A DNA stretch of 44,249 nucleotides from Secundilactobacillus malefermentans DSM 5705 = KCTC 3548. GTDB taxonomy: Bacteria > Bacillota > Bacilli > Lactobacillales > Lactobacillaceae. The stretch is taken from contig NZ_AZGJ01000015.1 of NCBI RefSeq assembly GCF_001436395.1, forward strand, positions 1 to 44,249, given 5' to 3'. Below, in pieces: positions 1-44,249 of this stretch. The notes below the pieces were generated by a model. It ran no database searches. It was not told the origin of the DNA and saw only the letters and a list, made by a program, of their open reading frames with translations. A program made the translations under genes and the position numbers. How positions within the stretch are numbered: the stretch's first letter is position 1; each line of letters starts with the position of its first letter.

Positions 1-34
1 CAATATTTGGGGTTCACTTCATTATTAATATTGA

Positions 35-550
35 TCAAAACTCTTTTTTGACGGATAAATTCATCATAATCGTGTTCTTTTTTTCGCCATCAGGCAGTTG
101 CATCTTCTCGGCTTTTAAGATTTCAAAGCCTGCGCGCTTATAGATATGAATTGCCGCGGCGTTTTCGGCGATGACCGTCAGCCATAATTTACGAAGCTTC
201 GACGTCGTCTGAGCCCAATAAATTGCTTCATCGACTAACATACTCCCTAACCCTTGATTCCAAAATTCTTTTAAGACGCCAACTCCTAATTCCGCTTCTG
301 CTTTTTTGGAATCTGTGCATTGCAGACTTACAACACCAATTAAACTGCCGTCAAAATCAGCAACAATCACCTGATCCAAAGGTGATTGATTAATAAGTTC
401 CAATTGGTCACTTTCTTCTTGAACGGACAACATTGGAATTTGTTCATCAATGGTAATTGTTTCCGTTTCCGATTGAAGCTTATTGAGTAACTCAACTAAG
501 GCTGCTGCATCAGCGCTTTCCACTCCCCGCGCAGTCACTTCTTCACTCAT
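35..550 (-). CDS. GNAT-family N-acetyltransferase
   Basis: Predicted acetyl-CoA-dependent N-acetyltransferase of unknown substrate, about 171 residues. The GNAT core is visible in the second half: a strand with VADFDGSLIGVVSL, then the acetyl-CoA-binding motif A around GVLKEFWNQGLGSMLV (Q/RxxGxG/A type), and a C-terminal AAAIHIYKRAGFE motif typical of RimI-like proteins. I chose ATG 550 because it overlaps the tsaE stop by 8 bases (ATGAGTGA), implying translational coupling. An in-frame ATG at 595 would add 15 residues that do not resemble a GNAT N-terminus, and neither start has a strong Shine-Dalgarno sequence. It is the last gene of the ung-pta-tsaE-gnat group. The substrate could be a small molecule, antibiotic or protein. 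Confidence 0.85.
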   Translation of the reverse strand: MSEEVTARGVESADAAALVELLNKLQSETETITIDEQIPMLSVQEESDQLELINQSPLDQVIVADFDGSLIGVVSLQCTDSKKAEAELGVGVLKEFWNQGLGSMLVDEAIYWAQTTSKLRKLWLTVIAENAAAIHIYKRAGFEILKAEKMQLPDGEKKNTIMMNLSVKKEF

Positions 551-1019
551 TTGAATGTACCAATTTTTGACTGATTTCTTCAAATCTGGAGCCATTTGGT
601 TTTAAAATTAGTTTTCGGTCATTCTCTGCCTGATCATCCTCACGTAAAAAAACAATTCTCAAGTAATTTTCTGGTAAATCTTCATTGATAAACTTCGACC
701 ACTCAACAACGTTAACCCCATCGCCATTAAAATACTCATCAAGTCCAAGTTCATCAGCGCCGCCTTCTTCAAGACGGTAAGCATCCATATGGTACAGTGG
801 CAATCGCCCCTCTTGATATTCGCGAATAATTGTAAAAGTAGGACTTTTGACGTTTTTCTTAATGCCAAGACCACTCGCTAATCCCTTCGTAAAGGTCGTT
901 TTTCCAGCGCCAAGATCTCCGTCTAGTAAAATTAAATCCTTTGCCAACAGGAATGGTGCGAGTTTTTTCCCAAGCTCAAATGTCTGTTCTGAATTTGTTA
1001 CTTCAACTTCATAATCCAA
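543..1019 (-). CDS. tsaE: tRNA threonylcarbamoyladenosine biosynthesis ATPase TsaE
   Basis: ATPase that works with TsaB and TsaD in making the universal t6A37 modification of ANN-decoding tRNAs. The P-loop LDGDLGAGKTTFTKGLA lies near residues 35-50, followed by the family motif VKSPTFTIIREY and, further on, LYHMDAYRLE and the VVEWSKF (Walker B-like) segment. Length (about 158 residues) is normal. I chose TTG at 1019: a GGAGG lies 8 bases upstream, whereas the longer frame would start inside the ribosome binding site. The gene begins just after the pta terminator, whose T-rich tail runs into the ribosome binding site, so it probably depends on read-through or a weak local promoter. The 3' end overlaps the acetyltransferase start by 8 bases. 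Confidence 0.93.
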   Translation of the reverse strand: MDYEVEVTNSEQTFELGKKLAPFLLAKDLILLDGDLGAGKTTFTKGLASGLGIKKNVKSPTFTIIREYQEGRLPLYHMDAYRLEEGGADELGLDEYFNGDGVNVVEWSKFINEDLPENYLRIVFLREDDQAENDRKLILKPNGSRFEEISQKLVHSNE

Positions 1020-1035
1020 ATTATCTTCCTCCAAA

Positions 1036-1077
1036 ATTAAAAATAGCCTCCCAAAAGAGCGCCTTTTGAGGGACTAT
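1036..1077 (-). terminator. Intrinsic terminator after pta
   Basis: On the minus strand an imperfect stem of about 14 bp (arms 1043-1056 and 1064-1077, ATAG...CAAAA / TTTTG...CTAT) is followed by TTTTTAATTTT. It separates pta from tsaE. The T-rich tail runs directly into the GGAGG of tsaE. Confidence 0.8.
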
Positions 1078-1085
1078 CTTAAAAT

Positions 1086-2057
1086 TTATGCATCAAAAGA
1101 TTGCGCAGCAGTGATAATGGCAACTTTATATACATCCTCTTCATTTGCACCACGTGAAAGGTCAGAGACAGGCTTATTTAGTCCTTGTAAAATAGGACCA
1201 ATAGCTTCAAATCCGCCAAAACGCTGTGCAATTTTATAGCCAATATTACCTGATTGTAGTTCAGGGAAAATAAATACGTTAGCATGTCCAGCTACCTTAG
1301 AACCGGGAGCTTTCTTTTCGCCAACTGATGGAACGAAAGCTGCATCAAACTGTAGCTCGCCATCAAGCGCCAAATCAGGGGCTTGTTCATGTGCTAATTT
1401 AGTTGCTTCTTCAACCTTAGTGACCATTTCACCCTTTGCTGAACCCTTAGTTGAGAAGCTAAGTAATGCAACCTTAGGATCGATACCAAAGACCTTAGCA
1501 GTGTGGGCACTTTCAATGCCAACCTCTGCCATACCTGCAGCATCTAATTCAATATTAATGGCACAGTCAGCAAAGACGTAACGTTCTTCACCCTTTTGCA
1601 TAATAAAAGCACCACTAATTCGTTTAACGCCGGGCTTTGTTTTGATAATTTGTAAAGCAGGACGAACGGTGTCCCCGGTTGGATGATTAGCACCTGAAAC
1701 CATGCCATCTGCTTTATCCATATAAACAAGCATCGTTCCAACATAATTAGGATCTTCAAGCATTTTTTTGGCCTGATCTTCAGTGTTCTTTCCGTGACGA
1801 CGTTCTACCAATGACTGTAACATTGCATCATCAGCAGCCACCTTAGGATCCACCACTTGTACCTTGCTTAAATCCCAACTATGACTTGCAGCAAGCTTTT
1901 TAACCTGTTCTGGGTCACCTAAAACAATTGGCGTTACCAAATCGTCTGCCGCTAATCTAACTGCGGCACCAACAATCCGTTCGTCTTCCCCTTCAGGGAA
2001 TACGATTGTTTTCTTTTGCTTGCTAATCTTCTGCTTTAACCCATCAAAAAGTTCCAT
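1086..2057 (-). CDS. pta: Phosphate acetyltransferase
   Basis: Converts acetyl-CoA and phosphate to acetyl phosphate and CoA (reversible), linking pyruvate metabolism to ATP formation through acetate kinase. The protein is about 323 residues, the length of stand-alone EutD/Pta enzymes without the N-terminal P-loop domain of long Pta proteins. Family features include the N-terminal KKTIVFPEGEDERI, the central VSGANHPTGDTVRPAL loop and C-terminal NVFIFPELQSGNIGYKIAQR. ATG 2057 is preceded by GGAGG at 8 bases, and that GGAGG would lie inside the coding sequence if the upstream GTG were used. It lies 57 bases after ung with no clear terminator between them, so co-transcription is likely. A terminator follows. 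Confidence 0.96.
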   Translation of the reverse strand: MELFDGLKQKISKQKKTIVFPEGEDERIVGAAVRLAADDLVTPIVLGDPEQVKKLAASHSWDLSKVQVVDPKVAADDAMLQSLVERRHGKNTEDQAKKMLEDPNYVGTMLVYMDKADGMVSGANHPTGDTVRPALQIIKTKPGVKRISGAFIMQKGEERYVFADCAINIELDAAGMAEVGIESAHTAKVFGIDPKVALLSFSTKGSAKGEMVTKVEEATKLAHEQAPDLALDGELQFDAAFVPSVGEKKAPGSKVAGHANVFIFPELQSGNIGYKIAQRFGGFEAIGPILQGLNKPVSDLSRGANEEDVYKVAIITAAQSFDA

Positions 2058-2114
2058 GTACAAAGCCTCCACTAAATAATATTTCTCAATCTCTCTTATA
2101 GAAATAGCTTGGAC

Positions 2115-2816
2115 TCACTTGTCAGATTGCGTTAATTCAACGTGTTCTGGCAATTGCCAATCAATCGGCGCTTCTCCCATTGATTTTAAGGCGATATTCG
2201 TCTTAGAAAATGGTTTTGAGCCAAAGAATCCACGATTTGCCGAAAGCGGACTCGGATGGACCGATTCAATGACAATGTTCGTCTTGGTATCAATCAACTT
2301 AATCTTATTTTGAGCTGCCCTTCCCCACAAGATAAAGACCACGGGTTCCGAGCGTTGAGACAAAGCTTGAATCGCAGCATCAGTGAGCTGCTCCCATCCC
2401 TTACCTTTATGCGAAAACGCTTGACCATTTCGCACGGTCAACACTGAATTCAGTAAGAGCACTCCCTGCTTCGCCCATTTTTCCAAATAACCATGATTAA
2501 CTGGTTTGATTCCAAGATCTGACTCTAATTCTTTATAAATATTTCGCAAAGATGGGGGAATTTTTTCGCCAGGTAAAACTGAAAAACTTAAGCCATGAGC
2601 TTGATGTGGTTCGTGATATGGATCCTGACCCAAAATAACGACCTTTACCTGACTATATGGCGTCCACTCGAAGGCTTCAAAAATTTGAAACATATCCGGA
2701 TGAATATCATAATTCTGATACTCTTCCTTTAAAAACGCATGCAATTTTTGATAATAAGCTTTCTCAAATTCCGGCTGAAGTACTTCCCACCAGTCATTAT
2801 GAATAAACGGTTTCAT
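2115..2816 (-). CDS. ung: Uracil-DNA glycosylase (family 1)
   Basis: Removes uracil from DNA, the first step of base-excision repair after cytosine deamination or dUTP incorporation. About 233 residues. The water-activating motif GQDPYH is at residues 63-68 (catalytic Asp 65), and the DNA-intercalation motif HPSPLS is at 187-192 with RGFFGS just after. Both are intact, so the enzyme should be active. ATG 2816 has GAGGTG six bases upstream and gives the usual N-terminus; a longer frame would add 13 unconserved residues. It is the first gene of the ung-pta-tsaE-gnat group and diverges from the plus-strand gene at 2937. The shared 120-base intergenic region contains an inverted repeat at 2867-2886. 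Confidence 0.97.
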
Positions 2817-2866
2817 TCCCAACACCTCAAGGTTTATTCTATCATAATTTATCACGAAATAACATT

Positions 2867-2886
2867 AACGGATTTATTTCTCCGTT
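2867..2886. promoter_or_regulatory. Inverted repeat between divergent ung and LURP-one gene
   Basis: AACGGA (2867-2872) and TCCGTT (2881-2886) form a perfect 6-bp inverted repeat with an 8-base spacer, roughly midway in the 120-base divergent intergenic region. A TAGAAT-like -10 element lies on the ung side and TATTAT on the plus side. It could be an operator, but no regulator can be named. Confidence 0.35.
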
Positions 2887-2936
2887 CATGATAAACTGTC
2901 TTTAGTAGTATTATTAAACTAGAAACGAGGGATCTT

Positions 2937-3512
2937 ATGCGCAAGCTTTATATCAATCAATCTAGTTTGAAAACGCAAGAATCTGCTGTTGTCCGAGATG
3001 AACAGCGTCAATCCATTTATTTGTTAATCGGTAAATGGGGAATAGCTGCTGATTCCATTTCTGCTTACAATATGCACGGTGGTTTAGTAGCCGAATTAAA
3101 ACAACTTTCAACTGGCCTATTTCCTAAGTTTGATTTGTACGCTTACCAGCATAAAGTTGGAACAGTTTCTAAACATATTGCCTTCCAAAACGAACTAACC
3201 TTTGTTCATGGCTTAAATTGGGTTATAGTCGGAAATCAGCTTAAGGGCGATTATAAGATTTACCATGGATTGAACCTTGTTATGTCTGTTAAATCAGGCG
3301 AATATAATGGTAGCCACAATTATAAGGAGCTCGTAATCTCCGAGATTGAAGATGAACCCGTTTGCGTTTGTCTTGTGGCAATCCTTGATCACTGGGCTCA
3401 CCGTAATCAGCCTTTAAAAAATAGAATAGCATCTCGTCTGAATCCCGGGACAAATTTGGGTCAAGTTCAATATCGAATTACCTCTTGTTCAGATGAAGAC
3501 CATAAAAAATAG
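2937..3512 (+). CDS. LURP-one-related / tubby C-terminal-like protein
   Basis: A 191-residue protein of the LURP-one-related (LOR, tubby-like beta-barrel) family, common and uncharacterised in lactobacilli. The start MRKLYINQSSLK, the alternating short beta strands (YLLIGKWGI, VAELKQLSTGLFPKFDLY, WVIVGNQLKGDYKIYHG, LVMSVKSGEY) and a C-terminal hydrophobic helix VCVCLVAILDHWAH match the 12-strand barrel with a central helix. There is no signal peptide or catalytic motif. The ribosome binding site is GAGGG about 9 bases before the ATG. It is a single gene that diverges from ung and converges on glnQ, with a shared terminator over its stop codon. The molecular function of bacterial LOR proteins is not established; phospholipid scramblase-like folds are only structurally related. 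Confidence 0.75.
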   Translation: MRKLYINQSSLKTQESAVVRDEQRQSIYLLIGKWGIAADSISAYNMHGGLVAELKQLSTGLFPKFDLYAYQHKVGTVSKHIAFQNELTFVHGLNWVIVGNQLKGDYKIYHGLNLVMSVKSGEYNGSHNYKELVISEIEDEPVCVCLVAILDHWAHRNQPLKNRIASRLNPGTNLGQVQYRITSCSDEDHKK

Positions 3513-3543
3513 TCATTCGACTTTATCGAATGGCTATTTTTTT
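3504..3543. terminator. Bidirectional terminator between LURP-one gene and glnQ
   Basis: AAAAAATAGTCATTCGA, a four-base loop and a TCGAATGGCTATTTTTTT arm form a stem with A- and T-runs on both sides, so it can stop transcription from both convergent genes. The plus-strand TAG stop (3510-3512) lies in the stem base, and the glnQ stop lies at its other edge. Confidence 0.85.
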
Positions 3544-4285
3544 ACACGTTCATAACTTTGCTCAAAAAATCTTGCGTCCGGGTATTTTGTGGATGATTAA
3601 ACACCTCATCCGGCGTACCAATCTCTTGAATTTTACCGCCATCCATAAAAGCCACTCGGTCGGCCACTTCTTTAGCAAATCCCATTTCGTGAGTAACGAC
3701 AACCATCGTCATCCCGTTTGTCGCTAAATCCTTCATGACGGCAAGTACATCGCCAACCATTTCAGGATCCAAAGCACTCGTTGGCTCATCAAAGAGCATA
3801 ATCTCTGGTTCCATTGCTAAAGCTCGTGCGATGGCCACTCGCTGCTCCTGTCCACCAGATAGCGAAGCAGGCTTCACATCTGCCTTGTCTGATAGTCCAA
3901 CCTGATCAAGCAAGCGCACAGCACGTTTTTTGGCATCAACTTTTGTTAATTTTTTTAGTTGAACGGGTGCCAGCATAATATTCTCAATCACTGATAAATG
4001 TGGGAACAGATTGAAATGCTGAAAAACCATGCCGATATTTTGTCGGACCTTATTTATATCGGTTTTTTTATCCACAAGATTGTATCCATTGATTTCAATG
4101 ATGCCAGAATTTATTTGTTCAAGGCCGTTCAAACACCGCAATAAAGTTGATTTTCCTGAACCAGAAGGTCCAATCACACAAACAACTTCTTTGGGAGCAA
4201 CTTCTAAATTAATGCCACTTAACACCTCATTGTTGCCATAACTTTTATGGAGTTCTTTAACTGATACCTTTAACTGTTCGTTCAT
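3542..4285 (-). CDS. glnQ: Amino-acid ABC transporter, ATP-binding subunit (GlnQ-like)
   Basis: Cytoplasmic ATPase of a polar amino-acid importer, 247 residues. Walker [10 protein letters not shown] is at residues 39-47, the Q-loop [10 protein letters not shown] near 87-95, the signature [15 protein letters not shown] from 142, Walker B IMLFDEP at 162-168, and the switch histidine in [10 protein letters not shown]. The signature has Glu where Gln is usual (LSGGQEQR against LSGGQQQR), a conservative change. The ATG overlaps the stop of the fused receptor-permease gene by four bases (ATGA), so the two are translationally coupled and form a complete importer. The substrate is probably glutamine, glutamate or another polar amino acid; sequence alone does not decide. 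Confidence 0.92.
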
Positions 4286-5730
4286 ACTTGTGTCCTTCTT
4301 TCAACCCAGTTGGATAGCCAAGTGAGCAACGTAATGATAACAATATAGATAATCGCAATTATCGTCCAAATTTTGAACCCTTCCATATTTCTTGAAATAA
4401 TCACTGTTCCTGTTTCGGTTAATTCAAACAGGCCAATAACGGAAAGAATTGACGTGTCCTTTAAAGTAATGATGAACTGGTTTACAAATGATGGCACCAT
4501 AATCCGTAATCCTTGAGGCATGATAACCCGTCTCATTGCCTTTCCATATGGTAAGCCTAACGACCTTGCAGCTTCCATTTGGCCCTTATCCACAGCTAGG
4601 AATCCACCCCTTACAAACGCACCGGTATAGGCCCCTTCGTTAAGCGTTAATGCAATTATTCCGGCGACTAGCGCAGGTATCTTATTTCCAGTTAGGTTGG
4701 GAAGCCCAATATAAATGAAAAATGCTAGAACCATGAGTGGCATCCCTCGGAAGAGATAAATAATGACTGCCGCTATGCCCTTTGCAATCCGATTTGGAAT
4801 AACACCCAAAACTCCCAGAATAATTCCTAAGATTGTCGCAAAGAAAATTGAAACAACTGTTAATTCAAGCGTTAGAACTAAACCATGTAATAGAGCTGCT
4901 CGATTCGTTTTAACTAACCCAATGAAAGTTCTGCTAGATTTTGAATCAGTCGTTAATTTAGATTTCTTTGATGAAAGATATCGATCAACGATTTTTTTGT
5001 ACGTGCCATCCTTTTTTGCTGCCTTCAGCCCTTTATTGAATTTGCTAAGAAGTAAGGCGTTCTCACCTTTCTTCACGGCAAAACCGTACTTACCAGCTTG
5101 CTGAGGCTTCGTGACAATTTTAAGCCCATCTCCATTTTTAATTCCGTAAGCCATCACAGGATAATCTTCAAAGCATGCAACTGAATTGCCAACTTTAACA
5201 TCATTATACATGGTATTCGAATCGTTAAAATACTTAATTTTAAACCCATATTTAGACTGCAATGATTTCCCATATTCTGCAGCCGTTGTTCCTGTTTTTA
5301 AAGCCACTGTTTTGCCCTTTAATTGCTTATATGTTTTAATTTTACTTTTCTTACCAACAGCCATTACTTCTCCTGAAGAATAATACGGTTCGGAGAAATC
5401 AAATTGTACTCGTCGTTCACTGGTAATATTCATGCCGGCAATAACGCCATCCACTTGTTTTGCCTCAAGTGCTTGTACACATGCGTTAAAGCTCATTGGC
5501 TTTAATTTGTATGTAAAATGCTCCTTCTTTGAAATTTCCTTCAATAAGTCCATATCGATTCCTCGATAACTACCATTATCTGCCCGAAATTCAAATGGCG
5601 CATAAGTTGCATCTGTTGCAATCGTATAATTAGGCTCGCTAGCGGCAGAAACCTTTTGGGCATTACCCATTACCAGCCATACGAGTGTCAAACAAAAGCT
5701 TAAAATAATAACCCAATATTTGCTTCTCAT
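4282..5730 (-). CDS. Amino-acid ABC transporter, fused substrate-binding and permease protein
   Basis: A single 482-residue polypeptide combining receptor and channel. Residues 1-29 form a signal or anchor segment with no lipobox cysteine. Residues about 33-257 are a type-3 periplasmic-binding fold ([14 protein letters not shown] at the start, [34 protein letters not shown]). After a short linker come the permease membrane segments ([20 protein letters not shown] onward) and the EAA loop [19 protein letters not shown] that contacts the ATPase. The layout resembles lactic-acid-bacterial GlnP, but with one binding domain rather than two. It starts the operon with glnQ. GAGG precedes the ATG, and the region just upstream is rich in palindromes. 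Confidence 0.92.
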
Positions 5731-5740
5731 AAAACGACCT

Positions 5741-5779
5741 CATTTCTTGAAATGAATTTCATGTTATAAAACATAACAT
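5741..5779. promoter_or_regulatory. Clustered palindromes upstream of the amino-acid ABC operon
   Basis: Three inverted repeats lie within 40 bases before the ribosome binding site: CATTTCTTGAAATG (5741-5754), GAAATGAATTTC (5749-5760), and ATGTTAT-AAAAC-ATAACAT (5761-5779, 7-bp arms). The first two overlap. Their placement in the expected leader or core-promoter region suggests operator sites for a repressor of amino-acid uptake. The match to the CodY consensus is poor, so no regulator is assigned. Confidence 0.5.
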
Positions 5780-5851
5780 ACATTTTGTGAAAATGCGATA
5801 GTTTTATTAAAATCAAATTAAAATATTGGACGTCATGTTAGGTTAAGTGCA

Positions 5852-5883
5852 CAAAAAAAGCCATGAAAGTTATTTCATGGCTT
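5852..5883 (-). terminator. Intrinsic terminator after smpB
   Basis: On the minus strand AAGCCATGAAA, a four-base loop and TTTCATGGCTT form an 11-bp stem followed by TTTTTTT. It ends the secG-est-rnr-smpB group and insulates it from the ABC transporter operon. Confidence 0.9.
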
Positions 5884-5889
5884 AAATCA

Positions 5890-6363
5890 TCAATAGTGCT
5901 TGAGAACTCTCGCAATTTGTCGATCTTGATCTCGACGCTTGATGGTTTCTCGTTTATCATACTCGTGCTTACCTTCGCCAACTCCTAACAAAACTTTGGC
6001 AAAACCCTTTTTCAGATAAACTTTAAGGGGAACAATGGTAATCCCTTTGTCCATTGTCATCGTTCCGAGCTTTTTAATTTCTTTCTTATGGAGCAACAAC
6101 TTTCGATTTCGCAACGGATCGTGATTGAATCGGTTTCCCTGATCATATTCACTAATGTGAACATTTACGAGCCAGGCCTCACCGTTTCGAATCTGTGCAA
6201 ACCCATCCTTTAAATTAAGTCGTCTCTCACGGGCAGACTTAATTTCAGTACCAGTCAAAACAACGCCAGCCTCGACAGTTTCTAAAATATTATAATCGTG
6301 CCTGGCCTTCTTGTTTTGAGCTAATACATTGTCATCATTTTGTTTCGTTTTCTTTTTTGCCAA
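5890..6363 (-). CDS. smpB: SsrA-binding protein SmpB
   Basis: Binds tmRNA and delivers it to stalled ribosomes for trans-translation. About 157 residues, normal length. The OB-fold core begins with [20 protein letters not shown] and the conserved [18 protein letters not shown]. The C-terminal tail that occupies the mRNA channel is lysine/arginine-rich ([24 protein letters not shown]). I chose TTG at 6363: GAGG lies 8 bases upstream and the product begins [10 protein letters not shown] as in relatives, while the GTG at 6372 sits inside the ribosome binding site. It follows rnr after about 33 bases, the usual pairing because RNase R degrades mRNAs freed by trans-translation. The ssrA gene is not in the window. 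Confidence 0.96.
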
Positions 6364-6396
6364 ATTCGTCACCTCGATATAAATGGATGCGACGCT

Positions 6397-8742
6397 TTAT
6401 TTTCGCCGACCTTGATTAGATCCGTTTCGATTAGATCTGCTTTTATCATTTGGTCGATTATTTCCGTGCTGTGCGGAATGTTGATTACTTGAATGTGACT
6501 GACCCGGTTTGTGTGAACCACCATTACCACGTCTGGGTCCGCGCGAATGAGATGGGCGCTTTGGAAGTAAATCACTGGTTGGTGTTTCTTCAGGATTTAC
6601 CAGATCAAAATCAACTGCACTCTGTTCCTTATCTACATTGACAACTTTAACCTTAACAGTTTGTCCGATTCGATAAGTTCGTTTTGTATTACGGCCAACT
6701 AGTGCCAGGTACTGTTCAACATACTCGTAGTAATCATCCTGCATTCTACTAATATGAACCAAACCTTCAACCGTGTTGTCCAATTCAATAAACATCCCAA
6801 ATTTCATAACCGAGCTGATAGTGGCAACAAATTCTTCGCCAACGTGATCTGCCATGTATTCAGCTTTCTTCATGGCGTCTGTGTCTCGCTCAGCGTCAAC
6901 CGCACGTCGCTCATTTTCTGAAGAACGAGTGGCAATTTCGTCAAGTAATCCACCATATTTTGCCTTAGATTGCTTGGTTATGCCATTTTCTTCATAGTAG
7001 TGAATTAGTCGATGAACCATAGTATCTGGATATCGTCGAATTGGTGACGTGAAGTGGGTATAAAAGTCCGCTCCCAATCCAAAATGTCCAAGCGATTGAT
7101 CCGTATATCTTGCCTGCTTCAAACTGCGAAGCATCATGACGGAAACAACTGCCTCCTCAGGCTTGCCTGCAACCTGCTTCAAGATTCCTTGCATCGTTTT
7201 AGGACGTAAGTGAGCTGGATCTCCCTTGACGTTAACACCAAATGCCGTCAAGAACTCAAAGAAACTTTTAATTCGATCAGCATCTGGTGTTTCATGAACA
7301 CGGTAAATGAACGGTGCCTTTGCTTGATCATAGTTCTGAGCGACTGTTTCGTTTGCGGCTAACATAAATGATTCAATCATTCTTTCAGCCAAACCACGAA
7401 CTCGAAGCTTAATGTCGACTGCATGACCTTTTTCATCCACAATAATTTCTGCTTCACGGTCATCAAAGTCAATTGCGCCACGGCGCTTACGATGCTTATA
7501 CAAGATTTTGTGTAAAGCACCCATTGTTTCAAACATTGGTACTAATTCAGCGTACTCATCTCTGGTTTTGTCATCATGGGCTTCAAGAATTTGGTTGACC
7601 GCTGTGTAGGTCATACGAGCAGTAGACTTCATCACACTTGGATGAATCCGGTGCTTAATGACGTTACCTTCTTGGTCAATCTCCATTTCACAACTCATAC
7701 AAAGTCGCAAAACGCCTTCATTAAGCGAACAGATTCCGTTTGAGAGTCGTCTAGGCAACATCGGAATAACCCGATCCGTCAGATAAACACTGGTTCCTCG
7801 TTTGAATGCCTCTTGATCAAGCAGTGATCCCTCTTTAACGTAGTGGGAAACATCAGCAATATGGACGCCTAGATGGAAATTACCATTAGGCAGTTTCCAA
7901 GCCGTCACAGCATCATCCAAGTCTTTTGATGATTCACCATCAATCGTAACTAATTTTTGATCAGTGATGTCTTCTCTGCCGGCCATTTCTTCCTCAGTCA
8001 CGTGATCTGGAATTGAATCTGCTTCCTGTAAAACATCCTCAGGGAATTCTGCTGGAATATCATGCGCATAGACAATCTGAAGAATATCAATTCCTGGATC
8101 GTCAACACTACCGATAACTTGATTTGCAACTCCGACCATAGCGAGTGGATGTTGACTATTAGGATATTCAGTAATATCTGCTGTCACAACTTCACCAGGT
8201 GTTGGCTTTAATCCAACGTCCGTTACATAGAACTTGAATCTCTTCAACTTCTTATCAGTAAGTCTTATTTGACCATAATACCCTTGGTCATCATCAGTCT
8301 TTTGAAATTCTCCCACAACATGATCATAGTGGTGAGTGATGATTTTCGTGACTTTTCCTTCTGGACCCTTGTCAGAATGGGGATCTGCACGACGCACAAT
8401 CTCCATTTCGACTTCGTCTCCGTTAAGCGCACTAAGTGTATTGTCCGGTGCAATAAAGGCATCAGATTCAACTTCACTATAGGACACAAAGCCAAAGCCC
8501 TTATCATTACCATGAAAAATACCTGATAATACCAGAGCTGCAGGGTTTAGCTGAAATTTGCCAGTCCCCGTTACAATACTTTGCTTCTCACGTTCTAGAA
8601 CGGCTAGCTCCTGAACAATTAACTTAAATGCCGCTGAACCATGATAACGTAAGGCATCTGAGATTTCTTCAACTGAGTAGCTTTTTTCTGGGTTATTTTG
8701 TAACAACCCGATTATTTGATTTTTTAAATTATTATCTTGCAC
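6397..8742 (-). CDS. rnr: Ribonuclease R
   Basis: Processive 3'-5' exoribonuclease that degrades structured RNA and tmRNA-tagged messages. 781 residues: an N-terminal winged-helix domain (about 1-70), cold-shock OB folds (about 70-240), the RNB catalytic domain starting near 255 with acidic metal ligands in TIDGESSKDLDDA, an S1 domain (about 635-715, FVATISSVMKFGMFIELDN) and a basic, low-complexity tail (about 721-781) rich in Ser, Asn, Gly, Arg and His. It starts with GTG, with GAGGAA about 7 bases upstream. The start lies three bases after the esterase stop and the ribosome binding site is inside the esterase gene, so the two are coupled. Confidence 0.96.
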   Translation of the reverse strand: MQDNNLKNQIIGLLQNNPEKSYSVEEISDALRYHGSAAFKLIVQELAVLEREKQSIVTGTGKFQLNPAALVLSGIFHGNDKGFGFVSYSEVESDAFIAPDNTLSALNGDEVEMEIVRRADPHSDKGPEGKVTKIITHHYDHVVGEFQKTDDDQGYYGQIRLTDKKLKRFKFYVTDVGLKPTPGEVVTADITEYPNSQHPLAMVGVANQVIGSVDDPGIDILQIVYAHDIPAEFPEDVLQEADSIPDHVTEEEMAGREDITDQKLVTIDGESSKDLDDAVTAWKLPNGNFHLGVHIADVSHYVKEGSLLDQEAFKRGTSVYLTDRVIPMLPRRLSNGICSLNEGVLRLCMSCEMEIDQEGNVIKHRIHPSVMKSTARMTYTAVNQILEAHDDKTRDEYAELVPMFETMGALHKILYKHRKRRGAIDFDDREAEIIVDEKGHAVDIKLRVRGLAERMIESFMLAANETVAQNYDQAKAPFIYRVHETPDADRIKSFFEFLTAFGVNVKGDPAHLRPKTMQGILKQVAGKPEEAVVSVMMLRSLKQARYTDQSLGHFGLGADFYTHFTSPIRRYPDTMVHRLIHYYEENGITKQSKAKYGGLLDEIATRSSENERRAVDAERDTDAMKKAEYMADHVGEEFVATISSVMKFGMFIELDNTVEGLVHISRMQDDYYEYVEQYLALVGRNTKRTYRIGQTVKVKVVNVDKEQSAVDFDLVNPEETPTSDLLPKRPSHSRGPRRGNGGSHKPGQSHSSNQHSAQHGNNRPNDKSRSNRNGSNQGRRK

Positions 8743-8745
8743 TTT

Positions 8746-9504
8746 TTATTCCTCATCACTATAGATTGATTTCAGAAACTGACTTATGTCAGCCTCTAAT
8801 TGTTTGTGTGCACTATTTACCGTTAATGCGTGTCCAGCCGTCTCGTACCACTTAAATGAGACGTCTGAATGATTAAGTTCCTCTGAAAGTAACTTACCAC
8901 TTTCAGGACTCACCAACTCGTCAGCACCGCCCTGTGCCACAAAAGTTGGTTGTGAAATATCACTTAGATGTGCGGCAATATTTGCCGTTTCCGCATCAAT
9001 TAATGCCAATTGATCCGGTAATTGTTGCCTGATTTGAGCAATTCGACCTAACTTTTCAGTTTCGTTTAGTTCCTGGGCGTTATATGTCATATCAGCGAGT
9101 CGATAAAATTCGTCTGAAATATCACTAAAACTTTCTGTCAAAACCGGTGCACTAAAAGATCCACCAGCAACTAACTGATTATCCATTTCTAGAGCTTTAA
9201 TGGCGTACGCTCCGCCAAGTGAAAGCCCAAAAATGCTAATCGATTGATATCCTTTTTTCCTTAGATATTCAATCGCAGCCTTAACATCTTGCCACCATAC
9301 GTTAGGGTCCCCAAGCCTCAAGATATCAAGCGGTTCCCCAGTTGAATGTCCCGTAAATAATGGTGCAAATACGGTATAATTCTCATGTTCCAACGTCCGA
9401 GCAAGTAATCGAACATCGTTTGGTCCACTTGCATATGCATGGAGTAGGATGACAGCCCTTGGTCCATGTTCAAATAAAAATGGTTTCTGTGCTTTAAACA
9501 TCAT
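8746..9504 (-). CDS. est: Carboxylesterase / monoacylglycerol lipase-type alpha/beta hydrolase
   Basis: Serine hydrolase of the Est30/YvaK type, 252 residues. The nucleophile elbow GLSLGG places Ser 95 at the active site. The acid is probably Asp in QGGADELVSP and the base His in ETAGHALTV. The oxyanion-hole region is LLHAYASGPNDVR. It probably hydrolyses short-chain esters; the physiological substrate is unknown. Two ATG codons in a row (9504 and 9501) follow AAGGGAG; the second has the better spacing, so the protein may be one residue shorter. The secG-est-rnr-smpB order is conserved in Bacilli. A terminator separates secG from est, so est may also have its own promoter. Confidence 0.9.
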   Translation of the reverse strand: MMFKAQKPFLFEHGPRAVILLHAYASGPNDVRLLARTLEHENYTVFAPLFTGHSTGEPLDILRLGDPNVWWQDVKAAIEYLRKKGYQSISIFGLSLGGAYAIKALEMDNQLVAGGSFSAPVLTESFSDISDEFYRLADMTYNAQELNETEKLGRIAQIRQQLPDQLALIDAETANIAAHLSDISQPTFVAQGGADELVSPESGKLLSEELNHSDVSFKWYETAGHALTVNSAHKQLEADISQFLKSIYSDEE

Positions 9505-9528
9505 CCTACTCCCTTACCTGAATATGTA

Positions 9529-9561
9529 TAAAAAACCTCCTGTAATCAAATCACAGGAGGT
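9529..9561 (-). terminator. Intrinsic terminator after secG
   Basis: On the minus strand AACCTCCTGTGATT and its partner ACAGGAGGTTTTTT form a 9-10 bp stem followed by a T-run. It lies between secG and the esterase gene, so expression of est-rnr-smpB from the secG promoter would be partly attenuated. Confidence 0.85.
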
Positions 9562-9569
9562 TCAACTGA

Positions 9570-9806
9570 CTAGTGTGAAGATAAATAAACCAATGCGAGT
9601 GCATCCACAAAGAAAACAATTCCAAGGACAGTTGTAACTTTCTGCATAAAAGCTTCAAAGCCTCGTGCTTTTTGTTTTGAGAATAACTCGTCTGCGCCAC
9701 CGCTTAAAGCAGACATAGCGTCACTTTGTTTTGAAGGTTGCATCATAACGGCGATAATAATCAACACGCTCACAACTAACAAAATTGTCATTAATAAATT
9801 ATACAA
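9570..9806 (-). CDS. secG: Preprotein translocase subunit SecG
   Basis: Small membrane subunit of the SecYEG channel that stimulates SecA-driven export. With a TTG start at 9806 the protein is 78 residues: a first membrane segment (MTILLVVSVLIIIAVMM), the conserved cytoplasmic loop PSKQSDAMSALSGGADELF with KQKARGFEAF, and a second membrane segment (LGIVFFVDALALVYLSS). TAGGAGG lies 7 bases before this TTG. The longer frame would add 13 residues upstream of the ribosome binding site. It is followed by its own terminator and then est-rnr-smpB. Confidence 0.94.
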   Translation of the reverse strand: MYNLLMTILLVVSVLIIIAVMMQPSKQSDAMSALSGGADELFSKQKARGFEAFMQKVTTVLGIVFFVDALALVYLSSH

Positions 9807-9903
9807 AGAAATGCCTCCTAGACATTGCAATAGGTCTGATAACACTGATACTAATCTATCATAAATAAAGGAAGAATTCCAGTATCAACTGCGTAAATTA
9901 CGC

Positions 9904-11181
9904 TTACTGTACACCACGTTTTTTATAAATACGATCGGCTAACCCTAGGAATGCCAAAATACTAATTCCGATTAGCGATGTAAACTTGGTTAGTCTATTT
10001 TCACTGGTTTGTGGCAATTTTGATTTTTGACCAAGGCTCTGAGTTGCCGAATCATGATTACCTTCAACTGGTTCTTGGGTTGAAGATAGTGAATCATGAT
10101 TTAAACTACTTTTAGCTTTCGTCTTTTTGTCAGTATTGCTATTTTTTGATTTTAATTGCTTTTTCTGATCTTTTTTGGTTAATTTTTTATTTGTTGTACC
10201 TAAAGTTGATTTGACTGATTTAGTTGGCTTTGAAATTGATGGGGTGAGTGGCTCCTGTTCCATTTTGTTGCTTGTCACATCGTTAGGTTTGAACTCTTTA
10301 AGGATTGAAATTTTGCGTTCCGGTTGGACTACTTCATTTTTCTTAACCTCTTCATTTGTTTGCGTGTCAGCATCAATGCCAAATACCTTATCCAAATTAG
10401 GTAGCTCATCTGTTTTCGAATCTGAATCAACTCCAGCTGGCTTGACCGAACCACCTGTTTGGACACCGGAATCAATCAATTCAACCTTGTCCGGTAATGT
10501 CGTTTGAGTGTCTTGATCAATGCTAGCAGGTTTGTCTGATTCTTTTTCTGAGCTAGTTTCATCATCTTTTTCATCAGGTAAAACAGGCTTCGTAATTTCC
10601 GCTATAAGGTCACCTTTATCTTTATCGTCCTCTGATTCTTTCTTTGGCTCTCCAGCGAGTTTGTATCTCAGAACAATCACCTGGTTTGGATCAGAAATGA
10701 TTCCCTTTTTACTGTCTGGATTTAATAGCTCATAGTTTGCCAATGATTCATCCGTCAGTTCATCAGTATTATATTTGCCACCCACCGTTGCCGTTTTAAA
10801 TTTTGACTCGGGTTTGATGCCATCCTTGGCCTCAGTTCCATCATTTTGAATTAACTGATATTTAACGCTTGGTGTTGCAGGATTTCCATCGTAAAAACTA
10901 CTATAGACTTGATCCTCCTTACTAGAGGTAATAAATATTGTGCTGGATTTTCTTGTATAATTTTTGATTTCCCCTAGAGGGTTATCCTGCTTTCCTGCTG
11001 GAAGATCCTTTTGGACTGAATCAAGTTGAATATCTTGCTTGCTCCCATCCGTGTTGACCACCCGTCCAACTGCATTCACCGTAACATGATACGTTTTTTC
11101 ATCCGCATGAGCGTTGACCACCATTTGACTGAATGCACATGTTCCTAAAACCATTGCCGAAACTACTTTAAATTTATTCAT
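9904..11181 (-). CDS. Sortase-anchored surface protein with LPQTSE signal, function unknown
   Basis: A 425-residue exported protein. Residues 1-26 are a signal peptide ending AHA. Residues about 29-180 form an N-terminal domain starting with TYHVTVNAVGRVV that I do not recognise. Residues about 180-380 are a highly charged Asp/Glu/Lys/Ser/Thr region with degenerate repeats (DQDTQT, DSGVQT, DSDSKT, DADTQT). The C-terminus has LPQTSE at 389-394, a membrane segment (about 401-417) and the positive tail RIYKKRG. LPQTxE is the sorting signal known from Lactobacillus plantarum-type sortase. It lies between eno and secG and is the least conserved gene here. Its ribosome binding site is inside the enolase terminator. 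It may be an adhesin or wall-associated protein; this is inference. Confidence 0.85.
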   Translation of the reverse strand: MNKFKVVSAMVLGTCAFSQMVVNAHADEKTYHVTVNAVGRVVNTDGSKQDIQLDSVQKDLPAGKQDNPLGEIKNYTRKSSTIFITSSKEDQVYSSFYDGNPATPSVKYQLIQNDGTEAKDGIKPESKFKTATVGGKYNTDELTDESLANYELLNPDSKKGIISDPNQVIVLRYKLAGEPKKESEDDKDKGDLIAEITKPVLPDEKDDETSSEKESDKPASIDQDTQTTLPDKVELIDSGVQTGGSVKPAGVDSDSKTDELPNLDKVFGIDADTQTNEEVKKNEVVQPERKISILKEFKPNDVTSNKMEQEPLTPSISKPTKSVKSTLGTTNKKLTKKDQKKQLKSKNSNTDKKTKAKSSLNHDSLSSTQEPVEGNHDSATQSLGQKSKLPQTSENRLTKFTSLIGISILAFLGLADRIYKKRGVQ

Positions 11182-11221
11182 AAAAAAACCTCCTTCGTAA
11201 GATTAATTACGAAGAAGGTTT
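11182..11221 (-). terminator. Enolase terminator overlapping the ribosome binding site of the surface-protein gene
   Basis: On the minus strand AACCTTCTTCGTAA (11207-11220) pairs with TTACGAAGGAGGTT (11187-11200) as a 14-bp stem with one G-U pair and a six-base loop, followed by seven Ts. The ATG of the surface-protein gene comes directly after the T-run. The only Shine-Dalgarno sequence for that gene, AAGGAGG, is the 3' arm of the hairpin. Confidence 0.9.
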
Positions 11222-11253
11222 CAAAAATCATCAAACTTTATTTATAAAGTTGA

Positions 11254-12585
<1,332 letters not shown>

Positions 12586-12665
12586 TTATGATTTTATTGC
12601 CTAACGGGAAAACATCCCGATTACCATTTTATAAGTTTACTACTGAACTTGCAATTATATTTTAC

Positions 12666-13421
12666 TTATTTTTTATATTGAACTAGTTGTAAAAACGTTT
12701 TCTCATCCAAACTTGCGCCACCAGCAAGAACGCCATCAATATTGTCCTTATTCATGATGCCGGAAACATTTTCTGGATTGACGCTACCACCGTATAAGAC
12801 ACGTACTTGATTGGCAATTTCATCGCTGTAAATATCCGCAACTGTTTGCCGAATTAAATAACAACCATCCTCTGCTTGGTCAGCAGAAGCCGATTTACCA
12901 CTTCCAATTGCCCAACTTGGCTCATATGCAATAATCAAGTGTTCAGCTTCTTCAGGACTAACTCCCTTTAGCGCTGCAGTAACTTGACTGACAACCCAAT
13001 GAATATCTTCACCAGATTCTCGTCGGCCCATCGTTTCATCGCAACAGAGGATTGGAATCATCTTATTATCAAAAACCGCATGGACTTTCCGGTTAATAAT
13101 ATCATCTGTTTCATTAAAGTAGCGACGCCGTTCCGAGTGCCCAATAATGACATAGTGAAGTCCCATGTCTTTTAACGCCATTGGACTTGTTTCGCCAGTA
13201 TAAGCACCCTCATTCTCATAATAACAATTCTCTGCAGCGATCTGAAGTCGGTCCCCAGTATTTGCGTCCATCATCGATTTTAACAAAATTGCTGGTGCCG
13301 CTATTGCCGTTTCAATTTCATTCGGAGCTGGCAGTTTATCGGTTACTTGAGTGATGAAATCAACTGCCTCAGTGACAGTTTTATTCATTTTCCAATTACC
13401 CGCAATGAGTGGTATCCGCAC
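12666..13421 (-). CDS. tpiA: Triosephosphate isomerase
   Basis: Interconverts dihydroxyacetone phosphate and glyceraldehyde 3-phosphate. With the GTG start at 13421 the protein is 251 residues, the canonical length. The catalytic His falls at 95 (IIGHSERR) and the catalytic Glu at 167 ([11 protein letters not shown]), exactly the standard numbering, which supports this start. Lys 13 of the N-terminal NWKMNK motif is also in place. AGGA lies about 9 bases before the GTG. A pgk terminator lies upstream, so tpiA-eno may have its own promoter (TAGAAT -10 near 13463-13468) with a cre-like site in the spacer. Confidence 0.97.
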
Positions 13422-13462
13422 GATATAACTTCCTTTCAAGAAGAAATTTAGTTTACTTGCTC

Positions 13463-13483
13463 ATTCTACCGAAAACGCTTTAC
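13463..13483 (-). promoter_or_regulatory. Putative tpiA promoter -10 with overlapping cre-like site
   Basis: On the minus strand TAGAAT (revcomp of 13463-13468) is preceded by GTAAAGCGTTTTCG (revcomp of 13470-13483), which matches about 11 of 14 positions of the catabolite-responsive element TGWAANCGNTNWCA; the outer T, G and A differ. The -35 element is weak (TGGATT, 17 bases upstream of the -10). The site lies directly after the pgk terminator, where a promoter for tpiA-eno would be expected. Confidence 0.45.
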
Positions 13484-13498
13484 TTAATCCAGTCATAT

Positions 13499-13533
13499 AT
13501 AAAAACCAGACCTACTTATCGTAAGTCTGGTTT
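13499..13533 (-). terminator. Intrinsic terminator between pgk and tpiA
   Basis: On the minus strand AACCAGAC and GTCTGGTT form a stem of at least 8 bp, with extra pairing inside (TTACG...), followed by TTTTTATATA. It probably reduces read-through from gap-pgk into tpiA-eno. Confidence 0.82.
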
Positions 13534-13537
13534 GAAA

Positions 13538-14740
13538 TTACTTTTCGCTAATAGCAGCAATACCTGGTAAAGTCTTACCTTCAAGGTATTCAAGTGATGC
13601 GCCACCACCGGTAGAAATATGAGTTAATTTATCAGAAACGCCAAGTTGTTGAACGGCAGCTGTTGAGTCTCCACCACCAACAATTGTAGTAGCGTTGCTT
13701 AAATCGCCCAAGAACTTACCAATTTCAAGAGTTCCTTCAGCATAGTTACTCATTTCGAACACACCCATTGGGCCGTTCCAAACAACTAACTTAGCATCCT
13801 TAAGAACGGCCTCAAAGTCTTGAACTGACTTTGGTCCAATATCAAGTGCCATGTAGCCATCAGGAATATCGCCTTCAACTGTCTTGCTTGGAACATCATT
13901 AGAGAACTTTTCAGCAACAATTGAGTCGACAGGAAGAACTAATTTATCGCCAGCTTTGTCCATAATTTGCTTAGCAAGGTCAATTTTGTCTTCTTCAACT
14001 AATGAATTACCAATCTTCATACCCTTTGCAGCATAGAAGGTGTAAGTCATTCCGCCACCAATAATTACTTTATCAGCTTTGCTTAATAAGTTGTCAATGA
14101 CTCCGATCTTATCGGAAACTTTGGCACCACCAAGGATAGCGACAAATGGATGCTCGGGATTTGATACAGCTCCACCAATAAACTTAATTTCTTTTTCCAT
14201 TAAGAAACCGGCAGCAGTTTGACCCATGTTTGAAGCAATACCAACGTTTGATGCATGGCTACGGTGCGCAGTTCCAAAAGCATCGTTGATAAATACGTCA
14301 CCCAATGAGGCCCAGTACTTACCTAACTCAGGATCGTTGCCAGATTCACGTTTAACGTATTCCCCGTCTTTAACATCTTCAAAACGGGTGTTTTCAACAA
14401 CGAGAACTTCGCCGTTATTCATCTTATTAATTGCGTCTTCCAACTGTTTGCCTTCAGTAACGGGAACGAAGGTAACTGGCTTGTTTAAAAGATTTGATAA
14501 TCTTTCTGCAACTGGACGCATTGAAAGTGACTTCTTGTCATCTTCCTTTTTGATTCGGCCAAGATGAGAGAAAAGGACAGCCTTACCACCATGTTCGATA
14601 ACATAGTTAATGGTTGGTAATGCAGCTTGAATTCGGTTATCGTTACCGATAACGCCGTCTTTAATTGGGACATTAAAGTCGACACGCATTAAAACTTTTT
14701 TGCCTTCTAAGGCTAAATCAGAAACAGTTAATTTTGCCAA
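13538..14740 (-). CDS. pgk: Phosphoglycerate kinase
   Basis: Transfers phosphate from 1,3-bisphosphoglycerate to ADP, giving 3-phosphoglycerate and ATP. 400 residues from a TTG start at 14740, with GGAGG 8 bases upstream. Signature features are [11 protein letters not shown] near the N-terminus (Arg and Asp that bind 3-phosphoglycerate), [16 protein letters not shown]-like SMRPVAERL, the hinge, and the C-terminal nucleotide-binding [11 protein letters not shown] with [13 protein letters not shown]. It follows gap after about 98 bases that contain a weak hairpin with six Ts. A strong terminator follows. Confidence 0.98.
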
Positions 14741-14784
14741 TTGAATGACCTCCAAAAAAATTGATAGTTATTATTCTAATTATT

Positions 14785-14809
14785 AAAAAAGCGGAGAAGT
14801 TACCTCCCC
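14785..14809 (-). terminator. Weak terminator-like hairpin between gap and pgk
   Basis: On the minus strand GGGGGAGG, a short loop and CTTCTCCGC are followed by TTTTTT. The stem is short and relies on G-U pairs. It may act as an attenuator giving more gap than pgk transcript, a ratio often seen in this operon type. Confidence 0.4.
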
Positions 14810-14838
14810 CACCTTTCCAATTTGATTACATTATTAAA

Positions 14839-15849
14839 TTAAAGAGTTGCAAACTTCAACAATGTACGAACCATGTTGCAAGTAAAGCCCCATTCGTTGT
14901 CATACCAAGCAACAGTCTTAACTAATTGAGTATCACCATTAGTTGTTACTTCAGTTTGAGTTGGGTCAAATACTGAACCATGATCGTCATCGATGATATC
15001 AGTAGAAACGATTTCGTCTTCGTTCCAGCCGTATGCATCGTTGTTAAGTGTATGCTTCTTCATAGCACTGTTGATTTCATCAGCAGTAACCTTCTTGTCC
15101 AATACAGAAACAAGTTCAGTCAAAGAACCGTCAACAACAGCAACACGTTGTGCATGTCCTTGTAACTTACCCTTTAATTCAGGGATAACCAAACCGATAG
15201 CCTTTGCGGCACCAGTTGAGTGAGGAATCGTGTTAATGCTTGCAGTACGGTTGTTACGCATCTTTTTGCCTCGAGGGCCATCAAGAATTTGTTGAGTAGC
15301 AGTGAAGGCATGAATAGTCGTCATTGTACCAGCTTTAATTCCGAAGTCTTCGTTCAAGAAGTATGCCATAGGTGCTAAACAGTTAGTGGTACATGAGCCA
15401 GCAGAAACGATCTTGTCGCCTGCTTCAAGTGTATCCAAGTTAACACCAGCAACAACTGTACGAACATCGCCAGCAGGTGCTGAAACTAGTACACGCTTTA
15501 CGCCAGCGTCAAGGTGAGCTTGTGACTTTTCTTCTGAAGTGTAGAAACCAGTACATTCAAGAACAAAATCAACGCCATCATTCTTAACCCAAGGAATGTT
15601 CTGTGCCTTTGGTTCAGCATATACAGGATATTCCTTTCCATCAACAACAATACCCTTGTCCGTTGATGAAACTTCGCCTGGGAAACGACCATGTGTTGAA
15701 TCATACTTTAATAAGTAAGCCAACATTGATGGGGTTGTCAAGTCGTTAATTGCAACGACTTCAATTTCGTCAGAGTGTAGTTGGTGGATTCGCTTGAATG
15801 CTAAACGGCCAATCCGTCCAAAACCATTAATACCAATTTTTACAGTCAT
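14839..15849 (-). CDS. gap: Glyceraldehyde-3-phosphate dehydrogenase (NAD+, type I)
   Basis: Oxidises and phosphorylates glyceraldehyde 3-phosphate to 1,3-bisphosphoglycerate with NAD+. 336 residues. The Rossmann motif [10 protein letters not shown] is at 6-15, the acid that prefers NAD+ lies in AINDLTT, the catalytic Cys 153 is in [14 protein letters not shown], and the catalytic His is in [16 protein letters not shown] lies about 10 bases before the ATG. It follows cggR after 66 bases. A long imperfect hairpin covers the cggR stop codon and could protect the gap message after cleavage, as known for Bacillus subtilis cggR-gapA. Confidence 0.98.
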
Positions 15850-15886
15850 ACTAAGATTTCCTCCTTAGGAAGTTAGAAAATATTAT

Positions 15887-15929
15887 TTTTAAAAAGTAAC
15901 ACAAATGATATAGTATCACTTTTTTAAAA
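15887..15929 (-). promoter_or_regulatory. Imperfect hairpin over the cggR stop, upstream of gap
   Basis: On the minus strand TTTTAAAAAAGTGATAC (over the last cggR codons and stop) can pair with GTGTTACTTTTTAAAA, giving a roughly 15-bp imperfect, AU-rich stem with a 10-base loop. It lies about 40 bases before the gap start. In Bacillus subtilis the cggR-gapA transcript is cut by RNase Y near the end of cggR and the gapA part is more stable; the position here fits the same role. Confidence 0.5.
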
Positions 15930-16944
15930 TCGTGTCAGCAGCTCCTTCATCCGTGATTAACCACGTCTGTTTCGGAGCAATTTTTGCATATGCCTGAATT
16001 GCCGCGGCTTTTTGGGGGCCACCAGCAACAGCAAGTACAAAATCCATTTCGGCAAGATCCTCAAGTTGAAGACCAATTCTTGGTAACTTATAAACTATTT
16101 GACCACTTTTATCAAAAAAGTACCCAAAAGCCTCTCCAACCGCTTGCCTTTTTTTCAGCGTTTCAATTAGCTCAGGCGACATTTGTCGCCGTTTGGCCAT
16201 TTGAATTGCTTCACCAATACCATGAATTACAATGTTACTGGACTTAATAAGTTTCATCACATCTCTTATGCCCGGATCCAATCTCAAAGAGTCAATTGCT
16301 TCCTGACTAATTGATTCAGGTATAAATAGTGAATGATATTGACTACCCGTTTGTTCCGCCATTTTAGCGCTAATGGTGTTCGCCTGCAGTGCAGGTGCTT
16401 CACCAATTCCACCACGAGCCGGGACAAAAGTTAGTTCCCGATTTCGAGCCAAAGCCGGGGTTAAACACTCAGCAACGCTGACCATTGTCGACCCACCCAT
16501 AACCGAAACAACGGACGGTCCTAACGGCAACTCATCTTGCAACAAGTCGCTTGCGGCCTTTCCCATCGCTGAAAGCACTTCTGGCTGAGTATCTGCATTA
16601 CCAGATACTATCAAGCACCGTGCAATTCCAAGACAGGATCTTAATTGCTCTGCTCTGTGTTTTCGACCCAACAACAAATCAATTGTTCCTTTTAACTTAG
16701 CCAGTACTTGTATGCCCTCGGAAGTTGTTTGCATCCCAATCTTATCGATTGAAATCAGATTGAACTCCTTGAGTAATTCGGTTTCGGTTCTCATGACTCG
16801 CTCAGTCACACGCATTTTTGTCGCTAGCGTTCTTCTACCGATGGGTTGAAAGCGACTGATTGCATCTAAAAATCGGTACCGGTTGATTAATTTATCCTGC
16901 ATATCCGGGACAATCTTATTAAGCCACTGCCATTCTTCTTGCAA
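15916..16944 (-). CDS. cggR: Central glycolytic genes regulator CggR (SorC family)
   Basis: Transcriptional repressor that senses fructose-1,6-bisphosphate and controls the glycolytic operon. About 342 residues. The N-terminal DNA-binding domain contains QPIGRRTLATKMRVTERVMRTE (helix-turn-helix, near 37-58), joined to the SorC sugar-phosphate-binding domain (SVMGGSTMVSVAECL, FVPARGGIGEA, IVIHGIGEAIQMA, VLAVAGGPQKAAAI). I chose TTG at 16944, 9 bases after GAGGAG; the TTG at 16953 directly abuts that site. It is the first gene of the operon and probably autoregulates through sites just upstream. Confidence 0.95.
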   Translation of the reverse strand: MQEEWQWLNKIVPDMQDKLINRYRFLDAISRFQPIGRRTLATKMRVTERVMRTETELLKEFNLISIDKIGMQTTSEGIQVLAKLKGTIDLLLGRKHRAEQLRSCLGIARCLIVSGNADTQPEVLSAMGKAASDLLQDELPLGPSVVSVMGGSTMVSVAECLTPALARNRELTFVPARGGIGEAPALQANTISAKMAEQTGSQYHSLFIPESISQEAIDSLRLDPGIRDVMKLIKSSNIVIHGIGEAIQMAKRRQMSPELIETLKKRQAVGEAFGYFFDKSGQIVYKLPRIGLQLEDLAEMDFVLAVAGGPQKAAAIQAYAKIAPKQTWLITDEGAADTILKK

Positions 16945-16960
16945 AGTTGTCAACTCCTCT

Positions 16961-16995
16961 AGTGGGACACAAAACGACCGTCCACGTCCTGAGGC
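16961..16995 (-). promoter_or_regulatory. Putative CggR operator
   Basis: On the minus strand CAGGAC-N6-GGTC (revcomp of 16976-16991) resembles half of the Bacillus subtilis CggR operator (CGGGAC-N6-TGTC, repeated). It lies in the leader, between the promoter and the cggR ribosome binding site, as expected for a road-block repressor. A second half-site is poor. GGAC/GTCC inverted elements also allow a hairpin running up to the ribosome binding site. Confidence 0.5.
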
Positions 16996-16999
16996 GACC

Positions 17000-17058
17000 C
17001 ATCATACCCAAAAAAATAAGGCAATGCCTTGTACCGTGGTGCTAATTCAACTTAGCAT
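17000..17058 (-). promoter_or_regulatory. Structured cggR leader with possible attenuator
   Basis: On the minus strand the leader contains a hairpin TGCTAA-GTTGAA-TTAGCA and then AAGGC-ATT-GCCTT followed by ATTTTTTT, which resembles a short intrinsic terminator. Both lie between the promoter and the putative CggR operator. The stems are short (6 and 5 bp), so attenuation is only a possibility. Confidence 0.4.
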
Positions 17059-17064
17059 CCACAC

Positions 17065-17096
17065 ATTATATTAATCCAGATGCCCTATTTCGTCAA
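17065..17096 (-). promoter_or_regulatory. Promoter of the cggR-gap operon
   Basis: On the minus strand TTGACG (revcomp of 17091-17096) is followed after 17 bases by TAATAT and after 20 bases by TATAAT (revcomp of 17065-17070). It lies about 120 bases before the cggR start, leaving a long leader. Confidence 0.7.
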
Positions 17097-17129
17097 TCAC
17101 TTGTACTTAATTAATCGACTGGAGACTTC

Positions 17130-17158
17130 TTGAATTTTTATCCAGAATCAGTTATAGT
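17130..17158 (+). promoter_or_regulatory. Promoter of the tRNA-Arg gene
   Basis: TTGAAT (17130-17135), a 17-base spacer and TATAGT (17153-17158) lie about 22 bases before the tRNA 5' end. This is a good vegetative promoter for a single tRNA gene, and it is back-to-back with the cggR promoter. Confidence 0.75.
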
Positions 17159-17179
17159 TATTAAGGTATTTGAAACTAT

Positions 17180-17251
17180 GCGCCCGTAGTGTAATGGATC
17201 GCACGTAAGATTCCGGTTCTTGAAATGAGGGTTCGATTCCCCCCGGGCGCA
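17180..17251 (+). tRNA. tRNA-Arg, anticodon CCG
   Basis: A 72-base cloverleaf. The acceptor stem GCGCCCG pairs with CGGGCGC, with discriminator A at 17251 and no encoded CCA. The D stem is GUGU/GCAC, and the anticodon stem UAAGA/UCUUG carries loop UUCCGGU, giving anticodon CCG, which reads the rare Arg codon CGG. The T-loop is UUCGAUU. The T-stem GAGGG/CCCCC has one A-C mismatch at the second pair (positions 50-64). It has its own promoter and terminator. Confidence 0.93.
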
Positions 17252-17294
17252 TTACGTTTATTACTTATCTAAATTGATTCATATTCTGCATTGT

Positions 17295-17324
17295 GGAGTC
17301 GGGAAAATATTCCGACTCTTTTTT
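17295..17324 (+). terminator. Intrinsic terminator after tRNA-Arg
   Basis: GAGTCGG, an eight-base AT loop and CCGACTC form a 7-bp GC-rich stem followed by TTTTTT. It closes the single-gene tRNA unit and isolates it from clpP. Confidence 0.9.
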
Positions 17325-17435
17325 AAACTTCTCTTTTATCCTTCAACTGCACTTTGCAGATAATTATGGCAATCCTTTGACTTTTAATGCTCAAATCAGC
17401 CATAATATAACAGATGCAAGGTTCAGTTCATTTTG

Positions 17436-17476
17436 TTTGACCTTAATTGACCTTAGCGTTAAACTACTTTTATTAG
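17436..17476 (+). promoter_or_regulatory. clpP promoter with CtsR box
   Basis: Read on the minus strand, 17436-17452 is GGTCAAT-TAA-GGTCAAA, which fits the CtsR heptad repeat (A/GGTCAAA-NAN-A/GGTCAAA) with one mismatch. A TTGACC -35 element is embedded in it (17447-17452), and TATTAG (17471-17476) is 18 bases further on. Repressor binding would cover the -35. This is the standard class III heat-shock arrangement of clpP in Firmicutes. Confidence 0.85.
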
Positions 17477-17521
17477 TTAATAAGACTAATTTTTACATGC
17501 TTATAAGGAGGCAACACAACT

Positions 17522-18115
17522 ATGAATTTAGTCCCAACAGTTATCGAGCAATCGTCACGTGGCGAACGTGCTTATGATATTTACTCAAGACTTCTCAAGG
17601 ATCGAATCATTATGTTATCAGGTCCAATCGAAGATGATATGGCAAATTCAATTATTTCCCAGTTACTCTTCTTGGATGCACAAGATTCAGAAAAAGACAT
17701 CTATCTTTACATCAATTCCCCTGGTGGTGTTGTAACATCAGGACTTGCCATCTACGATACAATGAATTTCGTACAGGCTGATGTTCAGACCATCGTCATG
17801 GGTATGGCTGCTTCAATGGCTAGTGTGCTTGCTACTTCTGGTGCCAAGGGCAAACGTTTTGCATTGCCTCATTCAGAAATTTTGATTCATCAACCTTCTG
17901 GTGGCGCACAAGGGCAACAGACTGAAATTGAAATTGTTGCTGAAGAAATCCTGAAGACTAGAAAATTAATCAACAAGATTTTAGCTGACAACACTGGTCA
18001 GTCACTTGAAACCATTAACAAAGATACTGAGCGTGATCATTACTTAACCGCACAGGAATCTGTTGAATATGGTTTAATTGATAGTATTATGACGAGTAGC
18101 AAGGATCGTAAATAA
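17522..18115 (+). CDS. clpP: ATP-dependent Clp protease proteolytic subunit
   Basis: Serine peptidase that forms the double-heptamer chamber working with ClpC, ClpE or ClpX unfoldases. 197 residues. The catalytic triad is intact: Ser 98 (MGMAASMAS), His 123 (LIHQPSGG) and Asp 172 ([10 protein letters not shown]). The N-terminal [21 protein letters not shown] axial-loop region and the hydrophobic docking residues are normal. AAGGAGG lies about 8 bases before the ATG. A CtsR box overlaps the promoter, so heat and protein-damage induction is expected. A terminator follows, right before the DsbA-like gene. Confidence 0.98.
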
Positions 18116-18124
18116 TAATCATTA

Positions 18125-18153
18125 GGTCGATCATTAAGTGATCGGCTTTTTTT
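18125..18153 (+). terminator. Intrinsic terminator after clpP
   Basis: CGATCA-TTAAG-TGATCG followed by GCTTTTTTT. The T-run is immediately followed by the GAGGTG ribosome binding site of the next gene, leaving no room for a separate promoter between them. Confidence 0.85.
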
Positions 18154-18165
18154 GAGGTGATAGAT

Positions 18166-18678
18166 ATGGATATTAGCAAAATTGATGTAACTAAAGTCAA
18201 TTCCGCCAATAGTATCGTTATTGGTAATCCCAACACCACCAAAACCGTGGTTGAGTATCTTAATCTGCGCTGCCCTTGGAGCAAGTTGTGGTTTCAAAAG
18301 AATGATAGTGTTTTGGCCACGGCCGTTTCATCTGGCAAGGTTAACCGGCATATCAAGCTCCTCAATAAGTTTAAAGAGCCATTAAAAAAAGGAAATATTG
18401 TCCATCAATACATTCCAAGCGATCCATTAATGGCCTATCTTTTAATAAAATCTGTTTTTGATAATCAAGAACAGTGGAAGAGCCTCGATGATGCCGAAAT
18501 TCCTTACTATTTAGAATCGGAGCTACACCTCCACCACCAGCAGAATGCTAAGATGCTAGCCAATATTGTGACGGAAGCAGAAGAAACGCATGTCCAATTC
18601 GTTCCCTCTATTGTTGTTGGGCACCATGTTTTTGATGAGTCTATTTCACCTGAAAATTTATCAAAATTATTAAACTAA
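18166..18678 (+). CDS. DsbA-like thioredoxin-fold protein with CxxS motif
   Basis: A cytoplasmic protein of about 170 residues that I assign to the DsbA/thioredoxin-like superfamily. It starts with a strand (NSIVIGNPNTTKTVVEYLNL) leading to RCPWSK at 35-40, where the usual CxxC is CxxS (Cys 36, Ser 39). It continues with a helical insertion and ends with THVQFVPSIVVGHHVF, in which Val-Pro-Ser resembles the cis-Pro loop, followed by a small C-terminal helix. There is no signal peptide. With a single active-site cysteine it cannot be a normal dithiol oxidase; monothiol chemistry or a structural role is more likely. ATG 18166 has GAGGTG six bases upstream. It probably depends on read-through from clpP, suggesting a stress link; this is inference. 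Confidence 0.7.
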   Translation: MDISKIDVTKVNSANSIVIGNPNTTKTVVEYLNLRCPWSKLWFQKNDSVLATAVSSGKVNRHIKLLNKFKEPLKKGNIVHQYIPSDPLMAYLLIKSVFDNQEQWKSLDDAEIPYYLESELHLHHQQNAKMLANIVTEAEETHVQFVPSIVVGHHVFDESISPENLSKLLN

Positions 18679-18720
18679 AAAGCAGGATCAACTGAAGTTC
18701 ATTCAGTTGGTCCTACTTTT
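18676..18720. terminator. Bidirectional terminator between the DsbA-like gene and whiA
   Basis: AGGATCAACTGAA, a five-base loop and TTCAGTTGGTCCT form a 13-bp stem with one mismatch, flanked by AAAAAGC and ACTTTTT. It can stop both convergent transcripts. Confidence 0.88.
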
Positions 18721-19661
18721 TATGCACTAATTTCATGTTGCCGTAAGTCATCTGCAAATTCAGTAATCTTCTTTAATCGATGATTAATGCCTGATTTAGA
18801 AATAACCCCGCTCGGAATTAAGTTGGCTAATTCCTTTAAACTAACTTCTTTATGAGTTAATCGAATTTCAGCAACTTCCCGTAATTTAGGAGGTAATTGA
18901 TCTAATCCAACTGTTGCTTCAATAAATCTGATGTTTTCAATCTGTTGACTTGACGCGTTAGCAACTTTATCCATATTGGCGTTTTCACAGTTCACTAACC
19001 GATTTACTGAGTTTCGCATATCCCGCATAATTCGAATATCTTCAAACTTTAGCATCGATTGTGTGGCCCCAATCAACGAAAGAAAGTCAGCAATTCTTTC
19101 GCCCTCTTTTAGATAGGTAATATAGCCGCTACGCCGATTAGTGATTCGGGCATTCAAACCATACCGATTCATCATTTCCATAATCATCTGATTATGTTCC
19201 TCGTATAATGAATAGATTTCCAAATGATAACGGGAAGTTTCAGGATTATTGACTGATCCCCCCGCCAAAAAAGCACCCCGTAAATAAGATCTGACTTGCG
19301 CGTCGTTTTTCAAAAGGTCACTGGGCACCTTTTCAGCAATTTGTGTCCCATCAAAAATTGATAAGTCCTCAAGAACTTCCTGATTCCCAGTTTTCACTCG
19401 GACAATGTATAAGTTATTCTTTTTCAACTTCATCTTTTTTCGAACGATGAGCTCACTTTCTAGCTCATAAAATTGTTTCAATAGCTGATAAATCCGCCTT
19501 GAAATGGCCGGATTTTCAGTTTGGATATTCAAAACAAATGCATGATTTTGCAAAGTTAATGAGCCATTCATCCGAATTAAAGCCATTAACTCTGCTTTTG
19601 CATTCTCTCTGTGAACTGACAATGTCGTCAGTTCCTTTTTAACTTCACTTGCATAAGACAT
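18720..19661 (-). CDS. whiA: WhiA sporulation/cell-division-type DNA-binding protein
   Basis: Homologue of WhiA, which in Bacillus affects cell division and chromosome segregation and in Streptomyces is a sporulation regulator. 313 residues. The N-terminal part and [14 protein letters not shown] belong to a degenerate LAGLIDADG homing-endonuclease fold without nuclease activity. The C-terminal helix-turn-helix includes [17 protein letters not shown] and [15 protein letters not shown] 19661 follows GGAGGTG by five bases; that site lies inside the end of glmR, so the two are coupled. It is the last gene of the conserved rapZ-glmR-whiA operon. Confidence 0.95.
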
Positions 19662-19665
19662 TTTG

Positions 19666-20682
19666 TCACCTCCAGGCACTATCTCGCCAACTGGGTTGCC
19701 CCAATAAATTTACTAATTCTGCAGTAACCTGGTCTCCATTATGGAATGCACCATTGTCCCGTAATTCCAAAAAGTCATCAGAAATAACGCGACATCCCTG
19801 TTCCTTTAGCCCTTTGAAATCATGGGTTACCTCTTTAGACATTTCATTCCAACGCTGATAATCAATATATTCATCTGGAACCTTTTTGGTGTTAACAAGA
19901 ACCGTATCTACAAATCTATCGTGTAAATGTTCATGCAACACCCGAATATGGTCCGCATCAGAAAAGTTTTCAGTTTCGCCCTTTTGGGTCATAATATTGC
20001 AAATATAAACAACCTCGGCCTGCGTTTTCTTAACGGCATCGCCTACATTACTGATCATTAGGTTAGGTAAAATACTGGTAAACAAGCTACCTGGGCCAAG
20101 TACAATCTGGTCAGCATCCATAATGGCATCAATAACTGGTTGCACAGCTTCTGGCTGCTTGTCCTTGTGTAATCGTGAGGATACCCATACCCGTTTGATA
20201 AGTTTATGAGCCGCTGAAATTTCCGATTCTCCCGTAATAGTGGTGTCGTCAGCAAATTCAGCATTTAGCTCCAATGGCTCATCTGCAGCCGGATAAATAT
20301 GTCCATCCACTTTCATCATGCTAGAAAGTTCTTGAACGGCATCAAAAATACCATTTTTCATTTCAGATAGCGCCGCAATAATTAAATTACCAATCGCGTG
20401 ACCTGCGAAAAATTGGTCCTTACTGTTAAATCGATATTGAAAAATATCAAGATAGAGTTGTGGCAATTTAGATAGCGCAGCCATGACGTTCCGAATATCT
20501 CCAGGTGGGACAACGTTCACATAGTTGCGAATGACGCCAGAAGAACCACCATCATCTGCCACCGTCACGATTGCCGTAATATCAACATCCTGATCCCGCA
20601 AACTTTTTAAAATAACTGGTAGTCCTGTTCCACCACCGATAACGACTATTTTTGGTCGGTGCCACTTATTTCCATTTAACAT
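19666..20682 (-). CDS. glmR: GlmR/YvcK gluconeogenesis and envelope-precursor regulator
   Basis: UDP-sugar-binding protein of the CofD/YvcK family, 338 residues. In Bacillus and Listeria it binds UDP-GlcNAc, stimulates GlmS and is needed for wall synthesis on non-glycolytic carbon. The nucleotide-sugar site is seen in [18 protein letters not shown] and [13 protein letters not shown], with [13 protein letters not shown] and the C-terminal half [14 protein letters not shown]. Its ATG overlaps the rapZ stop by one base (TAATG), with AAGGAGGTG upstream. The whiA ribosome binding site sits in its 3' end. The order rapZ-glmR-whiA is conserved in most Firmicutes. Confidence 0.95.
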
Positions 20683-21557
20683 TAATGCTTGGCACCTCCT
20701 TGGCTTTTTTCGACATCTCGATGGGATGTATGAACTGGATATTTGTCTCCCAGTGCCTCAGATAGTCGTTCAACCAACGCAACTGACCGATGTTGACCAC
20801 CTGTACAACCTATGGCGACCGTTAAACTTGTTTTTCCTTCTTTTTTATAGCCTGGCATCATAAATGATAATAATCCTAAGAAACGCTCATAAAATTCAGT
20901 CGTCTCCGGCTGTGCCATCACGTAATCGTATACCGGCTTATCCTGACCCGTTTTACTGCGTAGTTCTGGAATATAGTATGGATTCGGTAAAAATCGAACA
21001 TCCATCACGATATCCGCATCAATTGGAACCCCGTATTTAAATCCAAATGACATCATTTCAATGTGAAATGGTGTATCAACATTTGCTTCAAAACTACGGA
21101 AAATTTCTTCACGTAGTTCCTTAGGTGCAAGATTACTGGTATCAATCACAAATTGAGCTGATTGCCGAACTTGTGCTAATAAATCACGTTCTTTTTTGAT
21201 TCCCTCAAGTACTCTTCCATTTCGGGCAAGTGGGTGAGCTCTTCTTGTTTCCTTATATCGAGAAACTAGCTCTTCATCAGAAGCGTCCAAGAAAATGATT
21301 TTTGCACCATTATCTTGTGACAAATTCCCTAGCGTTTCAATGACATCCTTATAAAAGGCTCTGGATCTCAAATCAATCGCAAGTGCAACCTTGCTAAGCT
21401 TCCCTGATTCCTTAACTAACTCAAGAAACTTTGGTAAAAGCGAAGGCGGCATGTTATCAATACAAAAGAAACCTAAGTCTTCTAGTGAACGCATCGCAAC
21501 CGTTTTACCGGCGCCACTCATTCCCGTAATAATTACTAATTGAAATTCTTTAGTCAT
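20682..21557 (-). CDS. rapZ: RapZ/YvcJ nucleotide-binding protein
   Basis: P-loop NTPase, 291 residues. The Walker A motif GMSGAGKT is at residues 12-19. Family features include [49 protein letters not shown], and the C-terminal phosphate/sugar-binding [16 protein letters not shown]. In enterobacteria RapZ binds glucosamine-6-phosphate and steers sRNA GlmZ; in Bacilli the homologue YvcJ is an NTPase affecting competence, and the GlmZ system is absent. The ATG has GGAG about 8 bases upstream. It opens the rapZ-glmR-whiA operon. Confidence 0.95.
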
Positions 21558-21656
21558 AGTCAGTCTCCAATGTACCCAAAATGATGACAGCTAAAAATTC
21601 ATACTATAACACTATAACATACCTGGTGTTTCATTTACAGCTAGCCCTTTCCAAAC

Positions 21657-21696
21657 TAAAAGCCATAGTTAGTTAATTCTAACTATGGCTTTTATA
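21657..21696. terminator. Terminator downstream of the HdeD-like gene
   Basis: AAAAGCCATAGTTAG and CTAACTATGGCTTTT form a 15-bp stem with a 6-base loop, with a short T-rich tail on both strands. On the minus strand it ends the HdeD-like gene, insulating it from the rapZ operon. Confidence 0.85.
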
Positions 21697-22236
21697 TTAA
21701 CGTCTAGCAAACGCCAGAACAATTGCATTTATTCCAAAAATAACTAAATAACAAACGACTAAAATGTTAATTGAGAAAAAGGCAATCCAGGGATGAACGA
21801 AAAGCAAGATACCTGCAATTAAGCCTAAGACATCAAGTATGAGCGATAACCAGAAGAAATGGCTTCTAAGCTGACGTACATGGCTCACGACGATTAATCG
21901 TTCAATCGAGTCGAAGATAAACCAAATTCCAAATAGGTAACCCAACGTCACGATTGCACTTTGATAATCGAACAAAAAGATTAGTCCAATAATAATATCT
22001 AAAACGGCGAATACAAGTGCAACAACTGCTCGGCCATTCACGTAATCTCTCAACTTAGAGTAGCCAGCAAATGTCGTTAACCCACTTAGGATCGCCATAA
22101 TTGCCATCAAAAGTGCAATTGCAATGGCGCTAACCTTTGGTGCCGTAAACAATCCAAACGCAACAACGATAAAGAGTATTCCAGTAATGAGCTCGTGCCA
22201 ATCAAATCCCCAAGCTCTTCTATTCATGTTAAACAA
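21697..22236 (-). CDS. HdeD/DUF308-family membrane protein
   Basis: A 179-residue integral membrane protein with about six hydrophobic segments arranged as three hairpins, typical of the HdeD/DUF308 family (HELITGILFIVVAFGLFTAPK, AIAIALLMAIMAILSGLTTFAG, VVALVFAVLDIIIGLIFLFDY, IVTLGYLFGIWFIFDSIERL, SLILDVLGLIAGILLFVHPW and IAFFSINILVVCYLVIFG). Enterobacterial HdeD is linked to acid resistance; the role in lactobacilli is unknown. I keep the TTG start at 22236, because GAGGGGG is 8 bases upstream, while the ATG at 22227 would be 17 bases from it. It has its own terminator and is flanked by rapZ and uvrA. Confidence 0.8.
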   Translation of the reverse strand: MFNMNRRAWGFDWHELITGILFIVVAFGLFTAPKVSAIAIALLMAIMAILSGLTTFAGYSKLRDYVNGRAVVALVFAVLDIIIGLIFLFDYQSAIVTLGYLFGIWFIFDSIERLIVVSHVRQLRSHFFWLSLILDVLGLIAGILLFVHPWIAFFSINILVVCYLVIFGINAIVLAFARR

Positions 22237-22340
22237 ACGCGTTTCCCCCTCTTCCGGGTAATATTTTATATGAAACTGGTTTCATAATACTGGTTTTTAC
22301 TAATTTTCACAAGTTTTCGCCCAATTGACGCTAATTAACC

Positions 22341-22372
22341 AAAAAAAAATGACGGCTAATTCGCCATCATTT
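22341..22372 (-). terminator. Intrinsic terminator after uvrA
   Basis: On the minus strand AATGATGGC, a six-base loop and GCCGTCATT form a 9-bp stem with one G-T pair, followed by TTTTTTTT. It ends the uvrB-uvrA operon. Confidence 0.88.
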
Positions 22373-22377
22373 GAGTC

Positions 22378-25227
22378 TTACTGATTTTCAATTGTTCGCT
22401 TCGTATCTCTTTCAAGCACAGGCTTTAAATATTGACCTGTATAACTTTCCTTAACTTTGGAAATGTCTTCAGGCGTTCCAGTAGCGACAATTTGTCCGCC
22501 ACCTTCACCGCCTTCAGGTCCTAAATCTATCAAATAATCCGCAGATTTAACGACATCCAAATTATGTTCGATAATAAGAATTGTATTCCCATTGTCGACG
22601 AGGCGTTGTAGAACAACCAATAGGCGCTTAATGTCATCCATGTGTAAGCCAGTCGTTGGTTCATCCAAAATATAGAAGTTCTTCCCATCGGCCTTCTTTT
22701 GTAGCTCGGCAGCTAATTTCATTCGTTGTGCTTCACCACCAGAAAGCGTTGTGGCTGGTTGGCCCATCTTAACGTAACCTAATCCAACGTCTACAATCGT
22801 CTGCAATTTACGACTAATTTTAGGAATAGCGCTAAAGAAATCAAGTGCTTCCGTTACCGTCATATCCAAAACTTCCGCAATATTTTTCCCTTTGTAGTCT
22901 ACTTCCAATGTCTCGGAATTATATCGACTACCATGGCAAACTTCACATGGAACATAAACATCAGGTAGAAAGTTCATTTCAATTTTAAGAATTCCGTCTC
23001 CATGACACGCTTCACAACGGCCACCCTTGATGTTAAAGCTAAATCGGCCCTTTTGGTAACCTCGTAGCTTGGCTTCGTTTGTTTGCGCAAACAGCCCCCG
23101 AATATCATCAAAGACGCCCGTGTACGTTGCTGGATTACTTCTCGGCGTTCTCCCAATTGGGCTCTGATCAATATTAACAATTTTCTCAATATTCTTATAA
23201 CCCGTGATTGTCTTATACTTCCCAGGCTTTTCAGAATTATGATTTAATTTTTGCGCCAATGCCCGTTTCAAAACAGAATTCACAAGTGTCGATTTTCCTG
23301 ATCCAGATACGCCAGTAACCCCGATAAATTTACCTAGTGGAAAGTCTACCGTAATATTCTTGAGATTATTTTCAGAAACACCGGTCAGTTTAATTTTTTT
23401 GCCGTTCCCTTTTCGACGCTCTAGTGGAACGGGAATAAATTTCTTACCAGCTAGATATTGCCCAGTCAATGATTTTTTGACTTTCTCGACCTGTTTAGGT
23501 GTCCCAGCAGCCATCACTTCACCACCGTTTTCACCCGCACCGGGTCCAATATCAATTAGATAGTCCGCGGCAAGCATCGTGTCTTCATCATGTTCAACAA
23601 CGACTAATGTATTCCCAAGATCGCACATTTTCTTAAGTGAACTAATTAACCGGTCGTTATCGCGCTGATGAAGACCAATTGAAGGTTCATCTAGAATATA
23701 AAGGACCCCAGACAGGTTTGATCCAATTTGAGTCGCCAAACGAATTCGTTGCGCTTCTCCACCTGATAGTGTTCTTGCTGAACGACTCAAAGTCAGGTAA
23801 CTTAATCCAACATTTTCCAGAAAAACGAGTCGATCCCGAATTTCCTTTAAAATTGGCTTTGCGACAACTGAGTCCTGTTCACCAAAGGATAAATCATCAA
23901 AGTAGGATAACTCTTTACCAATCGCCAAATTTGATACTTCCGCGATATGCTTTCCATTCACCTTAACGCTTAAAGCTTGCGCATTTAACCGAAATCCATG
24001 ACAAGTTTGACAAGTTAATTCACGCATGTATGACTGCATTTGATTTCGAGTGAAATCTGAACTAGTTGAGTGGTACCGACGATTAACGTTATTAATCACA
24101 CCTTCAAATGGTGCTTCCGTATCTTTTACGCCACCAAAGTCACTTTGTAGATGAAAATGGAATACTTTTCCCTTCGAACCATACAAAGCAAACTCTCGAT
24201 CTGATTCACTCAATTTCTTCCATGGTGTATTCATGTCGACGCCAAACTGTTCGCAAGCCTGTTCTAACATTTCCGGATAGTATTGTGAACTAGTTGGATT
24301 CCAGGGTGCAAGAGCTCCCTCACTTAACGTTTTCGTATCATCGGGTACAACAAGATCCTCATCAACTTCAAGCTTAATACCTAAACCATCACAATCGGGA
24401 CATGCGCCAAATGGGGCATTAAATGAAAAGAGCCGTGGCTCCAATTCACCAACTGTAAATCCACACACCGGACAAGCATAATGTTCGGAAAAGAGAATTG
24501 GATCGCCATCAATTAAATCCGCCACTGCGTAACCGTCACTCATTCTTAATGCTGCCTCGAATGAATCAAACAGCCGCGAGCGAACGTTCGTTTTGACAAC
24601 AATTCGGTCCACAACGACGTCGATTGAATGTGCCTTGTTTTTCTCCAAATCGATATCATTATCAATGTCGCGAACATCCCCATCAATTCTAACTCGAACA
24701 AATCCTTCACGCTTAATGCGCTCTAGGACTTTTTTGTGCTGACCTTTCTTTTGTCGCACAATGGGGGCTAAAATTTGAACTTTTGTACGCTCTGGCAACT
24801 GCAAAACTCGATCAACCATTTGTTCAACCGATTGACTTGAAATTTCAGTTCCATCGTTCGGACAAATTGGTTTACCAACTCGCGCCCACAATAAACGCAA
24901 GTAATCATTGATTTCGGTAACGGTTCCCACCGTTGACCGTGGATTCTTAGAAGTCGTTTTTTGATCAATCGAGATTGCTGGTGATAGGCCATCAATTGAA
25001 TCAACATCTGGCTTATCCATTTGTCCCAAGAATTGTCGCGCATATGCCGAAAGACTTTGAACGTATCGTCGCTGACCCTCAGCATATAGCGTATCGAAAG
25101 CAAGTGAACTCTTTCCCGATCCAGACAACCCAGTCATGACGACCAACTTATTCTTAGGAACCGTCACATCAATATTCTTTAGATTATGAGAACGCGCTCC
25201 GTGAATGACAATTTCATCATTTGCCAA
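22378..25227 (-). CDS. uvrA: Excinuclease ABC subunit A
   Basis: DNA-damage-recognition ATPase of nucleotide excision repair, 949 residues. There are two ABC modules: the first Walker A is GLSGSGKSSLAF near residue 33, the second [12 protein letters not shown] near 640, with signatures LSGGEAQRIRLA and LSGGEAQRMKLA. Zinc modules are visible as CPVCGFTVGEL...CPDC and CEACHGDG...CEVCHG. It starts with TTG; GGAGG is 8 bases upstream. It follows uvrB by 32 bases in the same operon. SOS control is expected from the LexA box upstream of uvrB. Confidence 0.98.
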   Translation of the reverse strand: MANDEIVIHGARSHNLKNIDVTVPKNKLVVMTGLSGSGKSSLAFDTLYAEGQRRYVQSLSAYARQFLGQMDKPDVDSIDGLSPAISIDQKTTSKNPRSTVGTVTEINDYLRLLWARVGKPICPNDGTEISSQSVEQMVDRVLQLPERTKVQILAPIVRQKKGQHKKVLERIKREGFVRVRIDGDVRDIDNDIDLEKNKAHSIDVVVDRIVVKTNVRSRLFDSFEAALRMSDGYAVADLIDGDPILFSEHYACPVCGFTVGELEPRLFSFNAPFGACPDCDGLGIKLEVDEDLVVPDDTKTLSEGALAPWNPTSSQYYPEMLEQACEQFGVDMNTPWKKLSESDREFALYGSKGKVFHFHLQSDFGGVKDTEAPFEGVINNVNRRYHSTSSDFTRNQMQSYMRELTCQTCHGFRLNAQALSVKVNGKHIAEVSNLAIGKELSYFDDLSFGEQDSVVAKPILKEIRDRLVFLENVGLSYLTLSRSARTLSGGEAQRIRLATQIGSNLSGVLYILDEPSIGLHQRDNDRLISSLKKMCDLGNTLVVVEHDEDTMLAADYLIDIGPGAGENGGEVMAAGTPKQVEKVKKSLTGQYLAGKKFIPVPLERRKGNGKKIKLTGVSENNLKNITVDFPLGKFIGVTGVSGSGKSTLVNSVLKRALAQKLNHNSEKPGKYKTITGYKNIEKIVNIDQSPIGRTPRSNPATYTGVFDDIRGLFAQTNEAKLRGYQKGRFSFNIKGGRCEACHGDGILKIEMNFLPDVYVPCEVCHGSRYNSETLEVDYKGKNIAEVLDMTVTEALDFFSAIPKISRKLQTIVDVGLGYVKMGQPATTLSGGEAQRMKLAAELQKKADGKNFYILDEPTTGLHMDDIKRLLVVLQRLVDNGNTILIIEHNLDVVKSADYLIDLGPEGGEGGGQIVATGTPEDISKVKESYTGQYLKPVLERDTKRTIENQ

Positions 25228-25259
25228 TTATTATTCCTCCTACATTTACCGCTAGCATT

Positions 25260-27260
25260 TTACTGCTGTGCTTTTAGTTCCAGAATTGTGTCACGTAAAT
25301 TTGCAGCATTTTCGAAATCTAAAGCCTTAGCTGCTTTTCGCATTTGACCCTCTAGCTGTGCTAACATTGCGTCTTGTTGTTTTTTCGTCATTTCTTCAAA
25401 ATCAGTTTCGAGGAAATCATCCTTCTCCCCTGATTTGTCATTTGGTTTAGTAACCGAAATAAGTTCACGAATGTCCTTCTTGATGGTCTTGGGGGTAATG
25501 TGATGTTCCTCGTTATACTTTTCTTGAATTGTACGTCGTCGAACCGTTTCATCAATCGCCCGTTGCATCGAATCCGTCACTGAATCGGCATACATAATAA
25601 CTTTACCGTGTTCATTTCTTGCAGCCCGCCCCATCGTTTGAATCAAGGAACGTTCATTACGAAGGAACCCTTCCTTATCAGCATCAAGAATTGTGACTAA
25701 TGAAACTTCAGGCACGTCAATTCCCTCTCGTAGTAAATTAATTCCAACGAGGACGTCATACTTACCAAGTCGCAGATCACGAATAATTTCAGTTCGCTCT
25801 AAGGTCTTAATATCACTATGCAAATAGGCAACCTTAATCCCTAAGTCCTTCAAATAATCAGTTAAATCTTCCGCCATTTTTTTAGTCAAAGTGGTGACAA
25901 GAACTCGCTCGTCAGCATCCATTCGCTTATGAATTTCACCAACTAAATCATCCATTTGACCCATAATTGGCCGGACTTCAACTTTAGGATCAAGCAACCC
26001 CGTTGGTCGAATAATTTGCTCCACCACATCAGTTGTTCGGTCTTCTTCATAAGGGCCAGGAGTTGCTGACATATAAACAATCTGATTCACGTGAGTTTCA
26101 AACTCCTCACGCGTCAGTGGTCGGTTATCTAACGCACTTGGCAGTCTAAATCCGTAATCAATCAGTTGTTGCTTACGAGAACGATCACCCTTATACATCC
26201 CACCAATTTGGGGCATTGTCACGTGAGACTCATCAACCACAATTAAAAAGTCGTCAGGGAAAAAGTCCAGTAGTGTGTAAGGTGGTTCACCCGGTTTTCG
26301 ACCATCCATGAATCTTGAATAATTTTCAACCCCGTTGGTATAACCCATTTCCTTGAGCATTTCAATATCATAGGTTGTCCGTTGCTTCAGACGTTCCGCC
26401 TCAAGTAATTTACCCTCTTTTTCAAAATAGGCAAGCCGATCCTTTAGCTCTGCTTCAATTCCCTCAATTGCTCGTCCCATCGTATCCTCATTCGTCATAA
26501 AATGAGTGGCCGGGAAAATGACAACGTGATCTCTATCACCGACAACTTCGCCGGTTAAAGAATCAACCTCACGAATTCTGTCGATTTCGTCACCAAAAAA
26601 TTCAACTCTTAAGGCTCGTTCATCCCTCGAAGCTGGAAAAATTTCGACAACATCCCCATGAACTCGAAAACGTCCACGTTGAAAATCGATATCGTTTCGA
26701 TCAAATTGGATATCAACCAATTTACGCATCAAATCGTTTCGTTCAATCTGTTGACCCACACGTAGCGAAACGGCGTGATTCTTATATTCAGTGGGATCTC
26801 CTAATCCAAAAATCGAGGAAACAGATGCGACAACGATAACATCGTTTCGTTCTAGCAACGAACTAGTTGCGGAATGTCGTAGTTTATCAATCTCATCATT
26901 AATCGATGAGTCTTTTTCAATATAAGTATCACTCGAAGGAACGTAGGCTTCTGGTTGGTAATAGTCGTAATAACTCACAAAATATTCCACCGCATTATCT
27001 GGAAAAAATTCCTTGAATTCACCATAAAGCTGTCCTGCTAGCGTCTTATTATGCGATAAAACCAAAGTGGGTTTATTGACGTTCTTGATAACGTTAGAAA
27101 TCGTGAAGGTTTTCCCAGTTCCAGTGGCACCCATCAAAATTTGTTCTTTTTTGCCAGTTTTTATTCCGTTTGTTAGTTCAGAAATGGCCGTCGGTTGGTC
27201 ACCGGTTGGTTGATACTTTGAAACTAAATTAAATTCACGATTATCTTCACGTTCTATCAT
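25260..27260 (-). CDS. uvrB: Excinuclease ABC subunit B
   Basis: Damage-verifying helicase-like subunit, about 666 residues. Walker [12 protein letters not shown] lies near residue 35, the damage-probing beta-hairpin is [20 protein letters not shown], the DEAD-type box is VVDESHVT, the helicase C motifs include [17 protein letters not shown] and QTMGRAARN, and the C-terminal UVR domain ([18 protein letters not shown]) binds UvrC. ATG 27260 has GGAGG six bases upstream; a longer frame would add nine unlikely residues. It is the first gene of uvrB-uvrA. The promoter carries a TG-extended -10 and a LexA-type box. Confidence 0.98.
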
Positions 27261-27326
27261 GTCTAACCTCCATAGTTTTCCACTCAAAAAAAGGAAAGCA
27301 CTTGCCTCCCTGTTGTTTACCGAATT

Positions 27327-27352
27327 ATTTTACCATACCGAACATAGTTTCG
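27327..27352 (-). promoter_or_regulatory. uvrB promoter with SOS (LexA/DinR) box
   Basis: CGAAC-ATAG-TTTCG (27339-27352) matches the Gram-positive LexA site CGAAC-N4-GTTCG with one mismatch. Directly downstream on the minus strand is the extended -10 TGGTAAAAT (TAAAAT is revcomp of 27327-27332). The box covers the -35 region, so LexA would repress uvrBA until DNA damage. Confidence 0.8.
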
Positions 27353-27378
27353 CTACTTATCCCACTTACCGTAAAATA

Positions 27379-27411
27379 CAAAAAAATTGACCTATTAAAG
27401 GTCAATTTTTA
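27379..27411 (-). terminator. Intrinsic terminator after trxB
   Basis: On the minus strand AAATTGACC, a short AT loop and GGTCAATTTTTTTG form a stem of about 9 bp with a T-run. It separates trxB from the uvrB promoter. Confidence 0.88.
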
Positions 27412-27412
27412 G

Positions 27413-28354
27413 TTATTTAACATTCACTTGGGTTTTTAGATTTTCAATAAAATTGAACACACCTTGGCCCGCAATACCGCCCTCACCAACAGCTGTGGTA
27501 ATCTGACGAAGTTCTTTTTTACGAACGTCACCAATGGCATAAATACCCGGAACCTTGGTTTCCATTTTATCATTGGTTAAAATCCAACCGTCATCATCAG
27601 TAATACCTAAATTACGAAATGATTCAGTCATTGGTAGAATGCCAATATAAATGAAAACGCCAGATGCATCAATTACTTTTTCTTCGTTCGTCTGGTTATT
27701 AACAACCTTCACGCCGGTAACCTTCATGTCGTCGCCTAAAATTTCCTCTACATTGGTATTCCAAACAAAGTCAATTTTATCGTTGGCAAATGCTCGATCC
27801 TGAAGAATTTTCTGTGCGCGCAACTGATCACGACGATGAACAACCGTCACTTTGGAAGCCAGTTTTGCTAAATAGGTTCCCTCTTCAATAGCAGAGTCAC
27901 CACCACCAACCACGACAACCTCGCGATTTTTGAAAAACGCACCATCACAAACTGCACAGTATGAGACACCACGGCCACCATAAGACTCTTCACCGTCAAC
28001 GCCCAACTTCTTGTATTCAGAGCCGGTTGCAATCACAATCGCCTTAGCTTGATAGCTATCAGAATCTGTTTTTACAAGCTTATAAGCACCATGATCTTCA
28101 ATGCTTTCAACCGTACCATAACCATATTCAGCACCAAATTGGGTTGACCCCTCATACATGTTTTGGGATAAATCTGGTCCTAAAATTGATGAGTAACCCG
28201 GATAATTTTCAATTTCGGCTGTATTATTCATTTGACCGCCATAAATTCCGCGATCTAACATCAAAACGGACAGGTTTGCTCGTGAAGCATACAAAGCGCT
28301 AGTCATGCCGCCTGGTCCAGCACCAATCACGATTACATCGTATTCTTTTGCCAA
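27413..28354 (-). CDS. trxB: Thioredoxin reductase
   Basis: FAD- and NADPH-dependent reductase that recycles thioredoxin, 313 residues. The FAD motif GAGPGGMTSA is at 11-20, the redox-active CAVC is at 133-136, the NADPH motif is VVGGGDSAIEEG, and the second FAD motif is YAIGDVRKKELRQ. It begins with TTG; GGAGG is 7 bases upstream. It follows galU by about 90 bases, which contain AT-rich sequence and a possible weak promoter (TTGGAC). A terminator ends the unit. Confidence 0.97.
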   Translation of the reverse strand: MAKEYDVIVIGAGPGGMTSALYASRANLSVLMLDRGIYGGQMNNTAEIENYPGYSSILGPDLSQNMYEGSTQFGAEYGYGTVESIEDHGAYKLVKTDSDSYQAKAIVIATGSEYKKLGVDGEESYGGRGVSYCAVCDGAFFKNREVVVVGGGDSAIEEGTYLAKLASKVTVVHRRDQLRAQKILQDRAFANDKIDFVWNTNVEEILGDDMKVTGVKVVNNQTNEEKVIDASGVFIYIGILPMTESFRNLGITDDDGWILTNDKMETKVPGIYAIGDVRKKELRQITTAVGEGGIAGQGVFNFIENLKTQVNVK

Positions 28355-28444
28355 ATTCTCTCCTCCAGTCGTTTATAATAACTAGCCTGTACTTTACTAT
28401 CGAAAAGTAAGTCTGTCCAATATTTTAACTCAATTTTGATTTAA

Positions 28445-29338
28445 TTATTTTTTTGAATCTTCATTCGTTAATTGTTTGCCAAGCATCTTAATATAGCTAC
28501 GGAGTTGATCCTTAACTTCTGGATGACGTAATCCATATTCAATATTTGTTTGGAGCCAACCAAATTTATTACCAACATCATGACGATCACCCTTGAACTC
28601 GCGCGCAAAGACTCGCTGAGTTGTGTTCAGTAAGTCAATCGCATCCGTCAATTGAACTTCGTTTCCTTTACCTGGTTTCGTATTCTCCAGAGCCTTAAAT
28701 ATTTCTGGGGTAAACAGGTAACGACCAATGATTGCTAAATCTGATGGTGCATCTGCTGGATCTGGTTTTTCAACGAATGAATTAACATTAAACAGACCTG
28801 GTTTAACTTCTTCACTTGGATCAATTACGCCATACTTTGCGGTCTCTTCGTGTGGCACCTTCATAACAGCAAGTGTTGATGCACCAGTTTCTTCATATGA
28901 ATCCATCAATTGCTTCGTTAATGGCACTTTATCCTCCATCATGTCATCACCTAACATAACGACAAATGGTTCATTACCGATAAAGGCCTTTGCTGTTAAC
29001 ACAGCATCCCCTAAGCCACGAGGATGAGATTGTCGAATAAAGTACAAATTGATATCTGTCGTTTCTTGAACGAGTTTAAGCATCTTATCTTTGTGTTTTG
29101 CGGTTAAATTGGCCTCAAGCTCTGGGTTTGAGTCAAAATGATCTTCAATTGAGCGTTTACTTTTGCCGCTCACAATGACGATATCTTCAATCCCCGACTT
29201 GCGCGCTTCTTCAACGATAAATTGAATCGTGGGTTTATCAACGATTGGTAACATTTCCTTAGCTAAGGCCTTCGTTGCTGGTAAAAATCGGGTCCCCAAC
29301 CCAGCTGCTGGAATAATCGCTTTTCTAACTTTTTTCAT
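28445..29338 (-). CDS. galU: UTP-glucose-1-phosphate uridylyltransferase
   Basis: Makes UDP-glucose from UTP and glucose 1-phosphate, feeding glycolipid, teichoic-acid and exopolysaccharide synthesis. 297 residues. The nucleotidyltransferase signature [22 protein letters not shown] is at the N-terminus, with VMLGDDMME and [22 protein letters not shown] further on. It lies in the hprK-lgt-gpsA-galU run, 16 bases after gpsA. GGAG before the ATG is somewhat far, but no other start fits the family. Confidence 0.97.
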
Positions 29339-29354
29339 AACCTAATACGTCTCC

Positions 29355-30380
29355 TTAATTTAAATCCATACTCTCAGAACGGCCTTCACGTTGCATTAAA
29401 TCCCGAATTGCAGTCTTAACATCTTTATTTTCATACAAAACTTGATAAATGGCATCCGTAATTGGCATTTCGACACCACGAATTTTTGATAATTCATAAG
29501 CTGCTTTTACAGTTGTTAAGCCTTCAATCACCATTCCCATTTCATTGACAACTTTATCCAAAGGAACACCCTTGCCAAGCTCATTTCCTGCTCGCCAATT
29601 ACGTGAGTTAATACTCGTTGACGTGACAATGATGTCCCCAACACCGGATAAACCGATGAAGGTGAATGGGTTCGCGCCAAATGATGTACCTAACCTTGAT
29701 ATTTCAGCAAGGCCACGGGTCATTAATGCTGCCTTGGCATTGTCTCCATAACCAAGACCATTTAAAGCACCGGCACCCAACGCAATGATGTTTTTAAGTG
29801 CTGCACCAATTTCAACACCAATGACGTCATCATTGGTATAAACTCGGAAATAGTTATTCATAAAGAGGTCCTGAGTGTGCTTTGCTGCCTCAAGATCTTC
29901 ACTAGCTGCCGTAACTAACGTGATATCTTTCTTAGCGACTTCTTCAGCGTGACTTGGACCAGATATAACAGAAATTGCTTTACGTTTCGTATCTGGAATT
30001 TCTTCAGTCAATACTTCAGATAGGCGTTTGTACGTATTCTCTTCAATTCCCTTACTTGCATGAATTAAATAGGGCTTTATTCCTAACTCGCTAATTGCCG
30101 TATTTACTTGCTTTGCAACGGAACGGACCGCTTGCGTGGGCACAACAAAGAGAATTGTTTGTGCACCAACTAGGGCAGTCTTCAGGTCTGAATAAGCAAC
30201 TAATTTATCCGAGTAAGTAAAGTTAGAAACGTAATTTACATTCGTATGTTTCTGATTCAGTTCTTCAACTTGCTTTGGGTTGTACGACCAGAGTCGAACG
30301 TCATTTCCATTTTCAACTAATAAGTTAGCTAAAATACTACCCCAAGATCCAGCGCCTAAAACTGCAATTTTTTCAGTCAT
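29355..30380 (-). CDS. gpsA: Glycerol-3-phosphate dehydrogenase [NAD(P)+]
   Basis: Reduces dihydroxyacetone phosphate to sn-glycerol 3-phosphate for phospholipid and lipoteichoic-acid synthesis. 341 residues. The Rossmann motif is VLGAGSWGSILA near the N-terminus; the substrate loop includes HASKGIE and SGPSHAEEV, and the signature is LGAGALNGLGYGDNAKAAL. The ATG is one base downstream of the lgt stop and its AAGGAG lies within the lgt end. This is a tight operon supplying lipid precursors (GpsA) and lipoprotein modification (Lgt). Confidence 0.97.
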   Translation of the reverse strand: MTEKIAVLGAGSWGSILANLLVENGNDVRLWSYNPKQVEELNQKHTNVNYVSNFTYSDKLVAYSDLKTALVGAQTILFVVPTQAVRSVAKQVNTAISELGIKPYLIHASKGIEENTYKRLSEVLTEEIPDTKRKAISVISGPSHAEEVAKKDITLVTAASEDLEAAKHTQDLFMNNYFRVYTNDDVIGVEIGAALKNIIALGAGALNGLGYGDNAKAALMTRGLAEISRLGTSFGANPFTFIGLSGVGDIIVTSTSINSRNWRAGNELGKGVPLDKVVNEMGMVIEGLTTVKAAYELSKIRGVEMPITDAIYQVLYENKDVKTAIRDLMQREGRSESMDLN

Positions 30381-30381
30381 G

Positions 30382-31242
30382 TTAATTCTCCTTATTTTTA
30401 ACTAATTGATCCTTCTTTACAAATGGATTCCCATCCAGATACATTGGTGTTCCCATTTCCCTGTGTCGACGATAAATGATTAGAATAATGCTTCCAACGA
30501 ATAGCACAATGGAGAGAACTTGGGAAACCCTAATGGTATTCGCTATCATCAAGCTATCAGTCCGCATTCCCTCTATGAAAAATCGACCAAAGGAATACCA
30601 GATGACGTAACTGAGGAATACCTCTCCTTGCTGGAATAGGCCCTTCCGATGTCTAAGTGACATCAAAACAATAAAGCCTAAGATATCCCACATAGATTCA
30701 TAAAAAAAAGTAGGTTGACGATACGCACCGGCAATGTGCATTTGTTCAATAATCCAGTTAGGCAAATGAATTGACTGCAAGAATGCCAAACTCGTTATTC
30801 GACCAAAGGCTTCTTGGTTCATAAAATTCCCCCAGCGGCCAATTCCTTGCGCCATGATAACAGTTGGTGCGGCTACATCTAGCATCAACCATGTGGGGAT
30901 GAATTTTGCCCGGCAAAATAGATAAACAACTATTCCTGCCCCAATTAAGGAACCATATATGGCAATTCCGCCGTCCCAAATTTTAATAATTTGGTCTAAA
31001 TGTTGTTGATAATATCCCCACTCAAAAGCGACGTAGTAGATACGAGCACAAATTAATGCGGCGGGTAATGCCCACAAAATCATATCATAGATATCATCCG
31101 CAAGTATATTTCGCCTTGTCCCTTCACGTACAGCCAAGGTGACGGCAATGATAACTGCCGTTGCAATGATAATTCCGTACCAATGAACTTCGATTGGTCC
31201 TAGATTAAAAGCAATCGGGTTTAGTGCTGCTTGTATGCCCAA
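30382..31242 (-). CDS. lgt: Prolipoprotein diacylglyceryl transferase
   Basis: Polytopic membrane enzyme that transfers diacylglycerol from phosphatidylglycerol to the lipobox cysteine of prolipoproteins. 286 residues. Seven hydrophobic segments are predicted. The essential signature is [17 protein letters not shown] with its arginine and asparagine, and the N-terminal region has [13 protein letters not shown]. It begins with TTG, with GGGGG about 8 bases upstream. It follows hprK by 19 bases and abuts gpsA. Confidence 0.96.
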
Positions 31243-31261
31243 GAATGCGACCCCCTAAATT

Positions 31262-32200
31262 CTATTTTTCTTTAGAATTTTCCTTTATTAGACTGTTTAG
31301 ATTTTCATCAAATACTTTGGTAGCATCGTAGCCCATTGAGCGAGCCCGGAAATTCATGGCCGCAACCTCAATAATGATTGCCAAATTTCGACCTGTTTTA
31401 ACAGGAATGGCCACTTTGGGAACCTCAACATCGAAGAACTGACTCGTTTCGGTGCCGTTTCCAAGCCGATCAAATGGTGTATCCGGTGACCAATTTTCCA
31501 AATGGACGATGAGATCAATTGGGGTCTGGCTTCGAACGGCTCCAGCGCCAAATAAATTCATCACATCAATAATTCCGATTCCTCTAATCTCAAGTAAATG
31601 ATTAAGAATTTTAGGTGCTTCTCCAACAAGCGTTTGCTCGTCTTGTTGATGAACCTCAACTCGATCATCAGCAATTAATCGATGCCCACGTTTGATCAAT
31701 TCAAGTGCCGTTTCACTTTTACCGATACCGGAATCACCCGTGATTAAAACACCAAGTCCATAAATATCCACAAGAACCCCGTGAATTGACTGCCTTTCAG
31801 CTAATTTACCTTCCAAATAGTTGGTCATATTACTTAATACTCTTGAAGTGGTTACCTTTGTGCCCAGGATTGGAATTTTTGCATCCTCAGCGGCTTTAAC
31901 TAGCTGCTTCGGGGGCTCGATATTTGTTGACACAACAAATACTGGCGTTTCTGGTTGACACATTTCTTCCATAACTTTTGTTAACTCTTTATTGGTCATT
32001 TTCTTGGTAAATGACGTTTCGGTAATTCCCAACAACTGAACCCGTTTAGCTGGGTAATAATCAAAATAACCAGTCAGCTCTAATCCGGGTCGTGAAATAT
32101 CACTCGTTGTAATTAATCGATCTTCTAAATATTTTTCCCCCGCATAAACGTTCAACCTCACGTTTTTAACGAGTTCTGCTACGGTTACACTATCTGCCAA
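31262..32200 (-). CDS. hprK: HPr kinase/phosphorylase
   Basis: Bifunctional sensor that phosphorylates or dephosphorylates HPr at Ser-46, driving CcpA-mediated catabolite repression and inducer exclusion in Bacillota. 312 residues from the TTG at 32200 (product MADSVTVAEL), with AAGGAGGG 7 bases upstream. The P-loop GDSGIGKS is at 155-162, and the HPr-kinase signature EIRGIGIIDVMNLFGAGAV follows. The longer frame would absorb the ribosome binding site. It starts the hprK-lgt-gpsA-galU run and follows the YvlD-like gene after 82 bases. Confidence 0.97.
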   Translation of the reverse strand: MADSVTVAELVKNVRLNVYAGEKYLEDRLITTSDISRPGLELTGYFDYYPAKRVQLLGITETSFTKKMTNKELTKVMEEMCQPETPVFVVSTNIEPPKQLVKAAEDAKIPILGTKVTTSRVLSNMTNYLEGKLAERQSIHGVLVDIYGLGVLITGDSGIGKSETALELIKRGHRLIADDRVEVHQQDEQTLVGEAPKILNHLLEIRGIGIIDVMNLFGAGAVRSQTPIDLIVHLENWSPDTPFDRLGNGTETSQFFDVEVPKVAIPVKTGRNLAIIIEVAAMNFRARSMGYDATKVFDENLNSLIKENSKEK

Positions 32201-32282
32201 AAGAATACCCTCCTTAACCGCTTTCACTTGATTTAGTTTATCACTTTAAGTTAGTTGCTTACTAGCTTTATTCTATAAATAA

Positions 32283-32636
32283 TCAAGACTTTCTTGATGT
32301 TACAAAACTAGAGATAATCGTATTGCAAATTGACATCAGGACGGCCATCAATAATGATGCGCCAAATGACGAAAACCTAAAACTGTTTCCGATAAAGAAC
32401 GCTGTCAGTTGAAGCATGACTGCGTTAATCACAATACTAAATAGGCCAAGGGTCAAAACCGTTATTGGTAAAGATAGTATATAAAGAATGGGTCTAACAA
32501 GCGCGTTTAAAACTGCCAAAATTAAACTCGCAACCAAGGCAATCCAAATATCTGAAACAAAAAACATGTTCTTAAAGAATCCGGCTAATGCAATGAACAA
32601 CAGTGTGTTGATAATAATTCGCATCCAGAATTTCAT
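32283..32636 (-). CDS. Phage-holin 4_2 / YvlD-like membrane protein
   Basis: A 117-residue membrane protein with four hydrophobic segments (IIINTLLFIALAGFFK, IWIALVASLILAVLNALVRP, ILYILSLPITVLTLGLFSIVI, and the C-terminal ASLLMAVLMSICNTIIS). The ALVRPIL and LPITVLTLGLF motifs mark the YvlD/phage_holin_4_2 family. Despite the name it is chromosomal and probably an envelope-stress protein. The ATG overlaps the pspC stop by four bases (ATGA), so the two are coupled, similar to the Bacillus yvlC-yvlD pair. Confidence 0.87.
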   Translation of the reverse strand: MKFWMRIIINTLLFIALAGFFKNMFFVSDIWIALVASLILAVLNALVRPILYILSLPITVLTLGLFSIVINAVMLQLTAFFIGNSFRFSSFGASLLMAVLMSICNTIISSFVTSRKS

Positions 32637-32938
32637 TTAGAATCTCCTTCTTTGTGATGTTGGTCATGTTCTTCAACGTCATCTAGGTTTTTCCTTTCAG
32701 GTTTTGCGTGATTCATCATGTTAAACAGCGAACTTCCCTGACGTTTACTTGGAATAAAGGTAATGAGGACCGCATAGATTAAAATGCCACCAAAAACGTG
32801 TCCTGGAAACACACTTAGTACAACGTAGAGTACCCTGACAATGGTTGAATTAATACCAAAGTATTCAGCCAATCCACCAAGGACGCCACCGATAATTCGA
32901 TCATCTGATCTCGTAAGTCGTTTTCTGTTTTTTGCCAT
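32633..32938 (-). CDS. PspC-domain protein
   Basis: A protein of about 101 residues with a PspC domain: basic N-terminus (MAKNRKRLTRSDDRIIGG), the family motif GGVLGGLAEYFGINSTIVRV and one membrane segment (YVVLSVFPGHVFGGILIYAVLI), then a charged His/Asp/Glu-rich tail (DDVEEHDQHHKEGDSK). PspC proteins take part in envelope-stress responses. ATG 32938 has GGAG 8 bases upstream; a longer frame would add six residues that include the ribosome binding site. It is coupled to the downstream YvlD-like gene and probably co-transcribed with hprK. Confidence 0.88.
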   Translation of the reverse strand: MAKNRKRLTRSDDRIIGGVLGGLAEYFGINSTIVRVLYVVLSVFPGHVFGGILIYAVLITFIPSKRQGSSLFNMMNHAKPERKNLDDVEEHDQHHKEGDSK

Positions 32939-32977
32939 TTTATTTTCTCCATTCAAATTGAACTAGTTATTAAGTCT

Positions 32978-32986
32978 ATTTTACCA
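32978..32986 (-). promoter_or_regulatory. Extended -10 of the pspC promoter
   Basis: On the minus strand TGGTAAAAT gives a TG-extended -10 about 40 bases before the pspC start. The -35 region is weak (TTGGTC at 15 bases). It follows directly after the terminator of the MinJ-like gene, where a new promoter is needed. Confidence 0.45.
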
Positions 32987-33002
32987 TTACTTGGATTAGA
33001 CC

Positions 33003-33052
33003 AAAAATAATAGGTCAGAGGCTTCCTTCTCGGATTGCCGCTGACCTATCTA
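33003..33052 (-). terminator. Intrinsic terminator after the MinJ-like gene
   Basis: On the minus strand ATAGGTCAGCGGC and GCCTCTGACCTAT form a stem of about 12 bp with one mismatch and a 14-base loop, followed by TATTTTT. The loop is longer than average. Confidence 0.8.
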
Positions 33053-33115
33053 TCATATAATTTAATCTCTCATTCTAACAGAAATACTTTTTCTTTTAGG
33101 CAATTTTTATAACGT

Positions 33116-34270
33116 TTAGTTATCTTTAAAAATCACAAGCCCAATTTCATGGGGTGAATCCGTAAAAATGGCCGTTTCAGTGATGTTAAATTGGCCATCA
33201 TGCCCCTTAACCCTCAAATGACAATACGTTGGGTTCAGTAACAGGGCACCATATAATTCAGTTTCTGAGGTGACCGACTGATGGTTACATTCTAAAATGA
33301 TATCCCCTACAACGAGATTCATTTTAGCAGCGGGCGTCCCAGGCTTAATTCCAAGTATTCGAACTCCCTCATCAGTTTTTGAATACCAGAACGACTGATG
33401 ACGATCAAACCACTTTGCTCTGATAAAGGTGAAGCAGTAGACCACAAATAGTAGCAGGATAGAATACCATGCGATTCCAGCCACAAAATAATTAATAGCG
33501 GATAAAATAATTCCAAGTAGTCCAACCAACAATTGCTGACGACTGAGAACCTGCAAAGCTTTCTTAGGAAGTTGTCTAAAGATGGTCATTCGGAATCCAA
33601 TCAATATTGGTATCAATAAAAAACTAATCGGATGCCCAGCAATATTAAAAACTGGCCAAAATGGTATATGAACACTAATCCAGTCCCCAGGAACTAACAT
33701 CAAGGTCGGTACGATAAGTAATTCTTTAAAAGGATAGCCGCCCACTAATCGTCCCCGGCGTTTCGGATATATTTTTGGAGAAGGATTACGACCACCAACT
33801 CGCGAAAGAAACCAGCTGGTTAGCAAAATAATCAGCGTCAAAAGGATTAAGAAATTAGCTGGGTTAGCGGTTGCATTTGTTAAGCCGAATGGCAAATTAA
33901 CAGCATCGAGTGGGTTAAAGTTGAAGTAGTTTGAAGCCCACATCAATAGTGCTGCAAAACTGACCCCTAACACAGGTGCAAGAACCCCAGGTAAAAGCAG
34001 CAAAGCGAGTAACGTCACAAATTCATAAATCATGATGAACCAAATCGGTAATGTTAAGCCAACAACAACTGAAATAACGGAGGCAACTATCCCTAATAGA
34101 ATGCCCCATAGTAAAAAGTGTCGAATTTCAAATTCTTCGCTAAAAACTGCACTTCTAAAGTCTTTTCGTTCTCGCTTTATTCGTCCCCTAGCTGACAGCC
34201 AAGTTCGTAAAAGCCCAACCCACAAAACAGGCTGACAAAAGAATATTAGTATAATCCACCAAATGGTCAT
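33116..34270 (-). CDS. MinJ-like PDZ-domain membrane protein
   Basis: A 384-residue polytopic membrane protein with about seven hydrophobic segments and a C-terminal PDZ domain (about 290-375: GVRILGIKPGTPAAKMNLVVGDIILECN). This architecture and its position next to prfB-secA match Bacillus MinJ (YvjD), the membrane bridge between DivIVA and MinD that restricts division at poles and septa. Sequence similarity appears limited, so function is by architecture and synteny. The ATG has GGGGG upstream. It follows prfB by 87 bases and ends with its own terminator. In other bacteria ftsEX often lies between prfB and this region; it is not here. Confidence 0.75.
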   Translation of the reverse strand: MTIWWIILIFFCQPVLWVGLLRTWLSARGRIKRERKDFRSAVFSEEFEIRHFLLWGILLGIVASVISVVVGLTLPIWFIMIYEFVTLLALLLLPGVLAPVLGVSFAALLMWASNYFNFNPLDAVNLPFGLTNATANPANFLILLTLIILLTSWFLSRVGGRNPSPKIYPKRRGRLVGGYPFKELLIVPTLMLVPGDWISVHIPFWPVFNIAGHPISFLLIPILIGFRMTIFRQLPKKALQVLSRQQLLVGLLGIILSAINYFVAGIAWYSILLLFVVYCFTFIRAKWFDRHQSFWYSKTDEGVRILGIKPGTPAAKMNLVVGDIILECNHQSVTSETELYGALLLNPTYCHLRVKGHDGQFNITETAIFTDSPHEIGLVIFKDN

Positions 34271-34357
34271 TATTTTCCCCCATAATTTTTCTATGTAAAC
34301 CGAGTTAAGAAACTCTCGGTTATCTTATTATATCGCATTGTAACGATATACTTCTTG

Positions 34358-35474
34358 TTAATCTGGATTTTCTTTACCCAACTGAAACTGTAAGTAAGCA
34401 TCAATAAATGGATCTAAATCACCATCCATGACCCCTTGCACATTTGCAGTTTCCTGATTGGTCCGATGATCCTTAACCATCGAATACGGATGAAAGACGT
34501 AAGACCTAATTTGAGATCCCCACCCAATATCAAGTTGAACGCCTTCAAGAGCAGCTTTCTCTTTCGCTTTTTTTGATTCTTCCAATTCGTACAATTTTGC
34601 CTTCAGCATATTCATTGCCGTTTGACGGTTTTGTAGTTGCGAACGTTGAGCCTGACTGGCCACGACAATTCCAGTTGGCTCATGGGTAATTCTAACCGCT
34701 GAAGAAGTCTTATTAACGTGTTGACCACCTGCACCACTCGCCCGATAGACGTCGACCCGCAGATCTGCTGGATTGATTTCAATATCAACCGAATCATCTA
34801 GTTCTGGCAAAACATCAACTGACGCAAATGAGGTATGTCGCCTACCCGCTGAGTCAAAAGGCGAAAGCCGAACAAGGCGGTGAACTCCTTTTTCCGACCT
34901 TAAGTAGCCGTACGCATTATGTCCCTTGATTAATAAGGTCACACTATTAATGCCGGCAACATCTCCTGGTTGATAATCTACTGTCTCAACCGCGAAATGG
35001 TGCTTCTCTGACCATCTGGTATACATTCTAAGAAGCATGGATCCCCAATCTTGCGACTCTGTTCCACCAGCTCCCGGATGAATTTCCAAAATAGCGTTGT
35101 TCTTATCGTATTGTCCGTTCAATAATTGAGCCAGTCGATATGCCTGTAAATTTTCTTGCAATTTGGCAAGCTTTTCTTCAAATTCAGTCCACATCTCATC
35201 ATCAGGATCGTCCATTAATAGTTCCAACAGAACGTTTACATCATCCAAATCGGTGGTCAATTTATGAAAATCGTCAAACTTTTTCTTCAAATCATTCGTT
35301 TCATCGATTAAACCTTGAGCACTTCGCTGATCATCCCAAAAATGCGGTTCAGTCATTTTACTTTCATTCACCGAGATGCTTTCACTTAGAGAATCTAAGT
35401 CAAAGCGACCCCCTAAAGCCATCAATTTCTTGTTGGATAGCTTGTAATTGTTTTTTTGCGTCACTTAATTCCAT
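34358..35474 (-). CDS. prfB: Peptide chain release factor 2, with programmed +1 frameshift
   Basis: Recognises UGA and UAA and releases the peptide. The start ATG 35474 (AAGGAG about 9 bases upstream) reads 24 codons, MELSDAKKQL...DGFRGSL, to an in-frame TGA at 35400-35402. A +1 shift at CTT-TGA-C continues as DLDSLSES..., giving about 371 residues. The slip site CTTTGAC and an upstream AGGGGG SD-like stimulator match the classical autoregulatory frameshift. SPF (about 204-206) recognises stop codons, and GGQ (about 249-251, GAGGQHVN) catalyses release. It follows secA after a terminator whose T-run abuts its ribosome binding site. Confidence 0.96.
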
Positions 35475-35489
35475 TATTATCTACTCCTT

Positions 35490-35527
35490 AAAAAACGACA
35501 TAATGGATACCCCATCATGTCGTTTTG
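35490..35527 (-). terminator. Intrinsic terminator after secA, abutting the prfB ribosome binding site
   Basis: On the minus strand AAAACGACATGATGG and CCATTATGTCGTTTTTT form a stem of about 12 bp with one mismatch and a small loop. The T-run flows directly into AAGGAG of prfB, so prfB must be transcribed by read-through from secA or from a promoter inside secA. Confidence 0.85.
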
Positions 35528-35529
35528 TG

Positions 35530-37893
35530 TTATCTCGTAATATTTTGACGAATTTCTGACTTCATGAAAAGTCGTGTTGCATCGTAATCGATATCCGAAA
35601 TAATTTCTTCAAACATCCGATAACCATCTTGTTGGTATTCAACCAATGGGTTCAATTGACCATATCCACGAAGACCAATCGATTGACGCAATTGATCCAT
35701 TGCATCAATGTGATCTGTCCAGTGTGAATCAACAACTCGAAGAATAACAACCTTTTCAAATTCTAGCATTTGAGCTGGATCATACAATTGTTTCTTCTTT
35801 TCATCATAAACTTTGTTTGCAATATCCATTAAGTAAGACTTAATTTCATCTGCGTTCTTACCCTTAAAGTCATCTAAACTAATTTCTTCAGGACTGACCA
35901 TTGCGGAAATTGCAAAATCAAGGATTGTACTTAAATCCCAATCTTTCTCTTCTCCTTGAGTGTGTAAGTTAACCACCCGTTCAACAGTTCGCTCAATCAT
36001 TGGGATAATAACCCACTTAAGGTCTGTATCTTCATCGATAACCAATGAACGCTGCTTATAAACAACTTCACGTTGCTCACGCATCACATCGTCATATTGA
36101 AGCACGTTCTTACGTGAATCGTAGTTATTACCTTCAACCCGTTTCTGAGCTGATTCAACTTGTTTCGTAATCATCCGGCTTCTGATGACAGCTTGTTCGC
36201 CATCAACATTCATTCTCTCAAGGAAGTTCTTGATTCTATCTGATCCGAATCGACGCATCAAATCATCTTCCAATGACAGATAAAACTGAGTCATACCAGG
36301 ATCACCTTGACGGCCAGAACGGCCACGAAGCTGATTATCGATACGACGTGATTCATGTCGTTCAGTACCAATAACAGCTAAGCCGCCGACTTCACGAACA
36401 CCGGGTCCTAATTTAATATCAGTCCCACGACCGGCCATGTTGGTTGCAATCGTAACTGCACCCCGTTGACCGGCATTCATAATGATTTCAGCTTCTTTAG
36501 CATGATTCTTTGCATTCAAGACAACGTGAGGAATTTCTTCTTCATCGAGTCGTTGAGATAAGTACTCAGAAGTTTCAACTGCAACAGTACCAATTAACAT
36601 CGGTTGGCCTTTGGTATGCAGTTCCTTAATCTTGCTGATAACTGCCTCAAACTTAGACTCCAATGATGGATAAAGAACATCAGGTTCATCAATCCGAATA
36701 ACTGGCTTGTTTGTTGGAACAGTCACAACTTCCATATTATAAATTTCACGGAACTCTTCCATTTCAGTTCGAGCTGTACCCGTCATACCTGAAAGCTTTT
36801 TATACATTCTGAAGAGGTTTTGGTAAGTGATGTTTGCCATCGTCTTACTTTCCTCTTGGATTTCAACAGCTTCTTTAGCTTCGATTGCTTGGTGAAGTCC
36901 GTCAGAATATCGACGGCCTTCCATGACACGTCCCGTAAAGGAATCCACAATCAAGACTTCACCATCTGAAACAACGTAATCCTTATCACGCAACATAATG
37001 AAATTGGCACGTAGCGCTTGATCCAAATGGTGGGTTAAGGCTGTGTTATCAGTATCATAAAGGTTCTTTAAGTTGAAATACTTTTCAGCCTTAGAAATTC
37101 CCTGTTCATTTAAAGAAACGGTCTTTGACTCCAAATCAATCTTAAAGTCATCGTTTTCATGGAGCGTTTTAGCAAAACGATCTGTCCGTTCGTAGAGCTG
37201 AGTCGTTCCTTGAGACTGCCCAGAAATAATCAGTGGTGTCCGAGCCTCATCAATCAAAATTGAATCAACTTCATCGACAATTGCAAAGCTCAATGGACGT
37301 TGAACTCTATCTTCTTTGTAGACAACCATGTTGTCCCGAAGATAATCAAATCCAATTTCACTGTTGGTTGAATAAGTAATATCGCAATTGTAGGCTTCTC
37401 GTTTAGCTTCTGGTTCCTTTTGGGCGGAGTTCAACCCAACAGTTAATCCTAACCAGTTATACAATTCACCCATTTCAGTTGCATCACGTTCTGAAAGATA
37501 TTCATTAACCGTCACAACGTGGACCCCTTCGCCAGCTAAGGCGTTGAGATAAACCGGCATGGTAGCGGTCAAGGTTTTACCTTCACCAGTTTTCATTTCG
37601 GAAATGTTACCCTCATGAAGGACAATCCCACCCATAATTTGAACATGGAAAGGATAAAGTCCAAGTACTCGTTTTGCACCTTCACGGGCTACCGCAAAGG
37701 CTTCTGGTAGTAAGTCATCAAGTGTTTCACCATCTTGATAACGTTGTTTTAATTCTGGTGTTTTTGCTTTGAGGTCGTCATCCGACAAGTCTTCGTATTG
37801 TTTTGAAAATACGTTAACCTCATCAGCCAATTTGCTTAGGCGTTTAAGTTCACGTGCATCGCTTTCAACCCATTTTTTTAAAATGTTAGCCAT
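35530..37893 (-). CDS. secA: Protein translocase ATPase SecA
   Basis: ATP-driven motor that pushes preproteins through SecYEG. 787 residues. Walker A GEGKT is at 103-107, DEVD (Walker B) in [18 protein letters not shown], helicase motifs [12 protein letters not shown] and [12 protein letters not shown], and [13 protein letters not shown] near 525. The C-terminus ends with [12 protein letters not shown], without the cysteine-rich zinc-binding domain present in Bacillus SecA (841 residues), a known trait of many lactobacilli. The ATG follows AAGGGA. It is between hpf and prfB as in Bacillus. Confidence 0.97.
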
Positions 37894-38003
37894 TAGTTAA
37901 ATCCCTTCTACTTATTACTATGTTCATAAAAATCTCATTAAAACAAACTAAGCTATATTTTAACATTAATAAGCAGTATTTAAAACTATCTGGTCAAAAG
38001 ATA

Positions 38004-38042
38004 CAAAAAAGTCTGAAACAAAATTGCTTCAGACTTTTTAAA
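38004..38042. terminator. Terminator after hpf
   Basis: On the minus strand AAAAAGTCTGAA, a ten-base loop and TTCAGACTTTTTT form a 12-bp stem followed by Ts. The A-run on the other side makes it potentially bidirectional. Confidence 0.88.
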
Positions 38043-38046
38043 ATCG

Positions 38047-38604
38047 TTATTCTTCACTTGCTTCAATTAATCCATAACGCCCGTCATTACGACGATAGAC
38101 GATACTTACGCCATTCGTATCTGAATCTTCATAAACAAAGAAATCATGTCCCAGCATGTCCATTTGTAGGATAGCTTCTTCATTGTCCATTGGCTTTAAT
38201 GAAACTCGCTTTGTACGAACAACCTCGATTGCCTTCTCGTCCTCGTTAGAACTGTCTTCCTCGGATTGTGGCGCAAAATCAAGGTTCTTAAATCCTTTTT
38301 CACGAGACTTACGGTTGATCTTGGTCTTATATTTACGAATCTGACGTTCCAACTTATCAGTGACTAAATCAACGCTTGCGTAAAGATCTGGTGAAGTTTC
38401 CTCTGCTCTTAAAGTCAAATATGGTAACGGAATGGTTACCTCGACCTTAGCTGTCTTGTTTTGATAAACTTTCAAATTGACATGAGCAGTTGAGTCTACG
38501 TTCTTTTCGAAGTATTTCTCGAGCTTATTAAGTCGCTTTTCGACATAATCTCTAATAGCGTTAGTAACCTCGATGTTTTCTCCACGAATATTAAATGTGA
38601 GCAT
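38047..38604 (-). CDS. hpf: Ribosome hibernation promoting factor, long form
   Basis: Binds 30S subunits and dimerises ribosomes to 100S in stationary phase or stress. 185 residues: N-terminal HPF/YfiA domain (about 1-100, FNIRGENIEVTNAIRDYVEKRLNKLEKYF with basic VKVEVTIPLPY region) and the C-terminal dimerisation domain (about 125-185, KRVSLKPMDNEEAILQMDMLGHDFFVYED), joined by an acidic linker. GGGAG is about 10 bases before the ATG. A good promoter lies at 38691-38719 with a structured leader. The gene is adjacent to secA as in Bacillus (yvyD). Confidence 0.96.
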   Translation of the reverse strand: MLTFNIRGENIEVTNAIRDYVEKRLNKLEKYFEKNVDSTAHVNLKVYQNKTAKVEVTIPLPYLTLRAEETSPDLYASVDLVTDKLERQIRKYKTKINRKSREKGFKNLDFAPQSEEDSSNEDEKAIEVVRTKRVSLKPMDNEEAILQMDMLGHDFFVYEDSDTNGVSIVYRRNDGRYGLIEASEE

Positions 38605-38626
38605 AAAACTTCTCTCCCTTCAACAC

Positions 38627-38679
38627 AAGCAATCTAGCTTGGTTAGAACAACAACCGAAGGACCACTCTTCAATTGCTT
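38627..38679 (-). promoter_or_regulatory. Structured leader of hpf
   Basis: On the minus strand AAGCAAT (from 38679) and ATTGCTT (ending 38627) close a 53-base domain with a perfect 7-bp stem. Inside, GGTT/AACC can form a further short hairpin. The domain sits between the promoter and the hpf ribosome binding site. Confidence 0.4.
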
Positions 38680-38690
38680 TTCTTATTTTC

Positions 38691-38719
38691 ATTATAATAG
38701 AAAGCGCTATATTTAACAA
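38691..38719 (-). promoter_or_regulatory. hpf promoter
   Basis: On the minus strand TTGTTA (revcomp of 38714-38719), a 17-base spacer and TATAAT (revcomp of 38691-38696) form a good vegetative promoter, giving a leader of about 80 bases. The spacer contains AGCGCTTTC, resembling half of a cre site; a role for CcpA is possible but weakly supported. Confidence 0.7.
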
Positions 38720-38741
38720 TTATTTGCCCAAAACTTTTTAT

Positions 38742-39431
38742 TTATCGGGCTAAAGTATTTCCTTGAACTTCACTTGCCCCGGCTTCATACATTAATGCTG
38801 CAGCATGTCTGATTGTTCTCCCGGTTGTGTAAACATCATCTAGAATCAACACCCGTTTGTTGGCAACCAACTCCGGATTTACGAGCCTAAAGGGTTGAAC
38901 AGTCTCCATGCGAGAACGTCGATTTTTACTCGATTGACGAGCCTTATGAATATCCGCCCGTACTTCCAGTGCACTGGTTAAATGCTGGCCAGTCGTCAAT
39001 CCAACAACCTGATTAAATCCTCTAGTAACCATCGTGTCTGCATCAATTGGAATTGGCACAATCAAATCAATTTTTGACTTCTTAATTTTCTTCATAAATT
39101 GTGCCCGAAATACTTTGGCTAATTGATAGTCCCCCGCAAACTTATACTGTTGCATAAATTTTTTCATTTCATCATTGTACACAAAACAAGCGCTGTTTTT
39201 AAAATCCAAGCTGCTCTGCGAATTCCATTTGACGCAATCATGACAAAGTTCTCTTTTTTTCATTTTTCGCCCACAGTCTGGACAAGCCTGTTTCTGATTG
39301 ATTAATTCAAATCGCCGACAACAGCGATCACAACAGGTTGGTTCATTAATTTTAACGGGTAACATTAGATCAATCAGCCCAATCGAAAAATTAACGGGTC
39401 GATGACACAAAACACAGTCATTTTTAGTCAT
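38742..39431 (-). CDS. comFC: ComFC, phosphoribosyltransferase-like competence protein
   Basis: A 229-residue protein needed for uptake of transforming DNA in naturally competent relatives. The N-terminus has zinc-binding cysteines (CVLCHRP, CCDRCCRRF, CPDCGRKMKKRELCHDC). The C-terminal half is a type I phosphoribosyltransferase fold with the PRPP motif VLILDDVYTTGRTIRHAA. The start overlaps the comFA stop by eight bases (ATGACTAA), so the pair is translationally coupled. All key residues are present, so it is intact; whether the strain is competent is not shown. Confidence 0.93.
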   Translation of the reverse strand: MTKNDCVLCHRPVNFSIGLIDLMLPVKINEPTCCDRCCRRFELINQKQACPDCGRKMKKRELCHDCVKWNSQSSLDFKNSACFVYNDEMKKFMQQYKFAGDYQLAKVFRAQFMKKIKKSKIDLIVPIPIDADTMVTRGFNQVVGLTTGQHLTSALEVRADIHKARQSSKNRRSRMETVQPFRLVNPELVANKRVLILDDVYTTGRTIRHAAALMYEAGASEVQGNTLAR

Positions 39432-40776
39432 CAGAAGTTGACCGCTGCTTCAATAGGATTAATCCTTTTCGATTAACGTATCGAATTTGTTTAATCGCTT
39501 CTAACACATTCTTTGAATAGCCACCACACCAAAAAATAACGTCACCGGTTGGCCGATCTATCTTCCTACCAACCCTACCAGCAATCTGGACCAACGCTGC
39601 GCTTGAAAATACGTCGTCATCGGCGCCTAACACAAATACGTCGATTCCAGGAAAAGTGACACCTCGTTCCAATATCGTTGTCGTGATCAGAAAGTTAATT
39701 TCGTTTTGACGCATCATCTGGACCTTTTCAATTCGTTTTTCGTCTGCAGCATGAACCGTTACAATTTTTTCTCCTGGTAACTGCTTGTGCAAAATTTGTT
39801 GTACTTGTTTCAATTGTTCGACATGAGGAACAAATAATAAAAATCTGATTTTCTTTTTCAGCCTTAGTTTAATTTGGAAAATCAGCGAATTTGGTAGCTT
39901 TTCCTTCTTTAACTTTAATTTCCAGCTAGGCGTCGTTTTACACTTAATCGTTGGTAGTAGATGCCCATGATACCTTAATGGTAAATAACTAATGCCTAAT
40001 CTTCCTGTCTTAATTTGTTTTAGAAGCGATTCACCAGGAGTCGCCGTCAAAAATAATAGGGCTCCCTCCCGCTTTTTTGCATGTTTTGCTGCGTACAATA
40101 ACCCTTCATTCTGAGCAAATGGAAAAGCATCTACTTCATCAATAATTAAAACATCAAACGCTTCATAAAAGCGTAGCAATTGATGGGTCGTACAAACCGT
40201 AAATTGGCAATATTTGTAGGGAGAATCATTTCGCCCATGGAGGAGCTGTATCTCAGTATTTTTAAATGCTTCCACAAACCTTGGAAATAGTTCATTACAA
40301 ACGTCAATTCTGGGCGAAGCAACTGCCACCCTGAGTCCTTGACCAAGTGCCCAGTCGAGACCTTCAAACAACATCTCAGTCTTACCGGCGCCAGTAACCG
40401 CCCAAAGTAAATGTTGTTTTCGTTGCTGAAAAACTGTTAGGATATTCTTAGAACATTGGGCCTGAATGTCCGATAAATTGCCATCCCAGGTAAGAACGTC
40501 ATTGTCATATTTCTTAAATTTGTTAGGTTCACTTGCCGAAATTAAAGAAAGCGTTGTGCTCACGCGACCAAGCTGAATGCATTCAGCACAGTAATAAACT
40601 CCTCCTGGTAGCGCACAAGCCGATTTAGGCCGAGCTGAGCCACACCGATTACAAATAACCCAGTTTCCCTCAGCCTTCATTGCTGAACGAACGGTCAAAC
40701 CTTTTGCCGTTTGTAATAACTCAGTGGGCACTTCTGTTGATAAAAGTTGCCTGCCGTAAAGATCTGCAATTTTCAT
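39424..40776 (-). CDS. comFA: ComFA, DEAD-box-type helicase of the DNA-uptake apparatus
   Basis: Membrane-associated ATPase thought to pull single-stranded DNA into the cytoplasm during transformation. 450 residues. A zinc finger (CNRCG...YYCAEC, Cys 42, 45, 63, 66) precedes the helicase core: Walker A AVTGAGKTE (GAGKT 129-133), Walker B DVLIIDEVDAF, motif III LFLTATPGE, and C-terminal motifs ITTTILERGVTFPGIDV and QIAGRVGRK. GAGGTGAC precedes the ATG. It diverges from the IMPACT-family gene with only 62 bases between them. Confidence 0.94.
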   Translation of the reverse strand: MKIADLYGRQLLSTEVPTELLQTAKGLTVRSAMKAEGNWVICNRCGSARPKSACALPGGVYYCAECIQLGRVSTTLSLISASEPNKFKKYDNDVLTWDGNLSDIQAQCSKNILTVFQQRKQHLLWAVTGAGKTEMLFEGLDWALGQGLRVAVASPRIDVCNELFPRFVEAFKNTEIQLLHGRNDSPYKYCQFTVCTTHQLLRFYEAFDVLIIDEVDAFPFAQNEGLLYAAKHAKKREGALLFLTATPGESLLKQIKTGRLGISYLPLRYHGHLLPTIKCKTTPSWKLKLKKEKLPNSLIFQIKLRLKKKIRFLLFVPHVEQLKQVQQILHKQLPGEKIVTVHAADEKRIEKVQMMRQNEINFLITTTILERGVTFPGIDVFVLGADDDVFSSAALVQIAGRVGRKIDRPTGDVIFWCGGYSKNVLEAIKQIRYVNRKGLILLKQRSTSDD

Positions 40777-40838
40777 AAATTGTCACCTCAATGACAAATA
40801 CGAAATACGAGAACATTTAAACGAATCGAGGCGTTATT

Positions 40839-41480
40839 TTGGAACCTTTTCTTACAATTAAACAAACCGGAACCGCAGAACTGGAAATCAAAAAATCACG
40901 ATTCCTCTGTTCAATCGCACAAGTAACTGATGAGGCAGAGACCCGGCAGTTCATCGCTAACGTTGCCCAACAGAATCCTAAAGCCAATCATAATTGTTAT
41001 GCTTACATGATTGGTGACGATAATCATATTCAACGAGAAAGTGATGATGGTGAGCCGTCTGGGACCGCTGGCGTACCAATCCTAAATGTCCTGCAACAGG
41101 AAAATCTCCATAACCTCGTCGCTGTCGTTACGAGATATTTTGGGGGTATCAAACTTGGTGCAGGCGGCTTGATTCGTGCTTACAGTAACTCCGCTTCTAA
41201 TGGCATCCGTGAAATTGGGATTGTTGAACGCGTTATTCAAACGGAACTTCAGCTGGTCACCGATTACTCATCATATGAGAAACTCGCTTACTACCTCAAA
41301 AAAAACGACCTAAATTCTGATCCACCAGAATTTAGCGTGATCGTGAAGTTATCAATTTACGTAGATAAAGACAGTATTGAAACAATTAAATCGGATATAA
41401 CGAGTTTACTGGCTGGTAATGTCAAAATTTCGACGGGCAAAGAACGATATCAAGAAAGACCATATGACCAAAAAAAGTAG
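40839..41480 (+). CDS. IMPACT/YigZ-family protein (YvyE-like)
   Basis: A 213-residue protein of the UPF0029/IMPACT family. The conserved N-terminal domain contains KSRFLCSIAQV, SDDGEPSGTAGVPIL and VTRYFGGIKLGAGGLIRAYSN; the C-terminal ferredoxin-like domain (DUF1949) follows. Eukaryotic IMPACT regulates Gcn2; the bacterial role (translation or RNA metabolism) is uncertain. It begins with TTG at 40839; GAGGCG lies six bases upstream. It is divergent from comFA and converges on tagO, as in several Bacilli. Its TAG stop lies in the stem of the shared terminator. Confidence 0.9.
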   Translation: MEPFLTIKQTGTAELEIKKSRFLCSIAQVTDEAETRQFIANVAQQNPKANHNCYAYMIGDDNHIQRESDDGEPSGTAGVPILNVLQQENLHNLVAVVTRYFGGIKLGAGGLIRAYSNSASNGIREIGIVERVIQTELQLVTDYSSYEKLAYYLKKNDLNSDPPEFSVIVKLSIYVDKDSIETIKSDITSLLAGNVKISTGKERYQERPYDQKK

Positions 41481-41516
41481 GATTCGCACTTTTAAAGTGC
41501 CAATCCTACTTTTTGT
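41470..41516. terminator. Bidirectional terminator between the IMPACT gene and tagO
   Basis: AAAAAGTAGGATTCGCACTT and its partner AAGTGCCAATCCTACTTTTT form a stem of about 18 bp with one mismatch and a minimal loop, flanked by A- and T-runs. The stop codons (TAG) of both convergent genes lie in the outer arms. Confidence 0.92.
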
Positions 41517-42612
41517 CATTTGAATCTCTAGACGTCATGCTCTTCACAATACGTTTAATCCAATTTAAAAACGGTTGCCGATCCGTTCCAACTAATCCGA
41601 TTGCTTCAACAAACAATTCCAATCCAATTAGAATGGCGATGGTCAGTAAGACGGACCCCCAAATGGTTGAGATTGGATATAATAATGAAATAAACGAGAA
41701 AATGAGTGCAATTCCATAAATAACAAGAACAGTTTGCCGATGCGTAAGCCCTATTTGCATTAAACGGTGGTGTAAATGATGCTTATCCGCATGCGTAATT
41801 GGCTGTCGATTCAGCATCCGTCTCAAAATTGCATAAACCGTATCCGTAATGGGAACCCCTAAGATGATCACTGGAATGATAACCGAAATAAAAGTCGCAT
41901 TTTTAAGGCCATATAGTGAAAATGTTGAAATCATGAACCCAATAAAAAGTGCACCAGTATCTCCTAGATATATTCTGGCTGGGAAAAAATTATATGGTAA
42001 GAATCCAACCATTGCAGCCACTAATGAAAAAATCATGATTGCAACGTAAGTATTGGCGACATTCAGGAAGAAAAATCCCGTAATTCCGGTCGTCGTTAAC
42101 GCAATAATTGAAACCCCCGTTGCCAGACCGTCTAGTCCATCGATCAAATTAATGGCATTGGTTATTGCAACAATCCAGAGCCAAGTAATCGGTAAACTCA
42201 GCCAACCAATCTGCCAACTCCCAATAAATGGTAGCGTGATACTGGTCATTTTTAAGCCGGCACCAAAGTAGACGACCAAGGCAGCAATTGAAATTCCCAG
42301 CATCTTTTGACGGGGCTTTAGCACGAATACGTCATCAATTACCCCTGTCGCGATAATCACACACTCACCCGCAAAGACCCCCCACAGCTGTCGTTGTGGA
42401 ATGGCATTTCGCAGGAGTACCATCGTGGCAAATGTATACGCAATAAAAATAGCCAAGCCACCTAAAGTTGGCATTGGAATTTTATTAACTCTTCGAGAGT
42501 TCGGGCGATCTTCTGCGCCAATCATAAATGCAAATTTTCTAACAAATGGTGTCAATACTGCAGACACAATCATCGTCGCAAATAGACTAACAATGATTTC
42601 AAATTTTAACAT
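41506..42612 (-). CDS. tagO: Undecaprenyl-phosphate N-acetylglucosaminyl-1-phosphate transferase
   Basis: Membrane enzyme of the MraY/WecA family that transfers GlcNAc-1-phosphate to undecaprenyl phosphate, the first step of wall teichoic acid and some polysaccharide synthesis. 368 residues with about ten membrane segments. Signature loops are DDRPNSRRVNKIPMPTLGG, GVIDDVFVL, NAINLIDGLDGLATGVS, YLGDTGALFIGF and the His-rich HADKHHLHHRLMQIG. GAGAGG precedes the ATG. It is monocistronic with a shared bidirectional terminator and is divergent from lrgAB. Use for teichoic acid rather than another glycan is inferred. Confidence 0.94.
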   Translation of the reverse strand: MLKFEIIVSLFATMIVSAVLTPFVRKFAFMIGAEDRPNSRRVNKIPMPTLGGLAIFIAYTFATMVLLRNAIPQRQLWGVFAGECVIIATGVIDDVFVLKPRQKMLGISIAALVVYFGAGLKMTSITLPFIGSWQIGWLSLPITWLWIVAITNAINLIDGLDGLATGVSIIALTTTGITGFFFLNVANTYVAIMIFSLVAAMVGFLPYNFFPARIYLGDTGALFIGFMISTFSLYGLKNATFISVIIPVIILGVPITDTVYAILRRMLNRQPITHADKHHLHHRLMQIGLTHRQTVLVIYGIALIFSFISLLYPISTIWGSVLLTIAILIGLELFVEAIGLVGTDRQPFLNWIKRIVKSMTSRDSNDKK

Positions 42613-42833
42613 GGCGAACCTCTCTTTTCGATTTCCTTTACTATACTATACAAATGAAAATTCGTAAAAACAACTCTGTCCTCAGCTAAATTAATTTTAA
42701 TAAAAATAATTGATAAAACGTTTTATTAGCTCACCATATCATTTGTGGCTTGATTATGAGACAGCGTCATCTTGTGAATTTCACAAATCAACTTATGTCA
42801 CCTCTTGTAATCGCTTCACATTATTTATATAAT
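42613..42833 (+). promoter_or_regulatory. lrgAB upstream control region with two palindromes
   Basis: The gene-free stretch (42613-42939) holds a good promoter, TTGTAA (42805-42810), a 17-base spacer and TATAAT (42828-42833). Upstream are two perfect palindromes: ATAAAACGTTTTAT (42713-42726), with a cre-like AAACGTTT core, and TTGTGAA-T-TTCACAA (42772-42786), 18 bases before the -35, an activator-like position. The tagO promoter must also lie at the left end. Confidence 0.6.
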
Positions 42834-42939
42834 AGGTTCAAGAGCTTTTGGAACTTTTTGTGATTTCAATTATTATTCCTGGATTGTGAAAGATTTCTAA
42901 AACTCTTAACAATAAATTTTTTGAAAGGAGTGTTTGATT

Positions 42940-43377
42940 ATGGCTAGCAATGCTAAAACACAATCTCCTGCAACTGAAGAGCACGAACCAGCTCCTATTT
43001 TGCAACAAATGGGGATTTTTGGCGCCATTTTGTTCGTTTCTAGCTTAATATCACCACTTTTCCCAGCTACATTCCCAGTTCCAACTCCAGTACTTGGATT
43101 AGTTATTCTTTATGTGCTGCTGTGTGCCAAGATTGTTAAGTTATACCAAGTTGAAAAGATGGCAGACTTTTTAGTTAGTTTGATTGCCTTCTTATTCGTC
43201 CCATCAGGTATTCAATTAACAGCTTCCCTTGACATTATGGCAAAATCCGGTGTTCAGATCATTAGTGTCGTTGTTCTTGTAACCATCGTTATGTTACTTT
43301 CAATTGCGTACACTACAGCTGGTTTCATGTGGATCAGTCGTCACGTATTCCATCGTGATACTCACGTTGAAGAATAG
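42940..43377 (+). CDS. lrgA: LrgA/CidA-family holin-like membrane protein
   Basis: A protein of about 145 residues with four hydrophobic segments (GIFGAILFVSSLISPLFP, VLGLVILYVLLCAKIVKLY, MADFLVSLIAFLFVPSGIQL and IISVVVLVTIVMLLSIAYTTAG). The LrgA/CidA family motif around FLVSLIAFLFVPSGI is clear. Members act as holin-like proteins modulating autolysis and, in Bacillus and Streptococcus, as part of pyruvate-transport pairs with LrgB-type proteins. ATG 42940 has AAAGGAG about 9 bases upstream; an in-frame TTG at 42934 is too near that site. It starts the lrgA-lrgB operon. Confidence 0.88.
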   Translation: MASNAKTQSPATEEHEPAPILQQMGIFGAILFVSSLISPLFPATFPVPTPVLGLVILYVLLCAKIVKLYQVEKMADFLVSLIAFLFVPSGIQLTASLDIMAKSGVQIISVVVLVTIVMLLSIAYTTAGFMWISRHVFHRDTHVEE

Positions 43378-43424
43378 TTATCTGGCACTAACAAAATCGC
43401 ACTTATAGAAAAGGATGATTTATA

Positions 43425-44207
43425 ATGACATGGGCTACATTTCTTGGAAATGCCTTAGCTAAGAATCCTGACACGGGAGCGAATCTGGGTCAAGCATTCT
43501 TCGGTATTTTCCTTTCATTAGCCGTATTCTTAATTGGTCAATGGCTATTTAAGATCGGCAAAGGTTTCTTCCTATTCCAACCACTATTCGTTGGTATGGT
43601 TTTAGGTATCGCAGTATTAGTTGTCATGGCAAAATGGTTCCACGTAGATACAACCTACTTCTACCAAGCAGCTTACAAACCAGGTGGAGATATCCTATTC
43701 TGGTTCTTGAACCCTGCTACTATTGCCTTCGCCGTTCCGCTATATCGTCGTAATGACGTTGTTAAGCGGTTCTGGGTTGAAATTGTGCTATCATTATTTG
43801 TTGGATTAATTATTTCATTATTCTTAACCGTTGGTATTTCAAAACTCTTCGGTTTGAATAACATGTTAACTGCTTCAATGTTAACGCAAGCCGCAACCAC
43901 TGCTATTGCAATGCCAGTTGCAGGTTCAATTGGTGGTAACACCGCTGTTACCGCTATGGCATGTATTTTGAACGCTGTTATCATCTACGCTCTTGCATCA
44001 TTCTTAATCAAGGTCTTCCGTTTAAACGCCGATCCAGTCGGTGCAGGACTTGGTTTAGGAACTGCAGGACACGCCGTTGGTACTGCCAAAGCCGTTCAAT
44101 TAGGTTCAATTCAAGGTTCAATGGCTTCAATCGCCGTTGTTGTTATCTCAATCTTTATTGACCTTGTTGTTCCTACGTTTGCTAGAATGATGGGAATCTT
44201 CCATTAA
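43425..44207 (+). CDS. lrgB: LrgB/CidB-family membrane protein
   Basis: A 260-residue polytopic membrane protein of the LrgB family, with about seven hydrophobic segments and the conserved loops PATIAFAVPLYRR and LTQAATTAIAMPVAGSIGGN, followed by GLGTAGHAVGTAKAVQLGS. It pairs with LrgA; homologues influence autolysis and pyruvate uptake in stationary phase. AAAGGATG precedes the ATG. It lies 47 bases after lrgA without a terminator, so the two are co-transcribed. Confidence 0.93.
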   Translation: MTWATFLGNALAKNPDTGANLGQAFFGIFLSLAVFLIGQWLFKIGKGFFLFQPLFVGMVLGIAVLVVMAKWFHVDTTYFYQAAYKPGGDILFWFLNPATIAFAVPLYRRNDVVKRFWVEIVLSLFVGLIISLFLTVGISKLFGLNNMLTASMLTQAATTAIAMPVAGSIGGNTAVTAMACILNAVIIYALASFLIKVFRLNADPVGAGLGLGTAGHAVGTAKAVQLGSIQGSMASIAVVVISIFIDLVVPTFARMMGIFH

Positions 44208-44219
44208 TCAATAATTGAA

Positions 44220-44249
44220 ATCAAAAAAAGGCTCTCTGTCAAATCCTGT
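44220..44249. other. Possible start of a terminator, cut by the window edge
   Basis: After the lrgB stop the sequence runs AAAAAAAGGCTCTCTGTC and is cut off. An A-run before a GC-containing arm looks like the first half of a bidirectional terminator, but the second half is outside the window. Confidence 0.25.

Follow-up and report, generated by a model that had tools for sequence, protein, structure and literature searches.

The hairpin leader between eno and a surface protein gene

The stretch of DNA analysed here (the window; 44,249 nt of Secundilactobacillus malefermentans DSM 5705) carries the enolase gene, eno, followed in the same direction by a gene for a secreted-looking surface protein. 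The features of the locus, in the order in which they would be transcribed, are:

11254–12573, minus strand: eno (enolase), the upstream gene, with a match in all 15 genomes of the genus
11225–11259, minus strand: weak A/T-rich hairpin from the eno stop to the main hairpin (fold), below our criterion for a separate terminator
11229–11232, minus strand: GATG, the −35-like partner of the box, a weak match here, placed by the A-rich position in com promoters and eno elements
11207–11222, minus strand: hairpin 5' arm, GAAACCTTCTTCGTAA, complementary to the ribosome-binding site (sequence and fold)
11203–11211, minus strand: CGTAATTAA, putative late-competence (sigmaH/ComX-type) promoter box within the 5' arm and loop
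11201–11206, minus strand: hairpin loop, TTAATC (fold)
11195–11198, minus strand: predicted transcription start zone, 5–8 nt past the box, by analogy with other −10 elements
11185–11200, minus strand: hairpin 3' arm, TTACGAAGGAGGTTTT, which holds the ribosome-binding site (sequence and fold)
11189–11195, minus strand: AAGGAGG Shine-Dalgarno sequence, predicted to be paired in read-through RNA
11182–11188, minus strand: seven-T tract, the spacer to the start codon and a terminator-like tail
11181–11179, minus strand: ATG of the surface protein, with TTT between the 3' arm and the ATG
9904–11181, minus strand: 425-aa secreted-looking surface protein with an LPQTSE anchor motif (ORF translation)

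The eno reading frame ends with TAA (11256–11254, minus strand), and the A/T-rich hairpin at this point is possibly a degenerate first terminator. The main hairpin (11222–11185) consists of 16 pairs, two of them G-U, rather than the 14 bp given in the original prediction. That AAGGAGG lies in its 3' arm, with seven Ts and then the ATG behind it, is confirmed. No other Shine-Dalgarno sequence was seen before the ATG, in agreement with the claim that this is the only ribosome site of the gene. An RNA of 111 nt folded with −26.2 kcal/mol (shuffle z −3.7; none of 200 shuffles equally stable) and contained the hairpin within its minimum structure. In read-through RNA, GGAGG has a predicted mean unpaired probability of 0.000 and an opening cost of 16.0 kcal/mol; in a short RNA, modelled with its 5' end 15 nt past the first base of the box, the predicted values are 0.50 and 1.2 kcal/mol. 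The first four of the seven Ts pair with GAAA of the 5' arm. A simple terminator scan of the window did not list this hairpin, probably because these four Ts sit inside its stem. An Rfam search of the window returned tRNA alone at the gathering score and nothing at the hairpin. Elsewhere on the minus strand, the gap from tpi to eno contains a short hairpin, CGGGATGTTTTCCCG (12605–12619), which precedes the ribosome site of eno.

By eye, the surface protein has a signal peptide, an LPxTG-like motif, a hydrophobic tail and a basic end, and Pfam and NCBIfam searches with it gave nothing convincing. Matches were found in three of the 60 genomes searched, namely its own (G000), G014 and G013, and a further scan of genome contigs with the protein recovered no relative. 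The G013 match covers the C-terminal part only (E 9.9e-4). The overlap of hairpin and ribosome site, on whose presence in close relatives with the same gene the original prediction was staked, recurs in G014, the only clear homologue found (44% identical in the search; 49% over 194 positions). There, too, the gene directly follows eno and has a hairpin of its own, seven Ts and a GTG start, and the stem base, CCTCCTTC/GAAGGAGG, is unbroken where the window has G-U.

In 10 of the other 13 genomes of the genus a secreted-looking gene lies within about 330 nt of eno; G002 and G006 have a different gene there, and the G008 contig ends 94 nt past eno. The ribosome-site hairpin is present in two of the 14 readable genomes (G000 and G014), and in the other 12 the eno terminator holds no ribosome site. 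Nine of these hairpin-free leaders were viewed in detail, and in each the next gene has a ribosome site of its own. A second enolase-like gene, 55% identical to the eno of the window, was noted on contig C98 of G000.

Conservation and predicted folding of the element

We scanned 397 genomes of the family with the pattern ACCTYCTT...AAGGAGGTTTTTT, using the pattern read backwards as the control. It occurred once each in nine genomes, and the control in none. A plausible start codon lies close downstream of all nine matches, which alone proves little because AAGGAGG mostly serves as a ribosome site in genomes of this kind; conservation across species is the stronger evidence. At five matches (L026–L030) a terminator-like 3' arm is the ribosome site of what appear to be thiT-like genes. 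The scan also yielded a third eno locus, in G246, a genome of a second genus that we take to be Lentilactobacillus. All 24 genomes of this genus were examined and one locus that ends at a contig edge (L158) was dropped; a secreted-looking gene with the same hairpin device lies behind eno in all 23 readable genomes. Together with G000 and G014 this gives 25 eno loci.

The order of the device is a 5' arm complementary to the ribosome site, a CGTA box, a loop, a 3' arm with GGAGG, at most loci a T run, and the start codon. The box reads CGGA at one locus of the second genus. Our locus count required CG(T/G)A upstream of GGAGG, through which no readable locus was lost. The products differ: MucBP domains were present in three of four proteins checked in the second genus, the counterpart at L153 (g14) matched Gram_pos_anchor, and the G246 protein aligns to that of the window mainly around the anchor. 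Since the downstream proteins differ in this way, the leader is better conserved than its product.

Across the 25 loci, the predicted cost of opening the ribosome site in read-through RNA was 6.7–19.9 kcal/mol (median about 15), at least 10 kcal/mol in 20 and below 10 in five, and in the short RNA it was 1.0–6.0 kcal/mol. The mean unpaired probability of the site in the short RNA was 0.04–0.78, and in seven loci it was still mostly paired, though weakly (below 0.3). When the upstream half was shuffled, none of 40 shuffles matched the opening cost in 20 loci; the remaining five gave 1 (L151), 1 (L156), 3 (L147), 4 (L155) and 11 (L168). None of 52 control leaders that carry the box (coiA, comGA and eno neighbours with no hairpin) reached 10 kcal/mol; coiA leaders L052 and L059, which have no ribosome-site match, were left out of this set, as were L016, L062, L074, L079, L185, L187, L188, L189 and L191. 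The predicted folding and the conservation at 25 loci thus lend support to the two layers of silencing originally proposed for the read-through RNA.

Pairing with the 5' arm involves four of the five GGAGG bases in all 25 folds, and the A in 18. In 23 of 24 elements the two arms pair better with each other than the cross-species mean, and none of 2000 permutations was as stable, with relatedness not removed from this comparison; L149, whose element is identical to L148, was dropped. Stem position −5 before GGAGG varies with pairing kept (T-A in 15, G-C in 4 and C-G in 2 of 25), the kind of change that had been suggested as a check; in pair counts on a six-sequence alignment (A4, which left out L146, L147, L151, L155, L156, L164, L168, L004, L005 and others) covariation was not significant. 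Automatic consensus folding of all 24 aligned elements returned no pairs, which we attribute to MAFFT aligning the unequal arms by the box. L152, which has a long insert, was left out of alignments A1–A3.

A CG(T/G)ANNTA box before competence genes

The 5' arm and loop carry the sequence CG(T/G)ANNTA. Its bases C, G, A, T and A are kept in all 25 loci and the first T in 24, and in 18 of the 25 folds the first C does not pair. Because the bases are conserved even where unpaired, the box seems to be kept as a DNA sequence and not for pairing. CGTA also stands shortly before the ribosome site in all 12 leaders compared (nine hairpin-free leaders of the window's genus, G000, G014 and G246, with L016 set aside).

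A scan of the window's genus for CGTAGTTAA followed by a ribosome site gave 18 matches, spread over 11 of 15 genomes; the pattern read backwards gave five. By our reading of the translations, seven lie before eno-adjacent genes, two before comEA, one before comFA and three before coiA; the remaining five precede a TagI-like gene, a glycosidase-like gene, a small secreted protein and, in two cases, no ORF. The strict pattern CGTANNTA occurs 10–60 nt before coiA in 14 of 15 genomes of the window's genus and 16 of 23 of the second genus. For comGA, 14 of 15 genomes of the window's genus have it no more than 75 nt from where the match begins; G000 has CGTATTTAT before both genes. As background, CGTANNTA preceded none of 117 other ORFs of at least 150 aa at loci of this kind, counted on both strands, many of which are not genes (L016 set aside). 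A first background count (box before 30 of 171 ORFs) was discarded, as it included eno-adjacent genes and motif-selected loci. An A-rich partner lies 18 nt upstream of the box: in 44 com promoters A is found at −21, −20 and −19 from the box in 27, 32 and 31, respectively, and in the 25 eno elements at −21 in 18 and at −20 in 22. Positions −21 to −19 have the spacing of a −35 element.

The case for the box depends on where it stands, before known competence genes, and not on genome-wide enrichment. CGTARTTAA occurs 49 times in G000, against 139 for the backwards control, and a loose pattern of box, ribosome site and start codon was not enriched (7 versus 10 in the control for G000, 15 versus 10 for G014 and 6 versus 11 for G246); only the surface gene and comGA were recognised as expected targets among the seven G000 matches. 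Also in G000, CGTAATTAA precedes a GH25-lysozyme-like gene by about 28 nt and is found ahead of an L,D-transpeptidase-like gene as well (L088 and L091, contigs C1 and C13); these could be regulon members or chance. In both G000 and G014, CGTATTTAA stands about 29 nt before a metK-like gene (L121 and L144); the box is conserved there, yet the gene is no known competence target. CGTA resembles the −10 elements of ECF envelope-stress sigma factors, an identity that we rejected since com genes make up many of those that follow the box.

The rpmG-secE-nusG locus encodes a SigH-related sigma-70 factor in each of G000, G014 and G246; one such ORF (L193, 337–957) scored above the cut-off of TIGR02937 and matched SigH models below their cut-offs. 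According to a study of Latilactobacillus sakei, sigH lies at the same locus and its overexpression induces comGA-GF (including comGA and comGC), comEA, comFA and dprA (PMC3364868). The SigH-like factor at this locus and the com operons as targets are thus shared with that regulon, whereas its target table has no surface protein and no eno neighbour, and the word 'enolase' is absent from the main text (PMC3364868). The box is best read as a putative late-competence (sigmaH/ComX-type) −10 element. We regard it as unlikely that the CGTANNTA box instead serves a different regulator or sigma factor, or is an RNA signal, with competence control being indirect. This alternative draws on the L. sakei paper (PMC3364868), which gives no promoter motif (the words 'motif', 'consensus' and 'box' are absent from its main text), so that the link to sigmaH is an inference of ours, and on G000, where an ORF start lies close behind seven of 30 CGTARTTAA sites examined, of the 49. 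Against it, the position of the box before coiA, comGA, comEA and comFA, together with the spaced A-rich partner, is the kind of trace expected of a sigma factor.

A proposed promoter nested in a ribosome-site hairpin

We consider it probable that these 40 bases form a read-through-proof late-competence promoter whose start lies inside the ribosome-site hairpin. RNA running on from the eno operon would carry the whole hairpin and tend to terminate, and read-through RNA that is not terminated would have its ribosome site locked in the stem and give no surface protein. With an active competence sigma factor (sigmaH, ComX-like), polymerase would recognise, at the DNA level, the CGTAATTAA that spans 5' arm and loop and begin transcription about 5–8 nt past the box, inside the 3' half of the hairpin. 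The short RNA, with no 5' arm and its 5' end at or just before AAGGAGG, would form no stem and be translated. A transcription start between the stem and the ATG would, on this model, be the ON state, and the surface protein a presumptive competence product. Speaking against the model, the −35-like bases are poor in G000 (GATG). Three switches had originally been proposed; the competence-type box in the 5' arm and loop favours the start inside the hairpin, and nothing found favours an anti-terminator or an RNA-binding protein. The observation behind the original prediction is confirmed, and its regulatory interpretation partly supported.

A more economical explanation is that, the genome being compact, one hairpin serves as the eno terminator and that its 3' arm is by chance a ribosome site, with no regulation. 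By the same criterion, no separate eno terminator was found at eight of the 25 loci, namely G000, G014 and six others, where the hairpin may double as one. The other 17 keep the element despite a separate terminator-like hairpin of eno before it, which argues that its conserved job is hiding the ribosome site and speaks against the description of the hairpin as mainly an enolase terminator. The pairing of GGAGG with the 5' arm in every fold (four bases, with the A in 18) and the failure of 40 shuffles to match the opening cost in 20 loci weigh in the same direction, and we judge this explanation improbable. Chance overlap as such was rejected on the grounds of conservation.

Least probable is a conditional switch on the read-through RNA, in which an anti-terminator, an RNA-binding protein or a ligand opens the hairpin. 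Riboswitches usually act through a terminator combined with a hidden ribosome site, and five of the nine pattern matches (L026–L030) look like leaders of thiT-like genes behind what we take to be TPP-riboswitch-like sequence. Set against this, the eno stop is only 27–89 nt from the box in 24 of 25 loci, Rfam gave no match at the hairpin, and the conserved part is the CGTA box, which is also present before com genes that have no strong hairpin. A TPP or other riboswitch was rejected for the little room and the lack of an Rfam match.

In riboswitch expression platforms a single hairpin likewise stops transcription and translation; here no aptamer was found, and the proposed switch is promoter choice, not a ligand. 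Transcripts from outside the IS10, IS50 and IS200 transposase genes fold over the ribosome site, and the genes' own promoters start inside; here no mobile element was seen, and the arrangement is conserved at one chromosomal locus. The closest precedent is provided by the late leaders of phage T4 (gene e, soc and I-TevI), in which long transcripts also hide the site and the promoter also lies in the 5' strand, as predicted here. In phage T4, early transcripts of gene e hide the ribosome site and lysozyme is cut about 100-fold, while late promoters lie within the region encoding the 5' strand of the hairpin, so that late transcripts lack that strand and are translated (PMC3014915); the same leader logic is described for soc, I-TevI and relatives (PMC3014915, PMC2988022). 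The present case differs in its bacterial chromosomes, its place behind a glycolytic gene, its competence-type box and its T tract, which makes the hairpin terminator-like, and its start site is predicted. Our literature searches, confined to open-licence papers, turned up no description of such an arrangement for competence genes or the eno locus. If the model is correct, bacterial chromosomes have long employed a device familiar chiefly from phage T4 to silence developmental genes beside housekeeping genes. It would also provide a sequence signature by which the competence regulon can be recognised in lactobacilli, few of which are known to be transformable, would nominate a set of surface proteins as competence products, and would offer a compact natural leak-proof promoter for food-grade bacteria.

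We lean slightly towards a broader view, that Lactobacillaceae use a general, repeatedly deployed insulator in which competence promoters are nested in ribosome-site-hiding hairpins beside strong neighbours such as eno. It would keep the guarded genes (surface anchors, a cell-wall hydrolase and, in one genus, comGA) off outside competence, and the fast-changing eno-adjacent surface proteins would be unrecognised late-competence products. A covariance model built from six elements (R1) and run on the 397 family genomes matched 37 genomes in 12 of 40 genera at E ≤ 0.05, of which 18 belong to the second genus and 19 to others. The family scan with this model did not reach G000 and G014 at E ≤ 0.05; these were found in a small locus set only, and their hairpin is shorter. 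Of the 19 outside matches, 13 were examined, the six weaker ones (E 0.0196–0.0377) having no locus. The combination of box, stem over the ribosome site and start codon was present in four of the 13. Two of these are comGA leaders in g54 genomes, with the box in a weak hairpin (opening cost 7.5 and 6.1 kcal/mol). Three radC-like leaders in g22 (L214, L220 and L222) have a very stable ribosome-site hairpin (22.0 and 18.6 kcal/mol in the two folded) and carry, on the loop side and in place of the box, GCGAATTTG, possibly a variant competence box; the other six of the 13 look like ordinary terminators or do not fit. As a side observation, in L025 (G104) the ribosome site of a D-lactate-dehydrogenase-like gene is a terminator-like 3' arm behind a membrane-protein gene, with no CGTA box. 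In g23 (L225, G332) a box-in-hairpin leader with an opening cost of 16.7 kcal/mol precedes a 40-codon ORF, either a small protein or a broken gene. The fourth leader with the box in a hairpin, in g41 (L212, G196), has an opening cost of 19.4 kcal/mol and stands before a secreted-looking glucosaminidase/LysM gene, whose protein recalls the competence-linked murein hydrolases of streptococci.
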